A stretch of DNA of 54,249 nt, taken from NCBI GenBank assembly GCA_947646655.1, contig CANSHI010000010.1, forward strand, positions 1 through 54,249. The letters are read 5' to 3'. This document shows positions 1 through 54,249 of the stretch, piece after piece. The notes beneath the pieces were generated by a model. That model searched no databases and was not told the origin of the DNA. It was given only the letters and a program-made list of their open reading frames with translations. Source of the stretch: an uncultured bacterium (GTDB taxonomy: Bacteria > Bacillota_I > Bacilli_A > RF39 > UBA660). A program made the position numbers and the translations under genes. Every line of letters starts with the position of its first letter. Positions within the stretch are counted from its first letter, which is position 1.

Positions 1-1
1 T

Positions 2-382
2 GGAACTTTACCATTTAAAAATAATAAAGAAGAATAAAACAATCGAGCAACTGGTCCTCAAGGACCTGCTACTGTAGCTGTTGGAAGGACTATTCAGGGG
101 AATTTTGGAAGTTTAGCATCTGTTACAAATGTAGGAACAAATCAAAATGCTATTTTAGAATTTACAATTCCTTCAGGTGGAGCCACTGGTCCTACAGGAG
201 CACAAGGTGCTACTGGAATGACTGGTGCAACAGGTCCTCAGGGAGTGCCAGGCTTTCCAGGTGCAACGGGACCAACTGGACCAGCAGGTGCAACGGGAAA
301 GGCACCTACTTTACAAATAGGGGCTGTAGTTACAGGAGCTCCTGGAACACAGGCTCAGGTGACTATTACACCGATAAAATAA
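2..382 (+). pseudogene. collagen-like (Gly-X-Y) protein, broken or partial at left edge
   Basis: One reading frame runs from base 2 but is closed by TAA at 35-37. It reopens at 38 and continues to TAA at 380-382 with no usable start codon. The reopened part carries a beta-strand-like lead-in (LEFTIPSG), then GATGPTG-type triplets, then a tail ending in VTITPIK that resembles the tail of the next gene (VTITPTNP). The likeliest reading is a collagen-like gene broken by an in-frame stop, or two genes of which the first runs off the window edge. It is the first of three tandem genes sharing the pattern 'hydrophobic strand - P-x-G - collagen triplets'. Such proteins occur in phage tail fibres and on spore surfaces; which applies here cannot be told. 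Confidence 0.55.
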
Positions 383-402
383 ATTAAGAAAGGAAAATAA
401 AT

Positions 403-729
403 ATGGATTTTAATGATATAAATGCCGTAGATGCTAATAATGCATCAAGTTACACAATCGACTTTGTAATCCCTAAAGGAGCAACTGGAGACCCAGGACC
501 TCAAGGACCTAAAGGGGATACAGGAGATGCAGGTCCTCAAGGAATACAAGGACCAAAAGGAGATACAGGAGAAACAGGGGCAACTGGACCAGCAGGAGCT
601 CAGGGTGCTCAAGGAATACAAGGACCTGAGGGACCTACAGGCCCAGCACCTAAAATAGTAATTGGAACTGTAACTACGGCTCCTCCAGGAACAGATGCGA
701 GTGTTACTATAACTCCAACAAATCCTTAA
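403..729 (+). CDS. short collagen-like repeat protein
   Basis: This 108-aa protein starts at ATG 403 behind an AAGAAAGG ribosome site. After an N-terminal strand motif ([10 protein letters not shown], about residues 17-26) it has about 17 consecutive Gly-X-Y triplets ([13 protein letters not shown] type, residues 26-80), a sequence that would form a collagen triple helix. The C-terminal 25 residues ([14 protein letters not shown]...) look like a small beta structure. There is no signal peptide or membrane segment, so export by the general pathway is not indicated; assembly into a phage tail or spore surface layer would fit. It lies 18 bp before the next collagen-like gene and probably shares its transcript. 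Confidence 0.75.
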
Positions 730-747
730 TAAGAAAGGGATGATTCT

Positions 748-1344
748 ATGAATCAAGGCGAAGGGTATGAGTTAAACTTTACCTTACCTCAAGGACCTAC
801 GGGACCAGAAGGACCTGTTGGTCCTGCGGGAACTAATATTGCAAGATCAGCCTATTTAGCAACCTTTAATGATGGAACACTTGCAAATGGACTTACTGTG
901 CCAGAAGGTGAACGTTTACCAATCGATAGAGAAGAACTAGATATTAGTGATTTAATTACTTTGGATACAGCCAATGAGACAATTAAATTTAATTTGGAAG
1001 GTTATTATAAAGTATCATTTACAGTTTCTGCTTACGTTTTACATTCCACTAATTCTACTTTTGATCCTACCACAGATTTTGTATCTCTAGGATTTAAAAA
1101 AGTTAATACAGACGATGTTTATATAGGAACTAGTCAATTTATTCCTGATGAAATAGCTGTAGAATTAGTTGGGCAAGGTATTATTTCTGTAGTTAATACA
1201 AATGAGTTATATACTTTAGATAATTTGAGTAAACGTGATATTTATTTGAAAACTCCTGATTTACCAAATATAGGTTCTACTTCATATTTTAGTAATCCTC
1301 TAGTTACTATTGTTATAGAATATTTAGGCAGACAAGGAGCTTAA
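748..1344 (+). CDS. collagen-like protein with C1q/TNF-like C-terminal domain
   Basis: A 198-aa protein with a good ribosome site (AAGAAAGGGATG) before ATG 748. It opens with the same strand motif as its neighbours (YELNFTLPQG), has only a short collagen stretch (residues 17-28), and then about 165 residues of beta-rich sequence. That part contains the GYYKVSFTVSAY strand and an ending (PLVTIVIEYLG) typical of trimeric jelly-roll domains of the C1q/TNF or BclA C-terminal type. The jelly-roll assignment is from pattern only. It closes the collagen-like cluster, is followed by a terminator, and stands just upstream of a GH25 lysozyme gene, a gene order that recalls phage tail and lysis modules. 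Confidence 0.7.
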   Translation: MNQGEGYELNFTLPQGPTGPEGPVGPAGTNIARSAYLATFNDGTLANGLTVPEGERLPIDREELDISDLITLDTANETIKFNLEGYYKVSFTVSAYVLHSTNSTFDPTTDFVSLGFKKVNTDDVYIGTSQFIPDEIAVELVGQGIISVVNTNELYTLDNLSKRDIYLKTPDLPNIGSTSYFSNPLVTIVIEYLGRQGA

Positions 1345-1350
1345 TAAATT

Positions 1351-1390
1351 AAAGGTAATCGACTTAAAGTTGGTTATCTTTTATTTTTAT
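1351..1390 (+). terminator. terminator after collagen-like genes
   Basis: The imperfect inverted repeat GGTAATCGACT / AGTTGGTTATC (with G-U pairs) is followed by a T-rich run, directly after the 748-1344 gene. Confidence 0.65.
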
Positions 1391-1484
1391 TACTTTTTCA
1401 TAGTATGCAATTGTTCAAAAATGGTGACATTTAAATTATGCAAAATTTAAAAAAATTCATATTTTATAATAGGAAGTGAATTTT

Positions 1485-2378
1485 ATGAAAAAAGGCATCG
1501 ATGTTTCTAGTTATCAAGGAGTTGTAGACTGGGAGGAAGCTAAAAACTATATAGATTTTGCAATTATTCGCTGTGGTTGGGGAAGTAATGTTAAGAATCA
1601 AGATGATTCAAAATTTGAACGTAATTCAGAAGAATGTGAGAGATTATCTATTCCTTATGGTGTGTATCTTTATAGTTATGCTATGGATGTGAAAATGGCT
1701 GAGAGTGAGGCTATGCACACATTAAGGTTAATCAAAAATAAACAATTAGAGTATCCAGTTTTTTTAGATGTTGAGGAAAGAAGTCAATTAGCTTTACCAA
1801 AAGAAAAGTTAGTCGATATTGTAAAACGTTATTGTGAAATACTTGAGGATGCAGGTTATTATGTCGGTATTTATGCCAGTTTAAGTACTTTAAATGGAGT
1901 TTTAAAAGATGACCAATTGGAGAAATATGATAAATGGGTTGCTCAATGGGGGCCAGACTTTTCTTATAGAGGTGAAAGTGGTCTGTGGCAATATACTGAT
2001 GATTTAAAAATTAAGGGTGTCCCTACTAGAGTTGATGGAGATAAGGCTTTTTATGATTATCCAGATATTATACGAAAAAATGGTTTAAATCATTTAGAAG
2101 ATGATAAAAAGGCCAATTTAAAATATCAAAAGGGTGACAAAGTATATTTAAATGGTCCTTTATATAAAGATGAAGATGGTAAAGAAGTGAAAAAAAATTA
2201 TCGCAATAAAAAAGTTACTATTCAGAATATTAATGATAAAAAAGGTATAAGTGCTCCTTATAAGACTGATACTAATGGATATGCTAAAGAAAAGGATTTA
2301 TCAGAAGAAAAGGTACCAACCGATTGTATTATTATGAAGTTTATAACTTTTATAATTAATCTTTTTAGAAAAAAATAA
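1485..2378 (+). CDS. GH25 lysozyme (endolysin-like N-acetylmuramidase)
   Basis: The start at 1485 is chosen because AGGAAGTG at 1471-1478 sits eight bases upstream of this ATG; the nine bases before it (GTG at 1476) lie inside that spacing. The 297-aa product matches glycosyl hydrolase family 25: GIDVSSYQG near the N-terminus, the catalytic D-x-E in FLDVEE (about residue 89), GIYAS, WVAQWG and LWQYTDD. These enzymes cut the MurNAc-GlcNAc bond of peptidoglycan. Residues about 210-275 (KGDKVYLNGPLY ... GYAKEKDL) look like an SH3-type wall-binding domain. There is no signal peptide, as in phage endolysins released through a holin; no holin is seen nearby. A short hydrophobic stretch ends in basic residues. 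Confidence 0.88.
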   Translation: MKKGIDVSSYQGVVDWEEAKNYIDFAIIRCGWGSNVKNQDDSKFERNSEECERLSIPYGVYLYSYAMDVKMAESEAMHTLRLIKNKQLEYPVFLDVEERSQLALPKEKLVDIVKRYCEILEDAGYYVGIYASLSTLNGVLKDDQLEKYDKWVAQWGPDFSYRGESGLWQYTDDLKIKGVPTRVDGDKAFYDYPDIIRKNGLNHLEDDKKANLKYQKGDKVYLNGPLYKDEDGKEVKKNYRNKKVTIQNINDKKGISAPYKTDTNGYAKEKDLSEEKVPTDCIIMKFITFIINLFRKK

Positions 2379-2410
2379 AAGTCTTTCTTTCGTATTGGAA
2401 GACTTTTTAT
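2377..2410. terminator. bidirectional terminator
   Basis: AAAGTCTTTC and GGAAGACTTT pair, with A-rich and T-rich flanks on both sides. The hairpin separates the convergent lysozyme and DUF5661-like genes. Confidence 0.75.
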
Positions 2411-2674
2411 TTAATCATCTAATTTGGTTTTTAAAAGTTTTTCAAATGCTGTTAACCCATATTCTTTATTATAATAATTTGGAAATTCATTTAAATGTGC
2501 TAAAGCAATTTTAGCAGTAATAATTAAGTTATTATTAGTTACATTTGTATTTGCATTGACGGTTCCATGTTCTAATTCTATGTTAATACCTTCTAAAAAT
2601 TCTTGGGGTGTAAATTTATCAAAAGATATTCCCAGGATAGAAGCCGCATATAAAGCATCATTTATGTTAAACAT
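2411..2674 (-). CDS. DUF5661-like small protein
   Basis: This 87-aa acidic, soluble protein has the arrangement I associate with DUF5661: an N-terminal helix (DALYAASILGI), the signature ELEHGT, a TNVT segment, then KIALAHLNEFPNYY. The family is widespread in bacteria and phages and its function is not known. It is a single-gene unit converging on the lysozyme gene, and its position among phage-like genes makes mobile origin plausible. The family name rests on memory of the motif. Confidence 0.65.
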   Translation of the reverse strand: MFNINDALYAASILGISFDKFTPQEFLEGINIELEHGTVNANTNVTNNNLIITAKIALAHLNEFPNYYNKEYGLTAFEKLLKTKLDD

Positions 2675-2871
2675 TTTATCACCAATTAAATATATGTCTT
2701 ATCATAAAATTATAAACCATTCTAGTAATCTAAGATATCTTTCAAATGTAATTTATTATCACTTAGAAAAGATAAAAAAGATTATAAAAAATTTTTCATT
2801 ACTAATAATATACCACATTTTTAGTATTTGTAGAAAAGATTTTTGTTGATTTTTACATAAATTGTAATATA

Positions 2872-3840
2872 TTATTTAACTTTCTCTAATAATTTTTTGA
2901 TATCTTCTACAGCCTCGTTTAAATTATGTTCACCATTTTCATAAGTTTTAAGGTAAACATTTTTACACATTCCATTATATATTCTTTGAGTATTCACCCA
3001 TCTTGTGTTAATATCCCTACCTAAATATTTGTACATTTGCTTTAATTCATCAGAACTTATTATACCCTTATAATAAGGAATAAATCCTTTATCATCTATA
3101 CTTTGAAAAGCATCTATTTCATCTTTTTTTCCTTGATAATAAAATTGTTTAATAGCTATAAATTTTTTGATTTTTTCATCAGTGATTTCGCTAAAGTTAC
3201 CAATACCTACTGGATATAATAATTCTTCATTATCTATATTTCTTAATGGTAAAATTAAAGTTCCACCTAAACCACCTGCTATTACTAATTTAACTAATTC
3301 AGGATGCAATAAAGCAAATCTATTTGCAAATTTTGCAGATGCAGAAAATCCATGAACAATTATTTTTTTATCTAAATATATATTATTTTTTGACAATCTA
3401 CTCTTTGCATCATGTATCATATTTATTATTTGCAAATCTACTCTTTCATATAATTTATTACTTACTTTAAAAGAATTCGAGGAAAGCATATTCAAATATA
3501 TTTCTTCATTTAATATATTATCATAATATCTTGGTATTAAAGGATATAATATAGGAAACAAAGAGTTTTGATTGCAATAATGAATTGGATTTCTAAAACT
3601 TTTATAATTCTCATACATATATTCTATTTTTTCTTTTGGATCGGTAGTTTCACAAGTTTTATAATTCATACTTTCTAATATCAATGATGTTTTATTTTTT
3701 ACACCTTTAGGAATAAATAACAAGTATTCAAAGTTATATCCTTGAGTTGGATGAGATGGAATACGATATAATAATCCACCACTTTTTAAATTATTTTTTT
3801 CATCATATTCTCTTAAATAACTATCACTAAAAAAATTCAT
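2872..3840 (-). CDS. alpha/beta hydrolase-fold protein
   Basis: I start this gene at 3840 (322 aa), six codons inside the longest frame, because GGAGG lies at 3846-3850. The nucleophile elbow is visible as VHGFSASAKF (G-x-S-x-S) followed by FANRFALLHPELV, the helix that normally follows it, and a C-terminal GEHN supplies the probable catalytic His. No signal peptide is seen, so it is probably cytoplasmic. The substrate cannot be deduced. It lies alone between the DUF5661-like gene and a stretch of decayed genes. Confidence 0.7.
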   Translation of the reverse strand: MNFFSDSYLREYDEKNNLKSGGLLYRIPSHPTQGYNFEYLLFIPKGVKNKTSLILESMNYKTCETTDPKEKIEYMYENYKSFRNPIHYCNQNSLFPILYPLIPRYYDNILNEEIYLNMLSSNSFKVSNKLYERVDLQIINMIHDAKSRLSKNNIYLDKKIIVHGFSASAKFANRFALLHPELVKLVIAGGLGGTLILPLRNIDNEELLYPVGIGNFSEITDEKIKKFIAIKQFYYQGKKDEIDAFQSIDDKGFIPYYKGIISSDELKQMYKYLGRDINTRWVNTQRIYNGMCKNVYLKTYENGEHNLNEAVEDIKKLLEKVK

Positions 3841-3886
3841 AATAGCCTCCTTCAACAAATAATTTATACTATTTTGATAATTATAA

Positions 3887-4323
3887 TACCACTATATCTC
3901 AATTTTTCCTAATAAATCATCAATTAGTTTTTCTGATTCCATTTCATTAATAGAAAAACATTTTTACTCAAGGTGTCAAATATTTGTCCTCCATTTTTTA
4001 GCATAGGACTATATCAATGAATAGTTTTAACAACTTCAATTTTTATACCATCAAATTCTAATAAATCCCTTTCTTTTACAATATTAAATTTTATCTCTGT
4101 ATAAGTATTTTGCGCTTCTTGTGTGGGGTAGATAGAGATATTAATATCTTTTAACAAATACTTTTAATATGGTCTCCATGTTTATGAGTTATAAAAATTA
4201 TATCTGCTTTTTTTCATTCTTCTAAAAATTTACCTTGATATCTTAGGTTTCCAGCATCAATAAAATTCTCTTATTATTTGTTTCAACCATTAAACATGAT
4301 TGAGGATATTTAGTTATTTTCAT
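3887..4323 (-). pseudogene. metallo-beta-lactamase-fold hydrolase, decayed
   Basis: Read on the minus strand from ATG 4323, the frames together give MKITKYPQSCLMVET, then DAGNLRYQGKFLEE and IIFITHKHGDHI. The last is the zinc-binding HxHxDH motif of metallo-beta-lactamase-fold hydrolases. The frame shifts near 4275 and again further on. In-frame TGA codons interrupt it where a Trp or other residue would be expected, and the C-terminal third is degenerate. No intact product can be made. Several independent lesions argue for real decay and not a single sequencing error. Confidence 0.6.
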
Positions 4324-4362
4324 AATGCTTTTTGCCTTTCTGAATAAATATTTTATTATAAA

Positions 4363-4530
4363 TTATACTATTTTTAGGCATTTATTGATAGTCAGGTTAG
4401 AAATTCTTTTTCCTTTACTTGCAATATAAGCACATAATAGTCCTGTTAATAAAATAGTTCCACCAACTAATATCGTTAGAAATATACCTAAAACTAGAGA
4501 AATTAGCACACAAATACAAATGATTATTAT
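4363..4530 (-). pseudogene. remnant of a small membrane protein
   Basis: An open frame without a good start codon encodes about 50 hydrophobic residues (LISLVLGIFLTILVGG, then ILLTGLLCAYIA) and ends SNLTINKCLKIV at the TAA at 4363-4365. It lies just downstream of another fragment on the same strand. It could also be a tiny real gene with an unrecognised start. Confidence 0.3.
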
Positions 4531-4536
4531 TTATTT

Positions 4537-4811
4537 CTTATTCCTCTTTCATTCCCCAACTTTTAAAGTAAATACACTCAAGATTATTGTTAAATTTTAT
4601 TTCATAAATTCCATCAAAGTTTTGATTATTTTGTTTTAGAATCCATTGTGCAACTACAATATATCCATCTACTGTTAAAGGTTAACTGTATATTACTAGT
4701 AATAATTTTGTGTGTCTCATTGATTGAAAGCTTAGTTTTATCAAAATGAATATTCTTCCCATTTGCAAAGCATATTTTCGAACATGAAAATCCCATACCA
4801 ACGAGGGACAT
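4537..4811 (-). pseudogene. frameshifted gene fragment of unknown function
   Basis: A frame from ATG 4811 (MSLVGMGFSCSKICFANGK...) runs to about 4680 and is continued in another frame by TVDGYIVVAQWILKQNNQ, ending KSWGMKEE at 4537. The two halves read naturally as one protein with a single frameshift near 4685. I do not recognise the family. With its neighbours it makes up the roughly 1.1-kb decayed stretch between 3841 and 5039. Confidence 0.4.
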
Positions 4812-4831
4812 AGGATAAATTTAAAAATATA

Positions 4832-4870
4832 AAACTCACACGAGGTGTGAGTAATTCTCTCAATGGAGCG
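4832..4870 (-). other. terminator hairpin beside a tRNA 3'-end-like scar
   Basis: On the minus strand GTCGCTCCATTGA (4859-4871) is followed by the hairpin ACTCACAC / GTGTGAGT and a T-rich run. The order '...CGCTCCA then terminator' matches that at 14128-14202, where a true tRNA-Gly 3' end is recognisable. Here the tRNA part is too degenerate to be sure. Confidence 0.35.
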
Positions 4871-5039
4871 ACAACAAAGGTTATTCAAAACTCCTAAAGT
4901 AAAATTAGTAAATAACTAATTTCTATAAACATATTATCATAATTTACTAAAAAATGTAAATAAAAATTATTAAAAATAATTAAAATAGTAGATTATGTGC
5001 TATAATTATTATGATAATAAAAAATTTAGGAGGTTTATT

Positions 5040-6311
5040 ATGGCAAGTAATGCAATGAACGCTTTTGGAATGGTATTAGATAATTCTAATGAATTTGAAA
5101 AAGAAATTAGAGCCAATATAATTAAATTACTAGGTATTAACTCAAAAGATGAACATTTAACTGAATATATCCAAGAATGTGTAGCACATTTCAACTTAAA
5201 TAATATAGAGCGTAATTATATTGAAACCATTAAAAAGGTTATTGATGAAGAATTAAGTAAAATTCAACAACAAAAAAAGGCAAATGGAAGTGTTGATTAC
5301 TCTTTAATATCACAGGGTTTGATAAATAGACTTAGACAATTACAAACCCAAGATTTTAGTTTAGATGATGATCTTAAGGATTTGGCAACTCAAATACCAA
5401 ATAAATTTCCATTGTGTGGAATAACTCAAGAACAATTTTTAAGTCATTTTAATAGTAAAAAAGAAACAATTGTTCAAATGGTTAAATCCTATAATAATAG
5501 TATTACGGATACATTGATAAAATTGACACCACAATTAATGGAAGAATTTAAACAATTAGACAATCAAAATAATAATGTAATTGATCCAACTTCAAATAAT
5601 CCAACAAGACCATATTCACCTAAAGCACCTTCTAGTCCAACATCTACATCAATTTCATTGGAAACTTCAAATCAAAATAAAGAAAATAATGATATTCATA
5701 TAATGGTTACAAATGCAAGAAGTCTTACTGAATTGCTAAATGTTAAAGCAACTATTGAAAAATTAAAGATCAGTAATTCTAGTAATCAGCAATTAGATAT
5801 AGAGTTAATGAATGTTATTAACAAAATTGTTAACCTTACCGCAGTAGATAGAAAAGATATAAATAAACCTGATGGCTCTTCACCATTAAATGTATCAGCA
5901 GAAATTGGTGATTCAAATGAAAGCATGAGACAATTAATTGATTCAGGAAGTTATTTTTCTGTTTTACAAAGTATTTCAAATAATAATATTAATAAATATA
6001 GGACATTTATAAATGAGGGATTTAGAGTTATTTTTAGTAGATGGCAAGTTGGTGCTGAAAATGCAAAAAATAATGAACAGCGTAGATCTTCATTTGAAGA
6101 ATTAAAAGAGATATACAATAATTTTAAAGATTACTTACAATCAGAACAAGATACAATAAATATGCTTGAAACTGCAATATCAGAAATGACAAATTATTTT
6201 ATGAATCTTCAAGCTAGAGAACAAAATAAACAGCAAGTTTCAACTATACCTGATGGTATTAGATATAATTCGAGTAGTAGCGATTTAAATCGTTCTTCAA
6301 GAAGAATGTAA
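5040..6311 (+). CDS. orphan 423-aa protein, function unknown
   Basis: The start at 5040 follows a perfect AGGAGG, and a TATAAT -10 box lies at 5001-5006, so this is a live gene with its own promoter. The product is soluble, Asn/Ser/Gln-rich and mostly helical. An N-terminal domain (residues 1-170, MASNAMNAFGMVLDN...) is joined by a Pro/Ser/Thr linker (about 185-215, PTRPYSPKAPSSPTSTS) to a helical domain (225-395) and a Ser/Arg-rich tail. No signal peptide, membrane segment or catalytic motif is evident. I recognise no family. It stands between decayed genes and the recombinase remnants and is followed by its own terminator. Confidence 0.7.
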   Translation: MASNAMNAFGMVLDNSNEFEKEIRANIIKLLGINSKDEHLTEYIQECVAHFNLNNIERNYIETIKKVIDEELSKIQQQKKANGSVDYSLISQGLINRLRQLQTQDFSLDDDLKDLATQIPNKFPLCGITQEQFLSHFNSKKETIVQMVKSYNNSITDTLIKLTPQLMEEFKQLDNQNNNVIDPTSNNPTRPYSPKAPSSPTSTSISLETSNQNKENNDIHIMVTNARSLTELLNVKATIEKLKISNSSNQQLDIELMNVINKIVNLTAVDRKDINKPDGSSPLNVSAEIGDSNESMRQLIDSGSYFSVLQSISNNNINKYRTFINEGFRVIFSRWQVGAENAKNNEQRRSSFEELKEIYNNFKDYLQSEQDTINMLETAISEMTNYFMNLQAREQNKQQVSTIPDGIRYNSSSSDLNRSSRRM

Positions 6312-6316
6312 TATAA

Positions 6317-6353
6317 AAGGCGATAACTTAAAGTTCAAAGTCATCGTCTTTTT
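6317..6353 (+). terminator. terminator of the orphan gene
   Basis: AAGGCGATAACTT pairs imperfectly with AAGTCATCGTCTT and is followed by TTTTTC, six bases after the TAA. Confidence 0.65.
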
Positions 6354-6363
6354 CTTTGCCTTT

Positions 6364-7264
<901 letters not shown>

Positions 7265-7274
<10 letters not shown>

Positions 7275-7312
7275 TTCTTATGACAATTCTTGTGGCATTT
7301 GTTACGACATTT
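7265..7312. repeat. four tandem 12-bp repeats at the start of recombinase 1
   Basis: Four adjacent 12-bp units read cttgcgacattt (7265-7276), cttatgacaatt (7277-7288), cttgtggcattt (7289-7300) and gttacgacattt (7301-7312) on the plus strand. The first overlaps the recombinase start codon. A fifth unit, cttacgacattt, is at 7931-7942, followed by a weaker one, on the other side of the small ORF at 7449-7724. Iterons like these usually bind a protein. Confidence 0.7.
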
Positions 7313-7448
7313 CAAAAAAAGAAAAGTGAAGGTACTACGAAATATAATACTTTCACTTCTCAAAATACATTATAAGACTATGGGATAACTCTCTATCCAC
7401 TATATTAATTATACAACTTTTGTCTTAAAATGTCCATCCTGTGAAAGT

Positions 7449-7724
7449 TTAGTTCGTAGTGTTCAGATAATATTCTAACTCAGATATTTGTATTTTATTC
7501 GCTAGATTTCTAATATAAATATCAGTAAAATAATTAAATACAAGAAATGTAATGCCTTTAATAATAACTCTATGAGGTTCTATAAAGTTTAAATTAGATT
7601 TATCAATTCTTCTAATGCTACCATTAATAAATATGGGCTTAGTTTTAGAGAACTGACAGATAAATTCTAATCTTTGTTTTAAACTTTCTTCCATTTCAAT
7701 TTCTTGTTTAATGACTTGAATCAT
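7449..7724 (-). CDS. small island protein, paralogue of the 13810-14085 product
   Basis: I start this at 7724 (91 aa) because AAGGAAGG lies just upstream on the minus strand; the longer frame to 7868 would run through a terminator hairpin. The product is nearly collinear with that of 13810-14085: LEFICQFSKTKP versus IEFICEFAKTTP, and NGSIRRIDKSNL versus NGNIRKIDKTNL. It looks like one helix followed by beta strands. I recognise no family. In both copies the gene sits downstream of the same kind of leader/terminator and upstream of a serine recombinase remnant, so it belongs to that element family. Confidence 0.7.
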   Translation of the reverse strand: MIQVIKQEIEMEESLKQRLEFICQFSKTKPIFINGSIRRIDKSNLNFIEPHRVIIKGITFLVFNYFTDIYIRNLANKIQISELEYYLNTTN

Positions 7725-7762
7725 AAACACCATCCTTCCTTTAGGATGATTTCTTTGTAACA

Positions 7763-7790
7763 ACAAAAAAACCAATCTTTCGATTGATTT
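7763..7790 (-). terminator. terminator/leader hairpin upstream of the 7449-7724 gene
   Basis: On the minus strand CAATC-GAAA-GATTG is followed by GTTTTTTTG. Just before it stands a segment (7802-7838) resembling 14168-14202, the sequence downstream of the displaced tRNA 3' end. It may be an old tRNA terminator or an attenuator for the small ORF. Confidence 0.55.
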
Positions 7791-7987
7791 TCTATATATC
7801 AATGTTCGAAAAGCTCGAACAGATTCGTCAATGAAGCGATTGTTTGTTAGGTTATGAACACTTAACAAACTGAGTTCTTAATAACTTGATGAATTCATTA
7901 TACATGATTTTAAAATAATAATCAATGTTTCTTACGACATTTCTTATAGCTTTTATGTTTATTTATTTAGCTACAATTCAAGCAAAA

Positions 7988-10306
7988 TCAACTAAATATT
8001 TCATCAATAGTAGACCACTCATCATTGCTATTAACATACAAATCTATATCTTCTTTATAGTAATCAGCTTTCCATTCTTCTGCTTCATTATCTATATAAG
8101 ACTTAATTGCATCATCAATATTAATATTGTAAAAAATATAGTCAAAGTCTATTATATTTTTATCTAAATTTATAGGAGTTTTTTTAATTATTTCATTCAA
8201 ATGACTATTAATTAATTGTTCTACACTATCTTTAATAAAAGGATAGTACTCATCTATGTAAATTTCTTTTAAGTCATCTATTGTGCCTTCATTTGTAGTA
8301 TCTATACTTAATGATAAAGTACTTATTTCGTTATCAACAAGTTCTTGCAAATTATCATTTATCAAATCTGTAACATAATCTTGAACTGCTTGTTTAAAAC
8401 TGTTTTGAAATATCAATAAATCATGATTAATAAGTTCACCATTCACTGTTTTATACCAATCTAGTAAATCCATGAGATTATCATAAGATAAATGAGTTGA
8501 TATATTTTCTAATTTATCTACAATAATACTTTCTAAATTATAAAACTTAACATATTCTTTTTCAATTAACTCAATAATCATATTTTCTTGACTCCATGAA
8601 AAGTCACTACACAATGTTTTAAAAGAGTTTTGTACATAATCTTTAAGTTTTAAATCTTTTAACTGATAATCAATCATTAGTTGAAAATAATAATATGCGG
8701 GAGTTTTATCAATTGAATTTAACAGAGATATAGTATTATTAAAAATCATTTCATAAATTACACTTTTATTCATTTGAAACTTTATTATTTGCTCAACAAA
8801 TTGTGCATTTTTAATAATGGCAATTTGTTCATTATCATTTTTTTCGATTTTTTTCTTCAAATAATCATTTAAAGATGGATTAATAACTGATATATATCTT
8901 TTTTCCCTATCAATAATGATTTTTATTAGAGAATTGGAAAGCCTGTTGATGACTTCATCAAATATATTAATGGTTGTATTTGAGGTTATAGTTAATATTC
9001 TTTTGTTAAATGCCTTTCTTAAAATATCAATGTCAATTTTACTATTAGTAAGCGAATAAAGTGTATTCATAAGAATTCTATCAGCTTCTTGTAGCCTATT
9101 TCTAAATTCATCTTCCCAAACACTATCTGGATTATTTAATTTTGATAAAATGTAATTTATATATTCTTCTGGTATAACATTTTTATAATTTTTAGCTTTT
9201 GTTACATATTCAATAATTCTAGGATTATAATTCTCATGTTTAATTAAATTTTTATAATTTTTATTAAATTTTATATTTTGTAGATATTCACTAGGTAATT
9301 CGTTAAAATATAAATGATTATATAATATTTCTGCTTTTTCAAGTGCAGACATTTTATCTAAATCTATTAGATAATTATCTTCTTCATATTTATCAATAAG
9401 ATTAGCAAAATCAACTGAGGAAGAATGTGCTTCGTTTATTATTGTAATTCGACTATTCATTATTATTTTTTTGTTTGGATTTCTTTCTACAAAGGAAATT
9501 AAAGTTTTCAATTCATTAGGTTGTTTATCATTCAATTTTAAATAATGCTGTCCTAAAAAATCATCTAGTAACACTATTTCTTTTTTTGCAGGATCTTGAT
9601 TTAATACATTTTTAATATCTTTTATATTATTATCAGTAACATATCTAACTGAATAATCTTTGCTAGCAAAAAATAGTAATAACATTTTTGAAATTGTACT
9701 TTTGCCAACACCAGGAGTTCCAATTATAATTATTATATTTTTATCTAGCAATTTATTTCTGCACTCAAAATATGCTTTTGTAGTAACAAAAAGTTTTGAG
9801 TAGGTTTCAATATCATTTAATATTTCATCGCAGTCAATAAAAATATGTTGATTTTGTATCATCGATAAAATGTTAGTAGAACACAACCATAATTTATAGT
9901 GTTTTTCTAATATATCTTTGTTTTCTTCTTTAGATAAAAAGTCATCAATTTCTGTTTTATCAATTATAAAAGATTTATCTTTCATGTAATTTGAAAATAA
10001 TGAATAAATTTCCCTTCTTTGTTGTGGCAATAGTTCGATACTGCAACATACATAATAATTTCGAGGGTCTAATGTCTCTACTTTAGTTATTTCTTTTTTT
10101 AAAGAGGTTCTTAAATTGCTATAAGTACTTTTTATATAGTGTTTAACTTGAACTAAATGTTGCATTGGTTCTTGGCTATCACATAAATCTATTCCTCCAT
10201 CACGTCCTTTTGCAAAACGATGTAATTTAAGTTCCAATTTCTTTTCCATTATATCTTTACATAACATTTCAAATTCGTAGTCGTTTAAATTTGATAAATT
10301 ATACAT
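7988..10306 (-). CDS. Mrr-like nuclease fused to nSTAND3-type NTPase (predicted defence effector)
   Basis: This 772-aa protein begins with an Mrr-like restriction endonuclease pattern: DYEFEMLCKDIM (10-21), GRDGGIDL (34-41, giving the catalytic Asp) and QVKHY (53-57, the Q-x-K of PD-(D/E)xK nucleases). A linker leads to a STAND-type P-loop NTPase with Walker A GTPGVGKST (196-204), Walker B IVLLDDFLGQ (244-253, the DDFLGQ form typical of nSTAND3) and an IIMNSR segment (281-286). Residues about 340-772 are a helical region without recognisable repeats, the expected place of a sensor. In Avs-like systems such a sensor senses phage protein and the NTPase then switches on the nuclease; that this one does so is inference. 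It starts 16 bp after the glycosylase gene, with GGAGTGG as ribosome site. Confidence 0.85.
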   Translation of the reverse strand: MYNLSNLNDYEFEMLCKDIMEKKLELKLHRFAKGRDGGIDLCDSQEPMQHLVQVKHYIKSTYSNLRTSLKKEITKVETLDPRNYYVCCSIELLPQQRREIYSLFSNYMKDKSFIIDKTEIDDFLSKEENKDILEKHYKLWLCSTNILSMIQNQHIFIDCDEILNDIETYSKLFVTTKAYFECRNKLLDKNIIIIIGTPGVGKSTISKMLLLFFASKDYSVRYVTDNNIKDIKNVLNQDPAKKEIVLLDDFLGQHYLKLNDKQPNELKTLISFVERNPNKKIIMNSRITIINEAHSSSVDFANLIDKYEEDNYLIDLDKMSALEKAEILYNHLYFNELPSEYLQNIKFNKNYKNLIKHENYNPRIIEYVTKAKNYKNVIPEEYINYILSKLNNPDSVWEDEFRNRLQEADRILMNTLYSLTNSKIDIDILRKAFNKRILTITSNTTINIFDEVINRLSNSLIKIIIDREKRYISVINPSLNDYLKKKIEKNDNEQIAIIKNAQFVEQIIKFQMNKSVIYEMIFNNTISLLNSIDKTPAYYYFQLMIDYQLKDLKLKDYVQNSFKTLCSDFSWSQENMIIELIEKEYVKFYNLESIIVDKLENISTHLSYDNLMDLLDWYKTVNGELINHDLLIFQNSFKQAVQDYVTDLINDNLQELVDNEISTLSLSIDTTNEGTIDDLKEIYIDEYYPFIKDSVEQLINSHLNEIIKKTPINLDKNIIDFDYIFYNINIDDAIKSYIDNEAEEWKADYYKEDIDLYVNSNDEWSTIDEIFS

Positions 10307-10322
10307 AAAACCACTCCAATTT

Positions 10323-11222
10323 CTATTTTATTTTTGCTATTTTTTCAAATATAGGGACATTTCCTTTATAACTTTTTGGAGATATAGGACTTGGGTGATA
10401 AATGGGTAATATTTTAAATCCATTAGTTTCATATATGTTACCAACTATATCTGAAAACTTATTAAATTTAAAATCAAGTAAATTCCTAGTTGGAAATTTT
10501 CCTAAGGTAATTATTAATTTAGGTTTCAATATCTTTAATTGCTCTAACATTATATTTTTACAATTACTAGAACAAGTTTTTAAATTCTTTCTTTCAAGTG
10601 GATAACATTTAACTGATTCTAAAAAAGTTGTTTCAAAAATATCTCTATCAATAATATCAAATAGTTTTTGTAATACAACTCCACTAGGTACTGTTTTTCC
10701 ATTTATATCACACCATAATTTATGACTCTTTCTCCAACCATTATTTGCAGGAGCTTCTCCAACTAAAACTATATCGTTGTCTTTACCTAGAAATACTGTT
10801 GCATCATTAGGGAACTTATCAACTAATTTATCACAAGATTTGCAAGCGTATATTTTTTTATCAATTTGCTTTAATAATTTCTTTATTAATCTTGCTTTTA
10901 ATGTGATATATCTATTTTTTGTGTCCTCACTTAATATTTTTTCTCTTTCAATTATTTCATAATTCTTATAGTCTACTTCATGATTGAATTGGTTTGAAGT
11001 TAAATCTATAACTTTATTTTCTATTAAATTGAAATAATGACTAATCCCATCAACTTGAATCTTACATATATTTCCATCAAAATAATCATTAATAATTAGA
11101 GATGTTATTGCACACATACCAAAACATTTATTATTTTCATTCCAGTCATCTTGAACTTTAGGATAACATAAATCTTTTGAGTAGCATTCTAATAATACTT
11201 TTTGTATATTTTCAATGTTCAC
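10323..11222 (-). CDS. YunG-like domain fused to Fe-S uracil-DNA-glycosylase-like domain
   Basis: This 299-aa protein starts at GTG 11222 behind GAGGTG. Residues 1-85 resemble YunG: NKCFGMCAIT (Cys37), SHYFN (His62) and VIDLTSNQF (Asp73), spaced like a papain-type Cys-His-Asp triad. Residues 125-299 have the UDG-superfamily pattern: CKSC (127/130), GEAPANNGW (155-163) as motif 1, VKCYP (Cys206) with Cys217 or Cys221, LIITLGKFP, and HPSP (276-279) as motif 2. Four such cysteines bind a 4Fe-4S cluster in family-4 glycosylases. The enzyme would recognise uracil or another altered base in DNA. It is the first gene of an operon with the nuclease-STAND gene, so base sensing or excision in a defence role is a reasonable guess. 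Confidence 0.82.
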   Translation of the reverse strand: MNIENIQKVLLECYSKDLCYPKVQDDWNENNKCFGMCAITSLIINDYFDGNICKIQVDGISHYFNLIENKVIDLTSNQFNHEVDYKNYEIIEREKILSEDTKNRYITLKARLIKKLLKQIDKKIYACKSCDKLVDKFPNDATVFLGKDNDIVLVGEAPANNGWRKSHKLWCDINGKTVPSGVVLQKLFDIIDRDIFETTFLESVKCYPLERKNLKTCSSNCKNIMLEQLKILKPKLIITLGKFPTRNLLDFKFNKFSDIVGNIYETNGFKILPIYHPSPISPKSYKGNVPIFEKIAKIK

Positions 11223-11246
11223 AATAACACCTCACTTAATAATCCT

Positions 11247-11275
11247 ATTATACCAAAATTGGCTATTCTTGTCGC
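11247..11275 (-). promoter_or_regulatory. promoter of the glycosylase / nuclease-STAND operon
   Basis: On the minus strand GCGACA, a 17-bp spacer and TATAAT, with an extended TGG before the -10, lie 25 bp before the GTG start. This suggests steady SigA-type expression. Both genes downstream are intact while the flanking recombinases are not. Confidence 0.65.
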
Positions 11276-11292
11276 TTACTTTGCTATTGTTT

Positions 11293-12481
<1,189 letters not shown>

Positions 12482-12514
12482 AAAATATATATAAAAACTT
12501 TAAATATTTTATTT

Positions 12515-12889
12515 TTACTTTAAATTAAAAGTTGTTTCTATTTGGACTATTTCTTCAAAATCCGATTCAAATTTCATAGTTAAAACAAACTTACCCAATA
12601 AATATTGTATTATATTAGTTTCAAAATCATCAATAATTTCTGTTAAACCATCCACACTAAAATAAACAATCCTACCATCTGTTATAAAATTTGTAAAATT
12701 GTATTTTTCAGATATTTTAAATTTCATCATTTCTTCTATTGGACCAGCGCCAAAATTTATTATATAATTTTTACCTAATTCATCTTTACCTCTTATACTA
12801 AATTCTAGATTTTTGCTATTTTTTTCTATTTCACAAGTTATTTCATGTAATTTTTTTAATTTTGCTAATTTAAAAATTGTATCTTCCAT
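12515..12889 (-). CDS. small hypothetical protein lying inside the split recombinase 2
   Basis: This 124-aa soluble protein has AGGTGA before ATG 12889. It reads as an alternating beta structure (LEFSIRGKDELGK, GRIVYFSVDG) with a helix around INFGAGPIEEMMKF. I recognise no family. It occupies the roughly 500-bp stretch separating the N-terminal scrap of recombinase 2 from its body, so it is either cargo of a small insertion or arose by rearrangement. No transposase is present. Confidence 0.55.
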   Translation of the reverse strand: MEDTIFKLAKLKKLHEITCEIEKNSKNLEFSIRGKDELGKNYIINFGAGPIEEMMKFKISEKYNFTNFITDGRIVYFSVDGLTEIIDDFETNIIQYLLGKFVLTMKFESDFEEIVQIETTFNLK

Positions 12890-12975
12890 AAAAAATCACC
12901 TATAAAATATTATAACATAAAATCAATTGAGTGTATATTTCAAAATGTGTTCCGAATAGGTTTTATAATGGTTTG

Positions 12976-13050
12976 TTAATTTTTCTCACTTTGACGAGTT
13001 TGAGTACTAACCCTTATATAGATTCCTGCAATTTTCTTTTCTTCATTCAT
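12976..13050 (-). pseudogene. N-terminal scrap of serine recombinase 2
   Basis: ATG 13050, with AAAGGA upstream, encodes MNEEKKIAGIYIRVSTQTRQ and stops at 12976. GIYIRVST is the first strand and nucleophile region of a serine recombinase and is exactly what the pseudogene at 11293-12481 lacks. The break falls right after the catalytic Ser-Thr pair. Confidence 0.7.
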
Positions 13051-13079
13051 AAACTTTAATCCTTTCCTTATTCTTTATC

Positions 13080-13132
13080 AAAATAGAGGTACAAAGACAT
13101 TAGGTTTTATGTCTTTGCACCTCTATTTTTTC
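13080..13132 (-). terminator. strong terminator after the 13123-13710 gene
   Basis: An almost perfect 19-bp inverted repeat (AATAGAGGTACAAAGACAT and its partner, one G-T mismatch) with T-rich flanks on both sides. It overlaps the last codons of the gene and should work in both directions. Confidence 0.8.
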
Positions 13133-13710
13133 TTAATTAAATATAGTTTTTTATTTTCTTCACTAATTGTTTCATATAATAATTTATAACCATCTGACTG
13201 ATTCATTAATTGATGGAACACATATACTAATCTTTGATCGCCATAATCTACTTGTGGATACATTTCTGTGATAAATCCAAAATATAAATCTTTGAAATTT
13301 AAGCTATTCTTAATAGCATTATAGATTTCATTAGTTTTTCCCTCTAATATATCCTCTAAAAAGATAACCGTTCCAAATTCATCAATAGTTGGTGTACCAT
13401 AACTATGTTTTGGATACAATCTTCTTACTGGTGTTATTTTAGAATGTAAAAAGCGATTATCATTATAAATTGATTTAGGAATCAAAATTTCACTATCTTC
13501 CAAATAACCATATGCTCCATCAATTCCATACTCATCTAATTCTGAATAAACTACTTTGTCAGATAATAAATATGGATTATACTCTGTTAAATTTTTTGAT
13601 AATGATAGTGGTGCCGATTGTAATAATTCTAATACTCTTTGAGAATTGTTTGGATTAAATCCCTCTGATATCATATATTTTAACATTAATAAAGAATCTT
13701 TCTTTTCCAT
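13123..13710 (-). CDS. hypothetical 195-aa island protein
   Basis: I start at 13710 because AAGGAGGG lies 9-16 bases upstream; the extra N-terminal codons of the longer frame overlap the promoter. The product is soluble and acidic, with recognisable but unassigned segments (DSLLMLKYMISEGFNPNNSQ, YGTPTIDEFGTVIFLEDIL). I know no family for it. It has its own promoter and terminator, so it is an independent cargo gene between the small paralogue and recombinase 2. CTCCT just downstream of the -10 can pair with the AGGAG of the ribosome site, so translation may be dampened. Confidence 0.65.
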   Translation of the reverse strand: MEKKDSLLMLKYMISEGFNPNNSQRVLELLQSAPLSLSKNLTEYNPYLLSDKVVYSELDEYGIDGAYGYLEDSEILIPKSIYNDNRFLHSKITPVRRLYPKHSYGTPTIDEFGTVIFLEDILEGKTNEIYNAIKNSLNFKDLYFGFITEMYPQVDYGDQRLVYVFHQLMNQSDGYKLLYETISEENKKLYLIKKK

Positions 13711-13735
13711 ATTATCCCTCCTTAAATTGAGGAGT

Positions 13736-13764
13736 ACTATATCATAAAAACCTATGAGTGTCAA
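13736..13764 (-). promoter_or_regulatory. promoter of the 13123-13710 gene
   Basis: Minus strand TTGACA, 17-bp spacer, TATAGT: a near-consensus SigA promoter 25 bp before the start codon. Confidence 0.8.
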
Positions 13765-13809
13765 TTTTTTTGATGCAAAATCAAGACATAATTCCCATTT
13801 TTTGCCTAT

Positions 13810-14085
13810 TTAAAGGCGATTTTTCAAATAATCTTCTAGTTCTGATAGTTTTATCTTATTAGATAAGTTTTCGATAAATATTTCGTTAGAATAATTAAAT
13901 ATTAGAAATGTTATATCTTTTATAATAATTCTATTAGATTCAATATATGTTAAGTTTGTTTTATCTATCTTTCTAATATTACCATTGATAATAGTAGGTG
14001 TTGTTTTAGCAAACTCACAAATAAATTCAATTTTCTTCTTTAAATCTTGTTCAATAGGTAGTTCTTCCGTAATAATATTTACCAT
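13810..14085 (-). CDS. small island protein, paralogue of the 7449-7724 product
   Basis: This 91-aa protein starts at ATG 14085 behind AAAGGATGG. It shares its whole length with the 7449-7724 product (KKIEFICEFAKTTPTIING, RIIIKDITFLIFNYSNEIF). Both genes lie downstream of a hairpin with a T-run and a common leader element. Here that leader directly adjoins the displaced tRNA-Gly 3' end at 14195, so the gene sits where the first gene of an integrated element would be. The function is unknown; an accessory role in integration or control is a guess from position only. Confidence 0.7.
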   Translation of the reverse strand: MVNIITEELPIEQDLKKKIEFICEFAKTTPTIINGNIRKIDKTNLTYIESNRIIIKDITFLIFNYSNEIFIENLSNKIKLSELEDYLKNRL

Positions 14086-14127
14086 ATAGTTTCCATCCTT
14101 TCTTAAAAGGAATTAGTTCTTAAATAC

Positions 14128-14155
14128 AAAAAACTAATCCAAAATTTGAATTAGT
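14128..14155 (-). terminator. probable original tRNA-Gly terminator
   Basis: Minus strand CTAAT...ATTAG hairpin followed by TTTTTT. Before the inovirus inserted, this would have been downstream of the tRNA-Gly gene whose 3' end now lies at 14195-14221. Confidence 0.6.
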
Positions 14156-14194
14156 TATTTATCTAATGCTCGAAAAGTTCAAGCAGATTTCACT

Positions 14195-14221
14195 ATGGAG
14201 CGGGTGAGGGGATTTGAACCC
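14195..14221 (-). other. attL: displaced tRNA-Gly 3' end
   Basis: On the minus strand this reads as T-arm plus acceptor 3' half (GGGTTCAAATCCCCT, CACCCGCTCCA) of tRNA-Gly with no 5' half. It differs from the right copy at three positions in the T-arm, while the outer 13 bp (atggagcgggtga) are identical and are the likely crossover core. Confidence 0.85.
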
Positions 14222-14249
14222 ACTTATAAAATAATCTAGAAAGGAAAAA

Positions 14250-14468
14250 TTGAAAAAATTAAATGGTCGAATATTTAGAAAATATAACCATTTTGTATTA
14301 TACGACTTAAATGATGTAATTGTGTGTTATTTTAATAGTTATGATGAATTAAAGCGATATATAAATATACCAGCTTATAATCTAGTTTGTCGTTTTAATG
14401 CAAGTGAAGATTATTGTATAAATGTATTTATAGAACGAAAAAAGTATCGATTATTTACATTTTCATAA
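14250..14468 (+). CDS. small prophage protein, function unknown
   Basis: This 72-aa basic protein uses TTG 14250 as start, preceded by AGAAAGGA. It contains aromatic-rich segments (NHFVLYDLNDVIVCYFNSY, RLFTFS) and no membrane segment. As the first gene after attL and cut off from the rest by a terminator, it could be a control or moron gene. I recognise no family. Confidence 0.5.
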   Translation: MKKLNGRIFRKYNHFVLYDLNDVIVCYFNSYDELKRYINIPAYNLVCRFNASEDYCINVFIERKKYRLFTFS

Positions 14469-14500
14469 AAAAAAGTGGAAAAATTATCCACTTTTTTTTA
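14467..14500. terminator. bidirectional terminator
   Basis: AAAAAAGTGGA / TCCACTTTTTT is a perfect stem with A and T runs. It separates the first small gene from the structural gene block. Confidence 0.85.
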
Positions 14501-14560
14501 TGAAACACACAGCTGTTGAAAAGTTATGATTTAATTAATATGGAAGGTAGGTGTTAAGTT

Positions 14561-14713
14561 ATGAATATAAAAGCTGAATTAGTACAGAGAGTTTCCAAAA
14601 ATGGTAATCCGTATGTCGCTATAGAAGTTTCATTAACTAACAACATTAAAAAACTTGTGTTTTTGACACAAGCTGAATTAGAGTTATTGAAATTAACAAC
14701 AAACTCTAAGTAA
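14561..14713 (+). CDS. 50-aa prophage protein before the coat gene
   Basis: ATG 14561 follows GGAAGGTAGGTG. The product (MNIKAELVQRVSKNGNPYVA, then IEVSLTNNIKKLVFLTQAEL) is soluble and looks like a three-strand sheet and a helix. Its place just before the coat gene is where small ssDNA-binding (pV-like) proteins occur in filamentous phages; that role is a guess from size and position. Confidence 0.6.
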   Translation: MNIKAELVQRVSKNGNPYVAIEVSLTNNIKKLVFLTQAELELLKLTTNSK

Positions 14714-14733
14714 TTAGAAAGGTGGTGTTTATA

Positions 14734-14955
14734 ATGTTTATGACACAATTAGCAACTATTGCTCCAAGGGCTTATGTAATGCTTGAAGGTGTAACAACTG
14801 GTGGTATGTCTGAAGCACAGGCTACATCATTAACAACAAGCTTACAAACGTTTGGTAATACTCTATTGGATAACTTCATTAAATTATTACCAGCCATTGC
14901 AGTATTAGCAGCTATTATGTTTGTTATTCGACTAGTTCGAAAGAAAGTAAAATAG
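14734..14955 (+). CDS. major coat protein (pVIII-like)
   Basis: I take ATG 14734, eight bases after AGAAAGGTGG, giving 73 aa. The layout is that of a filamentous phage coat protein: an amphipathic Ser/Thr-rich N-terminal half (GGMSEAQATSLTTSLQTFG), a single hydrophobic segment (LLPAIAVLAAIMFVIRLV, residues about 50-67) and a basic C-terminal end (RKKVK) that would contact DNA. No cleavable signal peptide is evident. A terminator directly after the gene would let it be made in excess over the genes behind it. Confidence 0.75.
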   Translation: MFMTQLATIAPRAYVMLEGVTTGGMSEAQATSLTTSLQTFGNTLLDNFIKLLPAIAVLAAIMFVIRLVRKKVK

Positions 14956-14977
14956 TAGCTTTATGCTACTTTTTTGA
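14954..14977 (+). terminator. terminator after the coat gene
   Basis: AGTAGC-TTTAT-GCTACT followed by TTTTTG. Such a leaky stop after the coat gene is common in filamentous phages and sets a high coat-to-minor-protein ratio. Confidence 0.75.
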
Positions 14978-14998
14978 TTAGAAAGGAAAGTGAAAATC

Positions 14999-15112
14999 AT
15001 GATGTTTGATATAGTATATACAATGTTACAAGAGCTATTTGATTGGTTGCCAATGATTAGTGTTTTTGTCATAGTTCTTGGAATGATTGGAGCAATGGTG
15101 TTTAAAAGATGA
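14999..15112 (+). CDS. 37-aa minor coat-like membrane protein
   Basis: This tiny gene has AGAAAGGAAAGTG before ATG 14999 and encodes one membrane segment (MISVFVIVLGMIGAMVF) with a short acidic N-terminus and a KR end. Size and topology fit the pVII/pIX class of filament-tip proteins. Its stop overlaps the next start (ATGA). Confidence 0.65.
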   Translation: MMFDIVYTMLQELFDWLPMISVFVIVLGMIGAMVFKR

Positions 15113-15459
15113 TATATGTACCTGATACAACAAGCTATGCTTGTTATGTTTTACACGATAAAGATACAATAAGAGCTTATACACAAATGCCCTATAACCC
15201 AAGTGATAATTATGGAAGTGTAAATATAAATTATCGAGATTATTATATAAATTCTCACTATTTATATACCGATAGTTACGAGCAGTTTAGTAGATATTCT
15301 AAGTTGCCTGTTTGTCTCTCTACTGATACTTTAACAGAAGCTTACTTTTATAGAAATGATGCTCCTGAATTAATGCTCTTATTTGTTTTGATAGCTGGTT
15401 TCTTCTTATTTTTTGCAAGAATGTTTTTACGCACATTTTTTAGGGGGTTTTTTAGATGA
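15109..15459 (+). CDS. prophage minor protein with C-terminal membrane anchor
   Basis: This 116-aa protein starts inside the previous stop codon and ends overlapping the next start, showing tight translational coupling. It is Tyr-rich and soluble for about 85 residues (YTQMPYNPSDNYGSVNINYR), then has one membrane segment (LMLLFVLIAGFFLFFARMF) and a basic Phe/Arg tail. No signal peptide is seen. I assign it to the virion-tip or assembly group by position only. Confidence 0.65.
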   Translation: MIYVPDTTSYACYVLHDKDTIRAYTQMPYNPSDNYGSVNINYRDYYINSHYLYTDSYEQFSRYSKLPVCLSTDTLTEAYFYRNDAPELMLLFVLIAGFFLFFARMFLRTFFRGFFR

Positions 15460-16661
15460 AATATTTAAAATATATAATACCATTTATAATTGGTTGTTTA
15501 TGCTTCATTTTCATAGACAATGTATTTGCATATGCAGTAGTTGATACCAATTACGGATATTTTTATCCATCAGGTGTTGATTCTCTTGATTGGGGTCGTG
15601 AATGGGGTACTTGGGGTAATACTTACGATAAAGACTCTCCATGGCTTTATTCACTTGGTTATTATTGGTCTGCTGGTGATGTAAAAGGTAGTCATATAAC
15701 TATTAATGCTGATTACGAGTTGGGTATTAAATGTGAAGGTTATTCCGATTGTCGCGTTGAGAATTATTTAAATTCAGCTCAAAACAGTTTAAAAGCTTCA
15801 AATTTAAGGTGTGGTATAGGAGATTATAAAACTGGATATAATTCTACTTACTCTCCAAAAATTACAAATTTTCAAACACATTTTTTGCAAGATGATGATT
15901 TTTTAGGCTCTCAGTATATAATACATGTAAGATTTACTTATAACCAAGATATACCAGAAACTATTAAAAATAACACTAATATGTCATGTTGGTTTGAGAG
16001 AAACCCTTCAAATGGTTTGTTTGCTCAAACTATAAAAGGTCTTTACAATACTTCAGCTCATTACTATTACGCATCTTCTTTATTTCAATATGCCGTAACA
16101 GAAGATCCAAATACTAATATCTTAATTGATATTACTAACGAGGGTAAAAAGACAAATGAAAAATTAGATGAAATTAAAGACCAAAATGATGCCATTATAA
16201 ATAATGGAAATGCTACTAATAACAAATTAGATGGTATCCAAGACCAAAACGATGCTATCATCAATAATGGTAATGCTACAAACAATAAATTAGATGAAGT
16301 TAATGGAAATATAACAGATAGTGATACATCAGGTGCTCAAGATAGTGCTGGTGGTTTCTTCAATAATTTTGATACCGAAGATAATGGAGGTTTATCTTCT
16401 TTGATTTCCTCACCGCTTACATTTGTTAGAAAAGCTACTGATAAGTGTACAACATTAAGTTTAACTGCTTTTGATAATGATATTCCAGTTCCTTGTGGCG
16501 ATGAATTATTTTGGAATAAACCTGAAGTCCAGTCATTTAGAGTTATTTGGAATTGTATTGTCGGGGGTGCAGCATTATTTATGATTTTATCAAAAGTGTT
16601 TAAAGTTATTGAAAATTTAAAAGACCCTGAACACGATAAAGTTGAGGTAATGAAATTATGA
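15456..16661 (+). CDS. pIII-like adsorption/attachment protein
   Basis: This 401-aa protein has a signal peptide (MKYLKYIIPFIIGCLCFIFI, probable cleavage after FAYA near residue 27) and a C-terminal membrane anchor (about 363-385), the topology of the filamentous phage adsorption protein pIII. The exported part has Cys residues (CEGYSDC, LRCG, MSCWFE) that could form disulfides. Around residues 225-285 three near-identical blocks (NNKLDGIQDQNDAIINNG) repeat at 20-residue spacing and would form a coiled-coil stalk. The N-terminal part presumably binds a host surface structure. It overlaps both neighbours by 4 bp. Confidence 0.75.
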   Translation: MKYLKYIIPFIIGCLCFIFIDNVFAYAVVDTNYGYFYPSGVDSLDWGREWGTWGNTYDKDSPWLYSLGYYWSAGDVKGSHITINADYELGIKCEGYSDCRVENYLNSAQNSLKASNLRCGIGDYKTGYNSTYSPKITNFQTHFLQDDDFLGSQYIIHVRFTYNQDIPETIKNNTNMSCWFERNPSNGLFAQTIKGLYNTSAHYYYASSLFQYAVTEDPNTNILIDITNEGKKTNEKLDEIKDQNDAIINNGNATNNKLDGIQDQNDAIINNGNATNNKLDEVNGNITDSDTSGAQDSAGGFFNNFDTEDNGGLSSLISSPLTFVRKATDKCTTLSLTAFDNDIPVPCGDELFWNKPEVQSFRVIWNCIVGGAALFMILSKVFKVIENLKDPEHDKVEVMKL

Positions 16662-16957
16662 TAAATGCTTTATTACAAGGGATATTCTCTCTTATTATTG
16701 CTTTGGTTAATATAATCTTGTCCCCTATTGATTTACTTATTAATCAATTCTTGCCTGGTTTAGGTACTGCATTTAGTTATATTACTAACTTTTTCAATTA
16801 TTTAGGCAGTGTTGTATCTTGGGTTATTTCTTATACGGGTGTTTCGTCCGAATTATTAACAATTATTGTTGATTTAATTGTATTTATTTATACAGTACCT
16901 TATATGATACATGCTATTAAACTCGCACTTAAATGGTATAACACTTTAAAACCGTAG
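16658..16957 (+). CDS. pVI-like minor coat membrane protein
   Basis: A 99-aa very hydrophobic protein with about three membrane segments (LLQGIFSLIIALVNIILSPI, a middle one near 38-60, and IVDLIVFIYTVPYMI). It lies between the pIII-like gene and the Zot gene, the canonical place of gene VI, whose product caps the filament and aids release. The assignment rests on order, size and topology. Confidence 0.7.
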   Translation: MINALLQGIFSLIIALVNIILSPIDLLINQFLPGLGTAFSYITNFFNYLGSVVSWVISYTGVSSELLTIIVDLIVFIYTVPYMIHAIKLALKWYNTLKP

Positions 16958-16968
16958 GAGGTGGTCTT

Positions 16969-17712
16969 ATGATATTTGTTATATTAATTTTAATTATATT
17001 GACTGTATTATGCTTTGTATACAAAGTTAAGATAAAGTTTAGAACTTTTTTACGTAAAGGTTTCCTGCCTGTAAGAGGGGATTTCGGTGTTTACTGCTAC
17101 TGCGGTAAACAGGGAACAGGTAAGACATATTCGGTTGTAGAGTATTTATTAGATAATAAAAAAGATATCGCTGTCTATTGTAATATTGGTGGCATACATA
17201 ATATAGAATATACTCATTTTACTGGTTTTAAAGGTCTTATAGAGCTTAAAAACAAATTAGATAGTGATACATTAGACTATGATAAAAATAAACAATTAGT
17301 ATTTGTCTATGATGAAATATTTACAGAATTACAAAAAAAGTCCCAAATTAATAAAGAGGTAATGGACTTCTTATGTCAAATGAGAAAAAGAAAGATTATA
17401 TTTCTTACTACTGCACAAGAATGGGCTGAAATACCTTTAACATTTAGACGATTTTGCCGTTATGAAATAGATACTCACATGTATAATTTAGGTTTGTTCG
17501 GCATTCTTCTAAAAAATTTTAAGGATGCCGAAAATATGAAGTGGTCCGATGAAGACCAAGAGTTCGTCGCGCCTTTAGTATCTAACACTATTACTAAAAC
17601 AAGAAAGTTCATTGCTTCTTCTTATGATACATTCTTGCGTATCTCGTCGGCCGAGCCGTCAGCAACGGATCAGGCCGCAAGAGATTTAGAAATTTTTAAT
17701 ATTAAAAAATAG
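16969..17712 (+). CDS. zot: Zot/pI-type assembly ATPase
   Basis: This 247-aa protein has an N-terminal membrane segment (1-18), then a P-loop NTPase with Walker A GKQGTGKT (46-53) and Walker B QLVFVYDEIF (109-118). The QMRKRKIIFLTTAQEWAEIP segment is typical of Zot-domain proteins. Zot/pI drives filamentous phage extrusion through the envelope and is the hallmark gene of inoviruses. In classic phages the membrane segment follows the ATPase; here it precedes it, as in some Gram-positive inovirus relatives. GGAGGTGG is the ribosome site. Confidence 0.85.
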   Translation: MIFVILILIILTVLCFVYKVKIKFRTFLRKGFLPVRGDFGVYCYCGKQGTGKTYSVVEYLLDNKKDIAVYCNIGGIHNIEYTHFTGFKGLIELKNKLDSDTLDYDKNKQLVFVYDEIFTELQKKSQINKEVMDFLCQMRKRKIIFLTTAQEWAEIPLTFRRFCRYEIDTHMYNLGLFGILLKNFKDAENMKWSDEDQEFVAPLVSNTITKTRKFIASSYDTFLRISSAEPSATDQAARDLEIFNIKK

Positions 17713-17730
17713 AAAAACCGTGAGGTTTTT
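17713..17730 (+). terminator. terminator after the Zot gene
   Basis: AAAAACC-GTGA-GGTTTTT immediately after the stop codon. Confidence 0.7.
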
Positions 17731-17735
17731 ATAAG

Positions 17736-17846
17736 GGGGTGTGGGGTCTTAACCCCACATATATAATCAGCCCTGAAAGGGCACCTTGAAGTCGCTTATG
17801 CGACAAAGCCGTTAATATGGTCTTTTAAGGCCTATTAGGCTTTCAT
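17736..17846 (+). other. cluster of GC-rich hairpins before the origin
   Basis: Four or more short perfect hairpins follow each other: GTGGGGT-CTTA-ACCCCAC, GCCCT-GAAA-GGGC, GTCGC-TTAT-GCGAC and AAGGCC-TATT-AGGCTT. The stretch is much richer in G and C than its surroundings. It probably holds the single-strand origin and/or the packaging signal, which in filamentous phages is an imperfect hairpin near the origin. Confidence 0.65.
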
Positions 17847-17847
17847 C

Positions 17848-17874
17848 ATTGGGGGCGTACTACGACCCCCCAAT
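17848..17874 (+). other. predicted double-strand replication origin, pMV158-type nick site
   Basis: ATTGGGGG and CCCCCAAT form an 8-bp stem with TACTACGAC exposed in the loop. TACTACG/AC is the nick sequence cut by RepB-family initiators of pMV158-type plasmids, so cutting would fall between 17864 and 17865. The rep gene starts 40 bp downstream, the usual origin-rep order. Confidence 0.75.
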
Positions 17875-17913
17875 GGTGTGACGTGTGACAATTTTAGAAA
17901 AGGAGTTTTTTAA

Positions 17914-18504
17914 ATGGCTAATAAAAGCACAAATACAACGAAAAAACGTAACTGGGGAGCTGTTATTTATCCCGAAAGTGCTCCAGAGGACTGGAAAGAA
18001 TTTTTAAAACTAAGAGGTATTTCTTGGGCTTGTAGTCCTCTTCATGATAAAGATATTAACCCTACGGGTGAACCTAAAAAAGAACATTATCATATTATTT
18101 TATCTTTTGGAAGTCCTACTACTTTCAATAATGTAAAATCTATTTTGGATGAACTTAATCAGCCTATACCTATTCCTCTTGATAGTGTTAGAGGTTATTA
18201 TCGATATTTTGTTCATAAGGATAACCCCGAGAAATATCAGTATAATGAGAAAGATATCGAAGTTTATAATGGCTTTGATGTTTGTGATGTTCTTAATGCT
18301 TTTGAAGTTTTTCAAAGCATGCAGTTAATACAAGCTATTATTATCGAGAATAATATCTTAGAGTATTCTATTCTCATGGACTATTTACTCACAACTGACC
18401 AAATGGAACTTTGGAATGTTGCTTGCTCTCATACACTTTATTTCAATACTTATATTACTAGTAAACGTAACAGTTTTAATAAAGAGTTGAAAACTATTAA
18501 ATAA
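17914..18504 (+). CDS. rep: rolling-circle replication initiator, Rep_2 (pMV158 RepB-like) family
   Basis: This 196-aa protein carries the Rep_2 signatures: SPLHDKD (42-48) and EHYHI (57-61) give the metal-binding His/Asp and HUH motif, and YRYFVHKDNPEKYQY (96-110) holds the catalytic Tyr (Tyr98 by alignment with the Y-x-x-H pattern). It would nick the origin at 17864/17865, stay bound to the 5' end and start rolling-circle synthesis. The length is close to that of plasmid RepB (about 210). AAAAGGAG precedes ATG 17914. Classic filamentous phages use the unrelated gpII instead, so this prophage has a plasmid-type replication module. Confidence 0.85.
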   Translation: MANKSTNTTKKRNWGAVIYPESAPEDWKEFLKLRGISWACSPLHDKDINPTGEPKKEHYHIILSFGSPTTFNNVKSILDELNQPIPIPLDSVRGYYRYFVHKDNPEKYQYNEKDIEVYNGFDVCDVLNAFEVFQSMQLIQAIIIENNILEYSILMDYLLTTDQMELWNVACSHTLYFNTYITSKRNSFNKELKTIK

Positions 18505-18534
18505 TTCTTTATAATTGTTTTAGGAGGTAGATAT

Positions 18535-18562
18535 TTGACAATTATTGAAAAATCTGTATAAT
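18535..18562 (+). promoter_or_regulatory. promoter of the integrase gene
   Basis: TTGACA, 16-bp spacer, TATAAT: a strong consensus promoter 22 bp before the integrase start. The integrase can therefore be expressed apart from the structural genes. Confidence 0.8.
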
Positions 18563-18584
18563 ACTCGCCCGAGGTGAGGAAATT

Positions 18585-19436
18585 ATGAACTTCGAAGAAG
18601 TTTATAACAATTATTTAGAATATGCTTCCAAACGGCATAAAAAACAAGGATTGGACACAATATCAAAAAATTTTAGATTACATATTCTGCCATATTTTAA
18701 AAACAAAAATGTAAATGAGATTACAAAGTTTGATATAATTGAATGGCAAGATAATATTTATTTAAAAAACTTTAGTAATAATTTTAATAGAAATCTATAT
18801 TATGAATTTAGTGCATTTATGCGATATTGCGTTTATTATTCATATATAGAATTTAACCCTGTTTTACAAGTTGAAAAATTTAAGAAAAAATTTGAATATA
18901 AACAACATCATGTTTATAATATTTGGCAATTTAAGTGGTTTAGGCTTCACTTACAAGACTTTATAATAAAACAGTACTTTAATTTTATGTACTTTTATGG
19001 TCTTAGACCTAGTGAAGCTATGGCACTTCGATTTAGTGATTTAGAAAGGTTTATTGTTCATATTAGGCATAGTCTTCAAAGAAAAGGTAAAAGAAACTTA
19101 GATACTCCTAAGAATATGTCTAGTGTACGTGATATTAAAATTAATTTATTAATGTATTTTAGAATATGGTTATTAAAAAGATATTATATTAAAATTTATG
19201 GTGTATTTAGTGTTGATTATTTTATATTTGGTGGTAAAAAGCCTTTATCTCCTACTACTATTGATAGACGAAAGAAAGATGCTTGTAATAAAGCAAATTT
19301 ATTCTGTATTACTCAACATGAGTTTAGACACAGTTATGCATCTCGTATGATACGCAAAAAAAGAGCTATAAACGAAGTTTCTAAGTCTATGGGACACTCT
19401 ACTGTATCAATGACTGTTGATGTTTATTTGCATTAA
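18585..19436 (+). CDS. int: tyrosine recombinase (prophage integrase)
   Basis: This 283-aa protein has an N-terminal SAM-like core-binding domain (residues 1-100) and a catalytic domain with GLRPSEAMALRFSD (first catalytic Arg), HEFRHSYAS (His-x-x-Arg), GHSTVSMTVDVY (last His and the Tyr nucleophile, about residue 281). It ends two residues after the Tyr, which is short but keeps every catalytic residue. It abuts the tRNA-Gly used as integration site. It would catalyse integration and, perhaps with a helper, excision. Confidence 0.88.
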   Translation: MNFEEVYNNYLEYASKRHKKQGLDTISKNFRLHILPYFKNKNVNEITKFDIIEWQDNIYLKNFSNNFNRNLYYEFSAFMRYCVYYSYIEFNPVLQVEKFKKKFEYKQHHVYNIWQFKWFRLHLQDFIIKQYFNFMYFYGLRPSEAMALRFSDLERFIVHIRHSLQRKGKRNLDTPKNMSSVRDIKINLLMYFRIWLLKRYYIKIYGVFSVDYFIFGGKKPLSPTTIDRRKKDACNKANLFCITQHEFRHSYASRMIRKKRAINEVSKSMGHSTVSMTVDVYLH

Positions 19437-19455
19437 AAAAGTGCCGATTAGGCAC
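19435..19455 (-). terminator. terminator for tRNA-Gly (carried by the prophage)
   Basis: Minus strand GTGCC-TAATC-GGCAC followed by TTTTTT; a second weaker hairpin (AACATT-GAAA-AATGTT) lies at about 19470-19490. The prophage thus supplies a new terminator for the tRNA it occupies. Confidence 0.7.
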
Positions 19456-19501
19456 AATATCAAAAAATCTATTACAACATTTTTCAATGTTATAATCAAA
19501 A

Positions 19502-19528
19502 ATGGAGCGGGTGAAGGGAATCGAACCC
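19502..19528 (-). other. attR within the intact tRNA-Gly 3' end
   Basis: This is the right copy of the 27-bp att repeat. The tRNA stays complete because the prophage brings a replacement 3' end. Confidence 0.85.
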
Positions 19529-19576
19529 TCGTTATCAGCTTGGAAGGCTGGAGCTCTACCATTAAACTACACCCGC
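19503..19576 (-). tRNA. tRNA-Gly(TCC)
   Basis: A full cloverleaf with encoded CCA: acceptor GCGGGTG / CACCCGC, anticodon arm CAGC-CTTCCAA-GCTG giving anticodon TCC, and T-arm AGGG-TTCGATT-CCCT. It is the integration site of the adjacent prophage. Confidence 0.95.
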
Positions 19577-19697
19577 ATAAATCAAGTAGACAATATAAAT
19601 TATAGCCTACTTTTTTGCATTTTTCAAGTCCTTTTTTAAAGGTTTTTTATAAAATTGTGGAAAATTTTTACTTTTTCAACAATTCTTATATTATATT

Positions 19698-21821
19698 TTA
19701 TTCATTGATTAGTGAAAGTGCTACTTTATTTTTATTTTCTAAAATTTCTAACACATAACAATCCACTATATCCCCTGCACTTACAACATCGTTAGGACTT
19801 TTAACAAAACTTTTACTCATCTTGCTTATGTGTACAAAACCGTCATCATGAAGACCAATGTCTATAAAAGCACCAAAAGATGTAACATTTCTAACTGTGC
19901 CAGTTAATTTCATACCTGGTTTTAAATCTTTAATATCTAGTACATCGCTTCTAAATACTGGAGCATTAACTTCTTCTCTCATATCTTTTCCTGGATTTTG
20001 AAGTTCTTCTAAAATATCTTTGATAGTGTACACATCGACATCTACTTTTGTACTTAAATCATTTGACTTAGCAGTATTTAAAGTTTTATTAAAAACTTCT
20101 GTTCCAAAATCTTTTAAGTCTAGATTTAATAATTCTAAAATTTTATAAACTGCTGGATAGCTTTCTGGATGAATACGAGTTCTATCTAAAGGGTTCGTAC
20201 CATCTGGAATACGTAAAAATCCGATAGCTTGTTCATATACTTGATCTTTAAGACCTACTTTTTTTAGTTCTTCTCTGCTTTCAATTTTATGAACAGCTTT
20301 GTAATCCATTATTTTTTTGATAATAGATTTTGTTAAACCTGAGATGTATTCTAATAAGTTTGAACTGGCAGTATTGATATTAACTCCGACATCGTTTACC
20401 ACCTTCATGACAGTAAAGTCTAAAGCGCTTGCTAATTCTTTTTGATTTACGTCGTGTTGGTATTCCCCTATTCCTATGGATTTGGGATCAATTTTAATAA
20501 GTTCACTTAGCGGATCTTGTAGTCTTCTTCCAATAGAAATTGCACTTCTTTTTTCTACAGTTAAATCCGGAAATTCTTTAATTGCCTCTTTACTAGCTGA
20601 ATAGACACTAGCACCAGCTTCACTTACAACTGTGTACTTTACGTCTGTATCTTTAATAACACTTGCAACAAATTCCTGTGATTCACGACTCGCTGTTCCA
20701 TTTCCGATTGCTATTAAGTCTATTTTATATTTTTCGATCATCTCTAATAATTTCTTTTTTGATCCTTCATAGTCTTTTTTAGGTTCAGTAGGATATATTA
20801 CTTCTATCGCTAAAACATTTCCATTTTCATCAAGTGCTGCTAATTTACATCCAGTTCTAAATGCTGGATCAAACCCTAAAACTCGTGAGCCTTTTATTGG
20901 AGAAGTCATGAGCATATTTTCTAAATTAGTACTAAACGTTTTAATAGCTGTTTCTTCACTGTTTTCTGTTAAATCACTTCTAATTAGTCTTTCAATACTT
21001 GGCAACATCAATCTTTTAAGAGAATCTTTTAAAGCTTCTTCGATGAATGGAACGGCAAAAGACTCTTCTTTCTTGATTATTTTACTTCTTAAATAATTGT
21101 AAATTTCATCGTTATCGTATTCTAATTTAACAGATAGAACTTTTTCTTTTTCTCCCCTATTGATCGCTAAAACACGATAATTTTTAATATATTTAATTTT
21201 ATCGTTAAAATCATAATACATCTCATAAACAGCTGTTTCGTCTTCGGCATTTTTTTTCTTTTTGGATACTATTAAACCGGTGTTAAAAATATAGTTTTTA
21301 GTAGAATTTTTATAGTATGTATTGTTTGCTATCCATTCACTAATGATATATTGAGCATTTTCAATTGCGACATTTTCTTCCATGTCATATTTGCTTGTCA
21401 AATCATGAATATCCCCGCGTGTAGGAAAGCTCATCAAAATTTTAGCTAAAGGTTCTAAACCCATCTCTATAGCTATACTAGCTTTTGTTTTTTTACCTTC
21501 TTTAAATGGTTTATAAATTTCATCCACTTCAACTAGCCTAGTCGAAGCCATAATTGCAGCACGAACATCTTCTGTTAAAAGACCTTTTTCATCGATTAAT
21601 TTGATAGTATTTTCTTTTTTCTCTAAAAGATTTAATTGATAATTGTAGACATCACTTATGTTTTTTATTTCTGTTTCGTCTAAGTTACCTGTTTTTTCTT
21701 TTCTATAACGAGCGATGAATGGTATTGTTGCACCACTTTCTAGCAACGTTAAAACGGCTTCTACTTGTGATTCTTTTATATTTAATTCAGAAGCTAAGTT
21801 TTTTATTATTTCTTTATTCAT
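19698..21821 (-). CDS. tex: Tex family RNA-binding transcription accessory protein
   Basis: This 707-aa protein has the full Tex layout: an N-terminal helical domain (GATIPFIARYRKEKTGNLDE), a YqgF/RNase H-like domain (VLGFDPAFRTGCKLAALDE), helix-hairpin-helix motifs (DVGVNINTASSNLL) and a C-terminal S1 RNA-binding domain (TGTVRNVTSFGAFIDIGLHD). Tex proteins bind nucleic acid and influence transcription and RNA fate; the exact role in Bacilli is not settled. The length is normal (about 700-780). It is monocistronic, with GGGAGTG before its ATG. Confidence 0.95.
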   Translation of the reverse strand: MNKEIIKNLASELNIKESQVEAVLTLLESGATIPFIARYRKEKTGNLDETEIKNISDVYNYQLNLLEKKENTIKLIDEKGLLTEDVRAAIMASTRLVEVDEIYKPFKEGKKTKASIAIEMGLEPLAKILMSFPTRGDIHDLTSKYDMEENVAIENAQYIISEWIANNTYYKNSTKNYIFNTGLIVSKKKKNAEDETAVYEMYYDFNDKIKYIKNYRVLAINRGEKEKVLSVKLEYDNDEIYNYLRSKIIKKEESFAVPFIEEALKDSLKRLMLPSIERLIRSDLTENSEETAIKTFSTNLENMLMTSPIKGSRVLGFDPAFRTGCKLAALDENGNVLAIEVIYPTEPKKDYEGSKKKLLEMIEKYKIDLIAIGNGTASRESQEFVASVIKDTDVKYTVVSEAGASVYSASKEAIKEFPDLTVEKRSAISIGRRLQDPLSELIKIDPKSIGIGEYQHDVNQKELASALDFTVMKVVNDVGVNINTASSNLLEYISGLTKSIIKKIMDYKAVHKIESREELKKVGLKDQVYEQAIGFLRIPDGTNPLDRTRIHPESYPAVYKILELLNLDLKDFGTEVFNKTLNTAKSNDLSTKVDVDVYTIKDILEELQNPGKDMREEVNAPVFRSDVLDIKDLKPGMKLTGTVRNVTSFGAFIDIGLHDDGFVHISKMSKSFVKSPNDVVSAGDIVDCYVLEILENKNKVALSLINE

Positions 21822-21866
21822 TATTAATTACACTCCCTAATAATTATACAATGAAATTACAATTCG

Positions 21867-21920
21867 CTCAAGAAAAAAGAGCTAAATAAGGTTTAATAAA
21901 TCTAACTCTTTTTGGGTGTT
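21867..21920 (-). terminator. weak long hairpin with T-run
   Basis: Minus strand AAAAAGAG...CTCTTTTTT with an AT-rich interior. It lies between the tRNA pair and tex and could be a second terminator for the tRNAs. Confidence 0.4.
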
Positions 21921-21987
21921 TATTAAATACTATTATATAAACTGTGTATATAAAAAAATGGTGTTTAGAATTTGTTTTTTTAAATAT

Positions 21988-22014
21988 AAAAGCCCTCATA
22001 AATAAAAGGGCTTG
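21988..22014 (-). terminator. terminator of the tRNA-Glu/tRNA-Gln pair
   Basis: Minus strand AAGCCCT...AGGGCTT followed by TTAT, eleven bases after the tRNA-Gln CCA end. Confidence 0.75.
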
Positions 22015-22025
22015 AATGGCATTAA

Positions 22026-22101
22026 TGGTTGCCCCAGTTGGATTCGAACCAACGGAATGTCAGATTCAGAGTCTGATGCCTTACCACTTGGCTATGGGGC
22101 A
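22026..22101 (-). tRNA. tRNA-Gln(CTG)
   Basis: Cloverleaf with U1-A72 (typical for tRNA-Gln), acceptor TGCCCCA / TGGGGCA, and anticodon arm TCAGA-CTCTGAA-TCTGA giving CTG. CCA is encoded. Confidence 0.92.
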
Positions 22102-22138
22102 ATAAAGATAAACTCCCAAATGGGAGTCGTTTTTCAAT

Positions 22139-22215
22139 TGGTGATCTGTATGGGATTTGAACCCATGTATGTAGCCTTGAGAGGGCTATGTGTTAGACCG
22201 CTTCACCAACAGACC
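22139..22215 (-). tRNA. tRNA-Glu(CTC)
   Basis: Acceptor GGTCTGT / ACAGATC (one G-U), anticodon arm TAGCC-CTCTCAA-GGCTA giving CTC, T-arm ATGGG-TTCAAAT-CCCAT, CCA encoded. A hairpin ACTCCCA/TGGGAGT lies between it and tRNA-Gln. Confidence 0.92.
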
Positions 22216-22280
22216 GAGAAGAAGTTTTTGTCAAAAATGACAATATATATTGTATCAGTTTACTTAATAATTTGCAATAT

Positions 22281-22799
22281 TTAATTTGTATTTTGATCTT
22301 TTTTCTTCGGTTTATATTCCATGTATTGACTTATAATTAGAAATGTTATTCCTACAATTCCAATTGTTATCAAAACTACCTTCTGTTTAAAGAAAGTTAC
22401 AATAGCTCCGAAAAATGCTACCTTCCTCACTGCTTTACCTACGATATTGTTTGTACTTACTGGTTCGTTGTTTTCAGAACTTATGGAGCTTTTAGTGGTA
22501 ACAGTCGCATCGTCATAACCTACTACATAATGTAGTTTGTATAAACTATCTTTACTATCAAAGTATAAAATAGCATCGCCAACTTTATAAGGGGCACCTT
22601 TTTGTACTACGACAACATCATTTTGATCAATATCAGGCATCATATCATCTAATGGCTGTAAAAAGAAAGAATAGCCAAAAAGTTCAGGCTGGCTCTTTAG
22701 CATAAGTTTCATTTGAATAAAAGCCCAACCATAAACTATAAGGATCATTACTAATATTGTTAAGAAAGCACTACCTAACGCATGTACGAATCTTTTCAT
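22281..22799 (-). CDS. signal peptidase I-like membrane protein lacking the catalytic serine
   Basis: This 172-aa protein has an N-terminal membrane segment (10-32), a soluble S26-type domain and a C-terminal membrane segment (about 136-158), the SipW/ER-type signal peptidase plan. Motifs that follow the active site are present: NDVVVVQKG, then VGDAILYF, then LHYVVG where the catalytic His stands. At the place of the S-G-S-M-x-P box it reads LDDMMP, so the nucleophilic Ser is Asp. It should not cleave signal peptides and is best seen as a pseudoenzyme. It is four bases downstream of enolase and probably co-transcribed. Confidence 0.65.
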   Translation of the reverse strand: MKRFVHALGSAFLTILVMILIVYGWAFIQMKLMLKSQPELFGYSFFLQPLDDMMPDIDQNDVVVVQKGAPYKVGDAILYFDSKDSLYKLHYVVGYDDATVTTKSSISSENNEPVSTNNIVGKAVRKVAFFGAIVTFFKQKVVLITIGIVGITFLIISQYMEYKPKKKDQNTN

Positions 22800-22803
22800 T
22801 TGA

Positions 22804-24051
22804 TCACCTCAAGTTACTCTTTCCTAAAAGTTTATCTTCTATTAACATCAAACGATTATATTTTTCGGTTCTTTCGGACCTCGATAGAGATCCCGTTTTT
22901 ATGAATCCTAGATTCAATCCTACTGCCATATCGGCGATAAACGTATCAGTTGTTTCTCCACTTCTATGACTAATAATTGTTTTGTATCCATTAGATTTAG
23001 CTAAATTGATCGTTTCTAGCATTTCTGTTATTGTTCCAACTTGGTTAGCTTTAAGTAAAATAGCATTTGCAGCTTTTTGGTTTATAGCCTCATTTAAAAC
23101 TTTACTATTGGTTACAAAATAATCGTCACCTACTATAATAAGTTTATCGCCTAACAGCGCTGTCATTTTAGTTAGAGATTCTAAATCTTGTTCTTCAAAG
23201 GGATCTTCAATACTTATTATAGGATATTTTTCTGTAATGTATTTATAATAGCTTAGTAATCCTTCTTTACTCATTTTTGTATTGTCAAGTTTATAAGTTT
23301 TTGTCGTTTCATCATAGAGTGAATTGGCTGCGACGTCGAGTGCAATATATACATTTTTACCTGGTATATATCCAGCTTTTCGGATGGCTTCTACTATGAG
23401 ATCTAGGGCTTCAGTATTGCTAACTAGTTTTGGGGCATATCCACCTTCATCTCCTAAGCCCGTATTTAAACCTTTTTTCTTCAAAATTTCTGCTAGTTTG
23501 TGAAATATTTCGGCACCACAGCGAACACGTTCGTGAATAGTTTTAACTGTAGGTACGATCATGAACTCCTGTATATCTACACCATTATTAGCGTGCATGC
23601 CTCCGTTTAGGATATTCATCATGGCAACGGGAATAGAAATGTTTCCATTACTTAAATATTCATAAATTTCTTTTCCTTCGCTTTTAGCAAGTGCTTTCAT
23701 GGTACATAGCGATACAGCTAGAATTGCATTAGCCCCTAGAGCTGATTTGTTCATAGTTCCATCTAGCATAAGCATCTTTTCATCGATAGCCTTTTGATCA
23801 AGAGTCATGCCTAAAATTTCTGGTTTTATTATTTCATTTACGTTTGTTACAGCTCTTTTGACACCTTTACCATCATATCTACTTACAACACCATCTCTAA
23901 GTTCTAGGGCTTCTTTAGCGCCTGTGGAAGCACCACTTGGTACACTTGCATTTACTAAAATACCATTGTCTGTAAGCATTTCACAATAAACTGTGGGGTT
24001 TCCTCTAGAATCCAATATTTCATGTGCACATAATCCCATAACTTTAGTCAC
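22804..24051 (-). CDS. eno: enolase (phosphopyruvate hydratase)
   Basis: This 415-aa protein has the enolase hallmarks: EILDSRGNPTVYCEM, VPSGASTGAKEALELRDG, GLGDEGGYAP, SIEDPFEE (metal ligands), IIVGDDYFVTN and ISHRSGETTDTFIADMAVG. It interconverts 2-phosphoglycerate and phosphoenolpyruvate in glycolysis. The start is GTG 24051, with GGGTGA eight bases upstream. It is slightly shorter than the usual 430 residues but keeps all active-site blocks. The neighbours are not glycolytic genes; the SPase-like gene follows directly. Confidence 0.95.
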   Translation of the reverse strand: MTKVMGLCAHEILDSRGNPTVYCEMLTDNGILVNASVPSGASTGAKEALELRDGVVSRYDGKGVKRAVTNVNEIIKPEILGMTLDQKAIDEKMLMLDGTMNKSALGANAILAVSLCTMKALAKSEGKEIYEYLSNGNISIPVAMMNILNGGMHANNGVDIQEFMIVPTVKTIHERVRCGAEIFHKLAEILKKKGLNTGLGDEGGYAPKLVSNTEALDLIVEAIRKAGYIPGKNVYIALDVAANSLYDETTKTYKLDNTKMSKEGLLSYYKYITEKYPIISIEDPFEEQDLESLTKMTALLGDKLIIVGDDYFVTNSKVLNEAINQKAANAILLKANQVGTITEMLETINLAKSNGYKTIISHRSGETTDTFIADMAVGLNLGFIKTGSLSRSERTEKYNRLMLIEDKLLGKSNLR

Positions 24052-24117
24052 TTTGCATCACCCTTTATTCTATTTATGATTATATAATAAGTAATAAAAT
24101 AATTCAAGTAAAAATGA

Positions 24118-24150
24118 AAAAAGCCAAACGAGTTAGTGGCTTTTAATAAA
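24118..24150 (-). terminator. terminator after the HNH-like gene
   Basis: Minus strand AAAAGCCACTAACTCGTTTGGCTTTTTT: a GCCA/TGGC stem extended by A-T pairs, with a T-run. Confidence 0.75.
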
Positions 24151-24171
24151 ATTAACATTATATTTTTTAAA

Positions 24172-24594
24172 CTATTTTAAAATTATTCTTTTTTTCTTAT
24201 ATTGAGGTTTTATTAACATGCCACCCTTTATATTTCTATCGTTTCTATGTTCATGTTCAAAATAAAGCAGAAGATCCCTGATCCTTTTTAAGTTTTCAAT
24301 TTTTAATTCTAAATTGATATTTTCATCAATCATTTCACTTGTTAATGCAAAAAAGATTTCAGGATCATAATGTTCAATAATATGAAGATATTCATGGGAA
24401 ATTCTTGCTAATATAGCACCATTCCAAATAGTATATCCATCTGCTTCGATGCCTACTTTTTCACAGTTTCGTCTTGGAACGACTAGGTGATGATATGTAA
24501 GTTCTGATAAATTATGAAATGTATAACCTAAAAAGTCATATCGTAATTTGTCTATTTTATATAGTTTAATCATCTGTTCAGTTATTTTTCTCAT
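24172..24594 (-). CDS. HNH-like protein
   Basis: This 140-aa basic protein has the spacing of an HNH/beta-beta-alpha nuclease core: LTYHHLVVPRRN (His), YTIWNGAILARIS (Asn) and HEYLHIIEHYD (His). Such cores bind a metal and cut DNA or RNA, but many small stand-alone members have no known role. It ends in a Lys-rich tail. It lies 53 bp after an XRE regulator on the same strand; together they may be a two-gene unit. The assignment is by motif only. Confidence 0.6.
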   Translation of the reverse strand: MRKITEQMIKLYKIDKLRYDFLGYTFHNLSELTYHHLVVPRRNCEKVGIEADGYTIWNGAILARISHEYLHIIEHYDPEIFFALTSEMIDENINLELKIENLKRIRDLLLYFEHEHRNDRNIKGGMLIKPQYKKKRIILK

Positions 24595-24647
24595 ATTGTG
24601 ACCCCCTAGTATAAATTATTCAAAGCAACTAGTTTTTAGATTTGTGT

Positions 24648-24920
24648 TTATAGATCTTTTTTATCGTTTTCTGTTGGTGGAATGTACGTCATTATGTCTT
24701 CCAATTTACAATCAAGAATGTAGCATATTTTAGCTAAGATATCTCTGTCAAATCTTGTAATGTCATCATTAGTATATCTTTCAATTACTTGATGGTGAAG
24801 ACCAGTTCTCTTAACCATTTGGCTTTTAGAGAGGTTTCTTTTCTTCATCAATGTTTTTATATTATATCTAATGTGACCATAATCTACATATGTTATGATA
24901 CTGTCAAAATTTTTTCTCAT
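24648..24920 (-). CDS. XRE-family (Cro/CI-like) DNA-binding protein
   Basis: This 90-aa protein contains a helix-turn-helix at about residues 19-75: IKTLMKKRNLSKSQMVKRTG, then HHQVIERYTN, then DILAKICYILDCKLEDIMTY. This is the compact XRE form often found as a single-domain regulator. It may control itself and the HNH-like gene downstream. It shows no signs of phage origin beyond the family. Confidence 0.85.
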   Translation of the reverse strand: MRKNFDSIITYVDYGHIRYNIKTLMKKRNLSKSQMVKRTGLHHQVIERYTNDDITRFDRDILAKICYILDCKLEDIMTYIPPTENDKKDL

Positions 24921-25057
24921 TAATTCACTCCTCCGTTACTATTATAGTGTAACATTTATGCGGAATAATTAAGAGATGCATAAATATTCTGAATATATAT
25001 TCCAATATGTTAGTAAAATATTGTTTTTTGTATTAAAAAAATATTTTTTACTAAATA

Positions 25058-25077
25058 AAAAACCCGTAATTCGGGCA
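25058..25077 (-). terminator. terminator of the four-tRNA array
   Basis: Minus strand CCCG-AATTA-CGGG followed by TTTTTT, twelve bases past tRNA-Phe. Confidence 0.85.
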
Positions 25078-25089
25078 AACATTCTATTA

Positions 25090-25165
<76 letters not shown>

Positions 25166-25172
25166 AAAAAAA

Positions 25173-25249
25173 TGGCGGTTCGTACGGGATTTGAACCCGT
25201 GATCTCCTGCGTGACAGGCAGGCGTGATAGACCACTACACTAACGAACC
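25173..25249 (-). tRNA. tRNA-Asp(GTC)
   Basis: Acceptor GGTTCGT / ACGAACC, anticodon arm CCTGC-CTGTCAC-GCAGG giving GTC, G73 discriminator, CCA encoded. Confidence 0.95.
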
Positions 25250-25253
25250 ATTT

Positions 25254-25328
25254 TGGTTGCGGGAGAAGGATTTGAACCTACGACCTCTGGGTTATGAGCC
25301 CAGCGAGCTACCGCTGCTCCATCCCGCG
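25254..25328 (-). tRNA. initiator tRNA-fMet(CAT)
   Basis: Anticodon arm CTGGG-CTCATAA-CCCAG gives CAT, with the three G-C pairs of initiators, and the first pair is an unpaired C1/A72. Both are marks of the formylated initiator. CCA is encoded. Confidence 0.95.
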
Positions 25329-25349
25329 ATAAATAATAAATAATTAAAT

Positions 25350-25440
25350 TGGCGGAGAAAGAGGGATTCGAACCCCCGCGCCGTTTCCGACCTCCTGGTT
25401 TTCAAGACCAGTCCCTTCAGCCAGACTTGGGTATTTCTCC
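25350..25440 (-). tRNA. tRNA-Ser(TGA)
   Basis: 91 nt with the long variable arm of tRNA-Ser; acceptor GGAGAAA / TTTCTCC, anticodon arm CTGGT-CTTGAAA-ACCAG giving TGA; G73 and CCA encoded. It is first in the array. Confidence 0.95.
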
Positions 25441-25463
25441 ATAGTTTCCCAAGCGACAACCTG

Positions 25464-25493
25464 ATTATAACATACTTTTTTTTGTGGTGTCAA
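25464..25493 (-). promoter_or_regulatory. promoter of the tRNA-Ser-fMet-Asp-Phe array
   Basis: Minus strand TTGACA, 18-bp spacer, TATAAT, with the -10 ending 23 bp before tRNA-Ser. Confidence 0.8.
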
Positions 25494-25554
25494 TAACTAT
25501 TTTAATATTATGCGATTATTTTAGCAATAATTCTTCGTATTTAATAGAAAAAAA

Positions 25555-25582
25555 TTGACTTTTTAAAAAAAATGTGTATAAT
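25555..25582 (+). promoter_or_regulatory. promoter of the 25616 gene
   Basis: TTGACT, 16-bp spacer, TATAAT, 33 bp before the start codon; divergent from the tRNA promoter. Confidence 0.75.
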
Positions 25583-25615
25583 ATATGGCGAAATTGAAAA
25601 AGGGGGATTTTTGAT

Positions 25616-27505
25616 ATGAAAATCGAAAAGAATATTGTAGAAAAACTTATGTTTATGTTGGACTTGGAAGATAACAAAAGTTTTAATGTAAACTTATATA
25701 AGTATTTAGATGCTGCTTCTACTGAAGTAGAAATGGATGAAAGCAGAAATGTTTTATTTGGCATTATAGCATCTAAGTTATATAGTGATTATTATAACAT
25801 TATTAGAGAACAGCAAAATGGTGAGAAACTTTTAAATACTATAGCAGGACTAGGTAATGTTTCTATAAGTGATAAACAATTCAATGACTTAATGAAACAG
25901 ATTGAGGTTATGTTAAAACCGTTAGTTAGAAACAAGTTTAGTGCTAATTTAGATGTGACTGAGCTTAAAAACATTGCTCAGGAAGTAGGATGTACTTCTG
26001 CAAAAATGTATTTAGAAGAATATGAAAATACACTTAATACAAATAAGATAGTATCCGCTTTAGAGGAAATTATTTATACAGTTCGTACTAAGGCAGCGCT
26101 AGCTAACAAAGAAAGAAAAATTAATAAACATACACAAGTTTATATTGATGGAATGTCCAGTTTGTATCGTAGCATTAAAGAATATTTTGAATTAGGTTCT
26201 AAAGAAAAAGCCGAAAAAGGAGTCAAAGAAATTGCTAAACTTACTCATAAAGCTTATGAATCTATAAATAAGCCTAATTTCTTTGGTAAAGATAAAGAAA
26301 CAAATGAGGATAAAGATAAAAATACTAAAAATGGCAAAAAAAATAAACTTTCTGTTAAAATTACAGATGCTCTTTCTACTTATGTAAGTGATAAAAAGAA
26401 TAAGCTTTCTAATTTTAAACTAAATAGAAAACCTAAAAAAGGTAAACTTAATAAATCATTAATAAGTATGAGTGTAGCTTTGGTTATATTAATTGTTGGA
26501 ACTACTGTTTATGGTGTTGTCAAAAACTCTAAAAATAATGGCGATACTAAAAAGCCTATTTCAAGTGGTAATTTTGACGAAATAGATACAAGAGATTTAT
26601 TATTTAATATAAAAAATGGATTTATCGATGCTGAACGCTTAAAAGATAAAGTCTTAGTGGATCTTGCTTTAAAAGAAGCAAAAAGTAAGGAAGAAAGTAG
26701 TGTTGCTGATGAAAATACTGCAGAAACAAATGCTACAGCGGATCCTACTGCTACTCCTGTGCCAACTAGTGTACCTGAAGCTTCGGCTCCATCTAATGCA
26801 CCTATTCAAACATCTGCTCCAACTCCTATAATTACACCTGAAGCGATTTCAACTCCAAAACCTGTTGTTACACCTGAACCAACTCCTGAGATTGACCCTT
26901 ATGAAGCGAAGGTTAGTGAAGCTGCAAACATAGTATATAATAACTTTTCGATGTTTACTGGTTATGGATATGATGATATTGCAGATGCTATTAGAGTAAT
27001 CAATGGTTTAGAATCTTCTATGAGTATTGATACTGCGGATGCAATAATATGTGATGTTTTAAATGTTGCAAGTGTTCCAGGAGTAAACAATGCTTTAAAC
27101 GGAGAACAGTTATATGGTACTAATGCAGTCAACCTAAGTAGCATTCTTATCTTTAACCAAGAAGGTAAATCGGCAGTTTCTTCAATGGAATTAAATTTAA
27201 ATGGAGCTTTGACTGATTTAAATAATTTGGCTATTTATGGAGAAAGAGCGATCATAGAAGAGGCAATCATTAAAAATAATGGCGTATCAGGTGGAGTTGG
27301 AATTAATACTGGAGATCCAGCTGCTAGACTACTATGGGCACGTTTAGCTATATATACTAATGCGATTGTAAATACTTTAGGAAGTGATTACGCTGTTTAT
27401 ATGGATGGTGTAGAGTATACCGTTAGTGATATCAACGATTCTAGTTTATACGAAGCTATGGCAGCTAGTGCTAAACAAGAATTAAGTAATCAAAAAACTA
27501 GATAA
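25616..27505 (+). CDS. membrane protein with helical cytoplasmic and Pro/Thr-linked outer domains, function unknown
   Basis: This 629-aa protein has a strong GGGGG ribosome site. Residues 1-220 are charged and helical; a Lys-rich stretch follows (220-275); one membrane segment lies at about 280-302 (LISMSVALVILIVGTTVYGV); then comes an outer region with a Pro/Thr/Ala linker (375-432, PTPVPTSVPEASAP type) and a helical C-terminal domain (432-629, NIVYNNFSMFTGYGYDDIAD). With Lys inside and no signal peptide this is a type II (N-in) membrane protein. I recognise no family. It is followed after 17 bp by a second single-span protein, so the two probably form a complex or pathway at the cell surface. 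Confidence 0.8.
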   Translation: MKIEKNIVEKLMFMLDLEDNKSFNVNLYKYLDAASTEVEMDESRNVLFGIIASKLYSDYYNIIREQQNGEKLLNTIAGLGNVSISDKQFNDLMKQIEVMLKPLVRNKFSANLDVTELKNIAQEVGCTSAKMYLEEYENTLNTNKIVSALEEIIYTVRTKAALANKERKINKHTQVYIDGMSSLYRSIKEYFELGSKEKAEKGVKEIAKLTHKAYESINKPNFFGKDKETNEDKDKNTKNGKKNKLSVKITDALSTYVSDKKNKLSNFKLNRKPKKGKLNKSLISMSVALVILIVGTTVYGVVKNSKNNGDTKKPISSGNFDEIDTRDLLFNIKNGFIDAERLKDKVLVDLALKEAKSKEESSVADENTAETNATADPTATPVPTSVPEASAPSNAPIQTSAPTPIITPEAISTPKPVVTPEPTPEIDPYEAKVSEAANIVYNNFSMFTGYGYDDIADAIRVINGLESSMSIDTADAIICDVLNVASVPGVNNALNGEQLYGTNAVNLSSILIFNQEGKSAVSSMELNLNGALTDLNNLAIYGERAIIEEAIIKNNGVSGGVGINTGDPAARLLWARLAIYTNAIVNTLGSDYAVYMDGVEYTVSDINDSSLYEAMAASAKQELSNQKTR

Positions 27506-27522
27506 AATAGGAGGTAAAAAAT

Positions 27523-28665
27523 ATGTATGAGTCTAATGAAAATAAAATAGAATGGGGACCTATTCTAAAAAAAGCTGGTATTTTTGCAGGTATTTTAGTT
27601 ATCACTGTTATTATAATTCTTTTAGTAGGAAAATGTACAAAAAAAGACAATAATAAACCTGTGACTGATGAAACACCAGTTACTCTTTCTAAACAATTAG
27701 ACAGTTTTGAAGAGGCATTATTAAAGTACTTGAATAAAGATAATTTACCAAAAGAGATAAATAGTTCAAAAACAGTAAGACTTAAGCTTTTAGAAGATAA
27801 GGACTTAATTACTAAATTGGTCGACAATGAAGAAAATACTTGTGATTCAAATGAAAGCTTTGCAGAAATAACTAAATTTGAAAATAATTATGCTGTTAAT
27901 ATTTCTTTAAATTGTGGATCTAATAGGGAAAATAGATTGATTTATGTTGGATGCTTTAGCGAATGTAATGGTGGCGTTTGTAAAGGAACTGCGGAATCTG
28001 AGGCTGGTATTTGTGGAGAAGTAGCAACTGATGATGATAATTCTAGTACATCTAGTGGTAATAATACAGATACAAAGCCAGAGACAAATAAGCCTTCTAA
28101 TAATACAACAAATACTAAACCTAATACGAGTACGACAAAACCAAACAATAATCAATCTTCTAGTAAGCCTAATAACACTACAAAGCCTACTACACCTAGT
28201 AAACCTAGTGATTCTAATTCAAGTTCAAATAATAATAACAACAATACTGGTAATAACAATAATAAAGTAGAACCATTATATGAGTATAAAAAATGTAGCA
28301 TAAATTATTCTTGTAAAGAGGTAGGCGGTACTTTAAATAGTGATAATAAATGTGTCATTAATGAAAAATATTCTGATTATGCGACTTTACTATCTAGAAC
28401 TGTACGCAGTCAGAAACCTAATTTACATGAGTACAACCAATCTAATAGAAATTTCATCTATATTGGATATCGTAATGGTTCTTACGAATACACTGAATAT
28501 TATTGTGAAAATCAAGGATACTCAGTTGATTTAAATAAAAAAAGATGTTATGGATATATTTACAAAGATGTATTAAAGCCTGCAAAGGAAACAGAATCTT
28601 GTAGATATACTTGGAGTTATTCAACTAATTTAGATGGTTGGGTTAAAACAGGTAGAACTCAATAA
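27523..28665 (+). CDS. single-span surface protein with Asn/Thr/Ser linker and Cys-containing C-terminal domain
   Basis: This 380-aa protein follows AGGAGG. The order is: short N-terminus (MYESNENKIEWGPILKKAG), membrane segment (about 16-36), a first outer domain with four Cys-containing motifs (ENTCDSNES, LNCGSN, CFSECNGGVCKG), a low-complexity Asn/Thr/Ser/Lys/Pro linker (173-250), and a second domain with paired Cys (YKKCSINYSCKEVGG, NKCVIN, YYCENQGY, KKRCYGYIY, ESCRYTW). The even number of exported Cys suggests disulfides. No family is known to me. It lies in an operon with the preceding membrane protein and ends with a good terminator. Confidence 0.8.
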   Translation: MYESNENKIEWGPILKKAGIFAGILVITVIIILLVGKCTKKDNNKPVTDETPVTLSKQLDSFEEALLKYLNKDNLPKEINSSKTVRLKLLEDKDLITKLVDNEENTCDSNESFAEITKFENNYAVNISLNCGSNRENRLIYVGCFSECNGGVCKGTAESEAGICGEVATDDDNSSTSSGNNTDTKPETNKPSNNTTNTKPNTSTTKPNNNQSSSKPNNTTKPTTPSKPSDSNSSSNNNNNNTGNNNNKVEPLYEYKKCSINYSCKEVGGTLNSDNKCVINEKYSDYATLLSRTVRSQKPNLHEYNQSNRNFIYIGYRNGSYEYTEYYCENQGYSVDLNKKRCYGYIYKDVLKPAKETESCRYTWSYSTNLDGWVKTGRTQ

Positions 28666-28697
28666 AAAAAGTTTCAATGATATGAAACTTTTTTTTG
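28665..28697 (+). terminator. terminator of the two-gene surface-protein operon
   Basis: AAAAAAAGTTTCA / TGAAACTTTTTTTT perfect stem with T-run. Confidence 0.9.
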
Positions 28698-28726
28698 CAT
28701 AAAATTATTATAGTTAGGTGAATGCC

Positions 28727-29059
28727 ATGAAAGAATTTCCTCCTAATATTAATCCTGAAATATTTACAATCAGTGGAATTATTGTAGGTTTAATACTTGA
28801 AGACGATTATACAGCTGATGAGTTAAATTCAATTGGCAACTGGTTAATTTTAGTTGGACAGATCGTTTTAACGACTGCAGCGCAACAACAAATGATCAAT
28901 AATAGATATCAAGGTAATTCTGGTAGTAGAATTAAGTCTAATGCCCATGATCACTCGCAAATGAACCCTGTTTTAGGAAAAAAGTCAGATATAGATAATC
29001 TAGCAAGAAGAGTCTCAGAATTAGAAAATTTGTTAAGAAATCAAAATTTGAACAAATAA
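28727..29059 (+). CDS. small conserved-looking hypothetical protein
   Basis: I start at ATG 28727, six bases after TAGGTG (the GTG nine bases earlier is inside that ribosome site); 110 aa. Two weakly hydrophobic segments (FTISGIIVGLILEDDY and IGNWLILVGQIVLTTAA) are followed by an Asn/Gln/Ser-rich region and a C-terminal coiled-coil helix (DNLARRVSELENLL). It converges on spo0A. The function is unknown; a peripheral membrane association is possible. Confidence 0.65.
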   Translation: MKEFPPNINPEIFTISGIIVGLILEDDYTADELNSIGNWLILVGQIVLTTAAQQQMINNRYQGNSGSRIKSNAHDHSQMNPVLGKKSDIDNLARRVSELENLLRNQNLNK

Positions 29060-29077
29060 CCACTAAAAAAGAGACAT

Positions 29078-29839
29078 TTATTGTCTCATTAAAGCATTTA
29101 ATTCTAACTGTAATTTATCAGCTACAGTTGCTATAAACTCTGAATTAGTGGGTTTTGCTCGATCATAGTCGACACTGTGTCCAAACAGTTCTTCCATGTA
29201 ATCGTAGTCGCCTCTGTTCCAACTTACCTCTATAGCATGTCTGATTGCACGTTCTACTCTTGAAGAAGTAGTTTTATATTTTTCCGCTACAGTCGGATAA
29301 AGCTCTTTTGTTATCCCGCCAATTATAAATGGGTTTTTATAAATCAATATTATACTTTCTCTTATATATTGATATCCTTTAATATGTGATGGGATTCCTA
29401 GAGAATGTAACATTTTGCTGATTCTTGATTCTAATTTTCCATCTAAAAGTGTGTTTCTTTTATTATTGAATAGATCATCAATAATATTTTCTAGAGCTTC
29501 CATTTTATATGGTTTTAGGAAAACATATCCGACATTGTAATTGTCTATGTTATTAAATATGATGGGATTTTTAACTGTAGAAGTTAAGATTATTTTGAAC
29601 TTTGCTCCTACTTTGTTAAACTCTTCTAAAAGAGCTAAGCCATCTTTTCCTGGTAATAAAGTATCCATTATGACTAAGTCTATTGAATTTAAGTTATCAA
29701 GGGCTAGTTGTAAACCAGTATTACCATCTAAGCCTATGTGGGTTACTTCAATACTACTTGAACTGCTAAAATACTTCCTAAAGTTTTGAATTAGTACTTC
29801 ATCGTCATCTATTAATAACGTGCGTATTTTATTATTCAT
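29078..29839 (-). CDS. spo0A: Spo0A sporulation master response regulator
   Basis: The start is put at 29839 because GAAGGAG then stands six bases upstream; the ATG two codons earlier touches it. The product is 253 aa. The receiver domain shows LLIDDDEVL, the phospho-acceptor Asp in VIMDTLLPG (about residue 59), LTSTVK (Thr switch) and FLKPY (Lys). The C-terminal DNA-binding domain is unmistakable: LGIPSHIKGYQYIRESI, then KYKTTSSRVERAIRHAIEVS. Phosphorylated Spo0A binds 0A boxes and starts sporulation. An exact TGTCGAA lies in its own upstream region, so self-regulation is likely. Confidence 0.96.
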   Translation of the reverse strand: MNNKIRTLLIDDDEVLIQNFRKYFSSSSSIEVTHIGLDGNTGLQLALDNLNSIDLVIMDTLLPGKDGLALLEEFNKVGAKFKIILTSTVKNPIIFNNIDNYNVGYVFLKPYKMEALENIIDDLFNNKRNTLLDGKLESRISKMLHSLGIPSHIKGYQYIRESIILIYKNPFIIGGITKELYPTVAEKYKTTSSRVERAIRHAIEVSWNRGDYDYMEELFGHSVDYDRAKPTNSEFIATVADKLQLELNALMRQ

Positions 29840-29884
29840 AAGCATCTCCTTCTTTTACCACGCACATTTATTATAATATGTAAT

Positions 29885-29915
29885 ACGACAAAATACCAGG
29901 GAATGTTTTGTCGAA
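29885..29915. promoter_or_regulatory. 0A boxes upstream of spo0A
   Basis: TGTCGAA at 29909-29915 (plus strand) matches the core Spo0A box exactly. The inverted near-match CGACAAA (29886-29892) and a weaker TTGTCAAA at 29928-29935 flank it. The sites lie 46-96 bp before the spo0A start. Confidence 0.6.
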
Positions 29916-29977
29916 TATTGTAAAGAATTGTCAAATTGTGATACTTTTCACATAAAATGTAAACATAAAATGTACAA

Positions 29978-30003
29978 AAAAAGAATCTTGTGGGATTCTT
30001 TAT
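29978..30003 (-). terminator. terminator of mraY
   Basis: Minus strand AAGAATC-CCACAA-GATTCTT followed by TTTTTG, overlapping the mraY stop. Confidence 0.85.
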
Positions 30004-31001
30004 AACCATACACCATATATTATTCCTAGCATAGCGAGTAAAAATCCGATGGACCAAAACAGTTTGACAATGTCGGTTTCTTCCCAGCCCAATTCTTCAA
30101 AATGGTGATGCAGTGGTGCTCTTTTAAATATTCTTTTATTAAATTTGCGTATTGAGATAATTTGAATTAAGCTACTAAGAGTTTCTATTACAAATACTCC
30201 TCCTACTAGGATAAGAGAAAATTCATGTCTAGTTAATACTGATAAGGTAGCAAGAGCACCACCTAATGCTAAAGAGCCTGTGTCACCCATAAATATTTTA
30301 GCAGGATGAGAATTAAATACTAAGAATCCAGCTAGTGATCCGATTAGAAGAAAACAGAAAATAGCAAGTTCTTGATAACCTTCGAGCCATGTCGTGTTCC
30401 AAGCTATGAGTCCGAATGCCGCGAAGGCGAATATCGACAGACCTGATGCCAAGCCGTCTAACCCATCAGTAATATTTACAGCATTTGTAGTAGCTACTAA
30501 GACTAATAAAATGAACAATCCATAAGCCCAGCCCATCGGAAAATTCCAACCGAATAAGCTCAATGTTAAATCCCCTGTTCCGCCATAGCTTCTATAAATA
30601 AAGAAGAAAACTACGGCGATTAAAATTTGTAAAACAAATTTTTGCCACGATTTAAGTCCTTCGTTGCCACTAATGGTTTTTCGTTTAGTTTTTAAATAAT
30701 CATCGAGAAAGCCCAAAGCGGCGTAACTCAAGAATACGAATACAAGAATGACTAAATTATGGTTTATGGAAATACTTTTCTTTAAATAAAGCATGATCAA
30801 GGCGATTATAGTCGGTATAATAAATATTAAACCTCCTATAGTAGAAGTACCTTGTTTCTTTTGATGTCTTTCATTTACAAATGTGTTTATTTTTTGGCTG
30901 AAATGAGCCTTTTTTACCAATGGTAATATTATGAATCCCGCTATGACTGAAAGGACAAAGCCTAACATAATAGCGAGAGTAGTTTTAGCTAAAATTAACA
31001 T
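30000..31001 (-). CDS. mraY: MraY, phospho-MurNAc-pentapeptide transferase
   Basis: I start at ATG 31001 (333 aa), four bases after GAGGTGGG. The protein is polytopic (about ten membrane segments) and has the family motifs KKQGTSTIGG, the Asp pair in FLDDYLK, NITDGLDGLASG, FMGDTGSLALGG and the HHHFEELGW loop. It transfers phospho-MurNAc-pentapeptide from UDP to undecaprenyl phosphate, forming lipid I, on the cytoplasmic face. It follows a division/sporulation-type PBP on the same strand, as in the mur-fts clusters of Bacilli, but ftsW and murD are not beside it. Confidence 0.96.
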   Translation of the reverse strand: MLILAKTTLAIMLGFVLSVIAGFIILPLVKKAHFSQKINTFVNERHQKKQGTSTIGGLIFIIPTIIALIMLYLKKSISINHNLVILVFVFLSYAALGFLDDYLKTKRKTISGNEGLKSWQKFVLQILIAVVFFFIYRSYGGTGDLTLSLFGWNFPMGWAYGLFILLVLVATTNAVNITDGLDGLASGLSIFAFAAFGLIAWNTTWLEGYQELAIFCFLLIGSLAGFLVFNSHPAKIFMGDTGSLALGGALATLSVLTRHEFSLILVGGVFVIETLSSLIQIISIRKFNKRIFKRAPLHHHFEELGWEETDIVKLFWSIGFLLAMLGIIYGVWL

Positions 31002-31167
31002 AATTCCCACCTCGTTATTTAATTATACATCTTATGCCACTTTAATTCTATGAAACTAGCTCAAATTTTACACCTCTTTAACGGTTTTATGTATAATTTT
31101 AAGTGTGTTCTTTTCTTTTTTATTATGAATATAAGATATATAATTATTAATAAATTAGTTAAATTTT

Positions 31168-33075
31168 TTATTTTGTTAACATCAGTTTGACCGTGCCACC
31201 CTTTTTAGCATAGTATCCAGGTTCGGGACTCATATAAAGGACAACATCTCCGTCACCTGAGTATTCGATTTTAAATTCTTTTAAAAGCTTTAGGGCATCA
31301 CTTTTGGACATGCCTATGACATCGGGTATTTTTACGTAGGAGTCTTCATACCAACGATATTCTTTTTCCATCCCTTCTAAATCCGGTTTTATGTCTAACA
31401 TTTCTATTGCACTTGTTAAAACATTTTTAGCGACTGGGGCTGATACTGTACCACCATATTGAGTTATCCCTTTTGGATTATTTATAGCAACATATACGAC
31501 AATTTTAGGATCATTAGCTGGCATGAATCCAATGAATGATACAATATAGTTTCCTGTTAAATATACTCCATTTTCAACTTTTTGGGCTGTACCTGTTTTT
31601 CCACCTACACGATAGTTTTCTATATAAGCGTTTCGACCACTTCCATTGGCTACAACACTTTCAAGTGCATAACGAACCATGCTACTCGTTTCTTTAGAGA
31701 TTACATTACTTAGAACTTGTTTTTTATTTTCAACGATAGTCGTATTCGTTTCAGGCTCACTTACTGTTTTAACTACATAAGGCTTTAAAAGTTCTCCACC
31801 ATTTACTGCTGCACTTACAGCACGTACTTGTTGTATAGGTGTAACACTTATACCTTGACCAAAGGCAGTAGTAGCAGTTTCAACAGGCCCCATTTTATTT
31901 AAAGAGAAAAGTATTCCTGTACTCTCACCATTTAAGTCGATACCTGTTTTTGTACCAAAGCCGAATTTATTAACATAATTATAAAGTCGTTCGGTTCCTA
32001 GTCTTTGTCCTAGTTCTACAAAACCTGGGTTGCAGGAATTTTCTACGACGTTTAAAAATGTTTGTGCACCGTGTCCACCTGCTTTCCAGCATTTAATACG
32101 GGCATTTTCGACGTGAACCGATCCTGAGTCATAAAAATGATCTTCAAAAAGATTTACTTCTTTTTCTTCAAGAGAAGCAGAAAGAGTTAATATTTTGAAA
32201 GTTGATCCAGGTTCATAAGTTTTCCAAATACCTAAGTTACGGTTTATCGTCTCAGTCGAATAATCTTTATAGTTATTGGGGTCAAAATCTGGTCTATTAG
32301 CTAATGCTAAAACTTCTCCAGTATTAGGATCCATAGCGAGTATTAAAGCATCTTCAGGGTTATACATATCGATAACATTGTCCAGTTCTTTTTCTACAGT
32401 TTGTTGTAAGTCGAGGTCTATTGTAAGAGTTAAATTCATACCACTTTGTGGAGCCATGTATACTTCTTCTAAATCGAGTCGATGACCTTTACCGTCAGAA
32501 AAATATTTAATAGCGCCGTCGACACCTGTTAAATATTTATCATAGTTGAGCTCTAATCCACTTAAACCTTGATTATCGATTCCAACATAGCCTAATGTGT
32601 GACTTAAAAGATTTCCATATGGATAATGTCTTTTTGATTCTTTGACGAGGTAGACACCATCATAATTGAGGCTATTTATTTTTTCAGCAGTCTCATAATC
32701 TAACTGTCTTCCCTCGGGGTGTACTCTTTCGATTGATGTTTTTTTGGAAGCGTGGGCAAGTATATCTTCATACTCAACATTTAAAATATTGCTAATATCT
32801 CTAGCAACTGCTTCTTTATCGACGATTTGATTAGGAATAAAAACTAGGCTTGTCGTCGTAATGTTGGTAGCAATTATTTTACCATTACGATCATATATAG
32901 TGCCTCGATCTGCTGTTATAGGTAAATTTCGGCTCCATAAGTTTGAGGCTAAGTTATTTAACTTTTTATATTGAATTACTTCAATGTAAAATACTTTGAT
33001 GATTACGGCAAGTAAAATAATCGTTACTGCTAAGAAAACTATTCTTGCTCGTGTGTAAATTTTATTCTTAAACAT
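31168..33075 (-). CDS. class B penicillin-binding protein with PASTA domain (FtsI/SpoVD type)
   Basis: This 635-aa protein has an N-terminal membrane anchor (about 10-30), a dimerisation domain starting with NLPITADRGTIYDRNGK, and a transpeptidase domain with GSTFK (nucleophile Ser), SCN and KTGTAQ. It ends in one PASTA domain (KIPDVIGMSKSDALKLLKEF). It cross-links peptidoglycan at the septum or spore cortex. One PASTA domain and the company of Spo0A and YunB favour SpoVD; if it is the only such gene it would serve as the division PBP. AAAGGTGA precedes the start. It lies upstream of mraY with a 166-bp gap. Confidence 0.93.
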   Translation of the reverse strand: MFKNKIYTRARIVFLAVTIILLAVIIKVFYIEVIQYKKLNNLASNLWSRNLPITADRGTIYDRNGKIIATNITTTSLVFIPNQIVDKEAVARDISNILNVEYEDILAHASKKTSIERVHPEGRQLDYETAEKINSLNYDGVYLVKESKRHYPYGNLLSHTLGYVGIDNQGLSGLELNYDKYLTGVDGAIKYFSDGKGHRLDLEEVYMAPQSGMNLTLTIDLDLQQTVEKELDNVIDMYNPEDALILAMDPNTGEVLALANRPDFDPNNYKDYSTETINRNLGIWKTYEPGSTFKILTLSASLEEKEVNLFEDHFYDSGSVHVENARIKCWKAGGHGAQTFLNVVENSCNPGFVELGQRLGTERLYNYVNKFGFGTKTGIDLNGESTGILFSLNKMGPVETATTAFGQGISVTPIQQVRAVSAAVNGGELLKPYVVKTVSEPETNTTIVENKKQVLSNVISKETSSMVRYALESVVANGSGRNAYIENYRVGGKTGTAQKVENGVYLTGNYIVSFIGFMPANDPKIVVYVAINNPKGITQYGGTVSAPVAKNVLTSAIEMLDIKPDLEGMEKEYRWYEDSYVKIPDVIGMSKSDALKLLKEFKIEYSGDGDVVLYMSPEPGYYAKKGGTVKLMLTK

Positions 33076-33111
33076 TAATTATTCACCTTTTTAATTTTAT
33101 GAGGAAAAATT

Positions 33112-33136
33112 AAAAAAAAGAAGCTTTTGGCTTGAA
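33112..33136 (-). terminator. terminator of the C39-like gene
   Basis: Minus strand AAGCC-AAAA-GGCTT-like stem (AAGCCAAAAGCTT) followed by CTTTTTTTT, next to the 33137 stop. Confidence 0.65.
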
Positions 33137-34042
33137 TTAGGTAATACTTATGAATTGTCTACCCATGCTGTCAAAGGCGGCTTCTAGTTGTTCTTTAGGA
33201 ATAGGTATATTTTTTTCTGTTTTTAAAGGATCATTAATATAATAATATTTTTCGTCCATGCCAGTAAGTAGAACGGTATGTGATTTTTTGGGATAAGTGT
33301 AAGTGTTTTTTGAATCGTAGCTAAACCATTCGTAAACTTCATCCGATTTTTGATAATCTTGTGTTATCCAAATGAGTGATGGATGTGTGTTTGCTGCAAT
33401 TAAGTAGAGAGGCAGTTTTTTAGTCGAGCTGGACATTAAAGAATTATTTTTTAAATAGTCGGCATCTTTAGCTGATATAACTTTTGATATAGCTGCCATT
33501 ATAACAGGCTCTAGGGCTCCCCAACCTCTATTCGGACTTGATGGATCTCCAGCATAATGAGAGGCTGGATTAGGTCCAAATCTTTCTCCATTTTCTTCAT
33601 AAACTTTGTCAGTTGGCAAATAGTTTTCTATAAATTCTTTAAGTGTTAGATTTATTCCTTCATATTGTAAAAGCATTACGGCACTTGCTGCTTCACAACC
33701 GTTTGGATAATCAGGATTTTGTAATACTAATGGTGCTTCTTTTATGTTAGTATTTTCTTTAATAAAATTTTGATAATCTTTTTCACTTTGGAAGTAAATG
33801 TTGTAAGGCAATAAACCATATTTTATTTCGCCAATTGTTCCTAGAGGGTTTATTAAAAGTTTTTCAGTTTGGATTTGATATCCAGTCAAAATTTTTTGCG
33901 CAGTAAAGTAATCTTCTGATAAAGACGGAATAACTGCGTGGTTTAATTTGTTTTGCTCTTTCAAATAAATTTTATACCAAATAAAGTTAGTCATTATTAT
34001 AATTACAATAAAGATAACAGTCAAAATTTTTTCTTTTTTCAT
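33137..34042 (-). CDS. membrane-anchored C39-like (papain-fold) cysteine protease
   Basis: Start at ATG 34042 (301 aa). The protein has an N-terminal membrane segment (about 5-24) and an outer domain of the peptidase C39_2 type: PNGCEAASAVMLLQYEG carries the catalytic Cys, SHTVLLTGMD the His and YYINDP the Asp. These domains resemble bacteriocin-processing peptidases, but stand-alone surface forms have no settled substrate. Its place between a PBP and a FemX-like gene suggests a link to wall proteins or peptidoglycan. Confidence 0.82.
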   Translation of the reverse strand: MKKEKILTVIFIVIIIMTNFIWYKIYLKEQNKLNHAVIPSLSEDYFTAQKILTGYQIQTEKLLINPLGTIGEIKYGLLPYNIYFQSEKDYQNFIKENTNIKEAPLVLQNPDYPNGCEAASAVMLLQYEGINLTLKEFIENYLPTDKVYEENGERFGPNPASHYAGDPSSPNRGWGALEPVIMAAISKVISAKDADYLKNNSLMSSSTKKLPLYLIAANTHPSLIWITQDYQKSDEVYEWFSYDSKNTYTYPKKSHTVLLTGMDEKYYYINDPLKTEKNIPIPKEQLEAAFDSMGRQFISIT

Positions 34043-34199
34043 CAAGTATTGCCTTTCTAATTTATATAAATTATAACTTATAAGAGAAAACTTTTCAAGA
34101 AAAGAAATTTTGATTTAGTAGGTATTTTTTTAGATGTGTGATATATACAAAGTGTACTTTTTATGGTATAATGTTTTATTCGAAGGGAGCATGGTTATA

Positions 34200-35423
34200 A
34201 TGGAAATAAAAGAACTTACAATACAAACTTTTTTAGAATTTACAAAGAATAGTCCTTTAAAAAATTATATGCAGAGTGAAGAATATGCGAGGTTTATGGG
34301 TGAGAATAAATATAATTATGACTATGTTGGCTTAGTCAATCAGGATAATGTTATAGTTGCCGCATCGTTAATACTTTGGAAAAAAATTGGACTTAATGCG
34401 AAGTATGGGTATGCTCCTAAAGGATTTTTAATCAATTATTATGATGATGCTTTGGTGCGAACTTTTACTCAAAAATTGAAGGCTTTTTATGCTAAAAAAA
34501 ATATGGTTTTTATAAAGATCAATCCCGAGATTGTTGTTTCAGAAGTTAATAATAAAACTTTTGAATCGCGAGCTAATCCAAATTATAATTTAAAACACAA
34601 CTTACAAAGTTTAGGTTTTATAAAGTTGAAAGATAATCTCTATTTTGAATCGATTAATCCGAGATTTAATGCTTATGTCGAATTGAAAAATGCCCGTTAT
34701 GAAAATTATTCGAAGGCAAACCGAAATAAAGTTAATAATTCTAAACGTAAGGGATTGTATTTAGTGAAAGGTGCTGAAGACGATTTAGAAGAGTTTTGCA
34801 AGTTATTTGATAAAAATAGCTTATCCTATTTTAAAACTATGTTTAATCTTTTTGGAAGTAAAATAGATTTGTTATTAGTAAGAGTCAGTTATGAGAACTT
34901 TATAAAAAATACACAAAATCTGTATGAGCAAGAATTAGATAAGAATGGATTATATAATGAAATATTGCACAGAAGTCATAGTGAGAATGACCTCCATACT
35001 AAAATGGCGAGTGATGCGAAGCTTAGTACTTTAAAAAATGAAATAGTAAAGGCGACTGATGGTTTAAGAGATCATGAAGATGAAGTAGTGGCGGGAGCTA
35101 TAGTAATTAGATATGAAAATCGAGCACATATTATTGCGAGTGCTTTTGATCGAAATAATAGTTATTTAAATGCCAATTATTTTTTATACGATGCTATAAT
35201 AAATAATTATAAAGATGATTATGAATATTTAGATTTAAATGGTATAAGCGGTGATTTTAAAAAGTCTAGTCCATTTAAAGGCTTAAATAAGTTTAAGTTA
35301 GGTTTTAATCCTAAAGTTTATGAGTATATTGGAGAGTTCGATTTAGTATTTAACAGAGCAGCTTATGAAGGGTATTTAGCTAGCGGAAAGTTGGCAATGG
35401 AATTTAATAAAAATAAGAAGTAG
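34200..35423 (+). CDS. FemX/FemAB-type aminoacyltransferase
   Basis: I choose ATG 34200 (407 aa), ten bases after GAAGGGAGC; the ATG at 34191 touches that site. The protein has the FemABX two-lobed GNAT layout: KNYMQSEEYARFMGE and YGYAPKGFLINYYDD in the first lobe, a coiled-coil insertion (about residues 235-285), and AGAIVIRYENRAHIIASAFD with FKLGFNPKVYEYIGEFDLV in the second. These enzymes use aminoacyl-tRNA to add amino acids to the stem peptide of lipid II, making the interpeptide bridge. It lies divergent from the C39-like, PBP and MraY genes, in a cell-wall neighbourhood. Confidence 0.9.
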   Translation: MEIKELTIQTFLEFTKNSPLKNYMQSEEYARFMGENKYNYDYVGLVNQDNVIVAASLILWKKIGLNAKYGYAPKGFLINYYDDALVRTFTQKLKAFYAKKNMVFIKINPEIVVSEVNNKTFESRANPNYNLKHNLQSLGFIKLKDNLYFESINPRFNAYVELKNARYENYSKANRNKVNNSKRKGLYLVKGAEDDLEEFCKLFDKNSLSYFKTMFNLFGSKIDLLLVRVSYENFIKNTQNLYEQELDKNGLYNEILHRSHSENDLHTKMASDAKLSTLKNEIVKATDGLRDHEDEVVAGAIVIRYENRAHIIASAFDRNNSYLNANYFLYDAIINNYKDDYEYLDLNGISGDFKKSSPFKGLNKFKLGFNPKVYEYIGEFDLVFNRAAYEGYLASGKLAMEFNKNKK

Positions 35424-35441
35424 CCGATTGGCTACTTTTTA
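35418..35441. terminator. bidirectional terminator
   Basis: AGTAGCC-GATT-GGCTACT followed by TTTT, between the convergent FemX-like gene and mutM. Confidence 0.85.
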
Positions 35442-35442
35442 G

Positions 35443-36264
35443 TTATAGTTTTTGACATTTTTCACAAAAGAAAGCACTTCTTCCTTCGATTTTAATTCTT
35501 TTAATAGGCGTCGAACAAATAGGGCACGGAGATGATTCTTTGCTCTGTACTTTCAAGTAGTCTTGATAATGGCCTGTTACTCCTAGGCTAGAAGTATAAC
35601 TTCTTATTGTGCATCCGCCACATTCAAAAGATTTTGTAATTATTTCGTCTGCGTTCTTAATAATTGCCGATGCCTCTTTTTCATTTATAGTAATTCCTAA
35701 TCTGAGAGGATGTATGCGCGATGCGAATAATACCTCATTAGCATATATATTTCCTAAACCATTTATGATGGTTTGATCTAAAAGTAAAGATTTTATCGGT
35801 ATCTTTTTATTTTGCAATTTTTCTAGTAAATACTCTTTTGTTAAACTTTTATTGTCAGGTTCAATGCCTAATTTTTTTAGTGATGGATCTTCAAAAACTT
35901 GTTCTGTTTTTACGAGCTTAATTCGTCCAAATTTTCTGACATCATTGTATCTTAAATCGTATCCATTTTCTAATGTAAAAATTAGATGAGTGTGTTTGTC
36001 GACTGGAGTCGATGTCTCGACATAAAAATATTTACCTTCCATTCTTAAATGACTTATGAAAGAATATTCACCTAACTCGAAGATAAGATATTTCCCATAT
36101 GTTTTAATGTTTGTAAAAGTTAAATCTTCTAAAGTATTTACAAATTCTTTGTTGTCAGATTCTACTATTTTAGGATAAAGTATTTTAATTTTATTTATTT
36201 TTTGTCCTAATAAATTCTTTTTTAAAACTTTTGCTACAACTCTGACTTCTGCTATTTCTGGCAT
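35443..36264 (-). CDS. mutM: formamidopyrimidine-DNA glycosylase (Fpg/MutM)
   Basis: The start must be 36264 (273 aa), because Pro2 is the catalytic amine: MPEIAEVR, with Glu3 next to it; AAGGAGG is eight bases upstream. Other marks are LRMEGKYF, GLGNIYANEVLF (Asn-containing helix-two-turn-helix), RSYTSSLGVTGHYQ and the C-terminal zinc finger CPICSTPIKR ... FFCEKCQ. It removes 8-oxoguanine and formamidopyrimidines and nicks the site. The N-terminus reads IAEVR where most have LPEVE. It directly follows polA, the same order as in Bacillus. Confidence 0.95.
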   Translation of the reverse strand: MPEIAEVRVVAKVLKKNLLGQKINKIKILYPKIVESDNKEFVNTLEDLTFTNIKTYGKYLIFELGEYSFISHLRMEGKYFYVETSTPVDKHTHLIFTLENGYDLRYNDVRKFGRIKLVKTEQVFEDPSLKKLGIEPDNKSLTKEYLLEKLQNKKIPIKSLLLDQTIINGLGNIYANEVLFASRIHPLRLGITINEKEASAIIKNADEIITKSFECGGCTIRSYTSSLGVTGHYQDYLKVQSKESSPCPICSTPIKRIKIEGRSAFFCEKCQKL

Positions 36265-36281
36265 TTTATTTTCCTCCTTTT

Positions 36282-38855
36282 TTATTTTGCATCGTACCAA
36301 TTAGTACCATACTCTACACCAACTTTTAGTGGAACTTCGAGATCGACGGCGTTTTCCATTTCTTGAGTTACGATTTCTTTTATAGATTCTAATTCATCAG
36401 GGTAAACGTTTATGATGACTTCGTCGTGTACTTGTAAAAGTATTTTGCTTTTGAAATTGTTTTTCTTAAGTCTTTTGTAAAGGTTTATCATCGCTATTTT
36501 AATAATGTCAGCACCAGTACCTTGAATAGGTGTATTAAGGGCGATTCTCTCCCCTCCTGCGCGAACCATATATACGGGACTTTTAAGTTCGTCGATATAT
36601 CTTATTCTGTTGAAAAGAGTTTTAACGTATCCTTGGTCGTAGGCATTTTCTTTGATACCATCCATGTATTCTTTGACTTTCGGATACAATTCGTAATATT
36701 TTTCGATAAAATTTTTGGCTTCTTTTGCAGAAATGTTTAGGTTTTCTCCTAGACCAAATCCACTTATTCCATATACGATTCCAAATATTACTGATTTAGC
36801 TGTAGAACGCATTTCTTTTGTTACATCTTCAAGTGGAACATCGTATATATCTGCCGCGACACGTCTGTGAATATCTTCTCCATGTCTGAAAGAGTCGATC
36901 ATTGTGTCGTCACCTGAAATCGATGCTAGAATACGAAGTTCTATTTGTGAATAGTCAGCACTTAATAAGTAACAGTCTGTATTTGGTATAAAGGCTTTTC
37001 TTAAAAGTTTTCCTTCTTCTTCTCGTGTTGGAATATTTTGAAGGTTTGGTTCTACACTTGACAAACGTCCAGTTCTTGTAAGAGTCTGTTTAAATATTGT
37101 GTGAATTTTACCATCATCTAAAATGTAATCTTCAAGTGGTTCGAGGTAGGAATTATAAAGTTTATTTAAAGTTCGGTATTCGATGATAGGTTTTATAATT
37201 GGGTATTGTCCAACTAATTTTTCTAGAATAGTGATGTCTGTGCTGAAGGAAGTCGTCTTTTTTCCTGGATAAGGTATAGCAAGTTCGTTGAATAAAACAT
37301 TACCTAGCTGTTTAGGACTCGACAAATTGAAGGTTTTACCAGCCATTTCGAAAATTATATTTTCTATGCTCGTAAGTTTTTCTTTTGTTTGTATCTTCAT
37401 ATTTTCTAAGACTTCTCGATCTATTCCGATTCCTTCTTTTTCCATGTCCGATAAAACTTCTACTAGAGGCATTTCAATGTTGTTAAAAAGATTTATCATC
37501 TCAGCATTTTTGAGGCGATTTAAAAGTTCGCTTTTTTGATCCCATATGAATTTAGCTTTTAAAACTAGTCCGCGCTTAAAAGTTGTTTCGTCAACTTTAT
37601 TTTTAATTAAATCTTCATAATAGTATACAGTTATGCATTCGTCGCTCATCTTCAATGCTATGTCGTCTTTTGAATTATTTTCAAGTAAATAATAGGCAAT
37701 CATCATATCGAAGTCGGTGTTGTTAATTTCGATTCCTAGTGCCCTTGCTAAGGCAATATTTTTTTTGAGTGCATATGTGTAACGAAGTCTAGTTGAAATT
37801 TTTTCTAAAACTGACTTAACTAGATTGGCAGGTACATAGTATAATGTTATACCATCATAAAGACTCATTCCTAATATATTGGCAAAGTGATAATTTTCTT
37901 TATCACATTCAATAAAATACGAAAATTCAAAAGCTTGTGGTATTTCATCGACTGATTCGATAGTTTTATATTCGATATCTGCTTCTTTAACTGTTTGAAA
38001 CGTCATGTTTTTTAAAAATGAATGAAATTCTAATTCTTGGAAAAGTGGTTTGAGTTTATCATTAGGTCCATCGTAAGTGAGTTCGCCTAAAGGTGTTGTC
38101 AGAGGGACATCTCTATAAATAGTTGCTAAATCGTAGCTGAAGTAAGCATTTTCTTTATCTAGTTCTAGTTTTTCTTTTGTCTTTCCTTTTATATTATCTA
38201 AGTTATCATAAACACCATTTAATGATCCATAGTTTTGGATTAATGTTTTGGCGGTTTTTTCACCGATACCTTTAACGCCTGGAATGTTATCACTGGAATC
38301 TCCCATTAAGGCTTTTAGATCAATAATCTTTAAGGGTTCAAAACCGTATTCTTCATGGAAAGAATCAACTGTATAATAAATGCTATCTTTGCTCTTTAAC
38401 ATTTTCATACTTACAACGGGACTGATCAATTGCATGAGATCGTGGTCTGATGAGATGATGAGACCGTCATATTCAGGATCTAAATCGGCTTCTTTTGCTA
38501 AAGTTCCAATGATGTCGTCAGCTTCGTAGCCTTCCATTTCTAAATGTTTAATACCCATTGCATCTAGTATTTGTTTAGCGATTGGAAATTGACTTTTTAG
38601 ATCAGTAGGTGTTTCATTTCTTCCTGCTTTGTAGTTTTCATATTTATCGTGGCGAAAGTTTTTTCCGATGTCGAATGCAACGACCATAAATTCGGGGTTT
38701 TCCTCGGCAATAATTTTATTTATCATAGAGACAAAACCATATAGGGCATTAGTCGCCTGGCCTTTTGAGTTGCGCATAATAGAACCTGAGTAGGCTGTTG
38801 CATAGTAGCTTCTAAAAAGTAAATTGTTGCCGTCTATTAGTAATACTTTTTTCAT
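36282..38855 (-). CDS. polA: DNA polymerase I
   Basis: Start ATG 38855 (857 aa), six to eight bases after TAGGAGTG. It has an N-terminal 5'-3' exonuclease (LLIDGNNLLFRSYY, GYEADDIIGTLA, ALMGDSSDNIPGVKGIGEKT), a 3'-5' exonuclease-like domain lacking clear catalytic acidic motifs (as in other Bacilli), and a family A polymerase domain: TGRLSSVEPNLQNIP, DYSQIELRILA (metal Asp), the O-helix around AKSVIFGIVYGISGFGL, and LQVHDEVI (second Asp). It fills gaps in repair and removes Okazaki primers. It forms an operon with mutM 17 bp downstream. Confidence 0.97.
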   Translation of the reverse strand: MKKVLLIDGNNLLFRSYYATAYSGSIMRNSKGQATNALYGFVSMINKIIAEENPEFMVVAFDIGKNFRHDKYENYKAGRNETPTDLKSQFPIAKQILDAMGIKHLEMEGYEADDIIGTLAKEADLDPEYDGLIISSDHDLMQLISPVVSMKMLKSKDSIYYTVDSFHEEYGFEPLKIIDLKALMGDSSDNIPGVKGIGEKTAKTLIQNYGSLNGVYDNLDNIKGKTKEKLELDKENAYFSYDLATIYRDVPLTTPLGELTYDGPNDKLKPLFQELEFHSFLKNMTFQTVKEADIEYKTIESVDEIPQAFEFSYFIECDKENYHFANILGMSLYDGITLYYVPANLVKSVLEKISTRLRYTYALKKNIALARALGIEINNTDFDMMIAYYLLENNSKDDIALKMSDECITVYYYEDLIKNKVDETTFKRGLVLKAKFIWDQKSELLNRLKNAEMINLFNNIEMPLVEVLSDMEKEGIGIDREVLENMKIQTKEKLTSIENIIFEMAGKTFNLSSPKQLGNVLFNELAIPYPGKKTTSFSTDITILEKLVGQYPIIKPIIEYRTLNKLYNSYLEPLEDYILDDGKIHTIFKQTLTRTGRLSSVEPNLQNIPTREEEGKLLRKAFIPNTDCYLLSADYSQIELRILASISGDDTMIDSFRHGEDIHRRVAADIYDVPLEDVTKEMRSTAKSVIFGIVYGISGFGLGENLNISAKEAKNFIEKYYELYPKVKEYMDGIKENAYDQGYVKTLFNRIRYIDELKSPVYMVRAGGERIALNTPIQGTGADIIKIAMINLYKRLKKNNFKSKILLQVHDEVIINVYPDELESIKEIVTQEMENAVDLEVPLKVGVEYGTNWYDAK

Positions 38856-38907
38856 AATTTTAAACACTCCTACTAATAGTATAACATCTTTTTTAAGTCC
38901 CGAAAAG

Positions 38908-39465
38908 TTATTTTAAGTATATTTCATTGGCTTTTCTGTATTGGTATCCACCGTATAAAAAAATTTTTTCATTATTGCCTAGTTGAATTTCTATTATATG
39001 AAGATGTGTATTAGTGATGTTTACAAGTAAATGGTGATTATCTTTTTGAATGAGGTAACTAGGATAAAAAGTTCCCATTTCATTAATAATGGCAGTTTTA
39101 CTATTTTTAAAAAATAGATTTAAAAATGAATTTATAGGATTGTGTTTTTTGATTTTAGTTAAAACAAATATTTGACATTGGGGATAATATAGTTTAAGTA
39201 TTTCAGAATATGCTTTAAACGTGTTTTGATATTTTTGGATATCGATTTTTTTTCTGACCGTTATTCTCGAACTATTACTTTTTTTATTTAAAATTTCAAT
39301 TTTTAAAATTTCTGATATTTTACTATTTTGAGATTCTGTTATATTACTCGAATTTTTCTCTAAGGCTATATATTCCTTCTCATTTAAGTTTAGTAGTTTA
39401 CTCATCGTTTTATCATTTAATAATAGTCTTTTTTTTATATTTTTTAAGTTTTCTTCTATTGGCAT
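38908..39465 (-). CDS. hypothetical protein with N-terminal XRE-like helix-turn-helix
   Basis: Start at ATG 39465 (185 aa) behind AGGTGA. Residues 1-55 (IKKRLLLNDKTMSKLLNLNE, EYIALEKNSSNIT) follow the XRE helix-turn-helix pattern. Residues 75-185 are a separate alpha/beta domain (FKAYSEILKLYYPQCQIFVL, HLLVNITNTHLHIIEIQLG) that I do not recognise. It may be a sensor-type regulator. It sits just upstream of polA on the same strand with a 52-bp gap. Confidence 0.6.
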   Translation of the reverse strand: MPIEENLKNIKKRLLLNDKTMSKLLNLNEKEYIALEKNSSNITESQNSKISEILKIEILNKKSNSSRITVRKKIDIQKYQNTFKAYSEILKLYYPQCQIFVLTKIKKHNPINSFLNLFFKNSKTAIINEMGTFYPSYLIQKDNHHLLVNITNTHLHIIEIQLGNNEKIFLYGGYQYRKANEIYLK

Positions 39466-39576
39466 TCTTGTCACCTATATTTAATTATAAGACTTTTTCT
39501 AAAATTTTCAAATAAAAAATGTCACGAATGAGCTTTGACATTTTTTTTCTTATGAAGTATACTGTTAGACGAGGAA

Positions 39577-39825
39577 ATGAGTGATATAATGAGCACAGTA
39601 GAAATTATTAAAGAAGTGATTGAAGAGTTAAGACCTCTTTTAAATATGGAAGGCGGAGACATGGAATTTGTAAAATATGATCAAGAGGAAAAAATTGTTT
39701 ATGTTAAAATGAGTGGTGCTTGTCAAATGTGCATGCAACAAGATGACACATTAGAGTATGGATTACTCTACTCTATACAAGAAAAAGTTCCCGAAGTGTT
39801 AAAAGTCATAAATACTCCTTTATGA
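39577..39825 (+). CDS. nfu: Nfu-type Fe-S scaffold/carrier (NifU C-terminal domain)
   Basis: This 82-aa protein consists of the Nfu domain only: LRPLLNMEGGDMEFV, then CQMC (Cys49, Cys52) in SGACQMCMQQ, which binds a 4Fe-4S cluster between two monomers. It delivers clusters to target enzymes. Two starts are possible (39577 and 39589); either gives a full domain. It converges on the YutH-like gene with a 6-bp overlap of ends; in Bacillus subtilis yutI (nfu) and yutH are neighbours too. Confidence 0.92.
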   Translation: MSDIMSTVEIIKEVIEELRPLLNMEGGDMEFVKYDQEEKIVYVKMSGACQMCMQQDDTLEYGLLYSIQEKVPEVLKVINTPL

Positions 39826-40719
39826 TTTTTTTATTAACCAGTCAATTTTTATCATAGATGTTTTTTCGGAAAATTTATTAAAGATGAGATTTAGAAGTGC
39901 TTCATATTCAGCGGATTTATTAATGTATTTAAGTAAAATGTCTTCGTCAAAGTTGTCTTCAAATATTTTATGAATTTTATCGAAATAATAACCAGGATAA
40001 AGTAATCTACAAAATAGTAGGTTATATTCTAATGCTGATAAAGTGTTTTCTTTGAGAAGAATATCGAGTTCAGGTTCTATATCTAAACCATTAAAAAAGT
40101 TTGTCTTTATGTAAGAGGAAATATCTCTTACTTTGTAATCGATGACTAGATCAAGGGGATTGTAAAAATCAAAAGTGTATGTCGGAGATTTAATACGTCT
40201 GTGTGATAGTGCTGTCGGGGCATTATTAGGATTTAGCATGTTGAAGTATTGAATAGCGTTTTCGGCTAGTCCTACATAGTAACTAAAAGTTTTAGTAATT
40301 AGAGGATGATTTTTTCCTAGCTCACTGACTTGATATTCTAAATAGTCAATTTTTAAAGACCAAAGTTTACTCCAATCTGTTCGGTCGAGAATATTTTTTT
40401 TGTCTTCATAAGGGATGATGTTTAATAAAATGTCTTTCATATTTAACTCGATGTGTTCTGGTCCTGTAACTTTCATTAAAAGGTATTCGTCATTTAGGTA
40501 TTTGGAGTATAGAGAATTAAATCTATTTAGGAAAAGATTGTGAAATTGTAATGGATAAAGTTTAATTATTTTGGCTATTGCTTCGATGTCTTCTTTTGGT
40601 CTATTAACTTTTAAAATATAGTATTTGTCATAGTCAATATAGAAATGATAATCACCGTTTTCGAGTTCGGTGATATTTTCTATATTAAGATTGTAATTGT
40701 ATAAAAGCATGTTTTTCAT
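39820..40719 (-). CDS. YutH/CotS-like spore coat-associated protein
   Basis: This 299-aa protein has the degenerate aminoglycoside-phosphotransferase fold of the CotS/YutH/CotI group: an N-terminal lobe with YYILKVNRP (Lys), then TALSHRRI in the catalytic-loop position and PLDLVIDYKVRDISSYIK where the metal-binding DFD would stand. The SHRRI form is typical of YutH. These proteins associate with the spore coat in Bacillus. The nfu neighbour supports the match. It is likely not an active kinase. Confidence 0.72.
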   Translation of the reverse strand: MKNMLLYNYNLNIENITELENGDYHFYIDYDKYYILKVNRPKEDIEAIAKIIKLYPLQFHNLFLNRFNSLYSKYLNDEYLLMKVTGPEHIELNMKDILLNIIPYEDKKNILDRTDWSKLWSLKIDYLEYQVSELGKNHPLITKTFSYYVGLAENAIQYFNMLNPNNAPTALSHRRIKSPTYTFDFYNPLDLVIDYKVRDISSYIKTNFFNGLDIEPELDILLKENTLSALEYNLLFCRLLYPGYYFDKIHKIFEDNFDEDILLKYINKSAEYEALLNLIFNKFSEKTSMIKIDWLIKKS

Positions 40720-40749
40720 GGTTAATCACATTTAATTTTATGTGAAAAT

Positions 40750-40782
40750 AAAAAAAATATCATCGATAAACGATAATATTAA
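40750..40782 (-). terminator. terminator of the 40783-41787 gene
   Basis: Minus strand ATATTATCG-TTTA-CGATGATAT-like stem followed by TTTTTTT. Confidence 0.8.
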
Positions 40783-41787
40783 TTAGCTTGCTGGCATGTC
40801 GAACCAATTTGTTTCAAGATTAGCATCTGTAACAGGTGTAGTTGGTATTACTGGTGTTGGTTCAGGGCTTGGTGTTTCTACAACTGGAGTAGGTTCTGGA
40901 GTTGGTGCTATAGGAGCTTGTTCGACATTTGGCATAACTTCTTTGCTCTGTTCATTTTGAACATAGTTAGCATGTTGTTCATTGTGCATTGCACTTAATT
41001 CAATCGTTGCATTATATCTTTTAGCTGCTTCAAGTTCCTGAGTTTTAAGTTTGTTGATCGTGTCAATCATTTCAGCATATTTCTGTTCTATTTCTTCGAT
41101 ATTAATCGGTGTAAGGGTAGCAGATGATCCAGTATTATTACTTGCATTGTTGTCTGCTGGTTCTTCAATAGGTGGAGTTACAGGAGTTTCTACTGGGGTT
41201 GGCGCTTCTGCTGGAGTAGTAATTGGATCTGGAGCAGGTACTGGTTCTTGTACTGGTGCTGGAGTTGGCTCAGCAACAGGTGCTGCTGGTTCTGCCACTG
41301 GAGCAACAGTAGGTTCTGGTGTTTCTTCTACTACTGTAGGTTCAGGAGCTGGTGTTATAGAAGCTGCTGATCCTTCGCTACTTTCTTCACTAGAAGCTAT
41401 ACTTTGAGCATATATTCCTCTTTGTTTGTTAATATAATCATAACTAGTAGGCATAGCAATAGCTTTTTCACTAATGCTAGTAGGAGATGCTAGCTCTTTT
41501 AAAGAGATATATTTAATATCAGGGTTTGTATTTCCTTTAAGTGCATCAGACATGTATCCTTTTAAAATTCCCCACTCTTCTTCAGTTATTGCAGTATCTA
41601 GAGCTGGATTGTTTTGAGCTATTTTGGAAACGTATATTTTTACAGTACTGCTAGGCCCTGCACCAACTGTTTCGTTCAAAGTATAATAAGCATATCTTTT
41701 TCCAGTTTTTATATTTTCTAAAAAGCAAATGATATCAGCAGAAATCGTTGCTCCGTCAGATTTTGTAATATTTATTTTTTCATTCAT
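40783..41787 (-). CDS. hypothetical protein with long Pro/Glu/Ala/Thr linker
   Basis: Start at ATG 41787 (334 aa) with AGAGGGA upstream. Residues 1-105 form a compact domain (ISADIICFLENIKTGKRYAY, TEEEWGILKGYMSDALKG) similar in style to DUF1292-like proteins. Then comes a low-complexity region of PEPT/PAPV repeats (about 145-240), a short helical segment (NIEEIEQKYAEMIDTINKLK) and a second proline-rich tail. There is no signal peptide or membrane segment. It follows the YutD-like gene in one transcription direction. The role is unknown. Confidence 0.65.
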   Translation of the reverse strand: MNEKINITKSDGATISADIICFLENIKTGKRYAYYTLNETVGAGPSSTVKIYVSKIAQNNPALDTAITEEEWGILKGYMSDALKGNTNPDIKYISLKELASPTSISEKAIAMPTSYDYINKQRGIYAQSIASSEESSEGSAASITPAPEPTVVEETPEPTVAPVAEPAAPVAEPTPAPVQEPVPAPDPITTPAEAPTPVETPVTPPIEEPADNNASNNTGSSATLTPINIEEIEQKYAEMIDTINKLKTQELEAAKRYNATIELSAMHNEQHANYVQNEQSKEVMPNVEQAPIAPTPEPTPVVETPSPEPTPVIPTTPVTDANLETNWFDMPAS

Positions 41788-41833
41788 ATTAATCCCTCTT
41801 ATTCTATCGTTAATTTTATCACACAATTGTGAG

Positions 41834-42112
41834 TTAATCAACCTTTATTCTTTTTATAACAAAATATTTACAACCATAAGCACAGTACTCTTTTAAGTAA
41901 GATTTGATCAGAGCTGAGTCATTTATAGCGTTAAAGTTTTTGTTGGTGTTATCGTTGAATCCTTTTAATCTTAACTTTCCATAAGCCCAGTCTCCAACAA
42001 TGTAATCATATTCATCAAAATATTCTGTCATCGAGTTTTCAAGATTTTCCAAATTTAGTGCTTCTTTAAAATTTTCTATGATTTCGAATTGTTTATCGTT
42101 AACTGTAATCAT
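41834..42112 (-). CDS. yutD: YutD-like protein (DUF1027)
   Basis: This 92-aa protein matches the small YutD family over its whole length: DKQFEIIENFKEALNLEN, DYIVGDWAYGKLRLKGF and LKEYCAYGCKYFVIKRI. The family is conserved in Bacilli; its function is not established. A GGGGG ribosome site precedes ATG 42112, nine bases after the upstream gene's stop, so the two are coupled. Other yut/yun-type genes are nearby (nfu/YutI, YutH-like, YunB-like), a grouping also seen in Bacillus. Confidence 0.82.
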   Translation of the reverse strand: MITVNDKQFEIIENFKEALNLENLENSMTEYFDEYDYIVGDWAYGKLRLKGFNDNTNKNFNAINDSALIKSYLKEYCAYGCKYFVIKRIKVD

Positions 42113-42120
42113 AATTCCCC

Positions 42121-42915
42121 CTATAAATGTAAGAAGAGATATATTAGTCCAATCGAAAATTCAGTTGCTATAATGCTTGCGATTAGAAGAAAATCTACAA
42201 AACCATTTCCACTTGAAAGAGCAGTGTTAGCGAAAATTTTAAGTGCTTTCTTTTCTTTTGGTTGCGGTTCATTTTCTACTTCTAATGCCTGCTTTGATTT
42301 TATATAGCTGTTTAACTCTTCTACCATTCTATAATCCATCTTTTCTACTTCTTCTCGACTAGTGCCATATTTAGCATAAGTAAAGTCGTCTAGAAATGTT
42401 GGGACGATTCTTATAAGATCGACATTGTCGTCGAGCATTCTTTTCTTTTTAGCCCAAAGTTCTCTAGTTTGATTTGGATTAATTGATATGTTGAAATGTA
42501 TTTTGATAATTTCGAAGTCATTTAATAGGTCATTTTCAAAATGGCTAAGTTCTTCTAGAGAAGGTTCTATAAGGAAACATCTGTAAATGTACATCGTTAT
42601 AAGAGAACTCTCAATTCTGCTTGCAACATCTGTTTTCAAAGTCGGATTGCTAATTTGTTCTTCTTTAAATTTTTCATATCTGTTTGTAAGTTGAAGGAAA
42701 TTGTCATAGAGGTTGGGAGCTAATCCATATTTTCTGATTAGATCGATAAATGCGCCTTCGTTTTTAGTTTGGTATATTTCACGTAGAGCTTCTATACCAT
42801 AAATATCACATAGGCATTCGATTATATGACCTTCGAATATTCCTTGACCTGTTTTATCGAAGAAATGTGCAAAACCAATGGTTAAAAATTTGTTTATAAA
42901 TATTAATTCTTGCAT
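42121..42915 (-). CDS. hypothetical protein with C-terminal membrane anchor
   Basis: This 264-aa protein is largely helical and soluble (FEGHIIECLCDIYGIEALRE, VDLIRIVPTFLDDFTYAKYG), ending in one membrane segment (about 242-262, FVDFLLIASIIATEFSIGL). It is therefore a tail-anchored protein facing the cytoplasm. It lies between YunB-like and YutD-like genes in one direction, with small gaps. No family is recognised; the setting would allow a sporulation or envelope role. Confidence 0.65.
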   Translation of the reverse strand: MQELIFINKFLTIGFAHFFDKTGQGIFEGHIIECLCDIYGIEALREIYQTKNEGAFIDLIRKYGLAPNLYDNFLQLTNRYEKFKEEQISNPTLKTDVASRIESSLITMYIYRCFLIEPSLEELSHFENDLLNDFEIIKIHFNISINPNQTRELWAKKKRMLDDNVDLIRIVPTFLDDFTYAKYGTSREEVEKMDYRMVEELNSYIKSKQALEVENEPQPKEKKALKIFANTALSSGNGFVDFLLIASIIATEFSIGLIYLFLHL

Positions 42916-42951
42916 GGTAAGAGTCTCCTATCCTATTCGATTATACCATAT

Positions 42952-43656
42952 TTATTCATTTAATGGAAGACTTATTGTATCAGTTTTTGAATTAATGGTT
43001 CCATTATAAAATCCAGGAACTTCACCAGTTATGATTTTACTTGCAATTAAGGTATCATATTTCGTTGATGATGAAATAGTATCGAACGGATATAAAATGC
43101 TAGTATTAATGGTAATAGATATGTAGATTTCTATGAGGGCATTGTTGATTCCAAATTCTTTGACTTGTGATGAGACATTTCCTAATGCTATATCAGATAC
43201 TTCCACTTTAATTGGGATCTTAGGTCCTAAGTTTCTGAATAGGAGATTGTTTGTAATAATACCTGCAGGTATATCTAGACGATATCCAAAATAATTATAT
43301 TCTGATAAGTTGTCGTTGATATATCCAGAAATATTGGTTAAGATAGCAGTACATTCTTTAATGTTAAAATCGACTTCAACAATCTCTTCTTTAGAATTTT
43401 TTACGACAGTCATCAGTTTATCTAAATTTACTTCTTCTTTGTTTAAGTAGGAAAAACTATTTTTAAGAATAATTTGGTTTTCCTTTTTTACTTTTTCTTG
43501 AAGATAAGAAGTTAGATTATATGAAATTGAAGATGTTATTTTTTTGGTAAAAAATGTAAAAAGAAGGACAGTAAAAATTAAGAATATGATAAGTCTATTC
43601 TTTTTAGAAACTTTTTTAATTGTAAAAGATTTTTTAAACATTACTCTTTTCATCAT
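42952..43656 (-). CDS. yunB: YunB-like sporulation protein
   Basis: This 234-aa protein has one N-terminal membrane segment (about 20-42) and an outer domain with the YunB pattern: DIPAGIITNNLLFRNLGPKI, VKEFGINNALIEIYISITIN, and IASKIITGEVPGFYNG. In Bacillus, YunB is made in the mother cell under SigE and is needed for efficient spore formation. With spo0A and YutH-like genes it supports a sporulation programme. The start codon is not certain: several ATGs lie in the first 20 bases and none has a strong ribosome site. Confidence 0.85.
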   Translation of the reverse strand: MMKRVMFKKSFTIKKVSKKNRLIIFLIFTVLLFTFFTKKITSSISYNLTSYLQEKVKKENQIILKNSFSYLNKEEVNLDKLMTVVKNSKEEIVEVDFNIKECTAILTNISGYINDNLSEYNYFGYRLDIPAGIITNNLLFRNLGPKIPIKVEVSDIALGNVSSQVKEFGINNALIEIYISITINTSILYPFDTISSSTKYDTLIASKIITGEVPGFYNGTINSKTDTISLPLNE

Positions 43657-43659
43657 TTA

Positions 43660-43692
43660 ATTATATGAAAAAAAGGACTTTAAAATAGTCCT
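43660..43692 (-). terminator. terminator of the 43680-44618 gene
   Basis: Minus strand AGGACT-ATTTTAA-AGTCCT followed by TTTTTTTC, overlapping the stop codon. Confidence 0.85.
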
Positions 43693-44618
43693 AAATTTAA
43701 ATATTTATTTAAAAGGAAAACTCCGACTCCTAAAACTATAAGTACAAGAATGATGATCAGTATTTTAATTATTAGACTGCCACCTTTCATTTCGCGTTCG
43801 AGGTCGGCAAAGTCATCCATATCTTCATCGTTGATTTGAAATTTGCCCGTATAAAAGGAGTTAGCCATTTCTTGAGTTTTTGTAAGGGGATCTAGTTCGA
43901 GAGTTCTTTCTAGTCTCTCTTCACTTGTTTCATATTTGTTAATTTCTTCATCCAGTTCATGACGTGATATTTTTTTAGTCTTTTCTAACTCTTCTTTTAG
44001 TGATGATTTTTTGTCGGGCTCTTTAGGTTCATCAAATGTTATTGGCTCTAAAACTTCGGTGTTGCCACTTCCGATTAAATCGCCAAATAAGTCGTCTGAA
44101 TCAACTTTTGAGGCACGATTTTTAGCAGCATTAAAATCGACTGTTTTAATCAGGTTCATGAGATTGGCTTCTTCGGTTGTTAAAGTCTCGGTTGGTTCTT
44201 CTTGTGTTTCTGCACCAATGTTAAGGCTACTTAATATGTCATATTGTGTTTCTCTAAGCTTTTTAAATCTTTCTCGATCGTAATCGGTGTCTTTATTTTT
44301 GTGAGCTTCTTCAAGTATTTTTTTAAGATTGTATTCCTTAGTCGTTTCAAGATCGATGTCATTTAATGATTCGTCTTCAACTAGATCGTCGGGAATTATT
44401 GGGGTTGATCTTTTACTTTGATATTTGTCATCTAAGAGTTCTCTCAATTTATCGATATCGAGTGAGTTAGGATCGGCTTCTATAATGGAAACATTACTGC
44501 GGAGGTTAAGTGATTCTAAATCTTTGTCTTCTACTCTACTATAAATGTTTTGATTTCTTGCTGTTCTACTATCACTCGGTTCCATTTTGTCTTTATATTT
44601 ATCCATTCTTGAACTCAT
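43680..44618 (-). CDS. acidic protein with C-terminal membrane anchor, function unknown
   Basis: This 312-aa protein is highly charged and Asp/Glu-rich over residues 1-280 with probable coiled-coil parts (EEAHKNKDTDYDRERFKKLR, SSLKEELEKTKKISRHELDE). It ends in one membrane segment (about 286-306) and a short tail, so it is tail-anchored with its bulk in the cytoplasm. The layout is reminiscent of cell-division or cytoskeletal scaffold proteins, but no family motif is seen. Its own terminator makes it a single-gene unit. Confidence 0.65.
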   Translation of the reverse strand: MSSRMDKYKDKMEPSDSRTARNQNIYSRVEDKDLESLNLRSNVSIIEADPNSLDIDKLRELLDDKYQSKRSTPIIPDDLVEDESLNDIDLETTKEYNLKKILEEAHKNKDTDYDRERFKKLRETQYDILSSLNIGAETQEEPTETLTTEEANLMNLIKTVDFNAAKNRASKVDSDDLFGDLIGSGNTEVLEPITFDEPKEPDKKSSLKEELEKTKKISRHELDEEINKYETSEERLERTLELDPLTKTQEMANSFYTGKFQINDEDMDDFADLEREMKGGSLIIKILIIILVLIVLGVGVFLLNKYLNLGLF

Positions 44619-44722
44619 TTTTACTTCACCACAAACATTTTATCATATTTTACTGTATAATCAAACACTAAACTTGCGATTTCATGTAAATTAATTTATA
44701 ATGGTGGGTGGAGGAATGAAAA

Positions 44723-44980
44723 ATGAAGAAAGTAAAAGTTAATGAAGAAGCTTGTATCGGATGCGGAGTATGTATGAGCATGGCTGGTGAAATTTTTGGA
44801 TCTAATTCTGCAGGTCTTTCAACACCTAAAGTCGATAAAGTTAGTGACGATAATAAAGAAGCAATTGAAGCGATGGAAAATTGCCCTACTGGCGCTATTA
44901 TTTTAGAAGAAGTAGCAGAAGATTGCGATTGTGGTGAGTGCCATTGTGAACATTGCGAATGCAAACATGAAGAGGAATAG
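44723..44980 (+). CDS. fer: 4Fe-4S ferredoxin with Cys-rich C-terminal tail
   Basis: This 85-aa protein is a single-cluster Bacillus-type ferredoxin: CIGCGVC (Cys11, 14, 17) and NCPTG (Cys54) bind one 4Fe-4S cluster. It carries low-potential electrons to redox enzymes. Unlike the usual type it has an added tail with six cysteines in thirteen residues (Cys68, 70, 73, 75, 78, 80, in a CxC/CxxC rhythm with His and Glu), which could bind a metal ion. The gene is monocistronic with GGTGGAGGAATG before the ATG. Confidence 0.93.
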   Translation: MKKVKVNEEACIGCGVCMSMAGEIFGSNSAGLSTPKVDKVSDDNKEAIEAMENCPTGAIILEEVAEDCDCGECHCEHCECKHEEE

Positions 44981-45007
44981 GATACTATTTCTTTTTTTTG
45001 TTGCATA

Positions 45008-45033
45008 AGAAAAAGGCTAGTGTTTAGCCTTCA
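45008..45033 (-). terminator. terminator of trmL
   Basis: Minus strand AAGGCTA-AACAC-TAGCCTT followed by TTTC, overlapping the stop codon. Confidence 0.8.
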
Positions 45034-45554
45034 TTATTTTCTATACCATCTATGATGTAATTTTTGCTTTTGTGAGGTTCCTCTCTTAGTAGGTTTGGAT
45101 AGTCTTGCTGTCTTAAAGCTTCGTATACCATTATTGCAACTGTGTTAGAAAGGTTTAAAGCTCTGACATTTTCACTCATCGGCATGCGCATACATCTATC
45201 AAGATAAGGCTCTAAAATTTCACGAGGAATACCAGTCGATTCTTTTCCAAAGATAAAATAAATGTTTTTGGAAGTGTCACTGTAGTCAAAACTGGTATGA
45301 GGTTTATGTCCATATCGTGTCAGAAAAAAGTATTCCCCTTCTCTATTTTTATTGAAAAACTCTTCTATATTTTCATAAACTTGGTAATTACATTTGTCTA
45401 TATAATTTACTCCACTTCTTTTTATATATTTTTCATCTAAACTAAATCCGAGAGGTTTAATCAAGTGAAGCTTTGTATTTGTTGCGACACATGTTCTCAT
45501 TATATTACCTGTATTTCCTGGTATTTCTGGTTCAAAAAGTACAACGTTTATCAT
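45024..45554 (-). CDS. trmL: TrmL, tRNA wobble-position 2'-O-methyltransferase
   Basis: This 176-aa protein is a minimal SPOUT (knotted) methyltransferase: LFEPEIPGNTGNIMRTC at the N-terminus, IYFIFGKESTGIPREIL in the middle, and RMPMSENVRALNLSNTVAIM forming the knot that binds S-adenosylmethionine. TrmL methylates the ribose at position 34 of certain tRNA-Leu species. The length is normal. It overlaps the upstream membrane-protein gene by 4 bp, so the two are translationally coupled, though no shared function is obvious. Confidence 0.93.
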   Translation of the reverse strand: MINVVLFEPEIPGNTGNIMRTCVATNTKLHLIKPLGFSLDEKYIKRSGVNYIDKCNYQVYENIEEFFNKNREGEYFFLTRYGHKPHTSFDYSDTSKNIYFIFGKESTGIPREILEPYLDRCMRMPMSENVRALNLSNTVAIMVYEALRQQDYPNLLREEPHKSKNYIIDGIENNEG

Positions 45555-46366
45555 TTCTTCTCCTTCATTTTTGTAACTGAATAATATTTAGCAGAATCAG
45601 TATCTAGAGGATAGTCAACACAAAATGGAATATATTTTTTGGTATTATTTTCATATTTATAAGTTTTTTTGGCTATCTCTTTTTTGTTGTTGTCATATAT
45701 GGAAATTTCAAATTTGTCTGTAGATTTTTTGCTAGGATTATAAATGTTTCCACATATGCTGTAAAGTTTTGTTGCAGATTGGTAGGAAGAATAGAGAGAT
45801 GTCAAAAGGTAATTGTCTATTTTTATATTATAATTTATTTTATCAATAGATATTACGTCCCCTGATGTGTGTGTAGAGTCTATATTGTATAGCGTTGCAG
45901 GAGTATCGATATTTACTGAAAGTACTTTATAAGTATCATATATTTCCGCGTTTATACCACCAATATTTATGCTACCTTCTAAAGTTTTTTTACATGTTTC
46001 AATAGATTTTTCTGCTGGTAGGCCTAAGCCTTGCTCTATTGCATCAACAATTTGACAATATGTATCTTCTTGTTTTGAATCTTTAATCGTCATTTGATAA
46101 TAACCCGTTTTAATAACTATTTCATATTGATCGTCGATGATGAGAGAATCCCTTTCTTCGTTAGAGGCTATTTTGGCATTTGGAAAATATGTCGAAGCTT
46201 CTAAAAATTTTTTTAAATTAGAAAATTTAGTGTTTTCGATCGGCTCGATATTGATTGAAGGTTCCCTTTCGGGAAGGTTAAGTTTATTTATAAAAAGAAA
46301 CACTGCAAACCCTAAAACAATTATTAGTAATATTATCGATATACTAGTTTTTTGTCCTTTTGTCAT
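45551..46366 (-). CDS. single-span membrane protein, function unknown
   Basis: Start ATG 46366 (271 aa), six bases after AAGGAGTG. A short N-terminus and one membrane segment (about 9-27, SIILLIIVLGFAVFLFI) are followed by an outer beta-rich domain with three Cys (TYCQIV, IETCKKT, YSICGNI) and a strand-rich end (YSVTKMKEKK). No lipoprotein box or protease motif is visible. It is co-transcribed with trmL and lies next to a VanY-type carboxypeptidase gene. Confidence 0.7.
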   Translation of the reverse strand: MTKGQKTSISIILLIIVLGFAVFLFINKLNLPEREPSINIEPIENTKFSNLKKFLEASTYFPNAKIASNEERDSLIIDDQYEIVIKTGYYQMTIKDSKQEDTYCQIVDAIEQGLGLPAEKSIETCKKTLEGSINIGGINAEIYDTYKVLSVNIDTPATLYNIDSTHTSGDVISIDKINYNIKIDNYLLTSLYSSYQSATKLYSICGNIYNPSKKSTDKFEISIYDNNKKEIAKKTYKYENNTKKYIPFCVDYPLDTDSAKYYSVTKMKEKK

Positions 46367-46464
46367 ATTTTTCACTCCTTGTTAGTATGTGCTTAAGACA
46401 TTAATATAATAACATATTAATGGGAAAAAATATACTAAGTTTACATGATAGTTTTTAAATACAT

Positions 46465-46496
46465 AAAAAAGATCTACCGTTAGGCAAATCTTCTAG
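46465..46496 (-). terminator. terminator of the VanY-type gene
   Basis: Minus strand AAGATTTGCC-TAAC-GGTAGATCTT followed by TTTT. Confidence 0.75.
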
Positions 46497-47495
46497 TTAA
46501 TCTGCATATTGACTAGTTATTCCAAAATAGTCTTCCATCGTTATCCAATCTCCTGCATTATAAAGTTTGGTTGCTAAATCGATTCCTACGAATCTCAAAT
46601 GCCATGGTTCGTATTTGTAGCCTGTCTCATTGTCTTTGCCTTTAGGGTAGCGAATTATAAAACCATATTTGTAACAGTTTGAGTCGATCCATTTTCCTTC
46701 TTTAGTGTCGGCGAAAGATGAATCAACGGAATTTAAGTCGAAAGCATAACCCGTTTGGTGTTCACTGTGGCCTGGTCTAGCTGAGAAGGTATCGGCCTTT
46801 TCTTTTCCTCCACGATTTTTAACATACGAGTTATATAAACCTGCTTGGTAGTTATAAGAACGGAAGCCACTTGCTATCCAAAGATTTAAACCATTCGATG
46901 TGGCATCTTTTTTAAGAGATGTATAGGCTTGATAAGCATCATTTATAAGGCACTCTGCACATGCTCCATTTGGGTTGGTTATTTTTTTATAAGTATTTTC
47001 AGGAACGTAATTTTCTGGTAACGGATATGTTTTGTTCGCAACCATGTAGCCATCGATATATGTAACTCCTTCACGCGTTTCTATTGTAAATCCTTTGCTA
47101 GTTGTTCCTGTTGGAGTGGTCGTTACTGGCTTTGTCGGTTTGTCATTATTGACTGGTGGTACAGGATCATCATTTTTAGTACTTGATTGTTTTGGTTCTT
47201 TGTCCTCTATACTTTCTTTTGCTTCATTTGATTCTGGTTCCTTAGATTCTGATTCATTAGTTTTAGAGTTGATATTTTCTTTATCAGTATGGTTGGAGTC
47301 TGCTTTAGAATTTATAATTTTTAGTCCAGTTAGTATGGCACCATTTACGATTAAAAGTATTAAAAATATTTTAAAAAGTTTTTGACGATATTTTGGTTTT
47401 TTGGCCATCTTCTTAGCGTTTAAAATCATTATTAATAAAATAAATGATGGTAAGATAATCGTCAGATAAAAAAATATTGTTTCTAAAATTTTCAT
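46497..47495 (-). CDS. D-alanyl-D-alanine carboxypeptidase, VanY/M15B type
   Basis: Start ATG 47495 (332 aa). Two N-terminal membrane segments (about 6-27 and 42-62) lead to a Ser/Lys/Glu/Pro-rich spacer and an outer M15B domain with GFRSYNYQAGLY, the zinc ligands in GHSEHQTGYAFDLN (His and Asp) and EPWHLRFVG (last His). These enzymes trim the terminal D-Ala from peptidoglycan stems. All ligands are present. There are no vancomycin-resistance genes nearby, so a housekeeping wall-trimming role is likely. Confidence 0.9.
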   Translation of the reverse strand: MKILETIFFYLTIILPSFILLIMILNAKKMAKKPKYRQKLFKIFLILLIVNGAILTGLKIINSKADSNHTDKENINSKTNESESKEPESNEAKESIEDKEPKQSSTKNDDPVPPVNNDKPTKPVTTTPTGTTSKGFTIETREGVTYIDGYMVANKTYPLPENYVPENTYKKITNPNGACAECLINDAYQAYTSLKKDATSNGLNLWIASGFRSYNYQAGLYNSYVKNRGGKEKADTFSARPGHSEHQTGYAFDLNSVDSSFADTKEGKWIDSNCYKYGFIIRYPKGKDNETGYKYEPWHLRFVGIDLATKLYNAGDWITMEDYFGITSQYAD

Positions 47496-47614
47496 GTTTA
47501 TCACATCCTATAAATTATATTTTTTCTAAGTCCATTATAACACATATTATAACAATTGCATTATTTTTTAACCAATATCATGCATAGGCATATGTTACAT
47601 TGAGGTGTAATTTT

Positions 47615-48535
47615 ATGAACTTTGATTATCATTTTGGAAACGATTATTTTAATTATTATGGAAGTGAAGGTGTTAAGAGTACTGTATATAATATTATGGC
47701 ACCAGAACAAAAGCAAGATAGACAACCTGGTTTTGAGTATTTGATGGATCCCTTGCCAGTCTTTGATAATCCCAATTATAAAGGAAGTGGAAAGTTAAAA
47801 GGCAAGGTTGCCATAATTACAGGAGGCGATTCTGGATTAGGGCGTGCTTGTGCAGTTGCGTTTGCTAAAGAGGGAGCTAATGTGGTAATACCATATTATG
47901 ATGAACATCAAGATGCTTATTTTATTAAAGAGTATATAGAAAATTTAGGTGGGAAATGTATTTTAATGGCTGGCGATATTTCAGATAGAAAGTTTTGTAA
48001 AAAGATTGTGGAAGAGACAATAAAGAACTTTGGAAAAATCGATGTTTTAGTCAATAATGCAGGTGTTCAGTATCAAGCAGATAGTTTAGATTGTATTAGT
48101 GATCAACAATTTGATTGGACGATGAAAGTGAATGTATATGGAATGTTTTATTTAACTAAAGAATGTCTACCATTTTTGAAAGAAGGTTCCTCGATTATAA
48201 ACGTTTCTTCTATTACTGCTTTTTATGGTGATGCACAACTAATAGATTATGTTACTTCTAAAGGCGCTATAGTGGGTTTTACTCGATCTTTAGCAAGAAA
48301 TTTGGCTCTTAAAAATATTCGAGTTAATGCGATAGCTCCTGGATTTTTTTGGACTCCATTACAGCCAGCATGTTGGGATAGCAAGAAGATTCCGTCACTT
48401 GGAAGTAATTCGGCAATGGGTAGAGGAGCTATGCCATTTGAATTGGCACCTACATTTGTATACTTAGCTTGTGAGGATTCTAGTTATGTTACAGGACAAG
48501 TTATGCATGTCAATGGTGGAGAAGTAATGGGATAA
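47615..48535 (+). CDS. short-chain dehydrogenase/reductase (general-stress type)
   Basis: Start ATG 47615 (306 aa), behind GAGGTG. It has an N-terminal extension (about 50 residues, QPGFEYLMDPLPVFDNPNYK) typical of the YhdF/YdaD/GS39 group of long SDRs, then the NAD(P)-binding TGGDSGLGRA, the NNAG motif, catalytic Ser in VSSITAFYG and Y-x-x-x-K in DYVTSKGA. Sporulating Bacilli make such enzymes during general stress; the substrate is unknown. It is monocistronic. Confidence 0.9.
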   Translation: MNFDYHFGNDYFNYYGSEGVKSTVYNIMAPEQKQDRQPGFEYLMDPLPVFDNPNYKGSGKLKGKVAIITGGDSGLGRACAVAFAKEGANVVIPYYDEHQDAYFIKEYIENLGGKCILMAGDISDRKFCKKIVEETIKNFGKIDVLVNNAGVQYQADSLDCISDQQFDWTMKVNVYGMFYLTKECLPFLKEGSSIINVSSITAFYGDAQLIDYVTSKGAIVGFTRSLARNLALKNIRVNAIAPGFFWTPLQPACWDSKKIPSLGSNSAMGRGAMPFELAPTFVYLACEDSSYVTGQVMHVNGGEVMG

Positions 48536-48681
48536 AATTCAACTAAAAAAGATGAGTCCTGTATAATATAAAAACTATTTTCTTAAAATCAATAATTTTT
48601 AAATTTTATTAAGTTACTTTTATGGGTATAATTTATAATTAAATATGATCTAAAATTAAATTTGGATCGATATTCAACTTT

Positions 48682-49116
48682 CTAAAATTGAATATCCCCT
48701 TTAAAAGTTTCTTTTGTTTGGCTAAAATCAAAGTCTAAAAATCCATTATATTTTATTTTAATCAATTCATCGTTCAACTCAAAAAATGTTTCTACTTTAT
48801 TATCTTTTATTCCTTTTATTATAAGCATTACATTGCTTTCAATATCCGTATCTAAAAATTTTTCTGTATCAAATACTTCAAAAAATATATCATTTTCAAA
48901 AGGAACCTCATTATAATTTTTATTCAAAAAACAGTTTATATTATTATCTTTTTCAAACCCTGCATCTAAATTTATATAACCTTTTTCTTTATTATCAATA
49001 TTGATAAATGATAATTGTATATTAATATTATATCCCTTATTTCCGTTTTTTGTATATGTTCCAACAAATATTTTTTGTTCACTAACCTCAATTTTCTTAT
49101 TGTCTATATACAACAT
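48682..49116 (-). CDS. orphan beta-rich protein, function unknown
   Basis: Start ATG 49116 (144 aa), six bases after AAGGAGTG. The product is almost entirely beta strands with polar turns (KKIEVSEQKIFVGTYTKNG, YNINIQLSFINIDNKEKGYI) and has no signal peptide. Genes of this style often belong to polymorphic-toxin immunity loci or small accessory islands, but no toxin is beside it. It follows the 49181-49588 gene on the same strand. Confidence 0.6.
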   Translation of the reverse strand: MLYIDNKKIEVSEQKIFVGTYTKNGNKGYNINIQLSFINIDNKEKGYINLDAGFEKDNNINCFLNKNYNEVPFENDIFFEVFDTEKFLDTDIESNVMLIIKGIKDNKVETFFELNDELIKIKYNGFLDFDFSQTKETFKGDIQF

Positions 49117-49180
49117 AAATAACACTCCTTTATATTTTTTGATATTTTATACTTAAATACAATATCATTTGATATCTAAC

Positions 49181-49588
49181 TTATTTAATAAAATCTTCTA
49201 ATTTTTTTCTTTCGCCGTCGTTAGTTAAAAAGTATAGCCATTTTGTATCTAATAAATCCTTAACATATTTTTTATCATTTAATACCAATATACTATTTAC
49301 AATATATTGTTGATCTAAATATTCCCAAAAGTCATTACAAGCATCTAGAAAATCGGCTAGTATGAGAGCATCTTTATATTTTATAAAATAATCAATCAAA
49401 TATTTTTGATTATATTCAGTATAAATGCATGTTAAAAATATTATACAATATAAGTTTTTGTCTCTTATTAATTTATTGACGAATTGTAAATGTTCAGTTT
49501 CAGTTAAATAAGTAATTATAGTATAATACGGCCCTTTTTTATATTGTTCTAAGATCAGTTGTTCTTTTTCGGTATATTCATTTAACAT
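49181..49588 (-). CDS. orphan helical protein, function unknown
   Basis: This 135-aa protein is all-helical and rich in aromatic residues (YYTIITYLTETEHLQFVNKL, LILADFLDACNDFWEYLDQQ). It has the look of short ankyrin/HEAT-like helical pairs, with the recurring pattern 'residue-YFIKYKDALILADFL' and 'LNDKKYVKDLLDTKWLYFLT'. No family is recognised. With the downstream beta-rich gene it forms a two-gene orphan unit between an SDR and rpoZ. An immunity-type role is possible but unproven. Confidence 0.6.
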   Translation of the reverse strand: MLNEYTEKEQLILEQYKKGPYYTIITYLTETEHLQFVNKLIRDKNLYCIIFLTCIYTEYNQKYLIDYFIKYKDALILADFLDACNDFWEYLDQQYIVNSILVLNDKKYVKDLLDTKWLYFLTNDGERKKLEDFIK

Positions 49589-49967
49589 TTTATTTGTACC
49601 TTTCTTTTTATTTTTTAGTATTCATTTAAGGATTTTATTTAATAAATTACTAATTAATTCTTCTTGTTCTCTCTAATTTTCTGCTCATATATTTCTAGTT
49701 TTTCTTTTACTATTAATCATTAATCAAACTTGTTTCAAAATAAACAAAAATAATTAACCTTTATATTTGAAGTTAGAATTAGTTCGATTAAATTCCTTAT
49801 AGTGTTTGTGAAGAAGAAGTTGAATATTCTTAAAAGTAAATAATAAATAGTGATAATCACTTACTAATATAAGTATAGCATGTATTATCTGATTTTGTTC
49901 TAAAAAAGTTTTAAAGCTCATTACTATAATTTTGTTACTTTCTACCTTACTGATGTTAGCAATTTAA
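49589..49967. other. non-coding stretch without recognised features
   Basis: About 380 very AT-rich bases upstream of the orphan pair. I see no plausible gene. A TATACT box on the minus strand near 49874 could serve the orphan pair, though it is about 290 bp away, and TATAAT at 49925-49930 on the plus strand could drive the RNA at 49968-50056. Confidence 0.4.
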
Positions 49968-50056
49968 AAATAGCCACTCATCAGCTTTGATAGAGTGTCT
50001 ATCCTATTAAATTAGAGGCGGCATTCACTTGCAAGATCGAATGTTCCTCTTTTTTA
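49968..50056 (+). ncRNA. candidate small structured RNA ending in a terminator
   Basis: Two hairpins follow each other on the plus strand: ATAGCCACTC / GAGTGTCTAT (49970-50002), and AGAGG-CATTC / GAATG-CCTCT with internal bulges (50014-50050) followed by six T. There is no upstream gene on this strand for more than 1 kb, so the terminator must end something else. A plus-strand TATAAT stands at 49925-49930. An RNA of about 120 nt is a reasonable guess. I cannot match it to a known class. Confidence 0.4.
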
Positions 50057-50093
50057 TTTTATGCAAGTTTTCTTGACATAATCATAATAACAT

Positions 50094-50122
50094 AAAAACG
50101 ACTCTTTGATAAGTCGTTTTGT
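50094..50122 (-). terminator. terminator of tRNA-Ala
   Basis: Minus strand AAAACGACT-TATCAAAG-AGTCGTTTT with a T-run; a smaller CTCGAA/TTCGAG hairpin precedes it at 50131-50142. Confidence 0.8.
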
Positions 50123-50156
50123 TATTTTAACTCGAAGTTCGAGTATCAATCAAATT

Positions 50157-50233
50157 TGGTGGAGGATGTGGGATTCGAACCCGCGACCCCCTGCGTGCAG
50201 GGCAGGTGCTCTAGCCAGCTGAGCTAATCCCCC
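50157..50233 (-). tRNA. tRNA-Ala(TGC) with unusual anticodon loop
   Basis: Acceptor GGGGGAT / ATCCTCC (one G-U), D-arm TAGCTCAGCTGGCTAGAGC, anticodon arm CCTGC-CCTGCAC-GCAGG giving TGC, CCA encoded. Loop position 33 is C where nearly all tRNAs have U, and the T-stem has one C/A mismatch. It is otherwise complete. Confidence 0.85.
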
Positions 50234-50291
50234 AGGAACAGGATTATTCTATCATATTGAAAAGATATAATCAAGCATTTTTGATAAAAAA

Positions 50292-50501
50292 TTAATCTAT
50301 TTGTCCATTTTTTACCTTAATTAGTCCTTTTTCAAGTTCTTCCATGGCACGACCAATGTCTTTAGAACTCCTATAATCTTTTTCATCAAGTTGGTAATTA
50401 TTAAATTCATGCATTTGTTTACTGCGATCAGCGACAACGTGAACTAACTCATATTTTGAAGTAACTATATTAAGAAGTTTATCTATTGAAGGATAAATCA
50501 T
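50292..50501 (-). CDS. rpoZ: RNA polymerase omega subunit
   Basis: This 69-aa protein shows the omega signature: MIYPSIDKLLNIVTSKYELV, then VADRSKQMHEF, and the conserved ending region SSKDIGRAMEELEKGLI. Omega binds the beta' subunit and helps polymerase assembly. GGAGAG precedes ATG 50501. The usual partner gmk is not adjacent; the gene stands alone next to tRNA-Ala. Confidence 0.9.
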   Translation of the reverse strand: MIYPSIDKLLNIVTSKYELVHVVADRSKQMHEFNNYQLDEKDYRSSKDIGRAMEELEKGLIKVKNGQID

Positions 50502-50570
50502 TTAAATCACTCTCCTATTATCTTAATCATACAAAAATAAATATTAATATGCAATAAAATAAAATGTATT

Positions 50571-50598
50571 TTGACATGGATTTTACAAAAATTATAGT
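50571..50598 (+). promoter_or_regulatory. promoter of the radical SAM gene
   Basis: TTGACA, 16-bp spacer, TATAGT. The predicted RNA start near 50605 leaves only a very short leader before the first ATG (50613). Confidence 0.75.
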
Positions 50599-50642
50599 AT
50601 CATTAATATTATATGCGTGGTACAATATTTTATGTGATTTTT

Positions 50643-51548
50643 ATGAATGAAAAAAGATATTATAGTTTGGATAAATTTTATAGAGAAAAGTTTGGATGCA
50701 AGGTAATTAAAATAAGTTTAGATGCAGGTTTTACTTGTCCAAATAAAGATGGTTTTAAAAATATTGGAGGATGCATTTTTTGTAATGGTGCAAGTGGTAT
50801 TGGAGATAAGAAAGATACATTAGAAGTTCAATTTGAAAAAGTTAAAAATGTTTTATTGAAAAAATGGAAAAATGCCAAGTATATACCTTTTTTGGAAGCT
50901 AATACAAACACTTATGGAGCTTTAGAAACATTAAAAAAGGTTTATGAACCTTTGCTTAAGTTTGACAATGTTGTCGGATTAAATATTGCAACAAGATGCG
51001 ATTCAATAAGAGAAGAAGTTTATGATTACTTGGAAGAGTTGAATAATAGAACTTTTTTGACAATAGAATTGGGACTACAATCTTCTTTTGATGAGACCTT
51101 AAACCTAATTAACCGAGGACATACTAAAGATGAATTTACAGCTTGTGTTAGAGAACTCAAAAAGAGAAATATAAATGTTGTTATACATATAATAAATGGC
51201 CTTCCATTTGAAACAGAAGAAATGATGTATAAAACTATAGAATATATAAATTATTTAAAAGTTGACGGAATAAAGTTTCATATGTTGTATATTGAAAAAG
51301 ATACTGCACTTTATAAAATGTTTCTTAATGAAAAGTTTTCACTTTTATCGAGAGAAGATTATATTCGTATAGTATGTAATCAGATAAGTATGCTAGATAA
51401 AAATGTTGTAGTACATCGATTGGTGAGTGATCCTGCTCGAGAAAAATTGGTAGAGCCTAAATGGCTCATTAATAAGTTTGAAATTTTAAATGATATCGAT
51501 AAATATTTAAAAGAATATAACTTATTTCAAGGCAAAGAAAAAGAATAG
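50643..51548 (+). CDS. radical SAM protein, YtqA/TIGR01212-like
   Basis: I prefer ATG 50643 (301 aa), where the family's N-terminus (YYSLDKFYREKFGCKVIKIS) begins; ATG 50613 in the same frame would add ten residues and sits almost at the RNA start. No strong ribosome site precedes either. The 4Fe-4S cluster cysteines are Cys32, Cys44 and Cys47 (TCPNKDGFKNIGGCIFC), the long-spaced arrangement of the ELP3/YtqA branch. The rest follows: FLEANTNTYGALETLKKVYE, LTIELGLQSSFDETLNLINR, GIKFHMLYIEKDTALYKMF. The family's reaction is not known; a tRNA or related modification role is suspected from its relatives. Confidence 0.88.
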   Translation: MNEKRYYSLDKFYREKFGCKVIKISLDAGFTCPNKDGFKNIGGCIFCNGASGIGDKKDTLEVQFEKVKNVLLKKWKNAKYIPFLEANTNTYGALETLKKVYEPLLKFDNVVGLNIATRCDSIREEVYDYLEELNNRTFLTIELGLQSSFDETLNLINRGHTKDEFTACVRELKKRNINVVIHIINGLPFETEEMMYKTIEYINYLKVDGIKFHMLYIEKDTALYKMFLNEKFSLLSREDYIRIVCNQISMLDKNVVVHRLVSDPAREKLVEPKWLINKFEILNDIDKYLKEYNLFQGKEKE

Positions 51549-51566
51549 CGGTCATCTATTCTTTTT
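51543..51566. terminator. bidirectional terminator
   Basis: GAATAG-CGGTCAT-CTATTC followed by TTTTTT, between convergent genes. Confidence 0.85.
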
Positions 51567-51570
51567 TAAA

Positions 51571-52167
51571 CTACATAGCTTTTGGTTTATTTTCTTCGCT
51601 ATTTAACTCCTTCTGAGCTCTTATTTCAACCATTTTATGGTATATAACTGTAAAAGCATCAGCTGAAATTGATGGAGTATTTATGATTTGCATTATATCT
51701 CCTGGAGTAAATCCTGTAATATCTGAAATTTGCGATAAGGCTTGTGGTTCAGACTCTAAAAATGCTATTGTTTCGTCTGCCAAAGATTTTACATACTCAT
51801 CATATGACTCTAATACTGGCTCTTTTTTATCATCTTCTTGATTCGTTTGTTGAGCATTATTTTGATCTCTAACTTGTTTAATCTCTTCTTGACTCGCTTG
51901 TTGGGCATTATTTTGGTCTCTAACTTGTTTTAGAAAACCAACCATAATTTCGTGTAGACGTCTTATATCAGCATCATTGCCTGCTGCTGTACAGCAAGTT
52001 ATATATACTCTAGTTCGATCTAATCCACTTCTTTCAGCTAAGAAGTTTAAGCGATTTTCATCGGGCGGATTACCAACAAATCGACGAAGATTTTCAGACC
52101 ATTGAGTTCTTTGAAGTTCTTCTTTATTTTCATTGCGCAATGCAAGATTAATATCATTCTTTTCCAT
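51571..52167 (-). CDS. hypothetical protein with a duplicated Gln/Asn-rich segment
   Basis: This 198-aa protein follows GGGAGG. Residues 1-85 and 125-198 are helical (RLNFLAERSGLDRTRVYITC, ALSQISDITGFTPGDIMQII, both like small DNA- or protein-binding helix bundles). Between them two copies of QVRDQNNAQQ-x-x-QEE stand at 18-residue spacing, a recent in-frame duplication. No membrane segment is present. The function is unknown. A TATAAT at about 52188 on the minus strand gives it its own promoter. Confidence 0.6.
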   Translation of the reverse strand: MEKNDINLALRNENKEELQRTQWSENLRRFVGNPPDENRLNFLAERSGLDRTRVYITCCTAAGNDADIRRLHEIMVGFLKQVRDQNNAQQASQEEIKQVRDQNNAQQTNQEDDKKEPVLESYDEYVKSLADETIAFLESEPQALSQISDITGFTPGDIMQIINTPSISADAFTVIYHKMVEIRAQKELNSEENKPKAM

Positions 52168-52203
52168 TAATTTTTTCCTCCCTCGATTATATTATAGAAC
52201 AAA

Positions 52204-52232
52204 ATTGTGGAAAAAGTTAAACTTTTCCACAA
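52204..52232 (-). terminator. terminator hairpin after typA
   Basis: TTGTGGAAAA / TTTTCCACAA pairs over more than ten bases around GTTTAAC, with a T-rich flank on the minus strand, between typA and the 51571 gene. Confidence 0.7.
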
Positions 52233-52297
52233 AACTTTATATAAAGTTTACATTTCTTTGCTCTATATTATTTTATACATTATTTAGAAATTTATAA

Positions 52298-54100
52298 TTA
52301 TTTAGACATTCTGTAACGCATATTAGGGTCTAAAATCGCTTTTCTAAGTCTTATAGCATCGGGAGTTACTTCCACGTATTCGTCATCTTCGATAAATTCT
52401 AATGCTTCTTCTAGTGAAAAAGTACGTGGTGTGACTAAGGCAATCGCATCATCAGCAGATTTACTACGTGTGTTTGACATTTCTTTGTTTTTACATGGAT
52501 TAACATTTAAATCGTTATCTCTATTATGGATTCCTACGATCATACCTATATAAACATCTACGGCTGGTCCGACTATAAGAGTTCCACGATCTTGTAAATT
52601 AAATAGAGAATATCCTAAAGTTTTACCAGTTTCCATGCTGACTAGGACACCATTTTTTCTCGTAGTAAGTGTTCCTGCATAAGGCTTGTATTCGTCAAAA
52701 CTTCTAATCATTGTACCTTCACCTTTAGTATTAGTTATAAAGGCACTGCGGTATCCAATTAAACCACGTGTAGGTGCTGAAAATTCCATGTGGGTAAAGT
52801 TTTCAGAGTCTGAGTTCATCATAAGCAGTAAGCCTTTTCTCTCTTGTAAATCACTTATTACTGTGCTCGCGTAGTCGTTAGGACAATTTACTATTACGTT
52901 TTCAAACGGTTCGTATTTTTTTCCATCTCGTTCTTCAAATAATACTTGAGGTTTACTTACACAAAGTTCATAACCTTCTCTTCTCATGTTTTCTAACAAT
53001 ATAGATAAATGTAGTTCTCCTCGGCCACTTACTTTAAATCCGTCTGATCCTTCCATTTCTTCGATCTCTAATCCGACGTTTGTTTCTAATTCTCTCATGA
53101 GGCGATCTCTAATGTGACGACTTGTTAAAAATTTTCCACTTTGTCCTGCAAAAGGTCCATTGTTTACTAAGAAATTCATGCTAAGTGTAGGACGTTCAAT
53201 TTCGATTGGCGGAAGAGGATCATTAGTGCCATTTGCACAAATCGTGTCTCCGATAGAGATGTGAGCGCATCCTGCTATAGTGACGATATCTCCAAAATAA
53301 GCTTCTTTTTTCTCAACTCTTTTTATGCCTTCTTCTACAAATAATTTAGAAATACGGAAATTTGTAACTTCTCCATTATTTTTAACTAGAGTTACAGTTT
53401 CACCATTTTTAATTTTTCCTTTAGTAATACGACCAACTCCTAGTCTTCCTATATAGTCGTCATAATCTAAATTAGAAATTTGTAGCTGTAGTGGATCATT
53501 TTCATTTCCTTCATAAGCACTGACTTGTTTTAAAACAGTTTCTAGTAATGGTGCGATTGAATCTGATTCTTCATCTATAGAAGTTTTAGCAATTCCATCT
53601 CTAGCAATTCCATATACGATTGGAAATTCTAATTGTTCATCACTAGCGTTTAATTCGCAAAATAGGTCAAAAGTCATGTCTACAACTGCTTCAGGTCGTG
53701 CATCTTTTTTATCTATTTTATTGATAAACAAAATAGGTTTTAAATTTTGTTCTAAGGCTTTCTTTAATACAAAACGTGTTTGTGGCATAGGGCCTTCTGC
53801 AGCATCGACGATTAAAACAACTGTATCGACAGTTCTAATTACACGCTCAACTTCACTAGAGAAATCTGCGTGTCCTGGTGTATCTACAATGTTTATTTTA
53901 TAATCTTTATATTGAATAGAACAGTTTTTCGAATAAATTGTTATTCCACGTTCTTTTTCGATGTCATTTGAATCCATTACACGGTCCGCGACTTCTTCGT
54001 TAGCTCTGAAAACACCGTTTTGGCTTAATAAGGCATCGACAAGTGTACTTTTTCCAGCATCGACGTGGGCGACTACTGCTATATTAATAATTTTATCCAT
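52298..54100 (-). CDS. typA: TypA/BipA ribosome-associated GTPase
   Basis: This 600-aa translational GTPase has G1 AHVDAGKSTLVDALL, G2/T switch EKERGITIYSK, G3 VDTPGHADF, G4 NKID, then EF-G-like domains II, III and V and the BipA-specific C-terminal domain (STVISDLQERKGLLLMMNSD, EFSAPTRGLIGYRS, LGYSLFNLQDRGTLIVGPAV). BipA binds ribosomes and aids 50S assembly, notably in cold or stress. The G1 loop reads VDAGKS where most family members have VDHGKT, a variant closer to EF-G. The length is normal. GAGGGATAATT lies before ATG 54100. Confidence 0.96.
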   Translation of the reverse strand: MDKIINIAVVAHVDAGKSTLVDALLSQNGVFRANEEVADRVMDSNDIEKERGITIYSKNCSIQYKDYKINIVDTPGHADFSSEVERVIRTVDTVVLIVDAAEGPMPQTRFVLKKALEQNLKPILFINKIDKKDARPEAVVDMTFDLFCELNASDEQLEFPIVYGIARDGIAKTSIDEESDSIAPLLETVLKQVSAYEGNENDPLQLQISNLDYDDYIGRLGVGRITKGKIKNGETVTLVKNNGEVTNFRISKLFVEEGIKRVEKKEAYFGDIVTIAGCAHISIGDTICANGTNDPLPPIEIERPTLSMNFLVNNGPFAGQSGKFLTSRHIRDRLMRELETNVGLEIEEMEGSDGFKVSGRGELHLSILLENMRREGYELCVSKPQVLFEERDGKKYEPFENVIVNCPNDYASTVISDLQERKGLLLMMNSDSENFTHMEFSAPTRGLIGYRSAFITNTKGEGTMIRSFDEYKPYAGTLTTRKNGVLVSMETGKTLGYSLFNLQDRGTLIVGPAVDVYIGMIVGIHNRDNDLNVNPCKNKEMSNTRSKSADDAIALVTPRTFSLEEALEFIEDDEYVEVTPDAIRLRKAILDPNMRYRMSK

Positions 54101-54147
54101 AATTATCCCTCTTCTTTCGTACTTATAAGAGGATACTACAAATGTGG

Positions 54148-54249
54148 CTAAATTTCAAGTTTTTTAGGCAATTTTTCTATGAAAAAAGAAGTTATCTCAA
54201 TTGCAAAAATAAAATCTACAACTAAGGGGATTAGAGGTAGAAGTAACTT
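54148..54249 (-). CDS. C-terminal end of a gene running off the right edge
   Basis: An open frame enters from the right edge and ends at 54148: 33 residues, hydrophobic then basic (LLLPLIPLVVDFIFAIEITS, ending EKLPKKLEI). It looks like the last membrane segment of a membrane protein. It is transcribed toward typA. Too little is seen to name it. Confidence 0.45.
   Translation of the reverse strand, partial: KLLLPLIPLVVDFIFAIEITSFFIEKLPKKLEI

Follow-up and report, generated by a model that had tools for sequence, protein, structure and literature searches.

The window, by which is meant the whole stretch of 54,249 nucleotides that was analysed, comes from a gut bacterium. It holds a gene in which, as read from the sequence, a predicted DNA-base-cutting enzyme with a remodelled pocket is joined to a small YunG domain in one protein, apparently on mobile DNA (Table 1). 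The matches of this protein to PF24585 and PF03167 both exceed the curated cut-offs. For instance, the YunG profile is matched with 106.3 bits against a cut-off of 27, and positions 2-115 of its 116 are covered. The fusion had been proposed in a preliminary description of this DNA and is real, as seen from the two domain matches and from its recurrence over full length in other MAGs. Behind a recombinase remnant, the gene is preceded by a promoter-like box of its own, with a Shine-Dalgarno-like GAGGTG ahead of the start codon as ribosome site. Promoter-like sites are as numerous across the region as in shuffled sequences.

Table 1. Position of the fusion gene, its domains and key residues, and the adjoining genes in the window
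Feature	Position	Strand	Remarks
YunG-UDG fusion gene	10323..11222	(-)	299 aa, GTG start
YunG domain (PF24585), aa 3-116	10875..11216	(-)	E 1.3e-30; mean pLDDT of model 96.6
UDG-superfamily domain (PF03167), aa 148-284	10371..10781	(-)	E 6.4e-13
Promoter-like site, GCGACA-17-TATAAT, TG before -10	11247..11275	(-)	just upstream of the fusion gene; consensus only
Cys37 codon	11112..11114	(-)	first residue of helix 37-48 (model); GMCA motif
His62 codon	11037..11039	(-)	within strand 60-67 (model); HYFN motif
Asp73 codon	11004..11006	(-)	directly after strand 70-72 (model); DLT motif
Cys127 and Cys130, first putative 4Fe-4S pair	10833..10844	(-)	aligned to family 4 cysteines
Cys206 to Cys221, second putative 4Fe-4S pair	10560..10607	(-)	aligned to family 4 cysteines
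Glu156 of motif 1 (GEAPANNGWRKS)	10755..10757	(-)	= Tth UDGa E41 (alignment; PMC5387724)
Glu202, at the family 4 uracil-reading Asn (N80)	10617..10619	(-)	Glu in 29/29 relatives, Asn in 4/4 family 4
His276 of motif 2 (HPSP)	10395..10397	(-)	= catalytic H155 of Tth UDGa (PMC5387724); 28/29 relatives
nSTAND3 NTPase, PADLOC PDC-S73	7988..10306	(-)	downstream of the fusion; weak Mrr-like nuclease domain
Large serine recombinase remnant, without resolvase domain	11293..12186	(-)	upstream of the fusion gene
Second broken large serine recombinase, two ORFs	6364..7274	(-)	beyond the STAND gene

Neighbourhood and recurrence of the fusion gene

The stretch with the fusion gene is flanked by broken large serine recombinases and is therefore most likely a mobile island. 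A 184-aa protein is encoded directly upstream of the fusion in L083 (4393-4944; L numbers designate loci) and in about seven other fusion loci, and its tail matches that of the recombinase at 11293-12186 of the window (29.7% over 74 aa, E 1e-9). Small paralogous proteins with the pattern INGSIRxIDKxNLxxIE (7449-7868 and 13810-14085 in the window) recur at island edges, and an ORF similar to them is found in L109 (7077-7361).

In a scan of 84,980 genomes, the fusion was found in about 28 loci at identities of 62-91%, almost all of them in MAGs of gut Bacilli. Full-length relatives in other MAGs have identities of 62-92%, other genera of the same family also encode full-length fusions, and one Clostridiales MAG carries the fusion at about 43% identity. 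Since other MAGs retain it at full length, the fusion is no assembly accident. When the glycosylase halves are placed in a tree, the fusion rows group together (support 95/95), with YunG later lost twice (in the second copy of L044 and in L048), and UDG-only relatives are earlier branches. A single origin of the fusion seems likely rather than proven, because some branches are weakly supported and the L111 branch is long. Broken copies were also seen (L045/L087, L050/L109, L105, L110); they are as expected for an accessory gene, though MAG errors may contribute. The full-length query had no relatives among phage records and viral contigs, while viral contigs do hold YunG-only relatives.

The preliminary description had placed the fusion next to a STAND nuclease and had suggested from this setting that the YunG part is a hydrolase or deamidase which could act in defence. 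A STAND gene indeed adjoins it on the same strand, with a gap of 16 bp; its product matches PDC-S73 over the full length and has a weak Mrr_cat match (E 1.7e-5). The pair, however, recurs solely in L091. Moreover, the STAND gene was detected in three of 233 genomes of the family, two of which have no fusion match. A stable STAND operon was therefore rejected, and the downstream gene, although it matches PADLOC PDC-S73, is no stable partner of the fusion. It is thus highly improbable that YunG is a papain-like deamidase or protease processing a protein or a nucleotide to trigger the STAND nuclease. The short gap, the common strand and the same gene pair in L091 would agree with such a role, but the pair is confined to two loci, other fusions have other neighbours, STAND relatives occur in genomes that gave no fusion match, and the fold searches described below gave no papain-like match.

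What is left of the proposed defence link is a loose one, as fusion genes often neighbour defence genes. Encoded downstream of them are type I restriction, a DpdE/ZorD-like SNF2 protein, PDC-S06 with an exonuclease, a PD-T4-6-like kinase, and GmrSD-like, HipA-like and HNH proteins. PADLOC models were matched by eight of ten downstream genes, which were chosen by hand and not at random. In a rough contrast, given that many PADLOC families overlap, the 46 non-redundant fusion neighbours matched 173 families, compared with 13 for 79 genes adjoining other YunG genes. As other fusions have other defence neighbours and the STAND gene is rare, the link of this UDG-superfamily gene is with defence-rich islands generally and not with STAND. 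Other fusions adjoin NUDIX, Ham1, MazG-like or P-loop kinase genes, and such neighbours fit repair as well as defence.

Residues and partners of the YunG domain

To our knowledge, the YunG family (PF24585) has no known activity or function, and nothing relevant was found on YunG in the open literature searched. Cys37, His62 and Asp73 had been put forward as a papain-like triad in the motifs GMCA, HYFN and DLT, and the three residues are located there. They are also conserved among YunG homologues. In a set of 97 YunG rows, Cys37 was found in 94/96, His62 in 96/97 and Asp73 in 95/96, but the count for Cys37 is biased since most rows had been fetched by a pattern containing that cysteine. The residues were hence recounted in 40 rows that HMM or tblastn searches had found without use of the motif (23 rows, the five loci L002-L006 and 12 rows from an actinobacterial order). 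Here, Cys37 is kept in 38, His62 in all 40 and Asp73 in 39. Next to the triad, G35, T40, N65, Q78 and F79 are common to the YunG domain of the fusion and the PF24585 family. Asp73 is replaced by Val in L042. In one genus, Cys37 is replaced by Asp (L060, 6580-7023) or by Ala (L065, 1084-1464) with His and Asp kept; these two loci are natural tests of the need for the cysteine.

According to alignment and model, Cys, His and Asp are conserved in the papain/transglutaminase order, the Cys opening a helix, and the modelled order of secondary-structure elements would be compatible with a transglutaminase/papain core. Judged by the register of the hairpin, His62 and Asp73 may be diagonal neighbours on one face. 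Compared by eye with the transglutaminase core (PF01841), YunG likewise has a Cys at the start of a helix, a His in an HxWN-like motif starting a strand and an Asp after the next strand. In transglutaminases of the same phylum, HAWNxV...D resembles the HYFNxI...DLT of YunG. In contrast, Foldseek found no match for the YunG model in the PDB (best E 0.9) and none below 0.001 among viral models, an HMM search of PDB sequences gave no significant match, and hhalign against rows from related genomes returned probabilities of 0.9% for transglutaminases and 0.1% for NlpC/P60. Membership in the papain/NlpC group was rejected on these results. The triad thus proved conserved, in an order and a secondary structure that would suit a papain-like enzyme, whereas a papain fold is unproven.

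YunG is widespread, with members in Bacilli, Actinomycetota, Pseudomonadota, CPR bacteria, DPANN archaea and viral contigs, and has no match in solved structures by these searches. In bacteria, DPANN archaea and CPR, many YunG proteins consist of this domain alone (115-150 aa). Others are fused to an Ada-like zinc domain (L120, 4992-5618; L125), an HD domain (L123, 2400-3365) or a cytidine-deaminase-like domain (L152, 4323-5291). In L160 (4523-6003), YunG is found in overlapping genes between a deaminase and EndoIII; in L073 it precedes Ham1 and a second UDG-superfamily gene, in L134 its partner is NT5C, and NUDIX genes lie near many YunG genes. The common theme of these predicted partners is DNA bases and nucleotides. 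The repeated pairing with glycosylases, deaminases, Ada-like and HD domains and Ham1 provides a first testable guess for YunG, namely base or nucleotide chemistry.

Several further observations were made around YunG genes. In L148 (4905-6134), YunG has a C-terminal part which, by eye only, looks like radical SAM. A conserved neighbour of 340-360 aa with the motif FRYKEKYI and no Pfam match occurs in L079 (2949-3974), L159 (3928-4971), L136, L137 and L141; in L137 and L149 it has GHKL-type ATPases nearby, and it is perhaps a separate system. In the viral contigs L076, L077, L078 and L080, YunG (about 150-163 aa) directly precedes a 659-aa protein in a phage-like operon. Second UDG-superfamily-like proteins with FVFMNPTxRN are encoded near YunG in L073 (4871-5542) and near a UDG-only relative in L048 (220-861); by eye, their N-P-S/T-R pattern recalls N50-P51-S52-R53 of Brig3, an enzyme considered in the last section.

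YunG might also be a non-enzymatic binding domain, for nucleic acid or with a metal site formed by Cys37, His62 and Asp73, which recruits or regulates the attached catalytic module. Such a role would agree with its joining to many unrelated catalytic or DNA-binding modules, with the lack of a fold match to any hydrolase in the above searches, and with the genus in which the cysteine gave way to Ala or Asp while His and Asp were retained. Many YunG proteins, however, have no attached module, and the near-invariant Cys, His, Asn65, Asp and Gln78 resemble an active site. We regard this explanation as unlikely.

The pocket of the glycosylase half

The best match of residues 115-299, by sequence and by fold, is family 4 UDG (UDGa; PDB 4zbx, 1l9g, 1ui0). 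Among solved structures, family 4 UDGs and UdgX come closest, with 4zbx and 4zby as the top structural matches. The UDG fold of the model, motif 1 and the His of motif 2 place this half in the UDG superfamily. In the alignment, it has the four cysteines of family 4, and C127, C130, C206 and C221 are invariant in 29 relatives.

The pocket and catalytic residues of Thermus (Tth) UDGa are E41, G42, E47, F54, N80, N89 and H155; N80 forms bonds with the N3 and O4 atoms of uracil, and E47 excludes thymine (PMC5387724). In a sequence alignment at about 20% identity, they correspond to E156, A157, G162, W170, E202, R211 and H276 of the fusion. The half therefore differs from family 4 UDGa by Glu202 for N80, Arg211 for N89, Gly162 for E47 and Trp170 for F54, as well as by a longer loop past motif 1. 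Glu202, Arg211 and Trp170 are invariant in all 29 relatives, and the position of His276 is occupied by Tyr in L111. The gate alignment is unsure (Gly162 or Trp163) because the model is at its poorest in the motif 1 loop, with pLDDT < 50 at 158-160. The NCBIfam models of family 4 gave 45.9 bits against a cut-off of 125.3 and 53.6 against 250, and in the tree the glycosylase clade is separate from family 4 on a long branch (100/100). UdgX has as hallmarks an R-loop, KRRIH, with the cross-linking His, and a GEQPG motif. Both are absent here, and the UdgX model scored 22.7 bits against 189.95. No family 5 structure was among the matches listed.

In UNG, the matching change of Asn to Asp results in a cytosine-DNA glycosylase, and shrinking or removing the gate residue leads to thymine excision (PMC11289083); the Glu found here is longer than that Asp. 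Glu202 together with an open gate points to an amino-bearing, 5-substituted pyrimidine. This suggests as predicted substrate a modified pyrimidine, perhaps a 5-substituted cytosine, over plain uracil. Moreover, the genome that carries the fusion encodes an ordinary GQDPYH UNG, as do five relatives, and plain uracil repair is therefore already covered.

A house-cleaning role has to be weighed here. The fusion may serve repair and excise an endogenous base damaged by deamination, oxidation or alkylation, while YunG acts on the damaged base or nucleotide; the defence vicinity would then reflect an insertion hot spot of small genomes. We take this as a serious rival, though a somewhat unlikely one. 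In its favour, the partners of YunG elsewhere are nucleotide and repair enzymes (L160, L073, L152, L134, L123), and NUDIX, Ham1 or MazG-like genes lie near the fusions of L083, L084, L096, L098, L099 and L104. Yet the gene is patchy, with full-length or partial matches in a minority of the family genomes, and its broken copies and changing defence neighbours are unusual for housekeeping repair. Furthermore, the pocket is unlike that of every uracil-reading family 4 row used.

Proposed role and comparison with the Brig enzymes

Both halves of the protein belong to known superfamilies, and neither their pairing nor the pocket was found described in the open literature searched. As predicted from its sequence, the fusion protein probably processes DNA bases as an accessory enzyme, possibly against phages. 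More specifically, we tentatively favour, short of holding it probable, an accessory and mobile enzyme that would excise modified bases, assisted by YunG as a putative hydrolase. As to substrate, YunG chemistry and anti-phage role, we infer the following course. The Fe-S UDG-superfamily half, which has lost the uracil-reading Asn and the gate Glu that bars 5-substituted bases, would use His276 as leaving-group residue and would excise a modified pyrimidine, thereby producing abasic sites in the DNA of an invader, like Brig1 and Brig3. For YunG, we would expect a small hydrolase or transferase with a Cys-His-Asp set, acting on the same base or its product; for example, it may unmask the modified base ahead of excision, as BapA does for Brig3. 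The glycosylase clade with its changed base-reading residue provides new candidates for the young group of anti-phage DNA glycosylases, with a concrete substrate prediction.

A bolder version can be drawn, which we consider quite improbable. The fusion would be a single-chain unmask-and-excise defence enzyme, in which YunG is a new hydrolase fold stripping or altering a hypermodified phage base and the glycosylase, re-tooled for amino-bearing 5-substituted pyrimidines, excises that base. If this were true, YunG would be a general nucleobase or nucleotide hydrolase of bacteria, DPANN archaea and phages.

Brig1 and Brig3 belong to the UDG superfamily and act on T-even phages, whose modified cytosines they excise (PMC11078745, PMC13160076). 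The best structural match of Brig1 is the family 4 UDG of S. tokodaii (PMC11078745). Brig3 acts after BapA has removed glucose, which sets a precedent for a hydrolase working with a glycosylase (PMC13160076). Two differences stand out. The partner in the fusion is a fused YunG domain and not the two-barrel BapA, and Brig3 has its own motif, N50-P51-S52...E55 (PMC13160076), in contrast to GEAPANNGWRKS in the fusion. The likeness is drawn from published descriptions, and we do not assign the fusion to the Brig group. This likeness would lie in the UDG superfamily, an altered specificity, the setting in defence islands and, for Brig1, a family 4 UDG as the nearest structure, to which Brig3 adds a hydrolase partner.
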